From Caldithrix sp. (lineage in GTDB: Bacteria > Calditrichota > Calditrichia > Calditrichales > Calditrichaceae), in the NCBI GenBank assembly GCA_014730185.1, contig WJIP01000209.1, positions 1 to 52,451 of the forward strand: a DNA stretch of 52,451 bases, written 5' to 3'. The stretch's first letter is position 1. Every line of letters begins with the position of its first letter. A model generated the notes under the pieces. That model was not told where the DNA came from, made no database searches, and worked only from the letters and a program-made list of their open reading frames with translations. Made by a program: the position numbers and the translations under genes. Shown here piece by piece: positions 1 to 52,451 of this stretch.

Positions 1-456
1 AAAACTGGCAAAAGCAGTATAAGCAAAGACCCGGAGGATATTCGGCAGGGATTGCGCTTCCAGTTACCATTGTATGCTTTGGCTTTGCAGGAAGAATTTG
101 ATCAATACAATGTGGTTTACGGAGGTTATTACCTGGTTAAAGATGATCAGAATTGTCAGAGAATACCGCAGTTTTTTGACAGGGATGCATTTCCGGTTGT
201 TAGTGGTAATCCAAAATCTGCTTTACCCGGAAAAAAAATAATCGATGACAACGGTAATCCGTTGACCATGGCACAGCTTCTGGAAAAAAGTAAACGCCGG
301 GCCGTGCAAACTACAAGATCAATAAAAAAGGGTAATTTTAGGCATACCCATTATCCAAATGACCGGTTTTGTACGCAGTATTGCGTGTATCGGAAAATGT
401 GTCAGAAAAACGTACACAAACTTAAATATCTGGCAGAACATGGGCAAGAGGAATAG
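1..456 (+). CDS. addB: AddB-like PD-(D/E)XK nuclease, C-terminal end (5' partial)
   Basis: The reading frame is open from base 1, so the gene begins outside the window and only about 151 C-terminal residues are seen. The first codons read KTG, the end of the DYKTG-type motif of RecB-family nucleases. They are followed by the QLPLYALAL segment that carries the conserved Gln and Tyr of this fold. Near the C terminus a C-x3-C-x5-C cluster (FCTQYCVYRKMC) matches the iron-sulfur staple of AddB/Cas4-type nucleases; its fourth Cys would lie upstream. The addA start is 3 bp past the stop with a GAGG site, which supports an addB-addA operon for double-strand break end processing and recombination. A stand-alone RecB-like nuclease is possible, but the linkage makes AddB most likely. 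Confidence 0.8.
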   Translation, partial: KTGKSSISKDPEDIRQGLRFQLPLYALALQEEFDQYNVVYGGYYLVKDDQNCQRIPQFFDRDAFPVVSGNPKSALPGKKIIDDNGNPLTMAQLLEKSKRRAVQTTRSIKKGNFRHTHYPNDRFCTQYCVYRKMCQKNVHKLKYLAEHGQEE

Positions 457-459
457 GTC

Positions 460-3400
460 ATGGCAATGTTAACCGAAAAACAACAACTAGCTTTAAATAT
501 CGACAAACCCATTTCGGTTACAGCAGGCGCTGGATCCGGTAAAACAAGTATACTCGTAGAACGTTTCCTGAGTATTGTATCAAAAAATCCTCAAAACATA
601 TTTCACACACTGGCCATCACGTTTACAAAAAAAGCAGCGGGTGAAATGAAAGAGCGCGTGGCCAGCAGGGTGGCAGAGATGCTTAAACAATGTACTGATC
701 CTGGACAGCGGGAAAATCTGCTTACAATCCGCGAAAATCTAAATAGTGTACATGTTTCGACCATACACAGTTTATGCGGAAGAATATTGAGAGAGTTTCC
801 ATTGGAAGCCGGGCTATCTCCTGATTTTAGAGAAATGGATGAAATGCAAAGCATGGTTTGGCAGCTCAAGGCCATTGAAGAAAGTTTGAAGGAAATCGAC
901 GAAATGCCGGTGGATAGTGCCCTGGAACAATGGGGTCCATTATTCCGCAGCGCGGGACGCGATAAAGTGGAACTTATGCTTAAAGAAGCCCTGGATAAGC
1001 CGTATGAAATGGGGGCACTGATTGAACAATATGCGTTCTGGGATGAAACGGCTTATATGAGATTTCTGACAACACAGTGGGTAGAGATGGTTCAGCAAGT
1101 CATTGATACCATCGATTTAAAGAAAGTTAAAGACCTAGTAGAAGGGATATTATCCAATGATCATACCGGGGTGAAAAGCACAACGGCGGACAAAATTAGA
1201 AACGTTCTTGTGCAATATAACGAACATTCATTGGGCCGTAACGAAATGGAAGACTGTGAACAAATTATTGCCTTAATGGATGTGCTGACAACCACCGACG
1301 GAACGGCTAAAACCGCTAAGGGACTTGGAGGCAAAAAGAACTGGCCTGATGCAACGTTACAATCTCTGGTGCATTTATCTCAAATACTGCAACCAATGTC
1401 CGAGGAACTTAAGACTATCAAACCGGGCATGCCTCCGGGAGAAAACGACCGACGCTGGTTTAATGATTTTAAACAATTTATTAAATTGTATCAAAGAACG
1501 GAAGCCAGGTATTTTCAATATAAGATGGATAACGGTTTAGTTGATTTTGAAGATTTGCAGTTATTGACACTTTCTCTATTAAAAGAGAACTCGAAGATCC
1601 GCAATATAATCAGAACGCGATTTCGCTTCATTATGGTCGATGAGTTCCAGGATACCAATGAACTACAATGGCAAATCGTCAATTTGATTACGGGGGAGGG
1701 ACAGTATGCAAACAATTTGTTCGTGGTGGGAGACCCTAAACAATCGATTTATGGGTTCCGAAACGCGGATGTCCGGGTCTTCAAAAAGGTAAAACAGATC
1801 TTCGCTCAACGGTATGGACTTGCCAATGAACAAGAATATCCCGGTAATATTATATTTGACAACAGTTTCCGTTTTTTACCCGGACTTAATGACGTGATTA
1901 ATGGGCTTTTTGACCAGGTATTAATAGAAGACAGGCGCAATCCATTTACCGTGCCCTATCAATATTTAAAATCGTCAAGAGAAGTACCCGGAGCAGGTGC
2001 GGCCCGTTTAACGATTATCGATCCTGAAAATCCAGAAGGGAGCAGCGAAATTCATTATATTGCATCCACGATCGAACAACTCCTGCGCGAAAAAGAGACC
2101 TGTTTCGTATGGGATCGTCAAACACAGACTGAACACGAGCGCCCACTTCAATATGGTGATGTGGCCATACTTTTACGTAGTCGTAATAATTTATTGGAGA
2201 TTGAACAGGCCATGCGCAGGCGAAATATACCATTTAAAACTCTTAAAGGCATCGGCTATTGGCAAAAACAGGAAATTTATGATCTTTTTTATTTGCTTAA
2301 GTTTCTTGTCAATCCTGATGATGATTTGGCCTTAACCGCTATTTTACGTTCGAAAATGTTTATGCTCCCGGATGATGCATTATTGTTAATTGCAGAGGCC
2401 GAAGGCCGGCATTTACTGCAAAAAATATCGAATACCATCAAACAGGGTATGAATGGTCATGATGCTTACCCGGAAGTTGAAAAGGCTAATCTATTGATCA
2501 ATAAATGGCTGAATTGTCGACATCGTATGAGTCTCACGGAGTTACTCAATACGATTCTGGAAGATACTCGTTTAAAAGCTTTATTAGCTGCCGATATCAA
2601 TGGAGAACAATTATCCGCTAATGTGAATAAATTAATTGAGCATGCTCAATCTTTTGATGCCGTAGGCCAAACCAGTCTACAGGACTTTCTAAACCTAATG
2701 GAAGAAATTCTTGTAACGGAAATGCAGGAAGGCGAAGCGCAGTTAATTGCTGAGGACACGAAAACGGTTAAAATTATGACCATTCACGCGGCTAAAGGTT
2801 TACAGTTTCCGGTGGTTTTCCTTCCGTTCTTGGGTGTAAAAAATGCGTCCAGAGCACCACAGGTTTATTTTGAAGAAAAAACGGGAATGGCAGCGACAGG
2901 TCTGTTTAAGGAAAAAAATCAAAAGGATTCTGCTTCCAATCTGGCGCTCATTAATATTTTGCGTTATCAGAACCGGCAAAAAGAGCTGGCGGAGGCCCGC
3001 CGAATTTTTTATGTAGGGGCATCCCGGGCCAGTAATTATTTGTTTATGTCAGCGCAAACAGATAAAGATCAGGCGCCATCGGATTCCAGCCTGGAATGGA
3101 TTTTTCAGGCGTCATCAAATTATGGTGCATCTGTGCATGATATCGAACAATTGAAGTTGGGTGATTTACAAATACCGGTGTATCATGATTATGACAGAAA
3201 GCAGGATGATAGTCCTGATTTACGCCGATTTTTCAAGGGTATGGAGCAACTGCAAACATTTGTTGAACAAGCGCAAATTGAAGATATAAAGGAAGAGCAG
3301 CGTTTTGAACCTATGCGGGATGTACCCGGAGCCGATACATATTCGGCAACGCGGATTATGACGTTTATCAATGATGAGCAATTGTATTACCAGCGTTACC

Positions 3401-4038
3401 ATTTGGGATTTTTTGAAAACGATTACGATCGTTTTGCTGAAGATGTCGTTCAAAGTGATGATGCGGCTTTATTGAAGGGCAAAATTGTGCACCGCTTTCT
3501 AGAATTGTTACCGACGAGTGAAGCGCTTCCCCAACATTTGATGGAACAAGTGCTGTTCGAGTTTGATGTTTTCGATGAACAAGCGGTTTTTTTCTATAAA
3601 AATGAGTTGCTCGAAATTCTGCGCAAAGTAAAGGATACTCCTCAGGGCAGGGCAATTTTTTCAGCTGTTCATTTCCGAAACGAGGTTACCATTACTATGC
3701 GTTTGGATCAAGATTTTTTTACCGGTACAATTGATCGATTGTACCTTAATCAGGAAAACCTATGGGAAGTGGTTGATTATAAAACTAATCTGATTGATCA
3801 AAGCGAAATAGAGGATACGGCCAAGAAATACGAATGGCAGGTTAAAGCATATGCTGTCCTTTTGAGTAAACTGTATCCCGATCAAAAAATTTATCCTATA
3901 TCCTTGTATTTCTTACACCCCAATCAGGTGCTGAGAAAACAGTTTGATCTTGAAGAAGTGAATCGTTTGGAACAATCTTTTATTTCAATAATTAACCGAA
4001 TTAAACAGCAAATGCCCCAAAAACTGGATAATGATTAA
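460..4038 (+). CDS. addA: AddA-type helicase-nuclease (UvrD/Rep superfamily 1)
   Basis: This is a 1192-residue ATP-dependent helicase/exonuclease subunit that unwinds and degrades DNA from double-strand ends to prepare recombination. Visible features are Walker A TAGAGSGKT near residues 21-29, the helicase motif VDEFQDTN (about 394), GDPKQSIYGFR (about 423), a motif with TIHAAKGLQFPVV (about 775), and RRIFYVGASRA (about 846). The C-terminal RecB-like nuclease shows GKIVHRFLE (about 1007), TGTIDRLYL (about 1088), VVDYKTN (about 1105) and EWQVKAYAVLL. The length is typical for AddA. The start ATG at 460 has GAGG upstream, overlapping the end of addB, with which it forms the functional heterodimer. 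No truncation or frameshift is visible. Confidence 0.93.
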   Translation: MAMLTEKQQLALNIDKPISVTAGAGSGKTSILVERFLSIVSKNPQNIFHTLAITFTKKAAGEMKERVASRVAEMLKQCTDPGQRENLLTIRENLNSVHVSTIHSLCGRILREFPLEAGLSPDFREMDEMQSMVWQLKAIEESLKEIDEMPVDSALEQWGPLFRSAGRDKVELMLKEALDKPYEMGALIEQYAFWDETAYMRFLTTQWVEMVQQVIDTIDLKKVKDLVEGILSNDHTGVKSTTADKIRNVLVQYNEHSLGRNEMEDCEQIIALMDVLTTTDGTAKTAKGLGGKKNWPDATLQSLVHLSQILQPMSEELKTIKPGMPPGENDRRWFNDFKQFIKLYQRTEARYFQYKMDNGLVDFEDLQLLTLSLLKENSKIRNIIRTRFRFIMVDEFQDTNELQWQIVNLITGEGQYANNLFVVGDPKQSIYGFRNADVRVFKKVKQIFAQRYGLANEQEYPGNIIFDNSFRFLPGLNDVINGLFDQVLIEDRRNPFTVPYQYLKSSREVPGAGAARLTIIDPENPEGSSEIHYIASTIEQLLREKETCFVWDRQTQTEHERPLQYGDVAILLRSRNNLLEIEQAMRRRNIPFKTLKGIGYWQKQEIYDLFYLLKFLVNPDDDLALTAILRSKMFMLPDDALLLIAEAEGRHLLQKISNTIKQGMNGHDAYPEVEKANLLINKWLNCRHRMSLTELLNTILEDTRLKALLAADINGEQLSANVNKLIEHAQSFDAVGQTSLQDFLNLMEEILVTEMQEGEAQLIAEDTKTVKIMTIHAAKGLQFPVVFLPFLGVKNASRAPQVYFEEKTGMAATGLFKEKNQKDSASNLALINILRYQNRQKELAEARRIFYVGASRASNYLFMSAQTDKDQAPSDSSLEWIFQASSNYGASVHDIEQLKLGDLQIPVYHDYDRKQDDSPDLRRFFKGMEQLQTFVEQAQIEDIKEEQRFEPMRDVPGADTYSATRIMTFINDEQLYYQRYHLGFFENDYDRFAEDVVQSDDAALLKGKIVHRFLELLPTSEALPQHLMEQVLFEFDVFDEQAVFFYKNELLEILRKVKDTPQGRAIFSAVHFRNEVTITMRLDQDFFTGTIDRLYLNQENLWEVVDYKTNLIDQSEIEDTAKKYEWQVKAYAVLLSKLYPDQKIYPISLYFLHPNQVLRKQFDLEEVNRLEQSFISIINRIKQQMPQKLDND

Positions 4039-4101
4039 CGTGGTGGTTAAAATAGATTTCGGGCTAATGATTTATGAATTTTTAAAGTTTAGAAGGATGA
4101 A

Positions 4102-4998
4102 ATGTCAAAAAGAAAATTATTAAAAATAGTTCAACATATTAGGGAAGCCTCCACCTATTATTTGGTTAACTTGTACAAAAATGTGGGCAGACATCATGTA
4201 TTTTTATACTCCGGCGGTCTGGCCTTCTCGCTTTTTATATGTTTGATGCCCTTTATTTTGATATTGTTCTCTGTTTTGGGATTGCTATTAAACAATGAAT
4301 CCATTCAGATCCGTTTGATTTCCGTATTAGATACCATTATTCCCTATAGCAGATATACCGATCCAATTAAGGATGTCATCTTTGCCAGAGTTCAGGAAAT
4401 TCAGAATTACAGAGCTGTGGCCGGTTCGATAGGTGTGGTTGGTTTATTTGTTGCTGCCAGTGGATTTTTCTCCAGTTTACGTACAATCCTGAATAAAATT
4501 TTTGGAGTAAGCAAGGGAAAACACATGGTTGTAGGTAAACTGCGGGATATGGGTATGATCTTCTTCCTCATGTTTGTCTTCTTGGTCATGTCAATCCTTT
4601 TACCTTTACTGAATTCCATATTCAATTATGTTCAGCATAAAATTGGTCTCGAGCATCCGTTAAGCGTGATACAAGCGTTTATTTTGCATGTGAGTGTTCC
4701 GTTAACTGTAATTGTTATATTTTACTTGTTTTACAAAATGATTCCCTATGAAAAGATTGATCGCAAAACAGCATTGGTCAGCGCTTTTTCGGCTGCAATA
4801 CTCTGGAAACTCGCTGAAGAGTTGTTTCGTTTTTTTATAACCCATTTTGCTTCTCTAAATAGAATTTACGGCGCCTATATGTTTCTGATTGTTGTGGTGT
4901 TCTGGATTTATTATTCGGGTATTGTTTTTATTGTTGCCGCCGAGATTGGTCAATTATACCGACTCAGGAGGGATAGTCAATATCATGAACCGGAATAG
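4102..4998 (+). CDS. YihY/BrkB family integral membrane protein
   Basis: This is a 298-residue inner-membrane protein of the YihY/virulence factor BrkB family (once confused with RNase BN). About six hydrophobic segments are visible, including FSLFICLMPFILILFSVLGLLL, VGLFVAASGFFSSL, FFLMFVFLVMSILLPLL and YMFLIVVVFWIYYSGIVFIVAAEIG. The internal stretch KIFGVSKGK and the terminal Y(Y/F)SG..F..AAEIG pattern are typical of the family. The substrate or function is not established; some members are proposed transporters. The start follows AAGGATGAA. The gene overlaps the next one by 14 bp, so the two are probably translationally coupled. Confidence 0.88.
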   Translation: MSKRKLLKIVQHIREASTYYLVNLYKNVGRHHVFLYSGGLAFSLFICLMPFILILFSVLGLLLNNESIQIRLISVLDTIIPYSRYTDPIKDVIFARVQEIQNYRAVAGSIGVVGLFVAASGFFSSLRTILNKIFGVSKGKHMVVGKLRDMGMIFFLMFVFLVMSILLPLLNSIFNYVQHKIGLEHPLSVIQAFILHVSVPLTVIVIFYLFYKMIPYEKIDRKTALVSAFSAAILWKLAEELFRFFITHFASLNRIYGAYMFLIVVVFWIYYSGIVFIVAAEIGQLYRLRRDSQYHEPE

Positions 4999-5710
4999 AT
5001 CAATTGGATTATTGATTTCCTGCGAACACGCCGGCATGGATGTGCCACAGAAATACACACCCTTGTTTGCCGGTCATAAATCGATACTCCACACACATCG
5101 AGGATATGATTTGGGTGCGCTTTTACTAGCGAAGCATATGGCAAAGGCCTTAAATGGTACGCTTTTTTATACGCCTATTACACGATTACTGGTGGATGTA
5201 AACCGCTCACTGCGCCGAAGAACGCTCTTTTCAGAATATACCAAACCGCTGGCCACGTGGGATAAACAAAGTATTTTGAACACATATTATCATCCATACA
5301 GAGAACGGGTTCATCAAGCCATCAAAAACAAAGTCAATGAGGATGGTCAAGTTCTTCATATAGCTGTACACAGTTTTACACCGGTTTGGAAAGGTGCTAA
5401 ACGGGATGTGGATATCGGCCTGTTATATAATCCGCAGAGAGGAATTGAGAAATCGTGTGCTGTTTCATGGAGAAAGGAAATTCTCCGGCTGCAACCACAA
5501 TGGAAAGTTCGAATGAATCAGCCATACAGAGGAAAGCCGGGCGGCTTATGTGCAACCATGCGCAGAGAATGGGGAGATTCCTCCTATGCAGGCTTTGAAC
5601 TGGAAATCAATCAAAATTTTGTTTTGTCCGGCGATAAACGATGGGAACAATTGAAAAAAATAGTTATTCAATCTGTTGAAAAAATACTGTCCGATTTTGA
5701 AAAATTCTAA
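4985..5710 (+). CDS. N-formylglutamate amidohydrolase-like enzyme
   Basis: This is a 241-residue protein of the N-formylglutamate amidohydrolase (HutG/FGase, DUF-like M14-fold) family. The N-terminal SCEHAG matches the family signature S-C-x-H-A-G, followed by THRGYDLGAL and later VDVNRSLRR, HIAVHSFTP and DVDIGLLYNPQ, which carry the conserved Asp, Arg, His and Glu positions; GFELEINQ is near the C terminus. The start chosen is ATG 4985 (MNRNRSIGLLISCEHAG), with AGGAGG about 13 bases upstream. The open frame continues further upstream only inside the BrkB gene. No histidine-utilisation genes are nearby, so classical histidine degradation is unlikely; it may act on another N-formyl or carboxyl-amide substrate. 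Confidence 0.82.
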   Translation: MNRNRSIGLLISCEHAGMDVPQKYTPLFAGHKSILHTHRGYDLGALLLAKHMAKALNGTLFYTPITRLLVDVNRSLRRRTLFSEYTKPLATWDKQSILNTYYHPYRERVHQAIKNKVNEDGQVLHIAVHSFTPVWKGAKRDVDIGLLYNPQRGIEKSCAVSWRKEILRLQPQWKVRMNQPYRGKPGGLCATMRREWGDSSYAGFELEINQNFVLSGDKRWEQLKKIVIQSVEKILSDFEKF

Positions 5711-5881
5711 CCTGTGTGCCAAAAAAACTTATCCTATAAAAACTATGCTGAAATTTGAAATATGATGTTTGATCGGTGCGATGTGTCAGAAAGACGTATT
5801 TGCTCTGAAAACAGGACTTCAGTAAATTTATTTATTGCAACCGATTTGTACGAATTCAAAAATATGAGGATTTAGAACGCG

Positions 5882-7162
5882 ATGTTGGATATCAAATGGA
5901 TACGAGAGAATCCGGAACTGGTTAAAGCTGGAATTAAGGCCAAAGGTGATATTGGTGATGTAGATCGTTTACTGCAAAAGGATGAACGGCGACGCAAAGT
6001 GATTTTTGAAGTCGAAAATTTGAAAAAAGAGCGTAATGAAAATTCTAAAAAAGTTGGGCAATATAAAAAAGAACAAAGAGATGCTTCAGATGTGATTCAA
6101 AGAACCAAAGAAATTTCCGGGGAAATAAAAGAGCTGGATGAAGAACTGAATACGCTTGATGAAGACATTTATAAAGAGTTAAGTAAAATACCCAATATGC
6201 CTCATGAGACAACCCCGGTGGGGCGGGATGAAGCAGATAATGTTGAAGTAGACCGCTGGGGTGAGACGCCATCGTTTGAATTTGAGATTAAAAATCACTT
6301 GGAACTGGGTGAACGTCTGGATGTTTTGGACTTTAAAAGAGGTAGCAAAGTAAGCGGCACCGGCTTTCCAGTTTACAAGGGGTTGGGTGCTCAACTGGAA
6401 AGAGCCCTCATCACCTTTATGCTGGATACGCATTTAGGAGAACACAAATATACAGAAATATTACCTCCATTAATGACAAACCGGGAAAGTATGTTCGGAA
6501 CCGGCCAGCTGCCCAAACTCGAGGAAGACATGTATCTCGCCGAGAAAGATGATTTGTTTATGATTCCCACAGCAGAAGTTCCGGTGACCAATTTGCACCG
6601 TGAGGAAATTCTGGATGGGCAGAAACTACCTATAAAATATGTTGCTTTTTCAGCCTGTTTTCGTCGTGAAGCCGGATCGTACGGTAAAGAGACGCGCGGT
6701 TTTTTACGTGTCCATCAGTTTAATAAAGTTGAATTGGTCAATTTTGTCAAACCGGAAGATTCCTATGCTTATCATGAGCAAATGCTGAGGGAAGCAACCT
6801 GGATACTTAAGCAGCTTGAAATTCCTTACAGGGTTATCAAATTATGCAGTGGTGATTTGAGCTTTGCCGCGGCCAAATGCTACGATATTGAGACCTGGTC
6901 ACCGGCGGAAAATAAATGGTTGGAGGCATCAAGTGTGAGTAATTATGAAGCCTTTCAGGCCAGGCGGGCCAATATTCGTTTTCGCCGTGAAAAGGGAGGG
7001 AAGCCTGAATACGTACACACTTTAAATGGCTCGGGATTGGCCACCTCCAGGCTGATGGTATCACTAATGGAACACTATCAAACCGATGAAGGGACCATTA
7101 TTATCCCTCCGGTATTGAGACCTTATATGAAAGGCAAAGATATTATCAAAAGGCAGTACTAA
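5882..7162 (+). CDS. serS: Seryl-tRNA synthetase
   Basis: This is a class II aminoacyl-tRNA synthetase charging tRNA-Ser, 426 residues, the usual bacterial length. The N-terminal MLDIKWIRENPE and the following Lys/Glu-rich helical arm (about residues 25-100) bind the long variable arm of tRNA-Ser. The catalytic part shows GTGQLPK, MIPTAEVPVTNLH, FSACFRREAGSYGKETRGFLRVHQFNKVE (motif 2) and a C-terminal LNGSGLATSRLMVSLMEHYQ (motif 3). The start ATG 5882 is preceded by GAGGA. A 171-bp noncoding gap upstream suggests its own promoter, and the next gene begins 1 bp after the stop, so serS probably heads a serS-plsC-upp transcript. Confidence 0.97.
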   Translation: MLDIKWIRENPELVKAGIKAKGDIGDVDRLLQKDERRRKVIFEVENLKKERNENSKKVGQYKKEQRDASDVIQRTKEISGEIKELDEELNTLDEDIYKELSKIPNMPHETTPVGRDEADNVEVDRWGETPSFEFEIKNHLELGERLDVLDFKRGSKVSGTGFPVYKGLGAQLERALITFMLDTHLGEHKYTEILPPLMTNRESMFGTGQLPKLEEDMYLAEKDDLFMIPTAEVPVTNLHREEILDGQKLPIKYVAFSACFRREAGSYGKETRGFLRVHQFNKVELVNFVKPEDSYAYHEQMLREATWILKQLEIPYRVIKLCSGDLSFAAAKCYDIETWSPAENKWLEASSVSNYEAFQARRANIRFRREKGGKPEYVHTLNGSGLATSRLMVSLMEHYQTDEGTIIIPPVLRPYMKGKDIIKRQY

Positions 7163-7163
7163 T

Positions 7164-7865
7164 ATGATACATACGGCATTCTTTATTGTCTTTACCGTTT
7201 TATCCACCATACTGTTTTCTGTGTTAGCCATAATATCCGGCCCCCTGACAGGGGCCCATTCCCGGGTTACCAATGGTATTATCAGAATGTGGGCCAGGTC
7301 CGTTTTAGTCTTTTCGGGTGTGAAGGTGCAAGCTAAGGGAAAGGAAAATATAGATAGAAGCCAGTATTATGTATTTATGTCTAACCATTTAAGCAACTTC
7401 GATATTCTAGCCCTTACTGTCGCCATCCCGGTTACCGTGCGTTTTATTGCCAAAAAGGAATTATTCAGAATTCCAATTTTCGGATGGGGTATGCAAATAG
7501 CCGGTATGATTAAAATTGATCGGGGCAATAGTCGTCAAGCTCGAAAAATCATTGACAAAGCGGTAGATATTGTTAGAAGCGGAGTATCGGTCATTATATT
7601 TCCGGAGGGCACTCGCAGTCCGGATGGTAAGCTCCAGGAATTCAAAAAAGGGGGGTTTGTTCTGGCTTTAAAGGGCAAAATACCGATTGTTCCGGTTGTA
7701 ATCCAAGGTTCCAGAGAAATTATGAAGAAAAAAAGTTTACGGTTGCATAAAGGCCGGGTATTCGTAAATTTTCTACAACCTATTTCGACAGAACCTCTGG
7801 ATTATGAAAACAGAAAACAGGTGATAGCCGCTGTGCGTGAACAAATCAAACAATACTACCAGTGA
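7164..7865 (+). CDS. plsC: 1-acyl-sn-glycerol-3-phosphate acyltransferase
   Basis: This is a 233-residue membrane-associated acyltransferase that makes phosphatidic acid from lysophosphatidate and an acyl donor. It has an N-terminal hydrophobic helix (FFIVFTVLSTILFSVLAIISG), the catalytic H-x4-D block SNHLSNFD (about residues 75-82), the IPIFGWGMQIAGMIKIDRG block and the acceptor-binding FPEGTRS (about 146-152), followed by KGGFVLAL and the conserved PIVPVVI. All four PlsC motifs are recognisable. It starts 1 bp after serS and lies 18 bp before upp, so the three genes are probably cotranscribed. Confidence 0.94.
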   Translation: MIHTAFFIVFTVLSTILFSVLAIISGPLTGAHSRVTNGIIRMWARSVLVFSGVKVQAKGKENIDRSQYYVFMSNHLSNFDILALTVAIPVTVRFIAKKELFRIPIFGWGMQIAGMIKIDRGNSRQARKIIDKAVDIVRSGVSVIIFPEGTRSPDGKLQEFKKGGFVLALKGKIPIVPVVIQGSREIMKKKSLRLHKGRVFVNFLQPISTEPLDYENRKQVIAAVREQIKQYYQ

Positions 7866-7883
7866 AAAAGAAAGACCAAAATT

Positions 7884-8519
7884 ATGCCCGATTCCAAAAA
7901 TCTAAATGTACTGAATCATCCGCTTATTCAGCAAAAATTAACCTACCTGCGCGATAAACGGACCGATTCCGCCGGGTTCAGAGATTTACTTAATGAGCTG
8001 AGCGCGTTAATGGTTTATGAAATTACCCGGCAATTGCCTACCCGGAAGATCAGCGTACAAACCCCACTGGAAGATTCTTCCGGAAATATATTAGCGAATC
8101 CCGTAATTCTTGTGCCCATCTTGCGCGCAGGATTAGCCATGTGTGATGGTATTTTACATTTAATACCACAGGCAAGAGTGGGGCACTTAGGCTTATACCG
8201 TGATGAAAAGACCTTACAAGCTATCAGTTATTATAAAAAATTTCCCAATGATATGTCACATTCTGATATTTTTATTATCGATCCTATGCTGGCGACAGGC
8301 GGCAGTGCGGTATCGGCGATCGATAAGGTTAAGACGGCCGGTGGTAAACGGATTTATTTTGTTTGTCTGGTAGCTGCACCGGAGGGGGTGGCAAAAATCA
8401 ATAACCAGTATGGTGATATACCCATCTACACTGCTGCCCTGGACAGAGAACTAAACGAAAAAAGTTACATATTGCCCGGACTAGGAGATGCCGGTGATCG
8501 TATCTACGGAACCGTATGA
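7884..8519 (+). CDS. upp: Uracil phosphoribosyltransferase
   Basis: This is the pyrimidine salvage enzyme converting uracil and PRPP to UMP, 211 residues. It has the type I phosphoribosyltransferase fold: LNHPLIQQKLTYLRDKRT at the N terminus, the conserved VPILRAGLAM, the PRPP-binding DPMLATGGSAVSAI (about residues 131-144), VCLVAAPEGV and the uracil-binding C-terminal hood YILPGLGDAGDRIYGT. It is the last gene of the serS-plsC-upp group and ends convergently with the GGDEF gene, with 98 bp between them in which I see no convincing terminator. Confidence 0.96.
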   Translation: MPDSKNLNVLNHPLIQQKLTYLRDKRTDSAGFRDLLNELSALMVYEITRQLPTRKISVQTPLEDSSGNILANPVILVPILRAGLAMCDGILHLIPQARVGHLGLYRDEKTLQAISYYKKFPNDMSHSDIFIIDPMLATGGSAVSAIDKVKTAGGKRIYFVCLVAAPEGVAKINNQYGDIPIYTAALDRELNEKSYILPGLGDAGDRIYGTV

Positions 8520-8617
8520 TTAATATATTGACATAAACCTACCAAAACGGGATGATACCGATTTACTGAGATTACATCCATCTCTGATTACCCGGGAATT
8601 GTTCTAATAAGAAAGCC

Positions 8618-10252
8618 TTATTTTACGGTGCAAACCTTGTTACGACCAGATTGCTTAGCTGTGTAAAGAGCTTTATCGGATAGCTCAATTAGCGTTTGAA
8701 CGGCACGGCTATCCTCCGGAAAACTGGCAACGCCGGCACTGATGGTGATGGTCTGTTTACCGGTGATTCCGGAAACATCAAAAACATGTTGCTCTACCAT
8801 AGATCGTAACTTGTTGGCCAGCCCGACGGCTTCACTCCTTTTTAAACCGGGTAAGATTACACCAAATTCTTCACCACCGTATCGGGCCACTGTATCGGTT
8901 TTTCGGGTGTTATTTACAAGCAGTTGAGCAACTTCTTTTAAAATCCGGTCGCCAATTAAATGTCCGAAGGTATCATTGAAATCTTTAAATAAATCAATGT
9001 CGATCATAATTAAAGAAAATGGGGACTGAAATCGTTTGGATCTATTGGCCTCTTTTTCCAGCTCCCGTCTGAAATGCCGATAATTATACAGGTTTGTCAA
9101 TTCATCCCGGATCGATTCTTCAGCCTTGACTTTGTAGAGTTTATAGAGATAGGTATAAAGCACCATGTTTTCAAAAATAACACTCACGGTTTGAATAAAG
9201 GATTTTAATATCCGGACTTCATACGTCTCGAATGAATAAGGCGGTTTCTGTTTGTCGATGATAATGAGATAGTGATCCCGTTCACGAAAATCGGTCGCCG
9301 ATATCCGTTGACCGGAGTATTTTATTTCTCCGGAAGTATGATCCGGATTGGGATTGGCAATATATCCCATCAGAAAACTTCTGGCATCCAGAGTAGAGAA
9401 GAATTTTTTACTATCTTTATCATTCAAGTCATTAATATTTTTAATCCATATTACTCCATTTTCTTCGTTTAAATAGTCCAGTAAATCGCTCGATATCTTA
9501 GGACTAACTTCCCTGAAAGCATTTAAGTTTGCCGGAGCCACCGATGCTATTTCATACGCCTGCTTAGCTTCCGGCTTATGCATTATAAAGCAACGGTCAA
9601 CATTAAATCCCTTGATCATCTGGGATGGTAATTGCTCGAGTAACTTCAGGGGATCTCTGAGCCGCCGTAATTGATTCGCGATGTTGTTTAAGTAAAACAG
9701 ATGATCATTGTAGCGCATCATCTGTTCTCTGGATTTGAAGAGCTCCTCATTGAGGATGGATAGATTTTTATTGGTTGTTTCCAGTTCATCAATTTTCTGC
9801 TTTAATTTTTTTACCAGTTCAACGGTATATTGCTTTAGGTATTGTTCCTTTTCAATGACTTCTATGGAATCTTTTTTACCCGCCAGATATTCATCCAGTT
9901 TAAATAAAAATTCATTAACATTGATAGGCTTGGTAATATAACCCTCACAACCGGCGGTTAGGACCAGGTTTTTAGTCTTCTGCAATGTGTCAGCCGTTAG
10001 GGCTATAATTGGCGTATCTTTTAGCGATTGAAAACTTTTTAGGTGGGTTGTAACTTCATAACCTTGTATATCCGGTAATCTCAAATCGATTAGGATTAAA
10101 TCAGGCTGGTGGGCGTGGGCTAATTTGATGCCTTGTATGCCTGTTTTAGCCTCATAATACTGGTATCCCTTATACCGAATTATATCAGCCATCAGGTAAC
10201 GGGCTTCTTCATCATCTTCGATATATAAAATTTTTACTGGAGAATCCGCCAT
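8618..10252 (-). CDS. Response regulator diguanylate cyclase (REC-GAF-like-GGDEF)
   Basis: This 544-residue cytoplasmic protein should make c-di-GMP under control of phosphorylation. The receiver domain (residues 1-125) has acidic residues E12-D13-D14, phosphoacceptor D56 in DLILIDLRLPD and a conserved Lys in YITKPI. A coiled coil follows (about 140-195, LKQKIDELETTNKNLSILNEEL), then a GAF-like domain (about 190-375). The C-terminal GGDEF domain carries the active GGEEF motif (about 457-461) and an RxxD inhibitory I-site five residues before it (RKTD), so product inhibition is expected. No histidine kinase is adjacent; the partner is unknown. It is the last gene of the minus-strand PP2C block, but a 219-bp gap suggests a separate promoter. 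Confidence 0.93.
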   Translation of the reverse strand: MADSPVKILYIEDDEEARYLMADIIRYKGYQYYEAKTGIQGIKLAHAHQPDLILIDLRLPDIQGYEVTTHLKSFQSLKDTPIIALTADTLQKTKNLVLTAGCEGYITKPINVNEFLFKLDEYLAGKKDSIEVIEKEQYLKQYTVELVKKLKQKIDELETTNKNLSILNEELFKSREQMMRYNDHLFYLNNIANQLRRLRDPLKLLEQLPSQMIKGFNVDRCFIMHKPEAKQAYEIASVAPANLNAFREVSPKISSDLLDYLNEENGVIWIKNINDLNDKDSKKFFSTLDARSFLMGYIANPNPDHTSGEIKYSGQRISATDFRERDHYLIIIDKQKPPYSFETYEVRILKSFIQTVSVIFENMVLYTYLYKLYKVKAEESIRDELTNLYNYRHFRRELEKEANRSKRFQSPFSLIMIDIDLFKDFNDTFGHLIGDRILKEVAQLLVNNTRKTDTVARYGGEEFGVILPGLKRSEAVGLANKLRSMVEQHVFDVSGITGKQTITISAGVASFPEDSRAVQTLIELSDKALYTAKQSGRNKVCTVK

Positions 10253-10471
10253 AGCTCCCTAACTGTTTAACGTTAAATTACCGGTATCAGCTTAATGGTT
10301 TTTGATATAATATCAGTAATACCGGTTTTAATCTTTTGAAATTTCAAATGTTCAACCTATACTGTCATAATTGTATATAAACTGGCCCGGATAATCAATC
10401 GTATTCAACGATTCCTCTAAAATAATTTTTTTAGATTGTACAAATCGGCAGAAGATGCCGGCATCAAATGC
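10253..10471. promoter_or_regulatory. Probable promoter region of the GGDEF gene with dyads
   Basis: This 219-bp gap separates two minus-strand genes and should hold the promoter of the GGDEF gene. It contains arms ACCGGTAT (10280-10287) and ATACCGGT (10319-10326), which can pair over a 31-base loop containing the palindromic TGATATAATATCA, and a perfect 14-bp palindrome TTTGAAATTTCAAA at 10335-10348. These look like operator or leader structures, but I cannot assign a regulator or a firm -10/-35. Confidence 0.4.
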
Positions 10472-12388
10472 CTATTGGCGCGTTCGTTTAGCCAGTACTA
10501 TTGTAATATCGTCGGTCGGCTGATCATTTTTGCTGAACTTTTTGATGCGTTCCATAATAAGATTGCGTAATTCCGATAATTTGAGATGATGATTGTCTTT
10601 AATGAGCTGGACAAGCCGCTCTTCTCCAAACTCTTCATCCCGTTTATTCATGCTTTCCGTTACGCCATCCGTATAGGCCAGGATCATATCACCCTCGTAT
10701 AATTCAAGGTCTTCCTGAATATAATTCTGATCGGGTAAAAATCCCAATACGATACCTCCTTTATCCAGGCGTAATACTTCGCCGTTAGCGCGAATGAGTA
10801 ACGGAGGGTTATGCCCTGCATTGGTGTAGTAGAATTTGTTGTTGGATTGTGAATAGACTCCGTAAAAGAAAGTGGCGTATTTCCCCTCTGTGGTGCTTTC
10901 ATATAGCATGTTATTCAGACGGTATACAATATCACAAACGGTCATAAAAGTGGTACGTTTGTAACTCCTTAGCCCAGCGAGGATAAGAGCCATCATCAAG
11001 GCAGCAGGGGCTCCTTTGCCTGAAACATCACCAATGGCAATACCTACACTGGATTCATCAAATTTAAGCACATCGTACAAATCACCGCTCACGATTTTAC
11101 TGGGTATGTTCAAAGCGGTAATATAAAAATCATCCAAATGTGGAAATTGCTGGCCAAGTAAACGTTTTTGTACATTGCCGGCATTAATCAGTTCGTGTTC
11201 CAGCGATTGCTTGGTCAGATAAACATCCAACTGACGGGAGTTATGGATGGCAATAGCGGCCAAGTGGGCAAAGAGACGCAATACTTCTACCTGCGACTTA
11301 TCAAAAAAGGCCAAACGGTTGCTTTCCATGCAAATTACACCGAATACATCTTCATTAAAAATTAGGGGAATGGATATCTGGGATCGGGTTTCCGTACGTA
11401 TCTCGTAGTAGTGTTTTGCCATTCGGACATCGTCAACCACATCAATTTTTTTTGACTGCACAACCCATCCGCAAGCACCCTGACCAACTTTAAGGTGCAA
11501 ACGTTTCATAACCTGCGGATCATACCCCCGGCTACTGGTGTTCAGTAATTTCATACCTTTTTTGTCCAGAAGAAAAATCGCCGCGGCATCGTAAGATATT
11601 AAACTGTTTAATGATTCCAGAATGAAATCCAGAATATTTTTTGTTTCGAATGAAGATAAAATTTTATCGCTTACTTCAATAAGTTTACGGGTTTCAAAAT
11701 GCTTCTTTTCCAGATCCAGAAACAAAGCTGTGTTCTCCAGGATAAGGCCTGCCTTTTTTTGGATTTTCTGAAACAATTCTCTGCTGATTCGATCTTGGAC
11801 AAACCGTAACTTTTTATAATCGAGAAGGATAAAAGCAAAAATCTGATGATGGCCACGAAAGGGTAAAAAATGATTAAGATGGTTGCGCGATAGTTTTGTA
11901 ACCAGGTCATCGGGGAAAATATTTTTATTGACGGGTTGCAATAAAGTCTTCATATTAACGGATTCGACATATTCTGCCTTGATATCCAGTGCCTGCAGTT
12001 CTTCATCTTCGAAATTAGCATAATCAACCAGAGTGTACTTGTCATTTTCCTGAATGTAAAAACAGTAAGCTCTGTTTTCTAACAGATTTTTAAATGTGTT
12101 TATAATCAGATTTCTTGTCTCATGATAGCGGGTTGCTTCGTTCAATCGATTATTCAATTGTTCCAGTTGACGGCGTGTTTCAGTGATCAGATTATAGTAT
12201 TTAGTTGAGAAGATCCGTCTGATAACGGTTTGAAGACGATATTGAAAAAGCATGATAACAAGGATGGTCAAACTAAAAGATAATAGATAATGATAATCGT
12301 AGGCTGGTCCAATGATCCAATGAATTCCAATAAAAACGAGAATACTGATCAGAAATAGAACAAATCGTTCTAAAATTTCATTAAGCAA
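10472..12388 (-). CDS. Membrane-anchored GAF-PP2C (SpoIIE/RsbU-type) phosphatase
   Basis: This is a 638-residue serine phosphatase of the partner-switching type. Two N-terminal membrane helices (FVLFLISILVFIGIHWII and LLSFSLTILVIMLFQY) precede a coiled coil (about 65-95), a divergent sensory segment (about 100-215), a GAF domain (about 240-390, with GQGACGWVV) and a SpoIIE/PP2C domain (about 425-636). The metal-binding motifs are visible: SGDLYDVLKF, GDVSGKGAPAALMMA, NAGHNPPLL, YTDGVTES and DDITIV. The start is a TTG at 12388, forced by an in-frame TGA two codons upstream. Its substrate is presumably the phosphorylated STAS protein encoded at 14755-15105. It is a paralogue of the 588-residue phosphatase just upstream. 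Confidence 0.9.
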   Translation of the reverse strand: MLNEILERFVLFLISILVFIGIHWIIGPAYDYHYLLSFSLTILVIMLFQYRLQTVIRRIFSTKYYNLITETRRQLEQLNNRLNEATRYHETRNLIINTFKNLLENRAYCFYIQENDKYTLVDYANFEDEELQALDIKAEYVESVNMKTLLQPVNKNIFPDDLVTKLSRNHLNHFLPFRGHHQIFAFILLDYKKLRFVQDRISRELFQKIQKKAGLILENTALFLDLEKKHFETRKLIEVSDKILSSFETKNILDFILESLNSLISYDAAAIFLLDKKGMKLLNTSSRGYDPQVMKRLHLKVGQGACGWVVQSKKIDVVDDVRMAKHYYEIRTETRSQISIPLIFNEDVFGVICMESNRLAFFDKSQVEVLRLFAHLAAIAIHNSRQLDVYLTKQSLEHELINAGNVQKRLLGQQFPHLDDFYITALNIPSKIVSGDLYDVLKFDESSVGIAIGDVSGKGAPAALMMALILAGLRSYKRTTFMTVCDIVYRLNNMLYESTTEGKYATFFYGVYSQSNNKFYYTNAGHNPPLLIRANGEVLRLDKGGIVLGFLPDQNYIQEDLELYEGDMILAYTDGVTESMNKRDEEFGEERLVQLIKDNHHLKLSELRNLIMERIKKFSKNDQPTDDITIVLAKRTRQ

Positions 12389-12494
12389 CGCTCAAACCTT
12401 TATATTAAATGAGATGAATGTGCAATTTTATTACAAATGTAACAAAATTTAGAGAAATCAAAAGATAGATTCAACAACAGTAATTAATTTATAA

Positions 12495-14261
12495 TTATGA
12501 AATGCGATTTATGGTGAGCAGCGTGATGTCATCACTTTCAACCGGATTGGAACTGAACTCTTTGATGGCATCTATAATCATCTGGTTGATTTCTTGACTG
12601 TCTTTGGAATTAATCACAGGCTTAACCAATTCAATTAATCCTTTTTCCTCGAATTCATGCTCCTGTTCATCCATGGCTTCTGTCACGCCATCGGTAAACA
12701 TTACCAGACATTCACCGGGCAACAGTTGATCGCGGCCCAGTTCATAAGACACATTCGGCATCATACCCAATATCAGGCCACCTTTTTCCAAGGTGCGTTC
12801 CTCTTTCTTTTTGGAAAAAATATAAGGGGGATTATGCCCACCATTAACATATGAAAAGGTACCATCGTCCAGATTAATCCGCAGGATGAAAAAAGTGATG
12901 TATTTTTCGATATTAGTGTTTTTATGAATGAGATTGTTTAAGCGAAAAGTCATTTCGTTCAACGGCAAATCACTGTCCAGTAAGGAATGAATACCAGCCT
13001 GTAAATTGGAAACCAGCAGGGCGGCCGGCATACCTTTACCTGAAACATCTGCAATTGTTAAAAGGTATTCGTTGTCTTGGAGGTGAATGATATCAAAAAA
13101 ATCACCACCGACCTGCTTGCTGGGGATATTAAGTCCGTCAATATAGTAGCCATCGAGCTCCGGCATTGATGTGGGCAAGAGACGTCGCTGAATGTCCTGG
13201 GCCAGATACAGTTCTTCTTCAATCCGTTCTTTCTCGATTGTTTCCTGGATAAGACGGGCGTTTTCCAGAGAAATCATAGCCATATTGGCCAAAGTGGATA
13301 AAAAGTGGATGTTGGAACGGGTGTATTCATGTTTGTCCACCTTTTCTCCGAGAAAGATAAATCCGCCAACACGATTCTGAATACGCATGGGAACGATCAA
13401 TCTTACCCCCAACTCGTAGAGTTCAGGATAGGTATCCTCCTCGTTCAGAACCACTGGTTCCGGGATTTCGGGCAAAGATTCACATAGCGGACGACATTTT
13501 TCCAGATTTTCTTCCTTGAACAACAATCCTTTTTGATAGGCAATCTTAAAACCTTCTTCATCTTTAAGCATAACAAAGAATTGATTAATCAATAATTGTC
13601 CCATTAAAGAATAGGACAACTGTTTTAATACTTTTTGTGGATCGAATATTTGGTTTAATTCAGCACCGATTTCGAATAGAGTATTTAATTCCTGTACGCG
13701 ATGATCCAGCTGACGGTTAACAGCGTTTAGGCGTTCGAATGTGCGGGCATTTTCGATGGCCTGCACGGCAAGGTGAGCTAATGATGATAAAAAGTTGATT
13801 TCATCATCATCAAAGGGCTGAGCGGTTAGTTTACCGCTAAATCCGATAAGACCTCTGAAATCACGCTGTGAGATGAGCGGAATTAAGAGTTCGATTTTGA
13901 AATTCCTGAAAAAATCGATCCAATCTTCGTCCGTTTGATAATCTTTTAAAAAGACGGGGTGATCGGGTAAAGATGTAATGTGGATTTCTTTATGGATAAG
14001 GTTTAGGGGTAAACCTTTGATGTTTTCAATTTTAAATTGATGATCATCGTGCTGAAACAAAATAAGCCCTTTGTTGATCATCATACGGCCCATAGGTACA
14101 AACAGGATATTGTCTAAAATGGTTTTTAAATTCAGGGTGGAGTTAAGTGTCTGGCTGATTTCGAAAAGTGCCGAGAGTTCAAGAAGACGTTTATCCAGTT
14201 CAGTTGATGGAATTTCGTCTTTATGGCGTTCTTTAAAACTATCGAGATATTTTGAAGGCAT
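12495..14261 (-). CDS. GAF-GAF-PP2C serine phosphatase (RsbU-like)
   Basis: This 588-residue cytoplasmic phosphatase has two tandem GAF domains (about residues 30-175 and 195-340), a coiled linker (RLIQETIEKERIEEELYLAQDIQRRLLP) and a SpoIIE-type PP2C domain (about 375-586). The catalytic metal ligands sit in GGDFFDII, ADVSGKGMPAALLVS, NGGHNPPYIF, FTDGVTEAMD and DDITLL. The linker AQDIQRRLLPTSMPELDGYYIDGLNIPSKQVGGD is closely similar to that of the 638-residue neighbour, indicating duplication. It begins 2 bp after the kinase gene stop, so it is almost certainly coupled to rsbW-like and rsbV-like translation. The likely role is to dephosphorylate the STAS antagonist in response to a GAF ligand. 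Confidence 0.92.
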   Translation of the reverse strand: MPSKYLDSFKERHKDEIPSTELDKRLLELSALFEISQTLNSTLNLKTILDNILFVPMGRMMINKGLILFQHDDHQFKIENIKGLPLNLIHKEIHITSLPDHPVFLKDYQTDEDWIDFFRNFKIELLIPLISQRDFRGLIGFSGKLTAQPFDDDEINFLSSLAHLAVQAIENARTFERLNAVNRQLDHRVQELNTLFEIGAELNQIFDPQKVLKQLSYSLMGQLLINQFFVMLKDEEGFKIAYQKGLLFKEENLEKCRPLCESLPEIPEPVVLNEEDTYPELYELGVRLIVPMRIQNRVGGFIFLGEKVDKHEYTRSNIHFLSTLANMAMISLENARLIQETIEKERIEEELYLAQDIQRRLLPTSMPELDGYYIDGLNIPSKQVGGDFFDIIHLQDNEYLLTIADVSGKGMPAALLVSNLQAGIHSLLDSDLPLNEMTFRLNNLIHKNTNIEKYITFFILRINLDDGTFSYVNGGHNPPYIFSKKKEERTLEKGGLILGMMPNVSYELGRDQLLPGECLVMFTDGVTEAMDEQEHEFEEKGLIELVKPVINSKDSQEINQMIIDAIKEFSSNPVESDDITLLTINRIS

Positions 14262-14263
14262 AA

Positions 14264-14713
14264 TTACGCGTTTTGTTTATTAAGATATTTTACAAGGGAT
14301 ACACGGTTTTTTTTACCGGTTTTAAAGTCGTAATGGACTTCATCCATTAAAGAACGCATTAAATGTATACCCAGACCACCATGCCGGGCTTCCTGAGCGT
14401 ATTTGGCCAGGTTGGGTTCGGACAGATTCTTGGGATCAAACCCTTTTCCTGTGTCGGTAACATCGATGCGGATGCGATCATTCAACAGAAAGACATTAAT
14501 ATCAATCATACGGCGTGCATCATGGTGATGGGCATGTTTAATCACATTGGTGCAGGCTTCGTCAACGGCCAGTGCCACTTGGTCTGCATTTTCGGAATCA
14601 AACCCCCCCTTTAGAGCAATCCGGCTGATAAAGTCTCTAATGATTTCCAGGTTTTCAGTAACGCTGGAAATTCTCAAATTAAATTTTTGTTTCTGTCTTT
14701 TTCCCATGGTCAT
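14264..14713 (-). CDS. Anti-sigma factor serine kinase (RsbW-like HATPase_c_2)
   Basis: This is a 149-residue GHKL-type serine kinase/anti-sigma factor. The N box AVDEACTNVIKHAHHHD (about residues 49-65) binds Mg-ATP; DTGKGFDP (G1) and HGGLGIHLMRSL (G2) complete the nucleotide pocket. The length is that of the RsbW/SpoIIAB family. It should phosphorylate the STAS protein encoded 41 bp upstream and, when free, bind an output protein. A second in-frame ATG two codons downstream (14707) is an alternative start. No sigma-B-like gene is adjacent, so the output partner is unknown; it may be a distant sigma factor or an enzyme. Confidence 0.92.
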   Translation of the reverse strand: MTMGKRQKQKFNLRISSVTENLEIIRDFISRIALKGGFDSENADQVALAVDEACTNVIKHAHHHDARRMIDINVFLLNDRIRIDVTDTGKGFDPKNLSEPNLAKYAQEARHGGLGIHLMRSLMDEVHYDFKTGKKNRVSLVKYLNKQNA

Positions 14714-14754
14714 CTCATTTATAAGATTCGTAATATCGGGTAAAAAGTTGCCAG

Positions 14755-15105
14755 TTAGCCGGATGTAAACTTTTGATTTGCTTCGTTTTCATTATCATAT
14801 ATCTCAAATAGAGCGGGGAAGCCAAGTAAATCGAATACCTTATGTACCTTGTTCGAAAGATTGGTCAGCTTGATATCGCCTCCGCTCTCTCTGATTTCCT
14901 CGATAAAGCCCATGAAAACCCCCAAGCCGGCGCTGCTGATATAATCCAGGTCTTTAAGGTTAACAATAATATTATATTGTTCATCGTTAAGGCAACTTTG
15001 CAGCGCTTCCTCAAATTTTGGTACCGTATGGGCATCCAGAAAACCGGATAAGTATAATTTGGATATGTTTGCATCGTCATTTCTTGATACGGAAAAGCCG
15101 CTCAT
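14755..15105 (-). CDS. STAS-domain anti-sigma factor antagonist (RsbV-like)
   Basis: This is a 116-residue single STAS-domain protein. The phosphorylatable site is in LKDLDYISSAGLGVFMGF (about residues 50-68), where the second Ser of SSAGLG is the usual target. The start is placed at ATG 15105, six bases after a strong GGGAGG; a TTG directly before it could add one residue. It is the first of the minus-strand trio antagonist-kinase-phosphatase. When dephosphorylated it should sequester the RsbW-like kinase. Confidence 0.93.
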   Translation of the reverse strand: MSGFSVSRNDDANISKLYLSGFLDAHTVPKFEEALQSCLNDEQYNIIVNLKDLDYISSAGLGVFMGFIEEIRESGGDIKLTNLSNKVHKVFDLLGFPALFEIYDNENEANQKFTSG

Positions 15106-15108
15106 CAA

Positions 15109-15257
15109 CTTCCTCCCTTAATATATGGTAAAGTTGAAAACAATCGCGTTAATTGAATAATGTTTGACATCTTTTACTTCATTGATAAGTGATTCGGTTT
15201 AAATTTGCTCAGGATATTACGCTTCTATCGTTGCGTAAAAACGAAATTTAATGTCGT
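15109..15257. promoter_or_regulatory. Gap upstream of rsbV-like gene with a short dyad
   Basis: This 149-bp gap probably holds the promoter of the antagonist-kinase-phosphatase operon. A dyad TTACGC (15217-15222) / GCGTAA (15233-15238) with a ten-base loop lies just past the stop of the membrane phosphatase. It lacks a T tract in the minus direction, so I do not call it a terminator. Confidence 0.3.
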
Positions 15258-17363
15258 TTATTTAATTTTCAGTAAAACAAGTGTTAAATCATCATGCAGT
15301 TTTTGCCCGTTCAGAAACTTTAAAATATCATCTATGATGATTTCTTTAAGATCTTTCACGTCCGAATTCTTATTTTGCTTTAATAATTCACACAGATGTT
15401 GTTCACCGTACTCTTGTCCGGAGGCGTTACGGGCTTCTGACAGACCATCCGTATACAAAGCTAGCAAGTCTCCTGTTTGCATGGGTATTTGGTTCTCTTC
15501 AAGCATTTGTTCGAATACATCACCGGTTTCCAAACCTGCGGCAATACCCTCCGGCTGCAGAAGCGATGTTTCATCCGTTTGTTTACTGTAGTGAATTATC
15601 GGGCAATGACCGGCTCTTGAAAATTTAATTGTTTTCTGATTTAAATCAAATTGTAAGGCCAGTAGGCTGATGAATGATTTTTTTTCAATCGATTGATAAA
15701 GAATACGATTAGTATGTATCAGGATTTCTCTTGGTGACGCATAATGACGGGCCATGGATTGAATAATACCTTTGGCTTCTGCCATGTAAAATGCAGCGGA
15801 GGTTCCTTTTCCGCTTACATCACCGATCATTACGCCAATCTGATCATCGAACGACTGATAAAAGTCGTAGTAATCACCGCCTACTTCATAGGCCGTAATG
15901 GTGAGTGTCTCAATTTCAAATTGTTCATTCTGTGGTGTACTTTGAGGGAGCAGCCTTAACTGAACATCTCGGGCAATTTGCAGTTCTTTCTCCAGCCGTT
16001 CACGCTCCAGAGAACTTTTATGTAGATTGGCATTTTCCAGTGCTATGGAGGCCTGGCTGGCATAAGCTTCAAGCATATTAACATCGTCCGGATCAAATCC
16101 AAAAGTTTCCACCTTAGCGGCGTACAGAATACCCATAACCTGACCTTCTGCACTAATCAGGGGAACACCTGCAATCGATCCGACATCCTGTTTCCAGGCT
16201 CTAATTGCTTTGAATAATCCGCTTTTGGGAACATCGTTTTCCAAAAAGGTTTTTTGCGAAGTGTAAATATGCTCCCGTATGGAGTCTTCATCACGCCTAT
16301 TCAAGGCATTAACTTCTTTTTGTGACAAATTTTTGGATGCGGCAATGTACGATTGATGGTTACCGGATTTGAACATTTCCAACCACGTGTAATTGGCTTC
16401 GATCACTTCTGTACTCATATCGGTCACCATACGTACCAGTTTTTGAAAATCAAATTCACCGCTTATGGCCCGGCTTAAATTATGCATGGAGCTTACCTCC
16501 CGCATTTTACGTTCAAATACACGGGCGGTTGGTAACTGAATCAGCAGAAAAAATCCGGCAGTTATGGAATAGAAAACTAGAAACCAATGGCCGACGGTGG
16601 CGAAAACACCAATTACCAGACTATGATATGGGATGGCCTCTTTGAATGCATACCCGAATAAAAAAATGATGGCAACGACGATAATTGGCGATAATAAAAA
16701 GTAATTTCGTTTATCTTTACGGCTCAGATAGGTAATCCAGCTGTTGCGGAATGATAAAATGATTAAAAAAATCAAAGTTAATCCAAACAGAATTGAATTG
16801 AGCATAAATAATGTTGTTTCCAGAGACCCGAATCCGGGGAAATCCAATTCCAGGGGAATTTCGAATATGGCTGTAATGATCATCATGAAGGCCATACAAA
16901 TCGTAAGAATAATGAAGTAGAGTTTCGTATATCGCTTTCGCCTGTGAAAAATTAAATTCTTAACCTGAATAAGCATCGGTAGCATAAAAAAGATGGCGGA
17001 TAATGATGCGATATTGGCATAAATTAATCCGGCCATGGTCTCCGGTTTCTTTGGGAAAGTGGCCGGAGAAAAAACAGGATTCAGTAAAGTTTTGCTGATT
17101 ATGATTACCACATAAAGTGCAGTAAGATAAATGACAATTCGTTTAAGGTTATGTTTGGGATTCAGGTCAAAAAATGACGGTCTACCCTTTAAATACAACA
17201 AATACAAAAGCAATATTAATAGATTGAGGGCTTCGTCGATGTAATTCCATGTGGTAATACTGATAGAGCTGTAATACTCCAGCACATCATACAGCAGGGT
17301 GATTAGGCCGAAAATGACGATCAGAATGAATATTATCTGTTTTGGAATATTAATCCGTTTCAT
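15258..17363 (-). CDS. Multi-pass membrane GAF-PP2C phosphatase
   Basis: This 701-residue sensor phosphatase has an N-terminal module of about eight membrane helices (residues 8-285), a GAF domain (about 300-440, containing SIAGVPLISAEGQVMGILYAA), a coiled linker (LERERLEKELQIARDVQLRLLPQ) and a SpoIIE-type PP2C domain (about 475-700). Its metal-binding motifs are GGDYYDFY, GDVSGKGTSAAFYMAE, RAGHCPIIHY, YTDGLSEARN and DDLTLVLLK. The start overlaps the stop of the upstream lipoprotein gene by 4 bp (ATGA), so the two proteins are probably made in a fixed ratio. It may transmit an envelope or lipid signal to the STAS protein encoded downstream. Confidence 0.9.
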   Translation of the reverse strand: MKRINIPKQIIFILIVIFGLITLLYDVLEYYSSISITTWNYIDEALNLLILLLYLLYLKGRPSFFDLNPKHNLKRIVIYLTALYVVIIISKTLLNPVFSPATFPKKPETMAGLIYANIASLSAIFFMLPMLIQVKNLIFHRRKRYTKLYFIILTICMAFMMIITAIFEIPLELDFPGFGSLETTLFMLNSILFGLTLIFLIILSFRNSWITYLSRKDKRNYFLLSPIIVVAIIFLFGYAFKEAIPYHSLVIGVFATVGHWFLVFYSITAGFFLLIQLPTARVFERKMREVSSMHNLSRAISGEFDFQKLVRMVTDMSTEVIEANYTWLEMFKSGNHQSYIAASKNLSQKEVNALNRRDEDSIREHIYTSQKTFLENDVPKSGLFKAIRAWKQDVGSIAGVPLISAEGQVMGILYAAKVETFGFDPDDVNMLEAYASQASIALENANLHKSSLERERLEKELQIARDVQLRLLPQSTPQNEQFEIETLTITAYEVGGDYYDFYQSFDDQIGVMIGDVSGKGTSAAFYMAEAKGIIQSMARHYASPREILIHTNRILYQSIEKKSFISLLALQFDLNQKTIKFSRAGHCPIIHYSKQTDETSLLQPEGIAAGLETGDVFEQMLEENQIPMQTGDLLALYTDGLSEARNASGQEYGEQHLCELLKQNKNSDVKDLKEIIIDDILKFLNGQKLHDDLTLVLLKIK

Positions 17364-18649
17364 TGAATATATACCTTGATTGGAGCTATAATATCGCTTG
17401 TTTCTCCAATTACTGTAAAATTAGAACGCATATGAATAACTTTACGCTGACCGCGATCTACAAGAATAACATTACCATTGTCACTATTAATTTTGAAATC
17501 GGATATGAATGAAAAACCGTTTAAACTTGAAAGACGTTGTCCTTCATAAGAAAGTTGCATTAAAACCGCATCATTTGTGCGGTTGGAAGCAACCCAGATT
17601 GATTGTTCGGCTGGATTGTAACGCACCAAATCCAAATTGGTAGATTGATGAAGTTCATCAGCACGCTCATTTTTGAATGAATATCTCAATAATTGATCTA
17701 CTTCTTCATATTGATCGATAAGGTATAATTCTTCTTGGAAGGGATCGTAACTCATAAATTTGGGATTGACGATCAATTTGTCTCCCAATTTATTATAAAT
17801 ATCTTGAACCTGACCCTGCTTGTTGATCCGTACCAAGGCTTTCTTCCCTTTATCCAAAATAAAAATATCATCATTTGGAATACGGATTATTTGAGTGGGA
17901 TTATTTAAGTTCTGGGTGAGAACCTGTTCATCGCCGTCAATTAGATTGATGGCATACAGAGCACCACTGCTATCGGTTACCCAGAACTCTTCATTGTCGG
18001 GCAGGTAAACAGTGTCAAATGGTCTGTCCATATCAACATTTTCGGCAAGCAGATTTCCACGTTTAATATCAAAAAGTTCGATGTAACCAAAAATAGGCGA
18101 GGTTATTAAGCCGATATTTTTTTGCAGAGCCAGGCCTAATGCTTCTGGACGCCAAATAGAGTAACGTTGATTGAGGTTATGCTGTAAATCATACGACAGA
18201 CGAACAACACGGTAGTCCCAGGCATCGGTAATCCAAAAGCTCTTTAATCCCGGGACAACCCTTAATTTTGCAGAGGGTGGGGATTCGTTATCGATGCCCT
18301 GCAGCGTGATATAATATTCATGTAGTTTATCAAGTTCAACATTGGAGTCCTGATAGCTGTCCTGTTGTTTGGGTATGGAGGCGATTAACGAAAACTGTTC
18401 GCTCTGCACCCGACGATACACATTTGTGCTATTAAATTCAATATACGTAGGTGATTGCCATTGCAATTCAATGATTGAATCGGTACGCGTGGGGAATAAG
18501 CGAATATTCAAAGTATCCATGTTGGCTGAAGGATCAAAAATATTTACCCGATCACGTTCTGTGCAGGCTCCGATTAAGACGAAGCTAAGCACTAAGACAA
18601 TGAAACCAGTGCGCCTGTATTGTATTGAGGGGTTTTTGATTGCGTTCAT
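17360..18649 (-). CDS. Lipoprotein with beta-propeller/NHL-like repeats
   Basis: This is a 429-residue exported lipoprotein. The N terminus (RRTGFIVLVLSFVLIGAC) is a lipoprotein signal with lipobox LIGAC, Cys at residue 29. A fibronectin-like segment (about 45-130, with IELQWQSPTYIEFNSTNVYRR) is followed by repeats of the six-bladed propeller kind, e.g. FWITDAWDYRVVRLSYD, EFWVTDSSGALYAINLIDG, DIFILDKGKKALVRINKQGQ and VILVDRGQRKVIHM. No enzymatic motif is seen. The 4-bp overlap with the downstream membrane phosphatase suggests it may be a periplasmic ligand-binding or reporting partner of that sensor. That is an inference from gene coupling only. Confidence 0.72.
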   Translation of the reverse strand: MNAIKNPSIQYRRTGFIVLVLSFVLIGACTERDRVNIFDPSANMDTLNIRLFPTRTDSIIELQWQSPTYIEFNSTNVYRRVQSEQFSLIASIPKQQDSYQDSNVELDKLHEYYITLQGIDNESPPSAKLRVVPGLKSFWITDAWDYRVVRLSYDLQHNLNQRYSIWRPEALGLALQKNIGLITSPIFGYIELFDIKRGNLLAENVDMDRPFDTVYLPDNEEFWVTDSSGALYAINLIDGDEQVLTQNLNNPTQIIRIPNDDIFILDKGKKALVRINKQGQVQDIYNKLGDKLIVNPKFMSYDPFQEELYLIDQYEEVDQLLRYSFKNERADELHQSTNLDLVRYNPAEQSIWVASNRTNDAVLMQLSYEGQRLSSLNGFSFISDFKINSDNGNVILVDRGQRKVIHMRSNFTVIGETSDIIAPIKVYIQ

Positions 18650-18659
18650 CTATCGGTTA

Positions 18660-19301
18660 TTACTTTAATATGTTTGTAATTTGATCATACACCTTGTCCA
18701 CGGTGGTATTACCATCAACGCTGTAAAACTTGCCGCGTTCCTTGTAAAACTGTTTTACTCTGGCTGTCTGGCTTTTATAAATCTGAAGACGATTTTTAAT
18801 GGTCTCACGATTGTCATCGTGGCGTGTCACAATATTACCGCCACAAACCGTGCATTTACCGTCAGAAGGAACGGGCTTAACTTTGGGGTTATAATCTTGT
18901 CCGCAATTTTCACAAATTTTGCGACTGGTTAGCCGTTCGATGATAACATCTTCCGGCACCTGAATCTCGATACAAATGAAAGGGGGCTGTTGCATCTCCT
19001 GCATTAGTTGTGACAGGCCTTCGGCCTGGGGAATTGTTCTGGGGAAACCGTCCAAAATAAACCCTTTCACACAATCGGGCTGCTGAATCCTCTCTTTGAT
19101 AAGGTTCAGCATCAGATCATCCGGTACCAGTTCACCTTTGGACATCAATTTTTTAGCCTGGCGCCCCAATTCTGATTTGGATTTAGCTGCGGCCCGCAAC
19201 ATATCTCCCGTAGATATCTGGGGTATACCGAAATTTTTACTAATAAGTTTTGCTTGCGTGCCCTTACCCACACCGGGTGCGCCAAAGAGGATTAAGTGCA
19301 T
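18660..19301 (-). CDS. adk: Adenylate kinase with four-Cys LID
   Basis: This nucleotide kinase interconverts ATP+AMP and 2 ADP, 213 residues. The P-loop GAPGVGKGTQAK (residues 7-18), AMP-binding ISTGDMLR and GFILDGFPRT are present. The LID (about 125-160) carries C-x2-C and C-x2-C pairs (CENCGQDY and CTVCGG), the zinc-binding type found in many Gram-positive and FCB-group adenylate kinases. It sits 38 bp after rlmN and 10 bp before the lipoprotein gene, so it is probably the second gene of the rlmN-adk transcript. Confidence 0.97.
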   Translation of the reverse strand: MHLILFGAPGVGKGTQAKLISKNFGIPQISTGDMLRAAAKSKSELGRQAKKLMSKGELVPDDLMLNLIKERIQQPDCVKGFILDGFPRTIPQAEGLSQLMQEMQQPPFICIEIQVPEDVIIERLTSRKICENCGQDYNPKVKPVPSDGKCTVCGGNIVTRHDDNRETIKNRLQIYKSQTARVKQFYKERGKFYSVDGNTTVDKVYDQITNILK

Positions 19302-19339
19302 CTTCCACTCCCTGATGATTTTTCATCCGATTTTTCCAT

Positions 19340-20416
19340 TTATAAATCTATAGTTTCAAAGGTTTTAACCTTAGTGTTTGAGGTTTTATGGTGTGAGGCA
19401 TAAAGCTGACCGCATGCTGCTTTTATTTCCCACCCTTTTCTATTGCGAATGGTTATGGTACGCTGCTTATGATTTACTAACCGATCAAATTCCTCAATTG
19501 TGCTCTCATCGGGTGGCTGGTATTGAGGTAAATCGGAATTGCAGGGAATAATATTTATTTTACATGGGATGCTATGGGTTAGTTTTATTAATCTTTTGGC
19601 ATCCGCCTTTGAGGCGTTAAGGCCATCAATCAGCACATACTCAAATGTAATTCGTTTGCCTGTTTTTTGTGTATAATAACGGGCAGCCTCCATTAACGCG
19701 TTCAATGGATATTTTCTGGATACAGGCATAATCTGCTGACGAGTTTGTTGATCCGTGGCATTAAGTGATATAGCAAATGAAAACGGTTGTTGTTCATCAG
19801 ATAGACGGTAAATATTTTTTATAAGTCCGGATGTGGATAAGGTTATCTTCTTGTGACTAAAACATAATCCTCCGGGATCAATCATTGCATGGGCGGCTTT
19901 GATAACATTGTCATAATTGAGAAGTGGTTCACCCATGCCCATAAATACAATATTGGTAGGTTCTTTTTCAGCATAACTGGTCATTTTTATGACTTGCTCC
20001 AGAATTTCGCCTGAAGAGAGATTGCGCAGTAAACCCATGTTTCCGGTAGCGCAAAATTTGCAATCCAATGGACAACCAACCTGAGAGGAAATACAAAAAG
20101 TGACCCGTTGTTTTTCGTATATAATGACACTTTCAATTTGTTTACCGTCCTGCAAATTCCATAAAAATTTTGTGGTACCGTCATGAGGGGAACGTATTCG
20201 ATCCACTTCCGTTAAAGTCTGCAATCGGAATTTTTGTTGAAAGGTATAACGCAATGATTTCGGTAAGGTGGAAAATGTACTGAAATCCGACCAGCGTTTT
20301 ACATAAATACCGTTGTATAGTTGAGCCGCCCGATATGAGGGCAAATTGAGCTCCGGCATCAATTGAAAAAGTTCTTCTTTGGAGTAGTCTAACAGGTAAT
20401 TGGGATTGGAAATCAT
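19340..20416 (-). CDS. rlmN: Dual-specificity 23S rRNA/tRNA methyltransferase RlmN
   Basis: This radical-SAM enzyme makes 2-methyladenosine at 23S rRNA A2503 (and tRNA A37), 358 residues. The cluster motif is C-x3-C-x2-C in SSQVGCPLDCKFCATGNMG (about residues 110-128); GMGEPLLNYDNV, SFAISLNA, FEYVLIDGLNAS and the SAM-binding Gly/Pro features are typical. The resolving Cys is near the C terminus in AACGQLYA. The first residues MISNPNYLLDYSKEELFQLMPEL match family N termini. It is transcribed divergently from moxR across 96 bp. Confidence 0.95.
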   Translation of the reverse strand: MISNPNYLLDYSKEELFQLMPELNLPSYRAAQLYNGIYVKRWSDFSTFSTLPKSLRYTFQQKFRLQTLTEVDRIRSPHDGTTKFLWNLQDGKQIESVIIYEKQRVTFCISSQVGCPLDCKFCATGNMGLLRNLSSGEILEQVIKMTSYAEKEPTNIVFMGMGEPLLNYDNVIKAAHAMIDPGGLCFSHKKITLSTSGLIKNIYRLSDEQQPFSFAISLNATDQQTRQQIMPVSRKYPLNALMEAARYYTQKTGKRITFEYVLIDGLNASKADAKRLIKLTHSIPCKINIIPCNSDLPQYQPPDESTIEEFDRLVNHKQRTITIRNRKGWEIKAACGQLYASHHKTSNTKVKTFETIDL

Positions 20417-20487
20417 ATTTGCATTTATATTTTTACGTCTTTAATATCACTCATTTTAATTAAAATCCAAATGTAAAGAAATCGTCA

Positions 20488-20493
20488 TATAAT
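20488..20493 (+). promoter_or_regulatory. Candidate -10 box of moxR
   Basis: A perfect TATAAT lies 19 bases ahead of the moxR start, with a CAAGGA ribosome site between. No good -35 hexamer is found at 16-18 bp, so the promoter call rests on the -10 element and the divergent gene arrangement. Confidence 0.4.
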
Positions 20494-20512
20494 CTCAAGG
20501 AAATAAATTCAA

Positions 20513-21520
20513 ATGGAACAAAAAGCACACATGCAGGAAAAGGATGTGCAACTAGCTCATGATATTCACCAGGCTTTTGGTAAAATTAAGAAGGAGCTAT
20601 CCCATGTCATTGTCGGTCAGGAATCCGTTATTGAGCAGCTTTTGATATCTCTGTTTGCCAAAGGCCACTGTTTATTGATCGGTGTGCCCGGGCTGGCTAA
20701 AACATTATTGATACGCACGCTCGGTGAGGTGCTCGATTTGGATTTTGCGCGTATTCAGTTTACACCGGATCTAATGCCTTCCGATATAACCGGCACCGAA
20801 ATTCTGGAAGAAGATCGTACCACGGGACACAAAACCTTCAAGTTTATAAAGGGCCCGCTTTTCGCAAATATTGTGTTGGCGGATGAAATTAACCGCACTC
20901 CGCCAAAAACACAGGCCGCTTTACTGGAAGCGATGCAGGAATATCGGGTAACTGCGGCCGGTGAAACGTATCCACTGGTACCTCCTTTTTTTGTGTTGGC
21001 TACACAAAATCCCATTGAACAGGAGGGTACTTACCCATTACCGGAAGCTCAGCTGGATCGGTTTATGTTCAGTTTATGGCTGGACTATCCCTCATTTGAC
21101 CAGGAAGTCGACATTGTCAAACGCACCACAATTGAAGAAAGCACACAACTCTCGCCGGTTCTTAACAAAGGCTCCATTTTGGAATTTCAGGATCTATTGC
21201 GGAAAGTACCCGTGGCGGATAATGTAGTCGAATATGCTGTTAAACTGGTTTCCGCTACACGGCACAATTCCGATTTGGCGGATGATAAAATTAAAGAATG
21301 GGTGCGCTGGGGTGCTGGCCCAAGGGCCTCACAATACTTGATTTTAGGGGCAAAAGTACGGGCTGTATTGCATGAGCGTTTTACTCCGGAAATTGACGAT
21401 ATTAATTTTATGGCCTTGCCGGTGTTACGGCACCGATTGGTTACGTCCTACAGTGCCGAAGCTGAAGGGGTAGAAGTACAGGATATAATTGATTATATCA
21501 GTCGGAAAATTAATATTTAA
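20513..21520 (+). CDS. MoxR-family AAA+ ATPase
   Basis: This is a 335-residue AAA+ chaperone-like ATPase. It has Walker A GVPGLAKTLLIR (about residues 60-71), FTPDLMPSDITGTEI, Walker B VLADEINRTPPKTQAALLEAM, sensor 1 VLATQNPIEQEGTYPLPEAQLDRF and a lid with GPRASQYLI and ALPVLRHRL. MoxR proteins usually work with a DUF58/von Willebrand A protein encoded next to them; here none follows, and the gene ends 142 bp from the convergent porU. Its partner must be encoded elsewhere or the family role is different. Confidence 0.93.
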   Translation: MEQKAHMQEKDVQLAHDIHQAFGKIKKELSHVIVGQESVIEQLLISLFAKGHCLLIGVPGLAKTLLIRTLGEVLDLDFARIQFTPDLMPSDITGTEILEEDRTTGHKTFKFIKGPLFANIVLADEINRTPPKTQAALLEAMQEYRVTAAGETYPLVPPFFVLATQNPIEQEGTYPLPEAQLDRFMFSLWLDYPSFDQEVDIVKRTTIEESTQLSPVLNKGSILEFQDLLRKVPVADNVVEYAVKLVSATRHNSDLADDKIKEWVRWGAGPRASQYLILGAKVRAVLHERFTPEIDDINFMALPVLRHRLVTSYSAEAEGVEVQDIIDYISRKINI

Positions 21521-21661
21521 ACTGTTTATTGAAATCTGATAATCGCCCGGAGCTGGTTGGGAACCGGTATTGACTGAAATCGCATTTCAATCGCTGGCGT
21601 TCAAGGGGCTGCAAAATGGATACCCTGCTCACCTTATCTGAAAATTGAAGTTCTTGAAACA

Positions 21662-24600
21662 TCAGCGCATAATCATCAGTTTCTCGATTTTTTCCTCTTT
21701 TTCCTTGCCGTTTTTCAGAATCAATTTATACAGATAGACACCATTCGCCAGAGTATTACCGTCACGATCCAGACCGTTCCATTCAATATTGCTATTAAAC
21801 CCATTTTCACTGAATCCGTATAATTCCTGTATTAACCGACCGGTTAGGGTGTAAATTTTTACCTGAACGTCTACACCACTTTTGTTGGTTTGAAAGGTGA
21901 ATCGGGTTGATCCGCTAAATGGATTGGGGTAGTTCACCACATCCCGTAGAACAAGGCCAGAGCTTTGGGCAATGCGGAAATAGATTTCTTCAGTGGCAGG
22001 ATTATTCAAATTGTCGAAGGCGGTTAATTGAAGTGTGTGATTACCATTATCCAGTTGATCAAGCGAATACTGGATTGATCCCTCTTTGTAACTATCTTTT
22101 TTATAAAAGAAAAATCCTGAAATATCCTTTGGTACTTCTTCATCCAGTTGGATGGAAATATTGTGTCCGGTTTCTCCGGTCATATTAATGCCGCTTTCAT
22201 CCGATACATCCACCTTTAAAACCGGATTCTGGGGAATGAGATCACCGGTGGTAAAACTTTCCTGATCTTTAAAATAGATATCGATTTCGGGACCGTCGGT
22301 GTCATTTCGGTTACTTACCGATCCATAGATTAGTAACTGATTGTTGAACCCGATGGCATCCTGATCACTTGCTTCATCCCAGGCGTAAAGGGTAATCCGC
22401 CCACTGTATTTATTTAAGAAACGAATGGATTTTGGCACGATAAAGCGCCCCGTTAAATGCCCGTTCTGGACAGAAACTTCGCCTTTGAAAAGGGTGGGGC
22501 CAGGCATCGTAAAATATTCGCCTCCCCCGTAAGTCACATCATCATAAGCAGCGTCCTGGACGATAAGGACAGCCCCTCCGTCAAAATTATTATTTGGTGT
22601 GTTCTGTTTGTAAATTGTTGCGTCAACGGTCACTTCACTTAATGCTTTTAAGGTATCCGGAGAAATGGAGTGAATCTGTATTTCCTGTCGGGGATCGGCA
22701 AGATGCATGGTTGGATCGGCAAGCAAGTGATATTTTTGATCGTTGACACCGGAATAGGTAGCCAACAATTTGGCAATGCCAAGACGGCGTGATGGAGCAC
22801 CGCCGGGAAAAAGTTCTTCGTAAAAGCGCTTGTTAAATTGGAAATTTTGACCGGAATAAACCAGGCGACTGGCTGCCAGTACACCAATGACACCACTGTT
22901 TTCTTTCCATATCAAAGCTTCTGAAAAACTGGGCTCATGGGGATCGTCGTATTTACCAAAGTCGCAGGTAGCGGCAATCAGCAGCGGCAATTTACCGGCA
23001 TTATTGATACGGCTCAGATCTCTGTTTAAATTGAACACGGCTTCGTGCGCCCATTGCACAGGTGAACCGTGTCCAACATAATTAACGACGAGGGCCCCTC
23101 TGTTAAAATGATCGATCACATCTTCATTGGCCTGAGGTTTTACCCTACCGAAGCCGCCGGCGACGGAAGGATAGGCCGAGAGGTAGACTTTTTGCTTAAT
23201 AAATTTATTCAGGGGGCTAAGCGTGGCCAAATCCTCCGCCTGTCTCTGGTGTTCCCACTGGGATGTGGAACTTGTGGTTACTTCATCGTCTCCTACCATA
23301 ACAAGATTGGTCTGCCATCCATCACGTACCGGATTTTCTTCATACTGTTTTAATTTTTGCACAACCCGTTGGCAATCCAAAATACTTTCAACCGGTAATC
23401 GACCGATGGCCAAATCCGGTGAAAGAATTCTGAAACCGGATCCGCTACTGTATTGTAAATCGACAAAATAATTATCTGTTGTACGACTATTTATCTCGCC
23501 GGTATCATAGATTTCAAAAGGAGGTACACGCATGGTATCGGGCAGCGTAATATTTCTGTAATCATAGTGTCCGTCTCCGAAAAGCAAGACGTAAGTGGGT
23601 GACGGATTCTGCCAATTGTAATAAGCATGCCGGATAAAATTACGTAATGCTGTGGGATCAGCCACTCCACTGTTAAAATTGAAATAGATATCCTCCATAG
23701 TCACGATTTTACTGTTTAGCTCAGAACGAAGGCGAGCAATTTCCTCCGCATACGGTTTGAAAGTCTTATGGGTAACAATGATGAAGTCGGTTTGTTGATT
23801 TTCTGCCAGCAAATTATCAAAACCTTCGAACCGTTTTAGCTGCGTAACCGATTTGATCTTTGGGGACGATAGGCTGCTTACGAGAATATTTTGTTCGGAG
23901 ATTTCACCGGCAATATCCAGTGTTAAGGAACCATTTTGGACAGCGGCGTTTTGTTCGAGAATGATTGGGTTCGCCGGATCAGTGATATCCAAAACCAAAT
24001 AATCGTCTTTATTATTTAATCCGGTTATGGTGTAGCGTTCGTTCTGGCCGGTTGCTCTGGTGTAAAAAGATAACCGATCCCCATCGGCAGCCAATTCTCG
24101 TGGATAACGAATTTCAAACCAATCCAGGTGGGCGGCGCAACCCTCATAATTACCGGTATACTGAATTGACAGGTTGTTTTGACCGTTGTTAAGTGTGGTT
24201 GGGTCTTCCAGATTTTTTTTGTAATCTCTGCGGCTCTCTGTGGTAAATGACAGATTATCAAATAACTTGATATTGTTTAAAATGATATCAAAATAATAAC
24301 GATATCCCAAATCATCGCCGTATTTAACGCCACTGGCTCCCTTTAATTGAATTTTGAACTCAGGTGATGCGCCGGCGGCCTGGTTGGTATTAATATCAAA
24401 CGATTTCGTATAATTATCCGATTTACCAAAAAAACGGTAACCGTACCAATCCGGCCCGCTGGCTAACAGGTTGTATTTATCCTCCTCAAAATGGTAGCGA
24501 TCGTAAAAGAAATTAACCGACTGGGCATTACTTAAATTGTCACTATCTTCAATAGTCATATTCCTGCCCTGACCGTTGCCTACTGTTAGCCAGTAAGAGT

Positions 24601-25660
24601 TTTGTGTGTCATAATCATGGTTGTGGTATTCAAAAGTTCCTTTATTGTGATTCAAAAACCAGCCATTGAGATGTTTACCGTAAAACAGAATATAATCTCC
24701 GCTATCAAACTGATCATTGCTGTTGGGATCACGCACAATAATCGGGATTTCTCGGGTTTGAGGCGGATTATAATAATCTTCATTTACATCAATATTCAGT
24801 GAGTGCCCACCGTTATTGAACATGCGAATTTGATCCGTGCTTAGGTTATCCACGTTGGCCCCGGCCGAGTTCAGAGTGTTGAATGTTATTTTATACAAAC
24901 CATCCTCCTGCACTGCAATCCGATACCAGGGTCCGGAAGGCAAAGAAGCAGCTTTCTTCAGCGTTCCGGCAGCGGGGGGCTTTTGCCAGGCTTGAGCCTG
25001 GTCATAATTGAGCAGTAAAGCTTTGTACAGTTCATTGTCCGGTGTATTTTTCGGGGAAACACCCTTATTGAATTGATCAGCATATTGATAATTAATGCGT
25101 AAACGTAACCTGGTGTAAATGGTTAGTTCGGTGGTGGCCGCATTATATTGAAAGGGGCTGATATGCAAACGCTGTATACGTACATCCCGGAATTGCGAAG
25201 GTTTGGACACTTGTGTGATGGATGCCGGTTGATTTTGTTGACTTTGATAGTGTTGCGGATCGGGCTTGTAACGATAATCACTGAGCCCGTTTTTATTTTT
25301 AAACAGCCGGGGCACTGGAGCCGGTTTTATTTGTCGTTTAATTTGCCGGTCACTATCCAAAACATCAACCTGGATAGTCCCAGCCGGCGGAAGGCCCAAC
25401 GTAAAGGTTCTGAACGGTATATTGGGACGACCCGGCTCATATCGCTCGTGGCTGTTTTTAAAGTTGATATGCACAAAGGGCTGATTGTTGATTATTATCT
25501 CTTCGTATTGAATGTTTTGCGGAGTCCATTCGACTACCATATAGCGATTATTACTTTCAATGATTGTTAAATCATCCTGTCTATTATCGGCCCGGACAGT
25601 GCTAAAGCTGCTAACCGATAGGCAAACGGTTAAGATTGTAATAAATCTTTTTAAATGCAT
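21662..25660 (-). CDS. porU: Type IX secretion C25 peptidase/sortase (PorU-like)
   Basis: This is a 1332-residue exported cysteine peptidase of the gingipain (C25) fold, probably the PorU sortase that removes sorting domains from T9SS cargo at the cell surface. The signal peptide is MHLKRFITILTVCLSVSSFSTVRA. The catalytic dyad is visible: H864 in NYVGHGSP and C899 in LIAATCDFG, 35 residues apart, as expected for C25. An N-terminal prodomain (about 30-240) has the PorU-like EEIIINNQPFVHINF segment. The last ~90 residues (VVNYPNPFSGSTRF to EEKIEKLMIMR) are a T9SS C-terminal domain with YPNPF and LANGVYLYKL. The start has AGGAG upstream. A secreted C25 protease that is not the sortase is the alternative. 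Confidence 0.85.
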   Translation of the reverse strand: MHLKRFITILTVCLSVSSFSTVRADNRQDDLTIIESNNRYMVVEWTPQNIQYEEIIINNQPFVHINFKNSHERYEPGRPNIPFRTFTLGLPPAGTIQVDVLDSDRQIKRQIKPAPVPRLFKNKNGLSDYRYKPDPQHYQSQQNQPASITQVSKPSQFRDVRIQRLHISPFQYNAATTELTIYTRLRLRINYQYADQFNKGVSPKNTPDNELYKALLLNYDQAQAWQKPPAAGTLKKAASLPSGPWYRIAVQEDGLYKITFNTLNSAGANVDNLSTDQIRMFNNGGHSLNIDVNEDYYNPPQTREIPIIVRDPNSNDQFDSGDYILFYGKHLNGWFLNHNKGTFEYHNHDYDTQNSYWLTVGNGQGRNMTIEDSDNLSNAQSVNFFYDRYHFEEDKYNLLASGPDWYGYRFFGKSDNYTKSFDINTNQAAGASPEFKIQLKGASGVKYGDDLGYRYYFDIILNNIKLFDNLSFTTESRRDYKKNLEDPTTLNNGQNNLSIQYTGNYEGCAAHLDWFEIRYPRELAADGDRLSFYTRATGQNERYTITGLNNKDDYLVLDITDPANPIILEQNAAVQNGSLTLDIAGEISEQNILVSSLSSPKIKSVTQLKRFEGFDNLLAENQQTDFIIVTHKTFKPYAEEIARLRSELNSKIVTMEDIYFNFNSGVADPTALRNFIRHAYYNWQNPSPTYVLLFGDGHYDYRNITLPDTMRVPPFEIYDTGEINSRTTDNYFVDLQYSSGSGFRILSPDLAIGRLPVESILDCQRVVQKLKQYEENPVRDGWQTNLVMVGDDEVTTSSTSQWEHQRQAEDLATLSPLNKFIKQKVYLSAYPSVAGGFGRVKPQANEDVIDHFNRGALVVNYVGHGSPVQWAHEAVFNLNRDLSRINNAGKLPLLIAATCDFGKYDDPHEPSFSEALIWKENSGVIGVLAASRLVYSGQNFQFNKRFYEELFPGGAPSRRLGIAKLLATYSGVNDQKYHLLADPTMHLADPRQEIQIHSISPDTLKALSEVTVDATIYKQNTPNNNFDGGAVLIVQDAAYDDVTYGGGEYFTMPGPTLFKGEVSVQNGHLTGRFIVPKSIRFLNKYSGRITLYAWDEASDQDAIGFNNQLLIYGSVSNRNDTDGPEIDIYFKDQESFTTGDLIPQNPVLKVDVSDESGINMTGETGHNISIQLDEEVPKDISGFFFYKKDSYKEGSIQYSLDQLDNGNHTLQLTAFDNLNNPATEEIYFRIAQSSGLVLRDVVNYPNPFSGSTRFTFQTNKSGVDVQVKIYTLTGRLIQELYGFSENGFNSNIEWNGLDRDGNTLANGVYLYKLILKNGKEKEEKIEKLMIMR

Positions 25661-25987
25661 TCATTGCTCCTGAAAACAAATATTCAAAAGGACCGGCGTC
25701 TCTGTTATTGGTTACGCTCCATATTGAAACCAATTTAAGGTGCATTGTGTTTTCTATCAATAGAAAAAAACATACCTTAAAATCGCTTGATCTAAGGCAT
25801 TTAAATGGTTTCGTAACTTGCTATAATAATTAAACGCAAACGCTCCCTGGTTTATTTTAGATAGGGTATTTTAACCATATTTGTACCCCGGCTGCCATTA
25901 TTAGTTTCCTTATATTCATAACAAAAGAGTAATTTTTTTATTGACCATAAAAACGGGGAGTAGAACAGATAAATGCGCTCGCTTTCT
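25661..25987. promoter_or_regulatory. 327-bp noncoding gap upstream of porU
   Basis: I see no gene here. The main structure is a long dyad at 25734-25781. Embedded in it on the minus strand is a promoter-like pair: TTGATA (25755-25760) and TAAATT (25732-25737), 17 bp apart, which would start porU mRNA about 65 bases before its ATG. The remainder is AT-rich without clear features. Confidence 0.4.
25734..25781. repeat. Long inverted repeat (hairpin) upstream of porU
   Basis: Outer arms TTTAAGGT (25734-25741) and ACCTTAAA (25774-25781) enclose inner arms TTTTCTAT (25750-25757) and ATAGAAAA (25760-25767) around a two-base centre. Both arm pairs are perfect, and the bases between can partly pair, giving an imperfect hairpin of about 20 bp. 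It may be an operator, a transcription attenuator between the barrel gene and porU, or a remnant of a small mobile element. Confidence 0.6.
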
Positions 25988-27805
25988 CTATAAGTTATAG
26001 TAGAGCCGCAAATATCCCGTACCGTACCGGGAACTGGGCCCCCTGGAATCTTCCAGTAAATTGAGTGATGAGTGAGCGGAAAAAACCATTCGTCCGGGTG
26101 CATCATAAGAAATGTTAAGATATGGACCATGATTAATCACTTCTCGGTATTTTTGCTTTTGCGGCAGATGCCGCCATTCTTTGCGCATATACCGGGTATA
26201 GCCCAGGCGTACCTTGAATTTCAAGAAGTAACGATTTTCGATAAATCCGTTAAGAAAATAAGATCTATACGATTGCACAATTTGCTGTGCAAAATCTTCT
26301 TTGAAGAAACTGCCTTTGTCTTCCAGCTCAATTCGTCCAAACAAACCCAGAAATACCCTGCCGAATGCCCGATAACGGATGGAGTCCGATAAAGTATATT
26401 TACGGAACACAAAACTTTTGACCTGTTGTCCGTTTTCAAAATCATAGATGGTATAATTGGCTAAAATCTCAGTACTCAGGGTGTTTTTCAACCGTTTATA
26501 TTCATAATGGATACGTGGGTTAAGTTTAAATACCTGGTTCCAGTTGTTGTTGTTACTGCGTTCTTTAAAAATGTAAATCTGATGAAATAGATAAGCGTAA
26601 GTGAACCATTCCATTTTTAAATATGGGCTGAACCGATGATGGTAGTCCAAATTCAATATAAATCGTTGCTCGTCACGGTCATCAAAATTTTCGTCATCCG
26701 GTGTATCGTATTGCAATTTTATGTAATCGATATCAAAATGTATGCTTTGACGGTTGTTAAACCGATAGCCCAACTGTGTGCCTAACGCAGTCCTTTTTGC
26801 CTGACTGTCGGTAAAAGATTCGGCGTTGTCCTGAGTTTCCTCATTTGACCGGAATGAAAATACATAATTAAAACGATTACCAAAATGAAGAAAGCGCACA
26901 TTATTCTCAATCAGAAATACATTACGTCCACTGAAATAAGAAATATATCTGGATTGTATGCGGGTATTGACAGTCAGTAGATTTCGGGGCGTAATATTAT
27001 ATAAAAGTTTATTGCGGAAATGCCTGTCGTACAACTTCACCTGCAGCAGATTTTTAGAATCTGCTGCATAATATTGCTTGCTGGTCTCCTGGAAGGAAAA
27101 AGAAAGGGAATCTCTGGCAAAATCTGTAAACCGCGTACCAAAACGAATATCAAATTGATTTTGGAAATTTTGACGTTTATCATAAAAATCATATTCTGAT
27201 TTGGCATTGATGTCGGTTCGATACTGGCCTAAACGCAAGTTTCTGGTCTCGCCATCAATGCCGACATCCCATCCCCAGTCAGTAATTTTACGATTTCGTG
27301 ATTGTTGGTATCCCATATACGGCGTAAAGGTAAAATGTTGATTCGGATCCAATTGTGACTTTAAACCAATAGCATGGTTGCCAAATCGATTGTCAAGAGA
27401 TACTTGTCGGTCACTCTGCAGCCAACTCCGGGTATAGATACCACTACGCCAATCCCCGTGTTTTATAAGAAAACGAGCTCTGAAATGATTTTCGTCTTTC
27501 CATTGTTTCTTACCTACACTGGGGATGAGCAGATTACTTTCAAATGTTTCATTAACCTGCCAATACCATGCGGAAGAGGACTCATGGTTTTGATGACTAA
27601 AACGGCCAAGCCAATTCCAGGTTGTACTTTGCTTCTGGAAGTTCAGACGAAAAAGCGGATCGTTACTTAAATTTGAATTTCGGGATATGGCGGGTTGGGC
27701 AATAAGCAAATGATGATAAAGGATGGTTAAACAAAGAATACAACCTATGATGAGTCCGGATTGGTTACGCAAATAATGAACCTGCCATGATCTATTCTTT
27801 TTCAC
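25988..27805 (-). CDS. Outer-membrane beta-barrel protein of unknown function
   Basis: This is a 605-residue exported protein I do not recognise. The N terminus has a signal peptide (GLIIGCILCLTILYHHLLIAQPA, likely cut after AQ). The rest is rich in alternating aromatic/polar strands with Asn/Arg/Tyr-rich turns, e.g. HFRARFLIKHGDWRSGIYTRSW, FNYVFSFRSNEE, QSIHFDIDYIKLQYD and GYLRLYYNL at the C terminus, as in outer-membrane barrels of 20 or more strands. The start is a GTG at 27805 inside the end of the ftsB-like gene (14-bp overlap), so translation is probably coupled. Lying between a divisome gene and porU, it may be an outer-membrane component tied to T9SS or cell-envelope assembly; that is inference. 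Confidence 0.72.
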   Translation of the reverse strand: MKKNRSWQVHYLRNQSGLIIGCILCLTILYHHLLIAQPAISRNSNLSNDPLFRLNFQKQSTTWNWLGRFSHQNHESSSAWYWQVNETFESNLLIPSVGKKQWKDENHFRARFLIKHGDWRSGIYTRSWLQSDRQVSLDNRFGNHAIGLKSQLDPNQHFTFTPYMGYQQSRNRKITDWGWDVGIDGETRNLRLGQYRTDINAKSEYDFYDKRQNFQNQFDIRFGTRFTDFARDSLSFSFQETSKQYYAADSKNLLQVKLYDRHFRNKLLYNITPRNLLTVNTRIQSRYISYFSGRNVFLIENNVRFLHFGNRFNYVFSFRSNEETQDNAESFTDSQAKRTALGTQLGYRFNNRQSIHFDIDYIKLQYDTPDDENFDDRDEQRFILNLDYHHRFSPYLKMEWFTYAYLFHQIYIFKERSNNNNWNQVFKLNPRIHYEYKRLKNTLSTEILANYTIYDFENGQQVKSFVFRKYTLSDSIRYRAFGRVFLGLFGRIELEDKGSFFKEDFAQQIVQSYRSYFLNGFIENRYFLKFKVRLGYTRYMRKEWRHLPQKQKYREVINHGPYLNISYDAPGRMVFSAHSSLNLLEDSRGPSSRYGTGYLRLYYNL

Positions 27806-28139
27806 GGATAATTTTATACACTTTTTCGCCCTCTTTCTTCATATTATATTGTTCGCGGGCGATCTTTTCGATATAATCCTGGTCATTCAACGCACGTTTA
27901 CGAACACTGTCCAGCCTGGCTTTCTCTTTCTCCAAATTCTCGATTTCATCGATCATTTCTTCTTTCTCAAGATATATTTGCAAATATTTAATGGTGCCGC
28001 GGGGCCCCGTTAAAAGGTAAATAAGGATGAAAAAAAAGGCAGCACTCAGAATAATGACATGAAACTTCATGTGGGATTTTTTTTGCGTCTTCTTTTTCGC
28101 GGACGATTTTAGCACTCTTCGTTTTTGGGACTGGTTCAT
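27792..28139 (-). CDS. FtsB/DivIC-like septum formation initiator
   Basis: This is a 115-residue bitopic membrane protein. A basic cytoplasmic tail (KRRVLKSSAKKKTQKK) precedes one helix (VIILSAAFFFILIYLL, about residues 28-45) and a periplasmic coiled coil (EKEEMIDEIENLEKEKARLDSVRKRALNDQDYIEKIAREQYNMKKEGEKVYKI). The terminal pattern YIEKIAREQYNMKKEGE is diagnostic of the FtsB/DivIC family, which links FtsL and FtsQ/DivIB in the divisome. AAGG precedes the ATG. The gene follows eno, a common order (eno-ftsB) in many bacteria. Confidence 0.9.
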   Translation of the reverse strand: MNQSQKRRVLKSSAKKKTQKKSHMKFHVIILSAAFFFILIYLLTGPRGTIKYLQIYLEKEEMIDEIENLEKEKARLDSVRKRALNDQDYIEKIAREQYNMKKEGEKVYKIIREKE

Positions 28140-28252
28140 AGGACCTTTCTGAGAACCATAGGTTTAAATATTACAGTCATCCATTGCATCGGCATGATCA
28201 ATCGGTTTATCGTTTAGATTTCTTTAAGTCATTACTGATTTAAAGTTATTAT

Positions 28253-28283
28253 ACGCCCCGTATAGCCTGGATATTCGGGGCGT
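28253..28283 (-). terminator. Hairpin downstream of eno
   Basis: Perfect 8-bp GC-rich arms ACGCCCCG (28253-28260) and CGGGGCGT (28276-28283) with a 15-base loop begin nine bases past the eno stop. Only a weak U-rich run follows on the minus strand, so termination may be partial, allowing read-through into ftsB. Confidence 0.6.
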
Positions 28284-28291
28284 GAGTGGTT

Positions 28292-29608
<1,317 letters not shown>

Positions 29609-29615
29609 TTAACTC

Positions 29616-29676
29616 GGCAATAGGTTCAATCATCATCCTGATGATTTTGTTTACTTTAAAAAAGTTAAATATTGCC
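29616..29676. repeat. Nested inverted repeats ahead of eno
   Basis: A perfect 8-bp hairpin, AATCATCA (29628-29635) and TGATGATT (29639-29646) with a three-base loop, is enclosed by arms GGCAATA (29616-29622) and TATTGCC (29670-29676). If the eno promoter lies further upstream, the structure is in its leader; otherwise it is the 3' end of the SDR transcript. There is no U tract on the minus strand. Confidence 0.5.
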
Positions 29677-29718
29677 TGTTTAAAGTGCAAACCATTTTGA
29701 TGCCCGCCGCGCTATATC

Positions 29719-30501
29719 CTACCCGTTATGCTTTTGTTTATGTACTATTGCGGAACTGGCCTGGTCGGTAGGAAATACAATCATTTCGGCAATTTGTACA
29801 TGCGGATGCCGGGTCACGATGTACAAAACAGCATCGGCAATATCGGCACTATGCAGGGGTTGATAACCCTGATACACGGTTTTGGCCCGCTCACTGTCAC
29901 CACGGAAGCGCACGTTGCTGAACTCTGTTTCAACCAAACCCGGATCGACAGTAGATACACGCAGTGGGGTGTCCACTAAATCGATTCGTAACCCTTTGGT
30001 AATGGCATCCACAGCATGTTTTGTCGCACAATATATATTGCCTCCGGCATACACTTCGTGACCAGCGATGGATCCGATATTGACTATATCCCCTTGTCTG
30101 CGTTCCAGCATTCCGGGAACCACCATCCGCGTAATATAGAGCAAGCCTTTGATATTGGTGTCGATCATCTCATCCCAATCATCGGTATCGGCATGCGGAA
30201 TCTTATCCAATCCCCTGGCAAGCCCGGCGTTATTGATCAAAATATCAATTGTTTGCCACTTAGGAGGCAATGCACTCATTCTTTCATTGATCTGTGTTTT
30301 ATTTCGAATATCCAATGTAAGAGGCAGACATTCAATGGGATACTGTTGGCTCAGTTGATCAGCTAATTTTTCCAAGCGGTCAGTACGTCTGCCTATTAAA
30401 ATAAGATTGCTTTCTTCACCGGCAAAGGCATGCGCGCAGGCTTCACCGATACCGCTCGATGCTCCAGTGATAAGTGTTATTTTTCCCTTAAGTTTCGCCA
30501 T
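29719..30501 (-). CDS. Short-chain dehydrogenase/reductase (YdfG-like)
   Basis: This is a 260-residue NAD(P)-dependent oxidoreductase. It shows the cofactor loop TGASSGIGEACA (about residues 11-22), LIGRRTDRLEKL (Arg-Arg after beta-2 suggests NADPH), DILINNAGLARG (NNAG), IVNIGSIAGHEVYAGGNIYCATKHAV with catalytic Ser, Tyr and Lys (Y-x3-K), and RVSTVDPGLVETEFS. This pattern matches the YdfG/serine-3-hydroxy acid dehydrogenase group; the real substrate is unknown. The start at ATG 30501 is chosen because GGAGG lies 8 bases upstream; a further-upstream ATG (30528) has no such site. Confidence 0.9.
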   Translation of the reverse strand: MAKLKGKITLITGASSGIGEACAHAFAGEESNLILIGRRTDRLEKLADQLSQQYPIECLPLTLDIRNKTQINERMSALPPKWQTIDILINNAGLARGLDKIPHADTDDWDEMIDTNIKGLLYITRMVVPGMLERRQGDIVNIGSIAGHEVYAGGNIYCATKHAVDAITKGLRIDLVDTPLRVSTVDPGLVETEFSNVRFRGDSERAKTVYQGYQPLHSADIADAVLYIVTRHPHVQIAEMIVFPTDQASSAIVHKQKHNG

Positions 30502-30957
30502 AATTCGTCCTCCGAATTTAAACATCAAGGTTAATCAAATATCGCCCGCTTACAGATTACGATTTCCAAAGGTATGGGGCAGCAGACCTGAGTCATTGTA
30601 AACTTTAAAATAAGAAGGTTTAAGTAAAAAATAAAGATAAATCACTTTAACATTATTAAAGTCGATTATAGAGAGCCCGAAAACAACCCATATGCAGGAC
30701 CGTCAGAGTGGATTGGCTGCTGTTAAAAATAAATTAACAATCCAAATCCCGGCAAAAGAATTGCAAAGGTCGAAATTAAATTAAAAAAAATAATGGTTGT
30801 TTGCCTCAAACATGTTCATTTTTAAATTAATGGTTAGGTGTATGTATACACGGTTCGGTAAAACCAAAAGACGCGACGCATTTATTAAGTTAATGCATCA
30901 TGAGATAATTTTTTGCGTAACATTTTGAATAAACTTAATGCTGTGGTGTATTAATAA
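30502..30957. promoter_or_regulatory. 456-bp divergent intergenic region with inverted repeats
   Basis: No gene is seen. This region should carry promoters for the SDR gene and for the ECF sigma operon. Structured elements are: arms ACTTTAA/TTAAAGT (30644-30662); TGGATTG (30709-30715) with CAATCCA (30738-30744), the latter overlapping TGTTAA-n7-TTAACA (30721-30739); and GTGTATGTATACAC (30838-30851), a 6-bp-arm dyad. None matches a known binding site that I can name. A small RNA cannot be excluded. Confidence 0.45.
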
Positions 30958-31527
30958 GTGACGGATAAAAAGAGACGACAAATGGAAGATGACAGGAAAG
31001 TTATTGTAGCTTGTAAAGCCGGTGACGTAAATCGCTATCGATACCTTGTGGATAAATATAAAAAACGAGCCTATTATACTGCCCTTATGTTTACACACAA
31101 CCCGGAAGATGCGCTTGATCTCTCTCAGGAGGCATTTTACAGAGCGTATAAGGCTTTAAACCGTTTTGATGAAAAAGGTGAATTTTACGGTTGGTTTTAC
31201 CGCATCTTAAAAAATGTTTGTCTTAATTTTATCCGTCAAAAGAATAAAGAAAAGGGCATGGTTTTAGCAGATAATGATACCCTTAAAATAGATATCGATG
31301 ATATGCCGGATCGCATTTTCGAAAAAAATGAAAACAATCGTATATTATGGGCGGCCATAAACCATTTAAACAAGGACCACAAAGAAATAATCATGTTAAA
31401 AGAATTCAATAATTGCAGTTATAAAGAAATTGCCGAAAGTTTGAATATTCCGATTGGTAGTGTTATGTCCCGCTTATATTATGCCCGTAAACGACTGTTA
31501 ACATTACTGGAAGGTCTTTATGACTAA
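30958..31527 (+). CDS. ECF-family RNA polymerase sigma factor
   Basis: This is a 189-residue sigma-70 family factor of the extracytoplasmic function group. Region 2 is RYRYLVDKYKKRAYYTALMFTHNPEDALDLSQEAFYRAYKALNRF (about residues 22-68), with GWFYRILKNVCLN after it. Region 4 is INHLNKDHKEIIMLKEFNNCSYKEIAESLNIPIGSVMSRLYYARKRLL (about 135-183). The start is uncertain: GTG 30958 has no clear ribosome site, and ATG 30982 (MEDDRKVIVACKAGD) is an alternative eight codons in. It overlaps the anti-sigma gene by 8 bp, the usual sign of a cognate pair. Confidence 0.92.
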   Translation: MTDKKRRQMEDDRKVIVACKAGDVNRYRYLVDKYKKRAYYTALMFTHNPEDALDLSQEAFYRAYKALNRFDEKGEFYGWFYRILKNVCLNFIRQKNKEKGMVLADNDTLKIDIDDMPDRIFEKNENNRILWAAINHLNKDHKEIIMLKEFNNCSYKEIAESLNIPIGSVMSRLYYARKRLLTLLEGLYD

Positions 31528-31981
31528 TTCAGCACTTGACTGCAAAAAAGCACATATTTTGATGATGGGCCGCATTGATGATGAACTCGATGACGGACAA
31601 AATAGGTTACTGGATGAGCATCTTAAAAGTTGTAATGCCTGTCAGCAGCAGTGGAATACATTTGTCCATTTAAAAGAAAGGACCGGAAACATGGCTTTTA
31701 AATCTTTACCCGATATGTATTGGGATGATTATTGGCAAAAAGTTTACAATCGCATTGAGAGAGGTATAAGCTGGATTTTCGTTTCTGTTGGCGCCATTAT
31801 TTTGATTGTTTATGGATTTTATGAAAGTTTGAGTCAGTTTTTCAATGATCCGACCGTGCCGATCATCATCAAATTGGGTATCGGTATACTTGGTGTTGGT
31901 TTTATCATTCTTTTTGTTTCGATCGTCAGAGAAAAATTAATGGTCCGTAAAGTAGATAAATACAGGAGTGTAAAACGATGA
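31520..31981 (+). CDS. Zinc-finger anti-sigma factor (membrane)
   Basis: This is a 153-residue probable regulator of the upstream ECF sigma factor. The N-terminal putative zinc finger has DEHLKSCNACQQQW, an H-x3-C-x2-C ZAS motif (about residues 34-44), with an upstream Cys (LDCKKAH). Two hydrophobic helices follow, GISWIFVSVGAIILIVYGFY (about 89-108) and IKLGIGILGVGFIILFVSIV, so the finger should face the cytoplasm and hold the sigma factor at the membrane. The stop overlaps the next start by 4 bp (ATGA). Confidence 0.85.
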   Translation: MTNSALDCKKAHILMMGRIDDELDDGQNRLLDEHLKSCNACQQQWNTFVHLKERTGNMAFKSLPDMYWDDYWQKVYNRIERGISWIFVSVGAIILIVYGFYESLSQFFNDPTVPIIIKLGIGILGVGFIILFVSIVREKLMVRKVDKYRSVKR

Positions 31982-32292
31982 TTATGTCAACGACACCTGA
32001 TATTCAGGGAAAAGAGATTAAGGAAACATTAGGTATTGTGCGCGGAAACACCATACGCGCAAGGCATTTGGGCAGGGATATAACAGCGATTCTCAAAACC
32101 ATAATCGGCGGTGAAATTGAAGATTATACTAAACTGATGGGCGAAGCACGCGAACAGTCTATCGATCGTATGAAAAGAGAAGCCGAAAAACTTGGGGCCA
32201 ATGCAGTGGTGCAGGTACGCTTTTCGACCTCTTATCTGCTTGGTGGTTCTGCTGAGATTTTGGTGTATGGCACGGCTGTGCGTGTGGAATAA
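31978..32292 (+). CDS. YbjQ/UPF0145 family protein
   Basis: This is a 104-residue protein of the YbjQ family, recognisable from LGIVRGNTIRARHLGRDITAILKTIIGGEIEDYTKLMGEAREQSIDRMKREAEKLGANAVVQVRFST, which aligns over the whole domain. These are small homo-oligomeric proteins of uncertain function, sometimes called heavy-metal-binding domain proteins. ATGA overlap with the anti-sigma gene makes it the third member of a tightly coupled sigma/anti-sigma/YbjQ operon, so it may act in the same envelope stress response. Confidence 0.9.
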   Translation: MIMSTTPDIQGKEIKETLGIVRGNTIRARHLGRDITAILKTIIGGEIEDYTKLMGEAREQSIDRMKREAEKLGANAVVQVRFSTSYLLGGSAEILVYGTAVRVE

Positions 32293-32357
32293 AGAGTTCA
32301 TCAGTAGCAAAATATTCAAACCAGGCTATAATTAATCAGTTAATGAGGTCAGGATAT

Positions 32358-33839
32358 ATGATACACATTGAAAAAGAACTTAATAAGACCGGTGTTTGGT
32401 TTCTTCCTCTCATGCTAACGTTAAGTATTTTACTTATGTCGGATAAGGCTGTTGCAGATTCATCAGCCAGTAAGAACAATAGAAACCCTAAAAGCAAAAT
32501 AACCGGCATTTGGCAAGGTGCGTTGGAAGTATCCGGTACGAAACTACGCATTGTGTTCAACATTGCTGAGGATGAAAATGGTGATCTTTCCGCTACTATG
32601 GATAGCCCGGATCAAAGAGCTACGGATATTCCGGTACATAAGGTTTGGTTTAAAAATGATAGTGTGCATATAGAGGTGCGGGCGGTAGGCGGGCATTATA
32701 AGGGTGTTTTGCAGAATGACCGGACAAAGATCAGTGGACAATGGTATCAGGGTGGAGCCCGATTGGATGTAGAGCTAAAGTCGGTCGAAAAGAAACCGGT
32801 ACTCAACCGTCCGCAGGAGCCGAAGAAGCCATATCCGTACAGAGATGAAGAGGTCTTTTACCAAAACGAAGCTGCCGGTGTTGAAATTGCCGGCACATTA
32901 ACTTCACCCCGGACAAAAGGACCTTTTACAGCCGTTATCCTTATTTCCGGATCAGGCCCTCAGGACCGCGATGAAACTGTGATGGGGCATCGTCCGTTTC
33001 TGGTGCTGGCCGATCGTTTAACTAAGCAGGGTATTGCTGTTTTACGTACGGATGACCGGGGCGTTGGAGGTACAACCGGCAATTTGTATCAATCTACCAG
33101 TCAAGATTTGGCTGGAGATGTATTGGCCGGCATTGAGTTTCTGAAGAACCGGTCCGATATTAACAATAAGAAAATAGGGCTTATCGGGCATAGTGAAGGA
33201 GGATTGATTGCCCCTATGGTCGCTGCACAATCATCAGATGTTGCTTTTATTGTGTTGATGGCCGGCCCGGGTTTACCGGGGGAAGAAATTTTATATCTTC
33301 AAAATGAGCTCATTCGCAAAGCAGAAGGTCAAACTGAAAAACAAATAAAAGAAAATCACCAAATTCAAAAACGCATTTTCAAGACTATAAAAAGCCATGA
33401 GACAGCAATGAACAAGAAGGCACGCCTCCGGAATCTTTTTACGGAAGTATTTGAGTATTTATACCAATTACAAAAGAAAGAGATTGGAAATAAAGAGAAG
33501 TTCATCCAGTCGAAAGTAAACAATGTTCTATCGCCATGGTTCCAATTCTTTTTAAACTATGATCCCAGACGAACCTTAAAAAAAGTTAAGTGTCCCGTAC
33601 TGGCACTTAATGGCCAAAAAGACTTGCAGGTTACGGCAGAACAAAATCTTGAAGCAATTCAAAAAGCGTTAAAGGAAGGTGGAAATACTCAAGTAACGAC
33701 AAAGTTGTTTCCCAATTTAAATCACCTTTTTCAGAAAGCTGAAAGCGGAGCGCCTTCAGAATATGCAAAAATTGAACAAACCCTGTCGCCTGAAGTAATC
33801 GCAGCTATTGCCGAGTGGATAGAAAAACAGATGCATTAG
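32358..33839 (+). CDS. Secreted alpha/beta hydrolase
   Basis: This is a 493-residue exported serine hydrolase. A signal sequence (VWFLPLMLTLSILLMSDKAVADS) is followed by a lipocalin-like N-terminal domain (about residues 45-145: ITGIWQGALEVSGTKLRIVFNI to ISGQWYQGGARLDVEL). The alpha/beta hydrolase core has ILISGSGPQDRD, VLRTDDRGVGGTTGN and nucleophile elbow GHSEGG (Ser about residue 283). The acid is probably Asp in LALNGQKDLQV and the His is in LFPNLNHLFQ. The start at ATG 32358 is preferred over 32343 because AGG lies 5-7 bases before it. The substrate is unknown; an ester or small peptide is possible. Confidence 0.83.
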   Translation: MIHIEKELNKTGVWFLPLMLTLSILLMSDKAVADSSASKNNRNPKSKITGIWQGALEVSGTKLRIVFNIAEDENGDLSATMDSPDQRATDIPVHKVWFKNDSVHIEVRAVGGHYKGVLQNDRTKISGQWYQGGARLDVELKSVEKKPVLNRPQEPKKPYPYRDEEVFYQNEAAGVEIAGTLTSPRTKGPFTAVILISGSGPQDRDETVMGHRPFLVLADRLTKQGIAVLRTDDRGVGGTTGNLYQSTSQDLAGDVLAGIEFLKNRSDINNKKIGLIGHSEGGLIAPMVAAQSSDVAFIVLMAGPGLPGEEILYLQNELIRKAEGQTEKQIKENHQIQKRIFKTIKSHETAMNKKARLRNLFTEVFEYLYQLQKKEIGNKEKFIQSKVNNVLSPWFQFFLNYDPRRTLKKVKCPVLALNGQKDLQVTAEQNLEAIQKALKEGGNTQVTTKLFPNLNHLFQKAESGAPSEYAKIEQTLSPEVIAAIAEWIEKQMH

Positions 33840-34020
33840 GCCCTGAAAAATAAATTGTTATAATAACGGTCGTTTAATAGGCAATAAAAATTATCACTGA
33901 AATGTGACTATTCGCATTTTATTTTTCTATATATAGTAAAAAAATATTTCGTGAAAAATCCCACATTTATTTGTTTCCCTTTGTTTTTTTAATTAAATTT
34001 TGAAACAAATTATTTCAGAG

Positions 34021-34037
34021 TGTTTCAAAATGAAACA
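34021..34037. promoter_or_regulatory. Putative operator in the leader of the PAS sigma-54 activator
   Basis: TGTTTCAAAATGAAACA is a perfect 7-bp-arm dyad with three central bases, 14 bp before the chosen start codon. A direct copy of TGAAACAAA lies exactly 30 bp upstream (34001-34009), three helical turns away. The same boxes occur upstream of the next gene. A weak promoter pair TTGTTT (33971) and TAAATT (33994) would place the dyad just downstream of the start of transcription, consistent with autorepression. Confidence 0.55.
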
Positions 34038-34050
34038 AAGTAGGATGATA

Positions 34051-35388
34051 ATGAACCATATTGAAGATAAATTACCCGATGTTATTTTAGATTCGTTGGG
34101 TGAGGGATTATTTACAGTTGACAAGGATTTCCGGATTAATAGCTTTAATCGTGCTGCGGAAGATATCCTGGGCATTAAAAAGCAGGATGTTATCGGCGAT
34201 TTCTGCAAAAATATTTTTAACTCCAAACGGTGTAAAGATGATTGCCCTATCGGGCGTGTACTGGAGACCGGAGAGAATGTATACGATTTGGAAGGGCATT
34301 TTGAGGATATCAACCAAAATAGAATTCCGGTAAAAATGAATGCCGCTGTGCTTAAAGATAAGGATGGTGTGCCCATCGGCGGTGTAGTTTCTTTTAGGGA
34401 TATGTCCTACCTGGAAACCATCCAGCAAAGTTTGATTACCACCTCGAATTTTCACGGTATTATCGGACAGCACAAATCCATGCAGGAAATATATGATCTA
34501 ATCGATGAGGTTTCGGATTCCGACTCCAGTATTCTGATTATGGGAGAATCGGGCACTGGTAAAGAATTAATCGCCAATGCCGCTCAGATAACAAGTCTAC
34601 GAAGCGAAAAACCGTTTATCAAAATCAATTGTTCGGTTTTCCCCCCGCAGATACTGGCCAGCGAGTTGTTTGGCCACGTAAAAGGTTCGTTTACCGATGC
34701 CGTAAGAGATCGTACGGGGCGCTTTGAACTGGCAGATAAAGGTACGATTTTTCTGGATGAGATTGCTGAGATGCCCCTGCAAATGCAGGTTCAGCTCTTG
34801 CGGGTCTTACAGGAAGGTACGTTCGAACGGCTGGGAGAGTCCATAACCCGAAAAGTTGATGTTCGGGTTATTGCCGCAACCAATAAAGACCTGGAAAATG
34901 AGATGGAACGGGGTGCTTTTCGCGAAGATTTGTTTTACAGGCTCAACGTTATTCCCATTAAGGTGCCCTCTTTAAGGCAACGCAAAAGCGATATACCCCA
35001 TCTGGTTCAGCATTTTATTAACAAGTTTTCGCTGATTTCCGGCAAAAAAATTGTGGAAATCGACGATGAAGCGCTGGATATTCTGTTAGGATATCATTGG
35101 CCGGGTAACGTCCGAGAGCTGGAGAATACCATTGAATATGCGTTTGCCCGATCAAAAGATTCTGTAATACATGCCTCGAAACTGCCACCGGTTATCAGAC
35201 GCGGTTCAGAATGCATTAGTGATGATGTTTCGGTGGAAGATAACCGGAAAAGTATGAATGAATATATGCGTATTCGTGAAACATTGGAAAGATACCACTG
35301 GAATCGAAGCAAAGCAGCTACTGAACTGGGTATGGGAAGAACAACTCTATGGCGCAAAATTAAGCGATACGGATTGATGAAGGCCTGA
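34051..35388 (+). CDS. PAS-domain sigma-54-dependent activator (NtrC/Fis family)
   Basis: This is a 445-residue bacterial enhancer-binding protein without a receiver domain. A PAS domain (residues 1-125: LDSLGEGLFTVDKDFRINSFNRAAEDILG to GGVVSFRDMS) contains C52, C61 and C65 in a C-x8-C-x3-C-P pattern, suggesting redox or metal sensing. The AAA+ domain has Walker A GESGTGKE (about 168), GSFTDA (about 212; a GAFTGA variant contacting sigma-54), Walker B GTIFLDEIAEMPLQ and the arginine finger region. The C-terminal Fis HTH is SKAATELGMGRTTLWRKIKRYG. The start at ATG 34051 has AGG six bases upstream; the frame is open further 5' but through the dyad repeats. It likely controls the adjacent TPR gene. 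Confidence 0.9.
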   Translation: MNHIEDKLPDVILDSLGEGLFTVDKDFRINSFNRAAEDILGIKKQDVIGDFCKNIFNSKRCKDDCPIGRVLETGENVYDLEGHFEDINQNRIPVKMNAAVLKDKDGVPIGGVVSFRDMSYLETIQQSLITTSNFHGIIGQHKSMQEIYDLIDEVSDSDSSILIMGESGTGKELIANAAQITSLRSEKPFIKINCSVFPPQILASELFGHVKGSFTDAVRDRTGRFELADKGTIFLDEIAEMPLQMQVQLLRVLQEGTFERLGESITRKVDVRVIAATNKDLENEMERGAFREDLFYRLNVIPIKVPSLRQRKSDIPHLVQHFINKFSLISGKKIVEIDDEALDILLGYHWPGNVRELENTIEYAFARSKDSVIHASKLPPVIRRGSECISDDVSVEDNRKSMNEYMRIRETLERYHWNRSKAATELGMGRTTLWRKIKRYGLMKA

Positions 35389-35467
35389 TTCTGCAAAATG
35401 TAATTAACTGGATAGTATCAAACAAGACTGATTCTGTTAGCCTAAGACCAATCTATCTATTTTATTC

Positions 35468-35561
35468 TGTTTCAAATGGAACGGAATGTTTCATTCTGTT
35501 TAAAATTTATAACCATAATAAAATTAATGTATTAGCTTAAAATTGTTTCACGGCTGAAACG
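35468..35561. promoter_or_regulatory. Cluster of TGTTTCA boxes (putative enhancer/UAS)
   Basis: Three TGTTTCA boxes occur at 35468-35474, 35487-35493 and 35544-35550. The last pairs with TGAAACG (35555-35561) across four bases, and the first with an imperfect TGGAACG across two. They lie about 80-170 bp before the predicted sigma-54 start site, the normal distance for enhancer-binding proteins, and match the dyad in the activator's own leader. Spacing between half-sites varies (2, 3, 4), so the exact recognition unit is uncertain. Confidence 0.55.
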
Positions 35562-35614
35562 ATTGCCAATCCCTCTCATCCCCTTGTATTTAGTCTGTTT
35601 AAGCCTTGTTGAAA

Positions 35615-35630
35615 TGGCATACATCTTGCA
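35615..35630 (+). promoter_or_regulatory. Sigma-54 (-24/-12) promoter of the TPR gene
   Basis: TGGCATACATCTTGCA fits the sigma-54 consensus, with GG and GC elements 12 bp apart (35616-35617 and 35628-35629). The predicted start is near 35641, directly before GAGG and ATG 35652, so the leader would be only about 11 bases. The adjacent activator gene and the enhancer-like boxes support the call. Confidence 0.75.
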
Positions 35631-35651
35631 GAAGTTTTGGCGAGGTTTAAT

Positions 35652-36095
35652 ATGTCAGAAATGTTGGGAAATCGCTATTTTATAGCCAGGCAATTTAATA
35701 AAGCAGCCATTCATCTGGAACGAGCCCTGCAAGATGATCCGGACTCCATAAAAATAAAAAAAAAGTTAATCATTTGTTATATCCAGACCGGAGCCATTAA
35801 AAAAGCCTTACACTATTTTTATAATATTGTCATAAAAGATCCGCAAAGCATTATTAATACCGATCCTTACTATGATGATTGCCCCTGCTCGGAATTGATC
35901 CCCGAGTGGGAACAACAGGCAAAAAAAGAAAATTTTCCTCAAAAAATTACCCTTATCCTTGGCATTCTTTATCTCTATTGTGATTTGGACAAATCCATTT
36001 TTTATCTGCAAAAATCAACCCAAAATCACGAACATTATCAGGAAATCTCGGCTGTAATCAAAAAATTAACAACCCAGAAAAATGAATTTGAATGA
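35652..36095 (+). CDS. Small TPR protein, target of sigma-54 circuit
   Basis: This 147-residue protein has no signal peptide. Two to three tetratricopeptide-like helical pairs are visible: YFIARQFNKAAIHLERALQDDPDSIKIKKKLIICYIQTGAIKKALHYFYNIVIKDPQSI and a C-terminal LILGILYLYCDLDKSIFYLQKST. Between them is a DCPC motif (YYDDCPCSEL, about residues 77-86), which could bind a metal or form a disulfide. The start ATG 35652 has GAGG six bases upstream; a TTG at 35637 lies at or before the predicted transcription start, so it is excluded if the promoter is right. Function unknown; TPR proteins are adaptors. Confidence 0.75.
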   Translation: MSEMLGNRYFIARQFNKAAIHLERALQDDPDSIKIKKKLIICYIQTGAIKKALHYFYNIVIKDPQSIINTDPYYDDCPCSELIPEWEQQAKKENFPQKITLILGILYLYCDLDKSIFYLQKSTQNHEHYQEISAVIKKLTTQKNEFE

Positions 36096-36211
36096 CCGAA
36101 CACCTTCTGTCCTGCCTGCAGATATTTATCATCTACCGCACTAAAAAATAGATTGCAATTATCCGGTGCGAAGTTTAATTTTTATTCGTAATCTTTATTG
36201 CAGGAAACACC

Positions 36212-36925
36212 ATGGAGCAGATGGATATATTGGCTTTTGGCGCACATCCGGATGATGTTGAACTGTTTTGTGGCGGGACGCTGATCAAAATGAGCCGTCT
36301 GGGATACAATGTCGGCATAATCGATTTAACCCAAGGGGAGCTGAGTACCCGCGGTGATGTGCAGCAACGAAAGACTGAATCCGAACAAGCGTTAACAATG
36401 ATGGGTGGACGTTTGCGGGAAAATTTGGATATTGCTGACGGCACTATCCAATCTAATAATCAAAACCGTATGAAAGTTATCCGGACAATACGTAAATACC
36501 GCCCCAATATTGTATTAGCGCCTTATCCCATGGATCGACATCCGGATCATGAACAAGCTTCACTTCTGATTGAGCAGGCGGTTTTCTATAGTGGTTTGAA
36601 GAAGATTGATAGCGAGATGCCGGCTTATCGTCCGCCTCATGTGCTTTTCTATTTTAGCCACCGGATTGAAAGAATTTCATTTATCATGGATATAAGCGAT
36701 ACATTTGAAGATAAGGTTAAAGCACTGCAATCGTATGCAAGTCAGTTTTACAAGCCGGATGATCCCGGCGATCAACCACAAACCTATATAAGCAGCAAAC
36801 GATTTTGGGATAATGTGGAAGCCCGGGCGCGATATTTCGGTTCTCAAATTGATGTTGATTACGGAGAACCATTTCATAGCAAAACAAAGTTGAAAATAAA
36901 TAACTTAATGACCATATTCCCGTAA
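36212..36925 (+). CDS. bshB1: N-acetylglucosaminyl-malate deacetylase (bacillithiol, BshB1)
   Basis: This is a 237-residue LmbE/PIG-L zinc deacetylase. It has the N-terminal AHPDDVELFCGGTL (zinc ligands His, Asp and the catalytic Asp), LTQGELSTRGDVQQRKTESEQA, PNIVLAPYPMDRHPDHEQAS (third His and substrate Arg) and SHRIE. The LTQGE.STRG.V..R..E motif is typical of BshB1, which converts GlcNAc-malate to GlcN-malate in bacillithiol synthesis. BshA and BshC are not in the window. AGGAAACACC precedes the ATG. A related role in mycothiol-like or other LmbE chemistry is less likely. Confidence 0.88.
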   Translation: MEQMDILAFGAHPDDVELFCGGTLIKMSRLGYNVGIIDLTQGELSTRGDVQQRKTESEQALTMMGGRLRENLDIADGTIQSNNQNRMKVIRTIRKYRPNIVLAPYPMDRHPDHEQASLLIEQAVFYSGLKKIDSEMPAYRPPHVLFYFSHRIERISFIMDISDTFEDKVKALQSYASQFYKPDDPGDQPQTYISSKRFWDNVEARARYFGSQIDVDYGEPFHSKTKLKINNLMTIFP

Positions 36926-36960
36926 GCATATAATATGATGCATAAATTTTGGAGAGACGG

Positions 36961-37407
36961 ATGGAATTTAAATTTACCAAAGACAAATTAAATGAAATTG
37001 AAAATGTGTTGGATACTAAATTTGCCAAACGGGGTAATCAGTACCGGGCAGTGCTCCTGGATAAGGAAGAAGGGAGAAAATTAACGATTGAGATATATCC
37101 GGATATACCCATCGGCAAAAAAAATGGCAATTTAGTTTCAATTTATACATCCAATGCACATATACAGCTCCATTTTTGTGCGGGTGTTGTGGCCAGTGAT
37201 GTCTTAGGTGAAGTTACATTTTTTGCTCAATACGGTGAACGGTTATCCGGTGTAGTAGTCGAAAAGCGTGCTGCCTGTTCCGTATTTACCAATGTAGATT
37301 CTGAATTGCTCTCCGGTGATTTTGAAAAATTAGCCCCCGAAGTTATGCTTTCTGGAATTGCCTTATCTCTAACAGAGCCGTTGCTGGATAAAGATAAGGA
37401 AGAATAA
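36961..37407 (+). CDS. Conserved-looking protein of unknown function
   Basis: This is a 148-residue soluble protein with no signal peptide or membrane helix that I do not recognise. It reads as an alpha/beta domain: an N-terminal helix FTKDKLNEIENVLDTKF, then strands YRAVLLD, KLTIEIYPDI, NLVSIYTS, AHIQLHFCAGVVAS and EVTFFAQYG, and an acidic C-terminal tail. The start ATG 36961 has GGAGAGACGG just upstream; an ATG four codons earlier has none. Its stop shares a base with the recombinase start (TAATG), so they are coupled. It could be a small regulator or an enzyme subunit; no evidence decides. Confidence 0.6.
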   Translation: MEFKFTKDKLNEIENVLDTKFAKRGNQYRAVLLDKEEGRKLTIEIYPDIPIGKKNGNLVSIYTSNAHIQLHFCAGVVASDVLGEVTFFAQYGERLSGVVVEKRAACSVFTNVDSELLSGDFEKLAPEVMLSGIALSLTEPLLDKDKEE

Positions 37408-38297
37408 TGCATCCGCTGCTGAAGCAGTATAAGAGTTATCTGAGTATCGAACAAAATCTCTCCGATAACTCGATTGATGCGTATGTAAGGGATGTAAATC
37501 GATATCTGGATTATCTAAAACGAATTGGTATTAGCCATCCCGCAGAAGCTCGGCCAAAGCACGTTCATCGCCTCATTCAGCTACTAAGCGAAATGGGACT
37601 CCATTCCTCAAGCCTGGCCCGTAATATTTCATCGGTAAGCGGATTCTATCGCTATCTGATTGGTGAAAATTTTGTAGAACACGATCCTACACAAAATGTG
37701 GATCGCCCTAAAACTTCCCGGAAATTGCCTTCTGTATTAACTTATGATGAAATTAAGAAAATCGTAAACGTTCCGGATACCCGGGATAATTTGGGTTTGC
37801 GTAACCGAGCCATGCTGGAAACCCTCTATGCGGCGGGTTTGCGTATCTCGGAATTATTAAACTTGAATGTGATGGATATTTATTTTGATGAGCAAATTAT
37901 GAGGGTGTACGGTAAAGGTCGCAAAGAAAGACTTACCCCCATATCCGAAAATGCATTACAATGGATTGATACGTATCTGGATCGTTCACGACCATATCTG
38001 GACAGAAGAGGAAAAGGAGGCGGTTTTCTGTTTCTGAATGTCAGGGGAACGCCCATGTCCCGGATGGGATTTTGGAAAATAATGCACAAATGTCTGCAAG
38101 AGGTCGACATAAAAAAAGAAATTCATCCGCATACTTTCCGCCATTCTTTCGCCACACATTTACTCGAGAATGGCGCTGATCTGCGTGCAGTTCAGGAAAT
38201 GTTGGGTCATGCCGATATCAGTACGACACAAATCTATACCCACCTTGATCGAAGTTATCTGCAACAGGAATATCGGACATTTCATCCCAGAGGTTAG
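37407..38297 (+). CDS. Tyrosine recombinase, XerC/XerD type
   Basis: This is a 296-residue site-specific recombinase, the usual Xer length. The N-terminal SAM-like domain (about residues 1-90, YLSIEQNLSDNSIDAYVRDVNRYLDYL) is followed by the catalytic domain with Arg in AAGLRISEL (about 146), Lys in GKGRKERL, His/Arg in HPHTFRHSFATHLLENGAD, His in MLGHADIST and nucleophile Tyr in TQIYTHLD (about 277). The likely role is chromosome dimer resolution at dif; no dif-like site is visible nearby. XerD is slightly favoured over XerC by the HPHTFRHSFATHLLENGADLR sequence, but not certain. Confidence 0.93.
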   Translation: MHPLLKQYKSYLSIEQNLSDNSIDAYVRDVNRYLDYLKRIGISHPAEARPKHVHRLIQLLSEMGLHSSSLARNISSVSGFYRYLIGENFVEHDPTQNVDRPKTSRKLPSVLTYDEIKKIVNVPDTRDNLGLRNRAMLETLYAAGLRISELLNLNVMDIYFDEQIMRVYGKGRKERLTPISENALQWIDTYLDRSRPYLDRRGKGGGFLFLNVRGTPMSRMGFWKIMHKCLQEVDIKKEIHPHTFRHSFATHLLENGADLRAVQEMLGHADISTTQIYTHLDRSYLQQEYRTFHPRG

Positions 38298-38399
38298 GGG
38301 ACATTTTTTTATTGAGTGGATCATACCTGGACCAAAATAGGACAGACGGGCTAGTAGCTTTCCAGAAGTCTCAGAGGCAGAACAATATAGAAAGAATTA

Positions 38400-39005
38400 T
38401 TAAATTTTGTGAGCATCCACTAAATATAAATCCGATTGTTCAATTACCCGTTCACAGGTAAATTGAAACTGAACCAAAAATTGGGCCAATTCGCCGGCCG
38501 GTATCATCATATCGCGGGAGACGGCTTCACCCGCATCGCTGTGCAATTGATTGAGAGCATAATGGTCCATCAGATGCATAATGATAAATCTTCCATTTGT
38601 CTTCAGAATCCGCCGGAATTCCTTGATGATCAAATGCCTGTTGGAAAAATGGGGAAATACTGAAAAGCAGAGAACGGTTGCAAATGCATTATCGGCAAAG
38701 GGTGGTTTGTGACCGTCCCCATGGATAAAGTGCAGGGCGTTTTGATTTTGATATTTCTTTTTGGCACTTTGCAGCATATTTTCGGCAATATCAAATTCAA
38801 CAATGGTGTTGAGTGAATATTCTGATGTTAGAACCGGAATCAAGACTCCCGTACCACTTCCCATATCCAGTACAGGATCGTTTAATTTGGTAATATATTT
38901 CGAAAAAAGGTTTGAAATCCGTTCAATTTCGGTTTGGGAAATCTGATCATCCCAATGTTGTGCATGATGGTTAAAAAAATGTCGGCCTCTGGCCACTGCG
39001 GTCAT
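38400..39005 (-). CDS. Class I SAM-dependent methyltransferase
   Basis: This is a 201-residue methyltransferase. SAM-binding motif I is VLDMGSGTGVLIPVL (about residues 44-58), followed by EFDIAENML, FIHGDGHKPPFADNAFATVLCFSVFPHF and LKTNGRFIIMHLMDH. The start at ATG 39005 has AAAGGAG eight bases before; a longer frame from the track overlaps the S-component gene. It is the last gene of the NikR-headed operon, 11 bp after the S-component gene, so a link to nickel use is possible. It resembles UbiE-like enzymes; substrate unknown. Confidence 0.85.
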   Translation of the reverse strand: MTAVARGRHFFNHHAQHWDDQISQTEIERISNLFSKYITKLNDPVLDMGSGTGVLIPVLTSEYSLNTIVEFDIAENMLQSAKKKYQNQNALHFIHGDGHKPPFADNAFATVLCFSVFPHFSNRHLIIKEFRRILKTNGRFIIMHLMDHYALNQLHSDAGEAVSRDMMIPAGELAQFLVQFQFTCERVIEQSDLYLVDAHKI

Positions 39006-39016
39006 TGAGCACTCCT

Positions 39017-39556
39017 TTAATATTCTGATTGCTTTTTTTGTGTGTCCCATTGAGGAAAACGCTGCCGGATAATATACAATGCGGCCGGAACTACCGTGAG
39101 TTGTAAAACAACTCCCGGAATACCGCTTGCTACAATAGCTAAAGAAAATAAAGGATGGTCAAATCCAAAGAGTGGGGCGATCAATTGTACCAATGCGAAT
39201 AATAGCAACCGGTCGAAAACAATGGCACCAATAAGAGCTATCCAAAACGATTGTCTCAGGTGCACTTTAACGATCGAAATAAATAACGCAATGACGATCA
39301 ACTCCGCGGTTAATACCGGTAAAACCGGCGGTGCAATAGGTGGCATACCGGTTAAAATAAACGAAATTAAAGGACTGAATAAACCTAGCAACAGGGCAAA
39401 TTTCCATTGAACCAGCATGCTACCAACCATGACCGGCAGGAACATCGGTAAAAAAGCTGCTCCTAATCCGAGAAGATGGAAAAACTGAGGGAAGATAACC
39501 CCCAGAGCCAAAAATAATGCCGTAATCGGAATTTGTTTTAGTTGATCGTCATTCAT
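39017..39556 (-). CDS. ECF transporter S component (substrate-binding)
   Basis: This is a 179-residue membrane protein with about six helices (PITALFLALGVIFPQFFHLLGL, FLPVMVGSMLV, FALLLGLFSPLISFILTGM, VLTAELIVIALFISIV, FWIALIGAIVFDRLLLFALV, GVVLQLTVVPAALYII). The pattern FFHLLGLGAAFLPMFLPVMVG...SPLISFILTGMPPIAPP resembles S components of energy-coupling-factor transporters. It lacks the N-terminal MHI..G of NikM/CbiM, although the operon is NikR-controlled; a His is present in the first helix. A GTG at 39568 is an alternative start. Confidence 0.78.
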   Translation of the reverse strand: MNDDQLKQIPITALFLALGVIFPQFFHLLGLGAAFLPMFLPVMVGSMLVQWKFALLLGLFSPLISFILTGMPPIAPPVLPVLTAELIVIALFISIVKVHLRQSFWIALIGAIVFDRLLLFALVQLIAPLFGFDHPLFSLAIVASGIPGVVLQLTVVPAALYIIRQRFPQWDTQKKQSEY

Positions 39557-39561
39557 GTTAT

Positions 39562-41421
39562 CTACCACTTATAGTTAATGCCAATACGGGCATGGGTGCC
39601 GGGGGCCGGATATTCCGGCAAAACATAATAGGTTTTTCCAAGTATGTTAAATACTTTAAATGAAGTATCGAAACGCTTGTTCACCAAGCTCACGGAAGCG
39701 TTCATCACGTGGTAGTCGGGCAAAGGAGATTGACTGTTATTGCCAGCATATAATCCATCAACAAATTTACCAAAAACCGCGAGTCGGGCCTTTTGTACCG
39801 TGTATTTGATATTATATTTCAATTGTTGTTCAGGATTGTATGCCGTTAACTCATCCGGATCCATATAGCTGTATGCCAGTTGAAAATTCCAGGTCATAGT
39901 CGGATTATAACTCAGCTGCATTTCATACCCGTGCTGAAATGCCCGTCCGCTGTTTTGAAACAGAGATCGCGGAGGCGGTGATAGATTAGGCATTAACTGT
40001 ATCATGTTTTCCACATCGTTGTAATAATAGGAAAAACGGATTTTATTTTCTATACTCCAGCGGAATGCTGTTCCAAATTCTATACTTTTAATGTTTTCAG
40101 CATCTAAATTTTCATTGGCTGAGGGAAATAAATAAAGATCTCTCGGTGTCGGGCTTCGGAATCCTTGCTGATAATTGGAAAAAAGTTGCAGCATTGGATG
40201 CAAATCCAGAGTAATTCCTGCAACGGGAGAAACATTCGAAGCCGGTAAAGAATTGTAATGATACCGTAATCCGCTTTTCAGGTTAAGTCTGGGTATGGGA
40301 TTATAAAAAGCCAGGGCATAAAGTCCGGCGCTGGAAATTGTGTGCAGATCATTATTCACAATAGGCTGTCCGTTGGGTAATTTTGCAAAACTATTCTGGG
40401 CGCGTCCGCCGTAATGCAACAAATCGATGCCAGCCGCAACATTCCATTGTGATGATACATTCATGAATTGGTAGGATGAGAATCCGTACGTGTAATCATG
40501 GGCATCAAAGCCATCAAAAAAGAGGTGATGGCCCAGATTGGTGTAAATTTGCGTTGATCCTGTTAGCTTTTTGCCTTTATTTTTTAAGATCATTTCACCG
40601 GTACCGCGTCGAATTTTTCCGAACGTACCAATGTCCGCAACATCCGCATTGCCGCGGCTGGGGTCATCAAATTCGTAAGGTACAAAACGCCCACTGACCG
40701 AAAACTCCCATCGATCGTTGATTTGATGACTGAAGCCGGCCTGGAGATGATAGGATTGAAAGGAAGTATTGGCGATATGGCCATCTGTTTGCTGACGACG
40801 GGCAGAGATATGCAGGCCTGTATTTCCAAGTCTTTTGGCCATTTTGACTGAAAAGTTTGCTGTCCCGTAGGAGCCACCCTCCATTTGAACTTGGAAAGGA
40901 TGTTTATAGTTGGCACCGGTCACCAGGTTGACAACCCCGCCCATGGCATGATCACCAAAAACAGTAGACGCCGGTCCGGCTAATATTTCAACCTGTTGGA
41001 TGTTATCCTTTCCATATACATCGGGGAGGGGATGACCAAAAAGCCCCATGAAATCGGGATGACCATTTAATAATACCAAGACTCCTGTGTTGGGATGCCC
41101 CCCCTGGCCTCTCAAGTAAACCTGGCCCGAACCGGCTGTTCCTACACCATAACCCATTACTTTTTTTTCCAAAATAAAAGCGGATGGAAAATATTTATCA
41201 ACAACTTCCAGGGCGGAATGATTCGAAACCAATTGGACCTCTTCCGATGAAATCACTTCATAGCTGTATGGAATGTTTTTCAACGAAGTTTGATAGCGGT
41301 TTGCCACGACTACTATTGAGTCTTGCATGTCATAGACCGATGTAGTATCAGCAGGTGTGATGGCATGAAGCGGAAATATCAAACCGATCAATAGATAGAA
41401 CGAGACCTGATGATTTTTCAT
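39562..41421 (-). CDS. TonB-dependent outer-membrane receptor (nickel uptake)
   Basis: This is a 619-residue outer-membrane receptor. After the signal peptide (residues 1-20) comes a TonB-box-like DSIVVVANRY (about 35-43), the plug domain with VYLRGQGG, VLVLLNGHPDF, DNIQQVEILAGPASTVFG and AMGGVVNLVTG, then a beta barrel to the end (HARIGINYKW, terminal aromatic). The plug loop has H109, H121, M125 and H130 in GHPNT...GHPDFMGLFGHPLPD, a possible metal or metallophore site. The start at ATG 41421 has AAGGAG upstream. Position in the NikR operon suggests nickel or a nickel chelate. Confidence 0.88.
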   Translation of the reverse strand: MKNHQVSFYLLIGLIFPLHAITPADTTSVYDMQDSIVVVANRYQTSLKNIPYSYEVISSEEVQLVSNHSALEVVDKYFPSAFILEKKVMGYGVGTAGSGQVYLRGQGGHPNTGVLVLLNGHPDFMGLFGHPLPDVYGKDNIQQVEILAGPASTVFGDHAMGGVVNLVTGANYKHPFQVQMEGGSYGTANFSVKMAKRLGNTGLHISARRQQTDGHIANTSFQSYHLQAGFSHQINDRWEFSVSGRFVPYEFDDPSRGNADVADIGTFGKIRRGTGEMILKNKGKKLTGSTQIYTNLGHHLFFDGFDAHDYTYGFSSYQFMNVSSQWNVAAGIDLLHYGGRAQNSFAKLPNGQPIVNNDLHTISSAGLYALAFYNPIPRLNLKSGLRYHYNSLPASNVSPVAGITLDLHPMLQLFSNYQQGFRSPTPRDLYLFPSANENLDAENIKSIEFGTAFRWSIENKIRFSYYYNDVENMIQLMPNLSPPPRSLFQNSGRAFQHGYEMQLSYNPTMTWNFQLAYSYMDPDELTAYNPEQQLKYNIKYTVQKARLAVFGKFVDGLYAGNNSQSPLPDYHVMNASVSLVNKRFDTSFKVFNILGKTYYVLPEYPAPGTHARIGINYKW

Positions 41422-41462
41422 TATACTTGGCTCCTTTTTGAATGGCATACAGTTAAACACCC

Positions 41463-42239
41463 TTATGAATTTTGATTGATATGCCGTGTTTGTTGGAAAG
41501 CTAGTGGTCTTTCAAGATCATATTGTTCAAGTAAAGCACCATTGGTTAATATATCTGAAACCTGGCCATCCGCCACCACTTGACCTTTATAAAGTATAAT
41601 AACCCTGTGACACGTTTCATAAATCATATCCAAATCATGCGAAGTTATAAGAACGGTTTTTTCTTGATTTTGCAGCCATTTTATAATCTTCCGGCGATGT
41701 AAAGCATCCAGATTGCTTGTTGGTTCGTCCAGAGCGATGATTTCCGGTGTCATTGATAGAACAGTTGCTATAGCGGCCAGTTTACGCTCTCCGAAACTCA
41801 AATGGATGGAAGATCGGTGTTCAAAGCCCTCCAAACCGATAGTACGAAGAACCTCCCGGGACCGCTGTTTTGCTTGCTGGGGGGGGATTCCCATATTGAG
41901 CGGACCAAACATGACATCATCTAACAGGGTGGGCGAAAATAGCTGATCATCCGGGTTCTGGAAAACCAGTCCTACCAATGATTTGATGATCTTTTTGTTT
42001 TTTCGATTAATAATATAGTTACAAATTTTAATTTCATCCTCTGTGCGAAGTACTCCGTTCAACAAGGTTAAAAGTGTTGATTTTCCCGCGCCGTTTGGGC
42101 CTATGATGCCAATCCGTTGTCTGTTGGGTACAATCAGATGTAAATGATTCAAAACTGGGTTGCTGTCGTAAGCAAAAGACACATCTATCAGCTCTACAGC
42201 ATTTACGTAGTTAATCTTCTCAGTCGAATAGTATTTCAT
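41463..42239 (-). CDS. ECF transporter ATP-binding protein (CbiO/NikO-like)
   Basis: This is a 258-residue ABC ATPase. It has Walker A GPNGAGKSTLL, Q-loop VGLVFQNPDDQLFSPTLLDDVMFGPLNMG (the FQNPDDQLF stretch is typical of CbiO/EcfA), signature LSFGERKLAAIA, Walker B IIALDEPTSNLD and the switch His in LITSHDLDM. The start ATG 42239 overlaps the EcfT stop by 4 bp (ATGA), which fits EcfT and EcfA acting as one energising module. Only one ATPase gene is present, so it should work as a homodimer, as in NikO/CbiO systems. Confidence 0.93.
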   Translation of the reverse strand: MKYYSTEKINYVNAVELIDVSFAYDSNPVLNHLHLIVPNRQRIGIIGPNGAGKSTLLTLLNGVLRTEDEIKICNYIINRKNKKIIKSLVGLVFQNPDDQLFSPTLLDDVMFGPLNMGIPPQQAKQRSREVLRTIGLEGFEHRSSIHLSFGERKLAAIATVLSMTPEIIALDEPTSNLDALHRRKIIKWLQNQEKTVLITSHDLDMIYETCHRVIILYKGQVVADGQVSDILTNGALLEQYDLERPLAFQQTRHINQNS

Positions 42240-43027
42240 AACGAGACCGCCGCAATATGCATGGTGATTGATAAGGTCAAAACGACCAAGACGGTATCCG
42301 ATATCTTCCATTGTAACGCGTACTGCACATGGACTATACCGGAAAATCCTCGACTGATCATTGCAGCATAAATTCGTTCATTTTGTTCGATAACCCTGAT
42401 GAAGAAATGAACGGCTAAGTGACTCATGTGTTTTAACCGTATGTTCCAGGGTAAATAAACATATCTTGAACGATAGGCCAGTAATAACCGGTTCATCTCT
42501 TTTTTCAGTAGGGCAACAAAATGATAGCTGTAATACAGTACACTTTCCATCCACATTGGTGTCCTGAAAAACTTTAGAGCGGCGAAAAATTGCTGCCAGT
42601 TCATGGAAAGCAACAATAAACGGGTTAACCAAATGATCAACAGAAATTTTATGTTTATACGAATGAATTGAAGCAAACCGCTTTTATAGATGGATAATGA
42701 AAAGATTTGCAGAATCGAATCACCGTTTGCATTATGCGGTGAGCCAGGATTTTGGAACGGTAAAAGCAGGGTTACCATCAGGATCATTGGATATAATCGA
42801 AATACGTGTCTGGTCAGTAAAGAAAAGCGGTCCGCCGATAATACACTTACCAATAGAAATACTAACAGATAAAATCCCAAAATGTAACCATTTATCACAT
42901 CCGACAAAGTGACGCTGCCTAAAAAAAAGAGGTAGACGGCCAGTTTCATCCGGGGATCCAGGCGCGTGGTGAAAGATTGTTTTCCACTATTCGTCAATCC
43001 GGAATGGTGTTGTATACCATCAATCAT
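42236..43027 (-). CDS. ECF transporter transmembrane protein (CbiQ/EcfT-like)
   Basis: This is a 263-residue membrane protein coupling the ATPase to the S component. Features are LDPRMKLAVYLFFLGSVTL at the N terminus, hydrophobic helices over the first ~130 residues, and the two cytoplasmic coupling motifs AYRSRYV and AAMISRGFSG (A-x3-R-G type). The start is uncertain: ATG 43027 is preferred, but TTG 43039 directly after the nikR stop is possible. It is the second gene of the nickel operon. Confidence 0.88.
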   Translation of the reverse strand: MIDGIQHHSGLTNSGKQSFTTRLDPRMKLAVYLFFLGSVTLSDVINGYILGFYLLVFLLVSVLSADRFSLLTRHVFRLYPMILMVTLLLPFQNPGSPHNANGDSILQIFSLSIYKSGLLQFIRINIKFLLIIWLTRLLLLSMNWQQFFAALKFFRTPMWMESVLYYSYHFVALLKKEMNRLLLAYRSRYVYLPWNIRLKHMSHLAVHFFIRVIEQNERIYAAMISRGFSGIVHVQYALQWKISDTVLVVLTLSITMHIAAVSL

Positions 43028-43039
43028 TGTATAATCCAA

Positions 43040-43459
43040 TCAAGCTAAATCCTGTCCGGTGGAGGTTACATACAATTTGCCATTTTTTACTCCTTTAGTG
43101 GCCAGGATTTTATTGGCCAACTCCTGGATTTTTTTGGCTCTGCCTTTCAGAATGATGGCTTCCAGACAATTATCGTGATCCAGATGGATATGAGTTGAAG
43201 AAATAACCGAATCATGAGCCTGGTGCTGTATCTCCGTTAACCGTTCACTCAGTTCACGCTTATGATGGTCATAAAGTAGATGGAGGATGCCAACCACCTG
43301 GTGATCGCTTTCAATCTCTTCGGCTATTAAACGTTCCCGAATCATATCGCGTATGGCTTCAGAACGATTGGCGTAACCTTTTTGTCTGATCAGTTGATCA
43401 AATCGATCGATCAAGGATTTTTGCAGTGAAACTCCAAAGCGTACTAAATGATTTTGCAT
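43040..43459 (-). CDS. nikR: Nickel-responsive transcriptional regulator
   Basis: This is a 139-residue ribbon-helix-helix/ACT repressor. The N-terminal RHH is VRFGVSLQKSLIDRFDQLIRQKGYANRSEAIRDMIRERL. The nickel site is intact: H79, H90, H92 and C98 in THIHLDHDNCLE, with the same spacing as H76/H87/H89/C95 of E. coli NikR. It heads the transporter operon on the minus strand and has a NikR-like operator 16 bp upstream of its start, so nickel should repress its own uptake. Confidence 0.95.
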   Translation of the reverse strand: MQNHLVRFGVSLQKSLIDRFDQLIRQKGYANRSEAIRDMIRERLIAEEIESDHQVVGILHLLYDHHKRELSERLTEIQHQAHDSVISSTHIHLDHDNCLEAIILKGRAKKIQELANKILATKGVKNGKLYVTSTGQDLA

Positions 43460-43474
43460 GGCCGCACCATATTG

Positions 43475-43501
43475 GTGTTATAAATGTTTAAAAGGTAACA
43501 C
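43475..43501. promoter_or_regulatory. NikR operator
   Basis: GTGTTAT-N13-GTAACAC (arms at 43475-43481 and 43495-43501) is a 6-bp-perfect inverted repeat just upstream of nikR. It closely matches the GTGTTAC-N13/14-GTAACAC type of NikR box described, from memory, for non-enterobacterial genomes. It would give nickel-dependent autorepression of the operon. Confidence 0.72.
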
Positions 43502-43547
43502 GAAATATTGCCATTTCCAAATGAACTTGAACAATATCTCTAAAAAA

Positions 43548-43580
43548 TTATGGACCATAAATAACGCTTATGATTCATAA
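43548..43580. repeat. Two tandem 13-bp dyads
   Basis: TTATGGACCATAA (43548-43560) and TTATGATTCATAA (43568-43580) share the form TTATG-N3-CATAA and start exactly 20 bp apart, on the same face of the helix. They sit between nikR and the divergent acyltransferase gene and look like a paired operator of an unidentified regulator. Confidence 0.6.
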
Positions 43581-43730
43581 TTTGCCGGTAATTCTTTGGT
43601 CGTTGTCCCAAATCATTAGAAATACTTCTTTTTTGCAGCTGACTTGAATGATGGTTAAATTAATTCAATAACCTTAAATGATAACAACCATACGTTGGCG
43701 GCTATTATAAAATAATTTCAGGAAATTACC

Positions 43731-44870
43731 ATGGAAAAAGAAACGGTTTTTACTACTAAAGAATCGAATCGACTGTTATCGCTGGATGCCTTCCGCGGTG
43801 CAACCATTGCAGCTATGATTTTAGTTAATAATCCCGGTAGCTGGTCTCATATTTATCCACCGTTACGGCATGCTGAGTGGCATGGATGGACATTTACCGA
43901 TCTAATTTTTCCATTCTTCCTGTTTATTGTTGGGGCTGCTATCGTCTATGCTTTTTCAAAGTATACACAAAATGATTTACCAAAAGGAAAACTATACATA
44001 AAAATTGTTCGTCGAACCTTGATTTTAATCGGACTGGGCTTGTTTTTAAATGGCTTTCCTTACTTCGATATTTCTTCCATTCGTATCCCTGGTGTTCTGC
44101 AGCGTATTGGTATTTGTTATTTTTTCGCTTCACTTATTTTTCTGCATTTTAGTAAGCGGGGCCAATGGATATGGATAATCACTTTATTATTCGGTTATTG
44201 GGCTTTAATGGAATGGTATCCTGTTCCCGGTGTGGGCGCCGGCCATTATGAAAAAGGTGCCAATTTTTCTAATTATATCGATAGTCTAATTCTTCAGGGA
44301 CATATGTGGTCTGTGACTAAAACCTGGGATCCCGAGGGGTTGGTTAGTACCATTCCAGCGATTGCGACCACGCTGTTTGGAGTGATGACCGGTCATCTTT
44401 TGCGTTCACAAAGAAGTCAATTGGAAAAAGTGGTATGGATGTTAATTGCCGGAAATACAGCGTTATTTATGGGTACTGTATGGAATAATTGGTTGCCTGT
44501 CAACAAAAGCATATGGACCAGTTCGTATTCGGTACTCATGGCCGGATTGGCGCTCATCGTATTGGCTTTTTCCTATTTTATAATCGATATAAAGAAATAT
44601 AAAAAAGGCGCATTTCCTGCCCGGGTTTATGGTATGAATGCCATTACAGTTTTTGTCCTGTCCGGATTAATTGCCAAATTACTCTATTTAATTCGCTGGA
44701 ACAGTACGGATGGTCAGGTCGTTACCCTTAAGTCATCTATTTATAATAACTTATTCGCTTCATGGCTAGGTCCGTTAAATGGTTCTCTGGCTTTTGCTAT
44801 CACATTCATTGTCGTGATGTATGGTATTGTATATTGGATGTACAAAAAGAAAATATTCATAAAAATTTAA
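43731..44870 (+). CDS. HGSNAT/NagX-like membrane acyltransferase (COG4299)
   Basis: This is a 379-residue polytopic protein with about ten membrane helices. The opening LLSLDAFRGATIAAMILVNNPGSWSHIYPPLRHAEWHGWTFTDLIFPFFLFIVGAA is diagnostic of the heparan-alpha-glucosaminide N-acetyltransferase / NagX (DUF5009-like) family; the His residues in RHAEWHG are conserved in it. Known members move acetyl groups across a membrane to terminal glucosamine; the bacterial NagX role is linked to amino-sugar use. No sugar-use genes adjoin, so the substrate here is unknown. It lies divergent from nikR with 271 bp between. Confidence 0.87.
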   Translation: MEKETVFTTKESNRLLSLDAFRGATIAAMILVNNPGSWSHIYPPLRHAEWHGWTFTDLIFPFFLFIVGAAIVYAFSKYTQNDLPKGKLYIKIVRRTLILIGLGLFLNGFPYFDISSIRIPGVLQRIGICYFFASLIFLHFSKRGQWIWIITLLFGYWALMEWYPVPGVGAGHYEKGANFSNYIDSLILQGHMWSVTKTWDPEGLVSTIPAIATTLFGVMTGHLLRSQRSQLEKVVWMLIAGNTALFMGTVWNNWLPVNKSIWTSSYSVLMAGLALIVLAFSYFIIDIKKYKKGAFPARVYGMNAITVFVLSGLIAKLLYLIRWNSTDGQVVTLKSSIYNNLFASWLGPLNGSLAFAITFIVVMYGIVYWMYKKKIFIKI

Positions 44871-44995
44871 ATTGATAAACTAAAAATTATATTCAGCGAC
44901 TAATCTTTTATGTTAAGCAGAATGCTGGGCATCATTAATTTTGATTGTAAAAACACGTTTACGACCAATAGCATAAATAATTGCAAATAGTTAGT

Positions 44996-45025
44996 TTAAC
45001 AACGTTAATAATTGCTTGATATAAG
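44996..45025 (+). promoter_or_regulatory. Candidate promoter of the second sigma-54 activator
   Basis: TTAACA (44996-45001) and TATAAG (45020-45025), 18 bp apart, form a weak sigma-70 promoter about 43 bases before the gene. A dyad TTAAC-AAC-GTTAA (44996-45008) overlaps its -35 element. Confidence 0.35.
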
Positions 45026-45067
45026 TATTTTTTTTACATTATTCGGTAAAGGAACCAATGAGTTGAA

Positions 45068-46234
45068 ATGGTAAAAGCTGATCAAATATCTCAACAAACC
45101 CTTGATCGGGTTCAGGAACAAATAGGATTTTACGGAAAGTCCCCCGAGGTTGAAGAACTCATACAGACTATCGCAACGGTCGCTCCCACTGATCTTTCGG
45201 TGTTATTGACAGGAGAGAGTGGCACAGGCAAAGAAATAATTGCTAAAGCCATTCATCAACTCAGTCATCGCAATGATAATTCAATCATATCTGTAAATTG
45301 TGGAGCCATACCGGAAGGGATTTTGGAATCGGAATTATTTGGACATGAAAAAGGTTCCTTCACCGGCGCGGTCGGTCAAAAGAAAGGATATTTCGAAGCG
45401 GCGGATAAAGGAACAATTTTTCTGGATGAAATTGGAGAGATGCCTTTAAATACCCAGGTTAAACTGCTAAGGGTACTGGAAACTTCGGAATTTATGCGCG
45501 TAGGAGGGACCACAAGCCATAAAGTGGATGTTCGCATCATTGCCGCCACCAATAAAGATTTGGATTATGCCGTACAGAACAATGATTTCCGTCGTGACCT
45601 GTATTATCGTTTAAAAGCCATTAAGATTGAAATTCCCCCATTGCGTAAGCGGAGAAATGATATACCTTTGCTGGTCAAAAAGTTTGCCGATTCTTACACC
45701 ACTACGAATAATATCCCCTTCAAAGGTTTCTCACCGGAGAGTATCGAAGTATTGAGAGATTATAACTGGCCGGGCAACGTCAGAGAACTACGTAATTTTG
45801 TGGAAACCGCAATCATCCTCAATAAAGGTGATGTGGTGCACTCCGATTATGTACGCTCGGCCTTAAATATGGAAAAATCGACACCGGCGGAAAACTTACC
45901 GGTTCCCCTGAATAAAACTCCCGAACAGGCCGAAAGAGAATTAATTTATCGTACACTTATTGCACTCAAATTGGATTTGAGTGAAATTAAAGAAACACTC
46001 CATGCCCTAATTAACGGTCAGGTTCAAATGAATGAACAACCGGAATATGATAATAACTGGATCGGCAATACGTCTTCTCAGGAAGTTAAGCCACAGTCCC
46101 TTAATGCCATGGAACGCGAATTGATTAAAGATACTCTAAACAAATATGAAGGTAACCGCAGAAAGACCGCCCGGGCTCTGCAAATTAGCGAACGCACTTT
46201 GTATCGTAAAATTAATGAATACGGGCTTTCCTAA
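45068..46234 (+). CDS. Sigma-54 activator with no sensory domain
   Basis: This is a 388-residue enhancer-binding protein. After only about 20 residues the AAA+ domain begins (IGFYGKSPEVEELIQTI), with Walker A GESGTGKE (about residue 49), GSFTGA (about 96), FLDEIGEMPLNTQ and the R-finger region; a linker (about 260-340) and a Fis-type HTH (NRRKTARALQISERTLYRKINEYG) follow. Lacking receiver, PAS or GAF, it must be controlled by another protein, by its level, or be constitutive like PspF. An ATG-AGT-TGA two-codon frame directly precedes the start. The next gene starts 11 bp past the stop, so it heads an envelope operon. Confidence 0.9.
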   Translation: MVKADQISQQTLDRVQEQIGFYGKSPEVEELIQTIATVAPTDLSVLLTGESGTGKEIIAKAIHQLSHRNDNSIISVNCGAIPEGILESELFGHEKGSFTGAVGQKKGYFEAADKGTIFLDEIGEMPLNTQVKLLRVLETSEFMRVGGTTSHKVDVRIIAATNKDLDYAVQNNDFRRDLYYRLKAIKIEIPPLRKRRNDIPLLVKKFADSYTTTNNIPFKGFSPESIEVLRDYNWPGNVRELRNFVETAIILNKGDVVHSDYVRSALNMEKSTPAENLPVPLNKTPEQAERELIYRTLIALKLDLSEIKETLHALINGQVQMNEQPEYDNNWIGNTSSQEVKPQSLNAMERELIKDTLNKYEGNRRKTARALQISERTLYRKINEYGLS

Positions 46235-46245
46235 ATGAGGTGGCT

Positions 46246-46743
46246 ATGCGTTCATTGATAACTCTGCTTACCATTTTCCTGTTCATAGCAATGATCCATA
46301 ATTGTGGATATTATTCATTTAAAGGAGCCTTGCCATCCTATGTCCAAACGATTGCCGTACCTCTGTTCAACGACCAATCTTCTTATCCGCAAATCCGGGA
46401 GAATTTGACCAATAAGGTTGTCGATAGCTTCATCGAGGATAATACATTAAAAGTCGTGGATGAAAGCAAAGCCGATCTTATATTAACCGGAACGATTCAG
46501 CCAATCCGGCAACAGGCGGCAACCGTTCAGGAAGGGGAAACCGTGTCAAATTTTAAGTTGACAGTCAATGTGCAGGTTAAATGCGAAGATGTTAAAACCG
46601 GGAAAAACTTATTCGACCGTTCTGTCAGTCAAATGAATTTGATGAGTGTAAATGCCGGACTGGAAGAACGGGAACAGGCCATTATGGAAGCCCTTGACTT
46701 AATCGCCGATGAAATAGTTGATTTAACCCTTGGGGCATGGTAA
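46246..46743 (+). CDS. lptE: LptE-family LPS assembly lipoprotein
   Basis: This is a 165-residue lipoprotein with a signal (LLTIFLFIAMIHNC) and lipobox-like IHNC, Cys about residue 20, followed by GYYSFKGALPSYVQTIAVPLFNDQSSYPQIRENLTNKVVDSFIEDNTLKVVDESKADLILTGTI, which matches the LptE fold found in FCB-group bacteria. It should plug and orient LptD to deliver lipopolysaccharide to the cell surface; LptD is not in the window. The start ATG 46246 has GAGG five bases before. Confidence 0.85.
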   Translation: MRSLITLLTIFLFIAMIHNCGYYSFKGALPSYVQTIAVPLFNDQSSYPQIRENLTNKVVDSFIEDNTLKVVDESKADLILTGTIQPIRQQAATVQEGETVSNFKLTVNVQVKCEDVKTGKNLFDRSVSQMNLMSVNAGLEEREQAIMEALDLIADEIVDLTLGAW

Positions 46744-46770
46744 TAAACAAAATTGTCATCGAGGTATAAT

Positions 46771-48195
46771 ATGATAAGTGCAAAAAAACAAATCAGTCAG
46801 ACCGGAAGTGAATCCATTCTGTTTGCCCATAAAGCGTTCAATTTACTGGATCAAAACTTAGTAGACGATGCTGTTAGCCTTTGCGAGGCGGGTGTTAAGC
46901 GGTTTCCGTTTTACGCAACGGGGCATTATATCCTGGGTCGTTGTTATCAGGCAAAGGAACGTTATGTGGATGCCCGTCGCGAATATGACCGGGCCCTCTT
47001 CTACGAACCTGGTCACATAAAAGCTCAAAAGGCTTTGGCCTATATTTTTTTTAAGTTACAGCTAAAAGAAAAAGCCAGAGATCAGCTGATGACTACCGCT
47101 TTGTATGATCCTATCAATAAGGAATTAAAAAATTTCCTACAATCAGAGAAGCTGTATGAGAAAATTTATTTTGAGTCCCATGACAAGGATGAGCCGCAAG
47201 TGAATGGCCAAGACCTGGCTCAGTCTCTCGGTGACATCAATGAAGAAGAAGAAATGGAAAAACGACAAGCCCAGGATGAGGCCTATAATAATATGCAAGA
47301 GGATTTATTGGATTTAAATCAGGACGACGAAGAAGTCCCTCTCGAGACTAAAGGAAAAGAAAAATCCTATAATGGCAAAATCAGCCAGGAAGACTTTAGT
47401 GATAAGGAAGAGGAAAGTGTGGATAATGATGAACCCAACCATGATGATTTCGATTTAAACAATATTATTGATAATATCAGTGAGGAAGGTGGGCAACAGG
47501 AAGCCATCGATCTGAATCAGTTTGATAATCGGGCGGATGACTTTTCCACTATAATCGGTGAGCTTTTTGAAGAGGAAAAGAAAAAAAAACAGGCCGGAGA
47601 AAATGAGATTTCAGAGGAAGAACCGACTGATTCCGAAGTAAAGACCATGTTTATCCATGAAGAGCAGGAAAGTGAAGTTCAAATACAGGACAATGAGGCG
47701 TTTGAGGAGGAAGAAGAAGAGGAAGATTTCATTCTGAATGACGACGTAACGGACCATGAAGAAGCCGATGAGCAAAAGGACGAAGAGGATTTAAATATTC
47801 CTGCAGAAAAAGATGTTTCCATAAATATGCCTGATCAAGAACCGGTTGAACCCGTCATTCAGGAAGATACGACGTCAGATGATGATTCTTTGGATGATGT
47901 TATACGCCGCCTCGACGATAAAAGCGGGAATAAAAAAAGTAAAGAAAAGAATAATGATTCTGTATTGGAAAATGTACAAAAAATGAATGAATTAGCTGGT
48001 GAGGAAGAGGATATTGAAGATATCCTTTCCAAACCCAATCTGTTAACCACAACGTTCGGTGAAATTTTGATTGCTCAACGAAGGTTCTCTGATGCGTTGC
48101 GGGTATTTGAAACTTTACAGGAGCGTACGGATGATCCCACAAAATATAAACGTAAAATTGATTTTCTTAAAAAGATGGCTCATTTGGATAAATAG
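46771..48195 (+). CDS. Acidic TPR protein
   Basis: This is a 474-residue protein with no signal. N-terminal TPR repeats (about residues 10-125: FNLLDQNLVDDAVSLCEAGVKRFPFYATGHYILGRCYQAKERYVDARREYDRALFYEPGHIKAQKALAYIFFKLQLKEKA) and one C-terminal TPR (LTTTFGEILIAQRRFSDALRVFETLQE) flank about 280 residues that are very rich in Glu, Asp, Asn and Ser, with runs such as EEEEEEDF. The middle is probably disordered. The start ATG 46771 has GAGG six bases before. It follows lptE in the same direction; function unknown, perhaps a scaffold or chaperone of secretion. Confidence 0.75.
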   Translation: MISAKKQISQTGSESILFAHKAFNLLDQNLVDDAVSLCEAGVKRFPFYATGHYILGRCYQAKERYVDARREYDRALFYEPGHIKAQKALAYIFFKLQLKEKARDQLMTTALYDPINKELKNFLQSEKLYEKIYFESHDKDEPQVNGQDLAQSLGDINEEEEMEKRQAQDEAYNNMQEDLLDLNQDDEEVPLETKGKEKSYNGKISQEDFSDKEEESVDNDEPNHDDFDLNNIIDNISEEGGQQEAIDLNQFDNRADDFSTIIGELFEEEKKKKQAGENEISEEEPTDSEVKTMFIHEEQESEVQIQDNEAFEEEEEEEDFILNDDVTDHEEADEQKDEEDLNIPAEKDVSINMPDQEPVEPVIQEDTTSDDDSLDDVIRRLDDKSGNKKSKEKNNDSVLENVQKMNELAGEEEDIEDILSKPNLLTTTFGEILIAQRRFSDALRVFETLQERTDDPTKYKRKIDFLKKMAHLDK

Positions 48196-48299
48196 TCCAC
48201 TCAATAATTGACACGGTAAGGCCTCAGGCCAAATGAATGCATGTGGATGCAGATCAAAATAGATTCATTCCATTTCATATTAATCAAAAATAGATATTA

Positions 48300-51200
48300 A
48301 TGTATAAATTTATTTTTCTTACAGTTGTAATCGCCTCCATTTACACCATTAATCCTCTGCAGGCAGAACAATATTTTATTCATTTAACAGATCATGGTCT
48401 GGCTCAAAAAGAAAACCTATTAGGCGACTCGAGTCTTGAAAAACCCGGATTGGGTCCAAGCCATAAATCCCATCAATTTAACAACAATGTTCCCCGAAAA
48501 ATTAAACAAGCCTATTTGCAACGGTGGCTGGCTTTGCAAACCAAAAACGGGGTAGAGGACAGTGTATTAAATTATCTGTACACAAACCGCATCATCGACG
48601 ATCATGAGACCGTAGGCCGGTTTCAAACCCACACCGGGCATTCAGATAGTTTACAGAATGCACAGTGGTATGTGGATATCCTGCAGGCGAACCTGGCCTG
48701 GACCATAACAAAAGGGAACAGGGATGTTATTGTAGCAATCATCGACACGGGTATCGATTATGAACATCCGCAGTTAAATACAGCCATATGGCGTAATGAG
48801 TTGGAACAATCCGGCATAAAAGGCAAAGATGATGACGACAATGGTTTTGTAGATGATTCATTGGGTTGGGATTTTACGGATGCGCCCCGTTTTCCTGATG
48901 GTGGAGACTATCTGGATGAAGATAATGACCCAATGGATGAATTCGGTACAGGTCATGGTACCCAGATTGCCGGAATAATCGCAGCCCGTCATCAGGCAGA
49001 CGGAATAAGAGGTTTGGCTCCCGGGGTACGCATAATGAACCTTAGGGCGGGTACGGCAGCCGGTTATCTGGAAGAAGACGATGTGGCCAGAGCTATTTTG
49101 TATGCGATCGAAAATGGCGCAGATATTATCAATATGAGTTTCGGGGATGTAGCGCTTTCCCGCTTTTTGAAACAGGTGATCAGCTATGCCTATGATCAAG
49201 GCGTGGTTATGGTGGCCTCCTCCGGTAACACCGGAGACAGCCGATTGCATTATCCTTCCGGATTAAAGGAAACCCTTGCAGTAGGCGCCTCCAACAGCGC
49301 GGATCAGCTAAGCGGTTTCTCCAGTTTTGGCAATACCGTCGATCTTGTAGCACCGGGTAGCGATATTGTGAGTACGGCGATAAACAATCAATATAACTCG
49401 GTGAACGGCACTTCTTTCAGTGCTCCCATGGTTTCAGCGGCCTCAGCCCTGCTCCTCTCACATATGCCGGACCTCACCTTTGAAGAAATTCGCCATATTC
49501 TTAAAACGACCACAGATGATATCCTAAACTATGGGTGGGATTATTACAGTGGCGCTGGACGTCTTAACATCCTACGGGCATTACAGGTACAGGAATCGGG
49601 GATTTTGCAGATAAAACATCCGCAACATGGGGATGCTGCTTTTCGCGATACCATACAGATCATTGGCAGCGCCGCTCATCCAGCACTCAAAAAAGTAACC
49701 GTAAAGATGGGCATCGGTCAGCAGCCGGATGACTGGAATATCATAGTGCAACAGACCTATACTCAATTTATTGAGGATACACTTGGTATATTACCGTTAT
49801 CACATATATCGGATACTTTGGTTACATTATCCATGACCATGGATCTTCTGGATGGAAAGCGTAATGAAACTCGCGTTTCTTTCGGAATCGACCGCACACC
49901 GCCTGTGATTGCAAACGTAGAAATTTTGCCCTTATTAGATGCGGATCAGAATACGTATTTAATTCAATTTAACACGGATGATATCTGCACCTCTCAATTG
50001 TTATTTGAAGACCGATCAATGATGGACAACGTTGTAAGCCATTATGAAACACGGAATCATTATATCAAAATTAATGTTGCTGATTATGGTCCCGGACAAC
50101 GCTTTAAAATTGAAGCTGAAAACAAAGCGGGTTTGAAGGTCCAAAACGCTAATAATGGTCAGTGGTTCTCTCTGCCATCGGTTAGATCAATTAGCTATCA
50201 AACGATGCGGAAGCTACCCTGGAAGTTACCGGCCGGTTATATGCTCGAACAAGCAACGGATATGAACAATAACGGAAAAAAGGAAATTATTCTAAGCCGC
50301 TATGATGAAGATAATCGATTCGGGAAAGTGGAGATCCATGAATTTCATGACAATGCATTTGTCAAAGTGTGGGAAAGCGAATTTGTATCAATTCCCAGAG
50401 CTGCAGGGGATATTGACAAGGATGGTCGGTCGGACCTGCTTTTGGGTTTTGGAAAAAACAGTTTTATTGTGGAATCGGATCAGAGCGGGGAATGGCCCTC
50501 TCAATTAATTTGGCAAGACGCCTCCCGGTTTTGGGCCGCTGATTATGCCGATTTTGATGGCGATGGCAAAGGCGAGATAATAGGCCACCGGGATAGCGTA
50601 TATATTATTATGGAACACGTACAGGAACATACTTTTACACAGATCGGACAGCTACCCAATAACAGTTCGGGGAATAATCAGTTTGGGGTACCCCATATCC
50701 GGATGGTCGATTTGAATAATGATGATAGAAATGAGTTGGTTTTTGGTGACGCTGATGGCGATTTGCAGATATTTACATCACCGGCTGATAATACGTTCCA
50801 AGCCGTCGCTTCGGCAAAAACGAAACAATTGGATGCTACCTATTTAATCAGCTCAGTGAATCGGGATGATGGAGCCGGCCTTTTATTTACGGCCAGCCAT
50901 ACGTCTGCCGAATTGGATTATGAGCACGAATTTGATGCCCGGCACTGGACTCTGGAAAGTTTCCGCATGCCGGATAATCAACCCGTACTGAGGGCAGACG
51001 ATGAACTATCCATATATGGATATTTTAATCAAAAAAATTTTGACAGCGGTTTACGGGCAGTGACAATTGAAGGTAAAATTTATGTTATTGCTTCTCTATT
51101 TCCCAACCTTTATATCTGTCGGTTCGATGAACAAAGATTAAATCCGGTTTGGCATAAACAAACCGCACGCTCCAACGCTGTGGTCGTGGATGATTTCAAT

Positions 51201-52421
51201 AACGATGGATCTGTCGAATTTTATTACAATACTGGTCAGGAAATCATCGGTTATGCCATAGAACTTTCGGATAGGCCCTTGGCACCGTATCCGTTGATTG
51301 CCCAACCGATGGATAGCGTCCGTGTCCAATTATCATGGAACTTTAATTTATCCAACAAAACGGCATATTATCAGATTCATCGAAAAAGAAATAATAATGC
51401 CTGGCAACATATTCTGCAGACCCGAAATGCTGCACTAATCGATTCAATTAAACAGAATGATGGATCAACATATCAATACCGCATCCAGACCGTGGATAGC
51501 TCACGCAGCACACCGCTTAGTGTTTTTGCATATTCGGACACGGTGAGAGTGAGTCAACCGCCACGCTTAACGGATGTTCATATATTTAATGATCGCCAAC
51601 TCAAACTCATTTTCAATGAGCCGGTTATGTTAAATCAGAATATTCCTTACCGCATTTATCTTAGCGGTCAACAACAATTGGCAGTATCGGTATTATTAAC
51701 AAATAATGATTATGAAATAATAGCCGGTTTTGATCATCCGTTTAACAGTGGTGCAGAAGATACGGTAGAAATAAACAATATTTTCGATTATGATGGTGTG
51801 CCGGTTGATATGCGCTATAAAAACCATCTTTTTACGTACAACAAGGCCCTTGCTGCACCTTATGTAAAAAACATATCCTGGCCAATGCGATATCAACTGG
51901 ATATTCAATTTAGCCAACCTATGAATAAAAGTGATGTTTTAAACGAGAATAATTATAGCCTAACACCTTCGGGTCATGTTACGAGAGCAAAACTATCGGA
52001 TAGCTTAGGTCAAACTGTTACTTTAACACTGGACAAAAAAAGCATGATCGGGACGGTGGGTGTATCCTGCTATATTGCTTTTGAAAACTTAAAAAGTGCA
52101 AAAGGAATTGCCTTAAGCGGCCCCAATCCTGTGAAGTTAAACCGTCCGGTTGAAACATTAAAAAACGTATTCGTTTATCCGCAGCCAACATCTTCCACAA
52201 CACCACAGATCATGTTTGCAAATGTACCGCAGGATGTGGAACTTAACATTTATACAGTCAACGGAGTTAAGATCAGGACTTTGCATGGTGATGTGAGTGC
52301 GGGAGGTATTCCATGGGATCTTAAAGATAAATTTAATCAGGATGTGGCTTCCGGGATTTATCTCTACGAAGTCATTCATGGAACAGACCGACATCTTGGC
52401 AAATTAATGATTACGAGGTAG
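48300..52421 (+). CDS. T9SS-exported subtilisin-like (S8) serine protease
   Basis: This is a 1373-residue secreted protease. The signal peptide is MYKFIFLTVVIASIYTINPLQA. The S8 catalytic triad is D149 (IIDTGID), H219 (GHGTQIAG) and S372 (GTSFSAPM), with oxyanion Asn in ASSGNTGDS. After the catalytic domain (about 130-430) come calcium-binding FG-GAP/VCBS-like loops: DMNNNGKKE (about 654), DIDKDGRSD (703), DFDGDGKGE (750), DLNNDDRNE (803) and DFNNDGSVE (964). A fibronectin-like domain follows (about 1000-1080), then a T9SS C-terminal sorting domain (about 1290-1373: VYPQPTSS, NIYTVNG, ASGIYLYEV, KLMITR). PorU would cut this domain off. It probably degrades external protein. Confidence 0.92.
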   Translation: MYKFIFLTVVIASIYTINPLQAEQYFIHLTDHGLAQKENLLGDSSLEKPGLGPSHKSHQFNNNVPRKIKQAYLQRWLALQTKNGVEDSVLNYLYTNRIIDDHETVGRFQTHTGHSDSLQNAQWYVDILQANLAWTITKGNRDVIVAIIDTGIDYEHPQLNTAIWRNELEQSGIKGKDDDDNGFVDDSLGWDFTDAPRFPDGGDYLDEDNDPMDEFGTGHGTQIAGIIAARHQADGIRGLAPGVRIMNLRAGTAAGYLEEDDVARAILYAIENGADIINMSFGDVALSRFLKQVISYAYDQGVVMVASSGNTGDSRLHYPSGLKETLAVGASNSADQLSGFSSFGNTVDLVAPGSDIVSTAINNQYNSVNGTSFSAPMVSAASALLLSHMPDLTFEEIRHILKTTTDDILNYGWDYYSGAGRLNILRALQVQESGILQIKHPQHGDAAFRDTIQIIGSAAHPALKKVTVKMGIGQQPDDWNIIVQQTYTQFIEDTLGILPLSHISDTLVTLSMTMDLLDGKRNETRVSFGIDRTPPVIANVEILPLLDADQNTYLIQFNTDDICTSQLLFEDRSMMDNVVSHYETRNHYIKINVADYGPGQRFKIEAENKAGLKVQNANNGQWFSLPSVRSISYQTMRKLPWKLPAGYMLEQATDMNNNGKKEIILSRYDEDNRFGKVEIHEFHDNAFVKVWESEFVSIPRAAGDIDKDGRSDLLLGFGKNSFIVESDQSGEWPSQLIWQDASRFWAADYADFDGDGKGEIIGHRDSVYIIMEHVQEHTFTQIGQLPNNSSGNNQFGVPHIRMVDLNNDDRNELVFGDADGDLQIFTSPADNTFQAVASAKTKQLDATYLISSVNRDDGAGLLFTASHTSAELDYEHEFDARHWTLESFRMPDNQPVLRADDELSIYGYFNQKNFDSGLRAVTIEGKIYVIASLFPNLYICRFDEQRLNPVWHKQTARSNAVVVDDFNNDGSVEFYYNTGQEIIGYAIELSDRPLAPYPLIAQPMDSVRVQLSWNFNLSNKTAYYQIHRKRNNNAWQHILQTRNAALIDSIKQNDGSTYQYRIQTVDSSRSTPLSVFAYSDTVRVSQPPRLTDVHIFNDRQLKLIFNEPVMLNQNIPYRIYLSGQQQLAVSVLLTNNDYEIIAGFDHPFNSGAEDTVEINNIFDYDGVPVDMRYKNHLFTYNKALAAPYVKNISWPMRYQLDIQFSQPMNKSDVLNENNYSLTPSGHVTRAKLSDSLGQTVTLTLDKKSMIGTVGVSCYIAFENLKSAKGIALSGPNPVKLNRPVETLKNVFVYPQPTSSTTPQIMFANVPQDVELNIYTVNGVKIRTLHGDVSAGGIPWDLKDKFNQDVASGIYLYEVIHGTDRHLGKLMITR

Positions 52422-52427
52422 AAAAAT

Positions 52428-52451
52428 ATGGCTCATCGCAAAAAAAAACCG
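52428..52451 (+). CDS. Start of a further gene (3' partial)
   Basis: ATG 52428 seven bases after the protease stop, with GAGG ten bases upstream, opens a frame reading MAHRKKKP to the window end. Only eight codons are seen, so the product cannot be named; a basic N terminus is all that is visible. Confidence 0.4.

Follow-up and report, generated by a model that had tools for sequence, protein, structure and literature searches.

The window analyzed here, a stretch of 52,451 nucleotides from Caldithrix sp. (contig WJIP01000209.1; C148 of a 4.1-Mb genome that is 96% complete and whose closest named relatives are Calditrichaceae MAGs), contains a six-gene operon, nikR-ecfT-ecfA-TBDR-S-methyltransferase, whose genes lie contiguously on the minus strand downstream of a NikR operator and whose S component is not of the NikM/CbiM type (Table 1). 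This operon very probably has some role in nickel acquisition. We further consider it reasonably likely that it specifies a NikR-repressed nickel acquisition system, in which a nickel chelate is imported by way of the TonB-dependent receptor (TBDR) and the S component. To our knowledge, the described nickel/cobalt ECF importers all use the NikM/CbiM fold, and the route of nickel chelates into the Gram-negative cytoplasm is poorly known. If our proposal is true, the nickel ECF module would take two kinds of substrate unit, and the existence of a further, unrelated S component controlled by NikR and associated with a receptor and a methyltransferase in several phyla would hint at nickel-binding molecules still to be discovered. 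As Caldithrix abyssi is cultivated, the hypothesis is testable.

Table 1. Coordinates, strand and supporting matches of the operator and genes of the operon in the window
Feature	Coordinates	Strand	Evidence
NikR operator GTGTTAT-N13-GTAACAC	43475..43501	-	15 bp upstream of nikR; published consensus PMC545781
nikR	43040..43459	-	PF08753 (NikR_C) 116.5 bits; NF003381 (NCBIfam NikR equivalog) 189 bits; PDB 2bj1 E 1.7e-39
ecfT, CbiQ-type T component	42236..43039	-	PF02361 79.6 bits
ecfA, ECF ATPase	41463..42239	-	PF00005 (ABC_tran) 88 bits; TIGR04521 200 bits
TonB-dependent outer-membrane receptor (TBDR)	39562..41421	-	barrel PF00593 118 bits; plug PF07715 46 bits
S component, non-NikM type	39017..39556	-	PF12822 34.1 bits, cut-off 30.7
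class-I SAM-dependent methyltransferase	38400..39005	-	PF08241 77 bits

The operon, its operator and its genomic setting

All five genes named in the preliminary description of this DNA, namely those for NikR, EcfT, EcfA, the TBDR and the S component, were recovered as parts of a single contiguous operon, with Pfam and NCBIfam assignments in agreement; its list of genes was correct but left out the sixth, which encodes the methyltransferase. The ecfT start codon is either TTG 43039 or ATG 43027, that of the receptor is ATG 41421, and for the S component ATG 39556 is a more likely start than GTG 39568. The ecfT product is the only CbiQ and the S protein the only PF12822 S component in the genome, and the encoding of S, T and A in a single operon places the transporter in group I of the ECF family, the dedicated type. 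Sharing of the T component with other S proteins of the genome was rejected, within the PF12822 and CbiQ families searched, on account of the absence of a second PF12822 S and a second CbiQ.

The nickel site of NikR is intact, as had been proposed: the ligands H79, H90, H92 and C98, which align with the E. coli NikR ligands His76, His87, His89 and Cys95, are all retained, and the four recur in 36-39 of 40 homologues. For the delta-proteobacteria, NikR sites have a published consensus of GTGTTAC-N13/14-GTAACAC, and those of Desulfovibrio read GTGTTAt-N13-GTAACAC (PMC545781). The sequence ahead of the operon (GTGTTATAAATGTTTAAAAGGTAACAC) fits this consensus, and the degenerate form of the operator has just one palindromic match in the entire genome, as against 0 for the reversed control pattern, which puts it beyond chance and bears out the earlier claim of a matching operator. 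Having a NikR with all four nickel ligands as well as an operator of the consensus type, the operon qualifies as a NikR regulon. No riboswitch was matched by Rfam within 20 kb, on the basis of which we rejected control of the operon by cobalamin or a vitamin. Chelator-synthesis genes were not found inside the operon, and the opine-metallophore dehydrogenase profile PF10100 matched neither this genome nor the control genomes of the same search, so that this negative carries no weight.

The genome encodes a NiFe hydrogenase and has no member of the three importer groups searched, CbiM/NikM, NicO and HupE. The absence of other importers carries little weight, because some hydrogenase-bearing members of the class lack S, NikM and NicO.

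Part of the arrangement is already on record. The 2017 genome paper of Caldithrix abyssi described a NikR-like motif ahead of Cabys_1316-1319, which comprise nikR, a pair of transporter genes and a receptor gene, and called the transporter genes homologues of cbi/nikMNOQ (PMC5317091). This is the same kind of nikR-T-A-TBDR operon with a NikR motif; however, the following S and methyltransferase genes are unmentioned in that account, which also has no cross-phylum survey. A further operator of C. abyssi is located ahead of nikMQO and another receptor, in agreement with the same paper.

Conservation of the cassette across phyla

The S family was surveyed in one genome per species (84,980 species) using two conserved peptide patterns, which together with the MAG contigs bound the scope of the survey. 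This returned 75 loci, with 60 from outside the Firmicutes and spirochaetes, 11 from Firmicutes and 4 of a spirochaete type. Survey genes were mechanical ORFs labelled by phmmer, with diverged T components missed in several loci, and the trees were quick searches. Among the 60 loci the methyltransferase is found in 54, the receptor in 52, the nikR gene in 39 and, with up to two mismatches allowed, an operator in 34. Altogether 46 of them carry nikR and/or the operator; the remaining 14 have neither, and roughly half of these are on contigs a few kb long or are truncated near S. The TBDR-S-methyltransferase triad is conserved in Calditrichota, KSB1, Ignavibacteria/Bacteroidota MAGs, Aminicenantes and Acidobacteriota. 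Operators with at most one mismatch number 28 in 1.12 Mb, against 0.2 expected from shuffles; when two mismatches are allowed, 37 out of 41 lie within 6.5 kb upstream of S, and most of the operators are situated 6-46 bp ahead of the first gene.

S and NikR also occur together at the level of genomes: in 40 genomes of the class both are present in 12, S only in 3, NikR only in 2 and neither in 23, with a Fisher p of 6e-6 that is indicative only, as the genomes are related. One of the two NikR-only genomes has a contig that ends inside the operon, and the other has nikMNQO. This co-occurrence and the linkage of S to nikR or the operator in 46 loci support the earlier suggestion of an undescribed nickel or nickel-chelate S component with a co-encoded receptor, although the NikR-T-A-TBDR part of it had been reported in C. 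abyssi (PMC5317091). The same linkage speaks against the observation named beforehand as grounds for abandoning that suggestion, a consistent location of S beside vitamin genes; in the loci read, no vitamin or tetrapyrrole genes were recognized adjoining the cassette. We found no description of the S component or the methyltransferase in connection with NikR in the open-access literature (PubMed Central). Thus, part of the regulated operon was known before, and what appears to be new within the open-access literature searched is the S component of non-NikM type, the methyltransferase and the cross-phylum spread.

The 11 Firmicutes loci are without NikR, operator, receptor or methyltransferase; a DUF1893 protein adjoins S in all three of those tested by Pfam. 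The S proteins from 9 of these 11 loci were included in the tree and form a single clade with support of 100, which has LPMH in the place of the LPMF found in other S proteins. The four spirochaete-type loci show S and the methyltransferase, then a membrane protein where T would be expected and then an ATPase, and have neither NikR nor the operator. The sole T component found in several KSB1 genomes adjoins truA, away from S, and in these genomes S may use a general T/A unit.

The S component and its apparent exchange with NikM

The S protein scores above the PF12822 cut-off and has no curated match in NCBIfam, and 64 of 69 relatives match PF12822 at E 1e-3; taken with the S-component fold of its model, this identifies it as an ECF S component. 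None of the 69 family members matches PF01891, the NikM/CbiM family, and an hhalign comparison of S with NikM/CbiM gave a probability of 0.5%, which amounts to no profile similarity. The hallmark of NikM/CbiM is an N-terminal Met-His along with an extra metal-binding N-terminal helix (PMC6828968). The window S protein instead begins with MNDDQ, a His at position 2 is not conserved in the S alignments, and the model has no helix ahead of TM1, unlike NikM/CbiM. The N-terminus and the alignments thus confirm that S is devoid of the NikM motif, as noted previously, and the N-terminus and the profile comparison rule out a NikM in disguise.

Structure prediction, which had been put forward as a check on S, yielded a confident AlphaFold2 model (69 relatives; pLDDT 94, pTM 0.89), with a vitamin-type fold closest. 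The best solved folds recovered by Foldseek are ThiT, RibU and BioY (probability 1.00, TM ~0.6, E 0.008 and above), and neither NikM nor CbiM is named among the 50 listed structure matches. S accordingly shares the PF12822 superfamily and the overall fold class with ThiT, RibU, BioY and FolT. It differs from them in its nickel-type regulation and in lacking any sequence relationship to the solved S components that could be detected, a sequence search of solved structures having returned a chance match only. These affinities raise the question of whether S serves an ordinary vitamin and is in a nickel operon by accident, with nickel entering via the T/A unit and some other S component. PF12822 does include vitamin S components, and 20 of the 69 members weakly match a folate-family S model; however, the genome has one PF12822 S and no NikM/CbiM, and the linkage to NikR or its operator is kept across phyla, so that we hold such an accidental association to be very improbable.

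Residues H27, M38 and M71 of S are invariant and E85 is nearly so. The Firmicutes clade, which is without a nickel context, keeps the same residues; hence they are not evidence for a nickel site, and an argument for a metal site from the conserved His, Met and Glu is weakened.

The T/A units provide a connection between S and nickel of a different kind. In one genome (G029) NikR is found ahead of a canonical nikM-nikN-nikQ-nikO (L161), and the TBDR-S-methyltransferase genes occur apart from it behind a NikR operator of their own (L054/L032), although nikR is located elsewhere than at L054. In a second genome (G034), in which no CbiM was found, T and A come after nikR and NikM is absent (L154), and TBDR-S-methyltransferase are located elsewhere. 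The L154 ATPase and the L161 NikO are 70% identical and are sisters with support of 99, and both nest among the cassette ATPases within a set of 18; likewise, the window EcfA clusters with the NikO of a canonical nikR-nikMNQO operon. As one of the sister ATPases is accompanied by NikM and the other is not, the nickel T/A unit is paired with either NikM or S. S and NikM therefore seem able to replace one another on a single nickel ECF module, and this pairing, as read from sequence and gene order, is the strongest argument for a role of S in nickel uptake. In its CbiQ/CbiO-type T and A components, the same NikR operator and an ATPase close to NikO, the window operon resembles the NikMNQO, NikKMLQO and CbiMNQO nickel/cobalt ECF systems, whereas its S is not NikM/CbiM, it has no NikN, NikK or NikL, and it additionally comprises a receptor and a methyltransferase.

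The seeming interchange with NikM on close NikR-controlled T/A units would also suit an S component that moves free or labile Ni2+ in the place of NikM, with the receptor concentrating periplasmic nickel and the methyltransferase as a side function. C. abyssi, with its other NikR operator before a different TBDR and nikMQO, lends this some plausibility, and H27, M38, M71 and E85 could ligate a metal. But S has no NikM-like N-terminal Met-His, its fold is closest to ThiT, RibU and BioY, the residues that might serve as its ligands are conserved to the same degree in a clade lacking a nickel context, and the nearly constant methyltransferase would be left unexplained. On balance, transport of the bare ion seems to us unlikely.

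The receptor, the methyltransferase and the imported molecule

The receptor combines a plug and a barrel with conserved residues of ligand type, M125, H/C130, H215 and H299, which are candidate metal ligands. M125 (conserved in 48 of 49 sequences) is located in a plug segment that aligns with the LNLAGVSGS stretch of BtuB, a ligand-contacting loop in that protein. Position 130 of the plug loop is occupied by His in 33 and by Cys in 16 of 49 sequences and by nothing else, with Cys seen both in Aminicenantes and at further loci (L067, L104, L112); the replacement of His by Cys alone is the pattern to be expected of a soft-metal ligand. Of the other two residues, H215 is kept in 48 of 51 sequences and H299 in 51 of 52.

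BtuB is the nearest solved relative of the receptor, and together with the vitamin-type fold of S, the SAM methyltransferase and the Firmicutes sister clade of S that has no link to nickel, this could be taken to indicate a different cargo, namely an organic cofactor or nutrient for which demand increases under nickel shortage, or a ready-made nickel cofactor, for example a nickel tetrapyrrole. NikR would then control its uptake without nickel ions for metalloenzymes being the gain. However, the similarity to BtuB is weak (E 2.6e-8) and general, the alternation of His and Cys in the plug loop suits direct coordination of a metal, and neither the 20 kb scanned for riboswitches nor the neighborhoods read for vitamin and tetrapyrrole genes offered a corresponding signal. 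We therefore view uptake of a cofactor as rather improbable.

Import of a nickel chelate is the reading we prefer. Both TBDRs and vitamin-type S components favor organic ligands, and it is not apparent what a methyltransferase would contribute to the transport of a bare ion, for which reasons we infer that a nickel complex is the cargo of both receptor and S. The sequences themselves establish the operon with its operator, the conservation over several phyla, the exchange of S and NikM on related T/A units and the fold class of S, whereas nickel as the payload, its chelated form, each biochemical step and the part played by the methyltransferase are inferred. Under this proposal, a drop in cytoplasmic nickel would release NikR from the operator and allow expression of the operon. 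The TBDR would then bring the nickel chelate across the outer membrane by means of the Met/His(Cys) site in its apical plug loop, and S, working with the dedicated EcfT and EcfA, would capture in the inner membrane either the chelate itself or nickel handed over by it. The cytoplasmic methyltransferase would probably act on the organic ligand, and thereby release nickel, or modify or retire the chelator. A precedent for an ECF S component carrying a metal-organic complex is the heme importer LhaSTA (PMC7299338), which is likened here by type of cargo and not by sequence, and which differs in its iron/heme cargo, its Gram-positive setting and the lack of a TonB-dependent receptor. The proposed TonB-dependent uptake of nickel across the outer membrane is reminiscent, by description, of the Helicobacter nickel receptors FrpB4/NikH (cited in PMC7689651), which are not described as being encoded alongside an ECF transporter of the present type. 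More tentatively, the cassette might represent a widespread and hitherto undescribed Gram-negative nickelophore system, in which a dedicated receptor, a non-NikM S component carrying nickel in an organic complex and a methyltransferase serving to release or recycle the ligand within the cell jointly take the place of NikM on the nickel ECF module.

The recurring methyltransferase is a direct handle on the identity of the imported molecule. It reached no curated cut-off when compared with the UbiE, BioC, ArsM, CpaM and DVU_1556 models of NCBIfam (best 63 bits, cut-off 155). Its model has a pLDDT of 97, its GxGxG SAM motif is invariant, and H119, H144 and H155 are retained in all 57 of 57 sequences.

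Divided systems and NikR operators

In one genome the system is divided over two contigs, the first coding for nikR, ecfT and ecfA without NikM and the second for the receptor, the S component and the methyltransferase; both parts have a NikR-like site, imperfect in each case with 3 mismatches. A Theseobacter MAG shows a TonB gene within a nikR-ecfT-ecfA-TonB-receptor operon, which is preceded by a perfect NikR operator. In G004, apparently Caldithrix abyssi, a perfect NikR operator with 0 mismatches is followed downstream by a different TonB-dependent receptor, two more genes and nikMQO.

Other neighborhoods of the S family

Spirochaete-type operons, with the order S-methyltransferase-ecfT(?)-ecfA, lack both the receptor and NikR at all four loci; the L058 gene at the ecfT position has no match to Pfam, and a search for CbiQ came back empty for two of the genomes with such operons. 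In a Firmicutes sister clade the S gene immediately precedes a DUF1893 (TM1506, PF08973) gene, and none of these loci contains nikR, the receptor or the methyltransferase.

Coordinates of the features and loci
Feature	Location	Remark
Split system, first contig	L154:571-2673
Split system, second contig	L031:421-2843
TonB gene	L113:7401-8141	PF03544
G004 operator	L157:3587-3613
Spirochaete-type operons	L058:10004-12515; L071; L078; L083
S-DUF1893	L072:10007-10943; L108:9944-10880; L093:9998-10952	Firmicutes clade
Further S-DUF1893 type	L068, L092, L094, L100, L109-L111	Firmicutes clade; by gene order
Methyltransferase	window 38403-39005	invariant H119, H144, H155 (alignment A4)

Methyltransferase histidines

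Two of the three invariant histidines of the methyltransferase fall in an HxxxxxxxNxxH pattern, and the three might bind a metal or the ligand.
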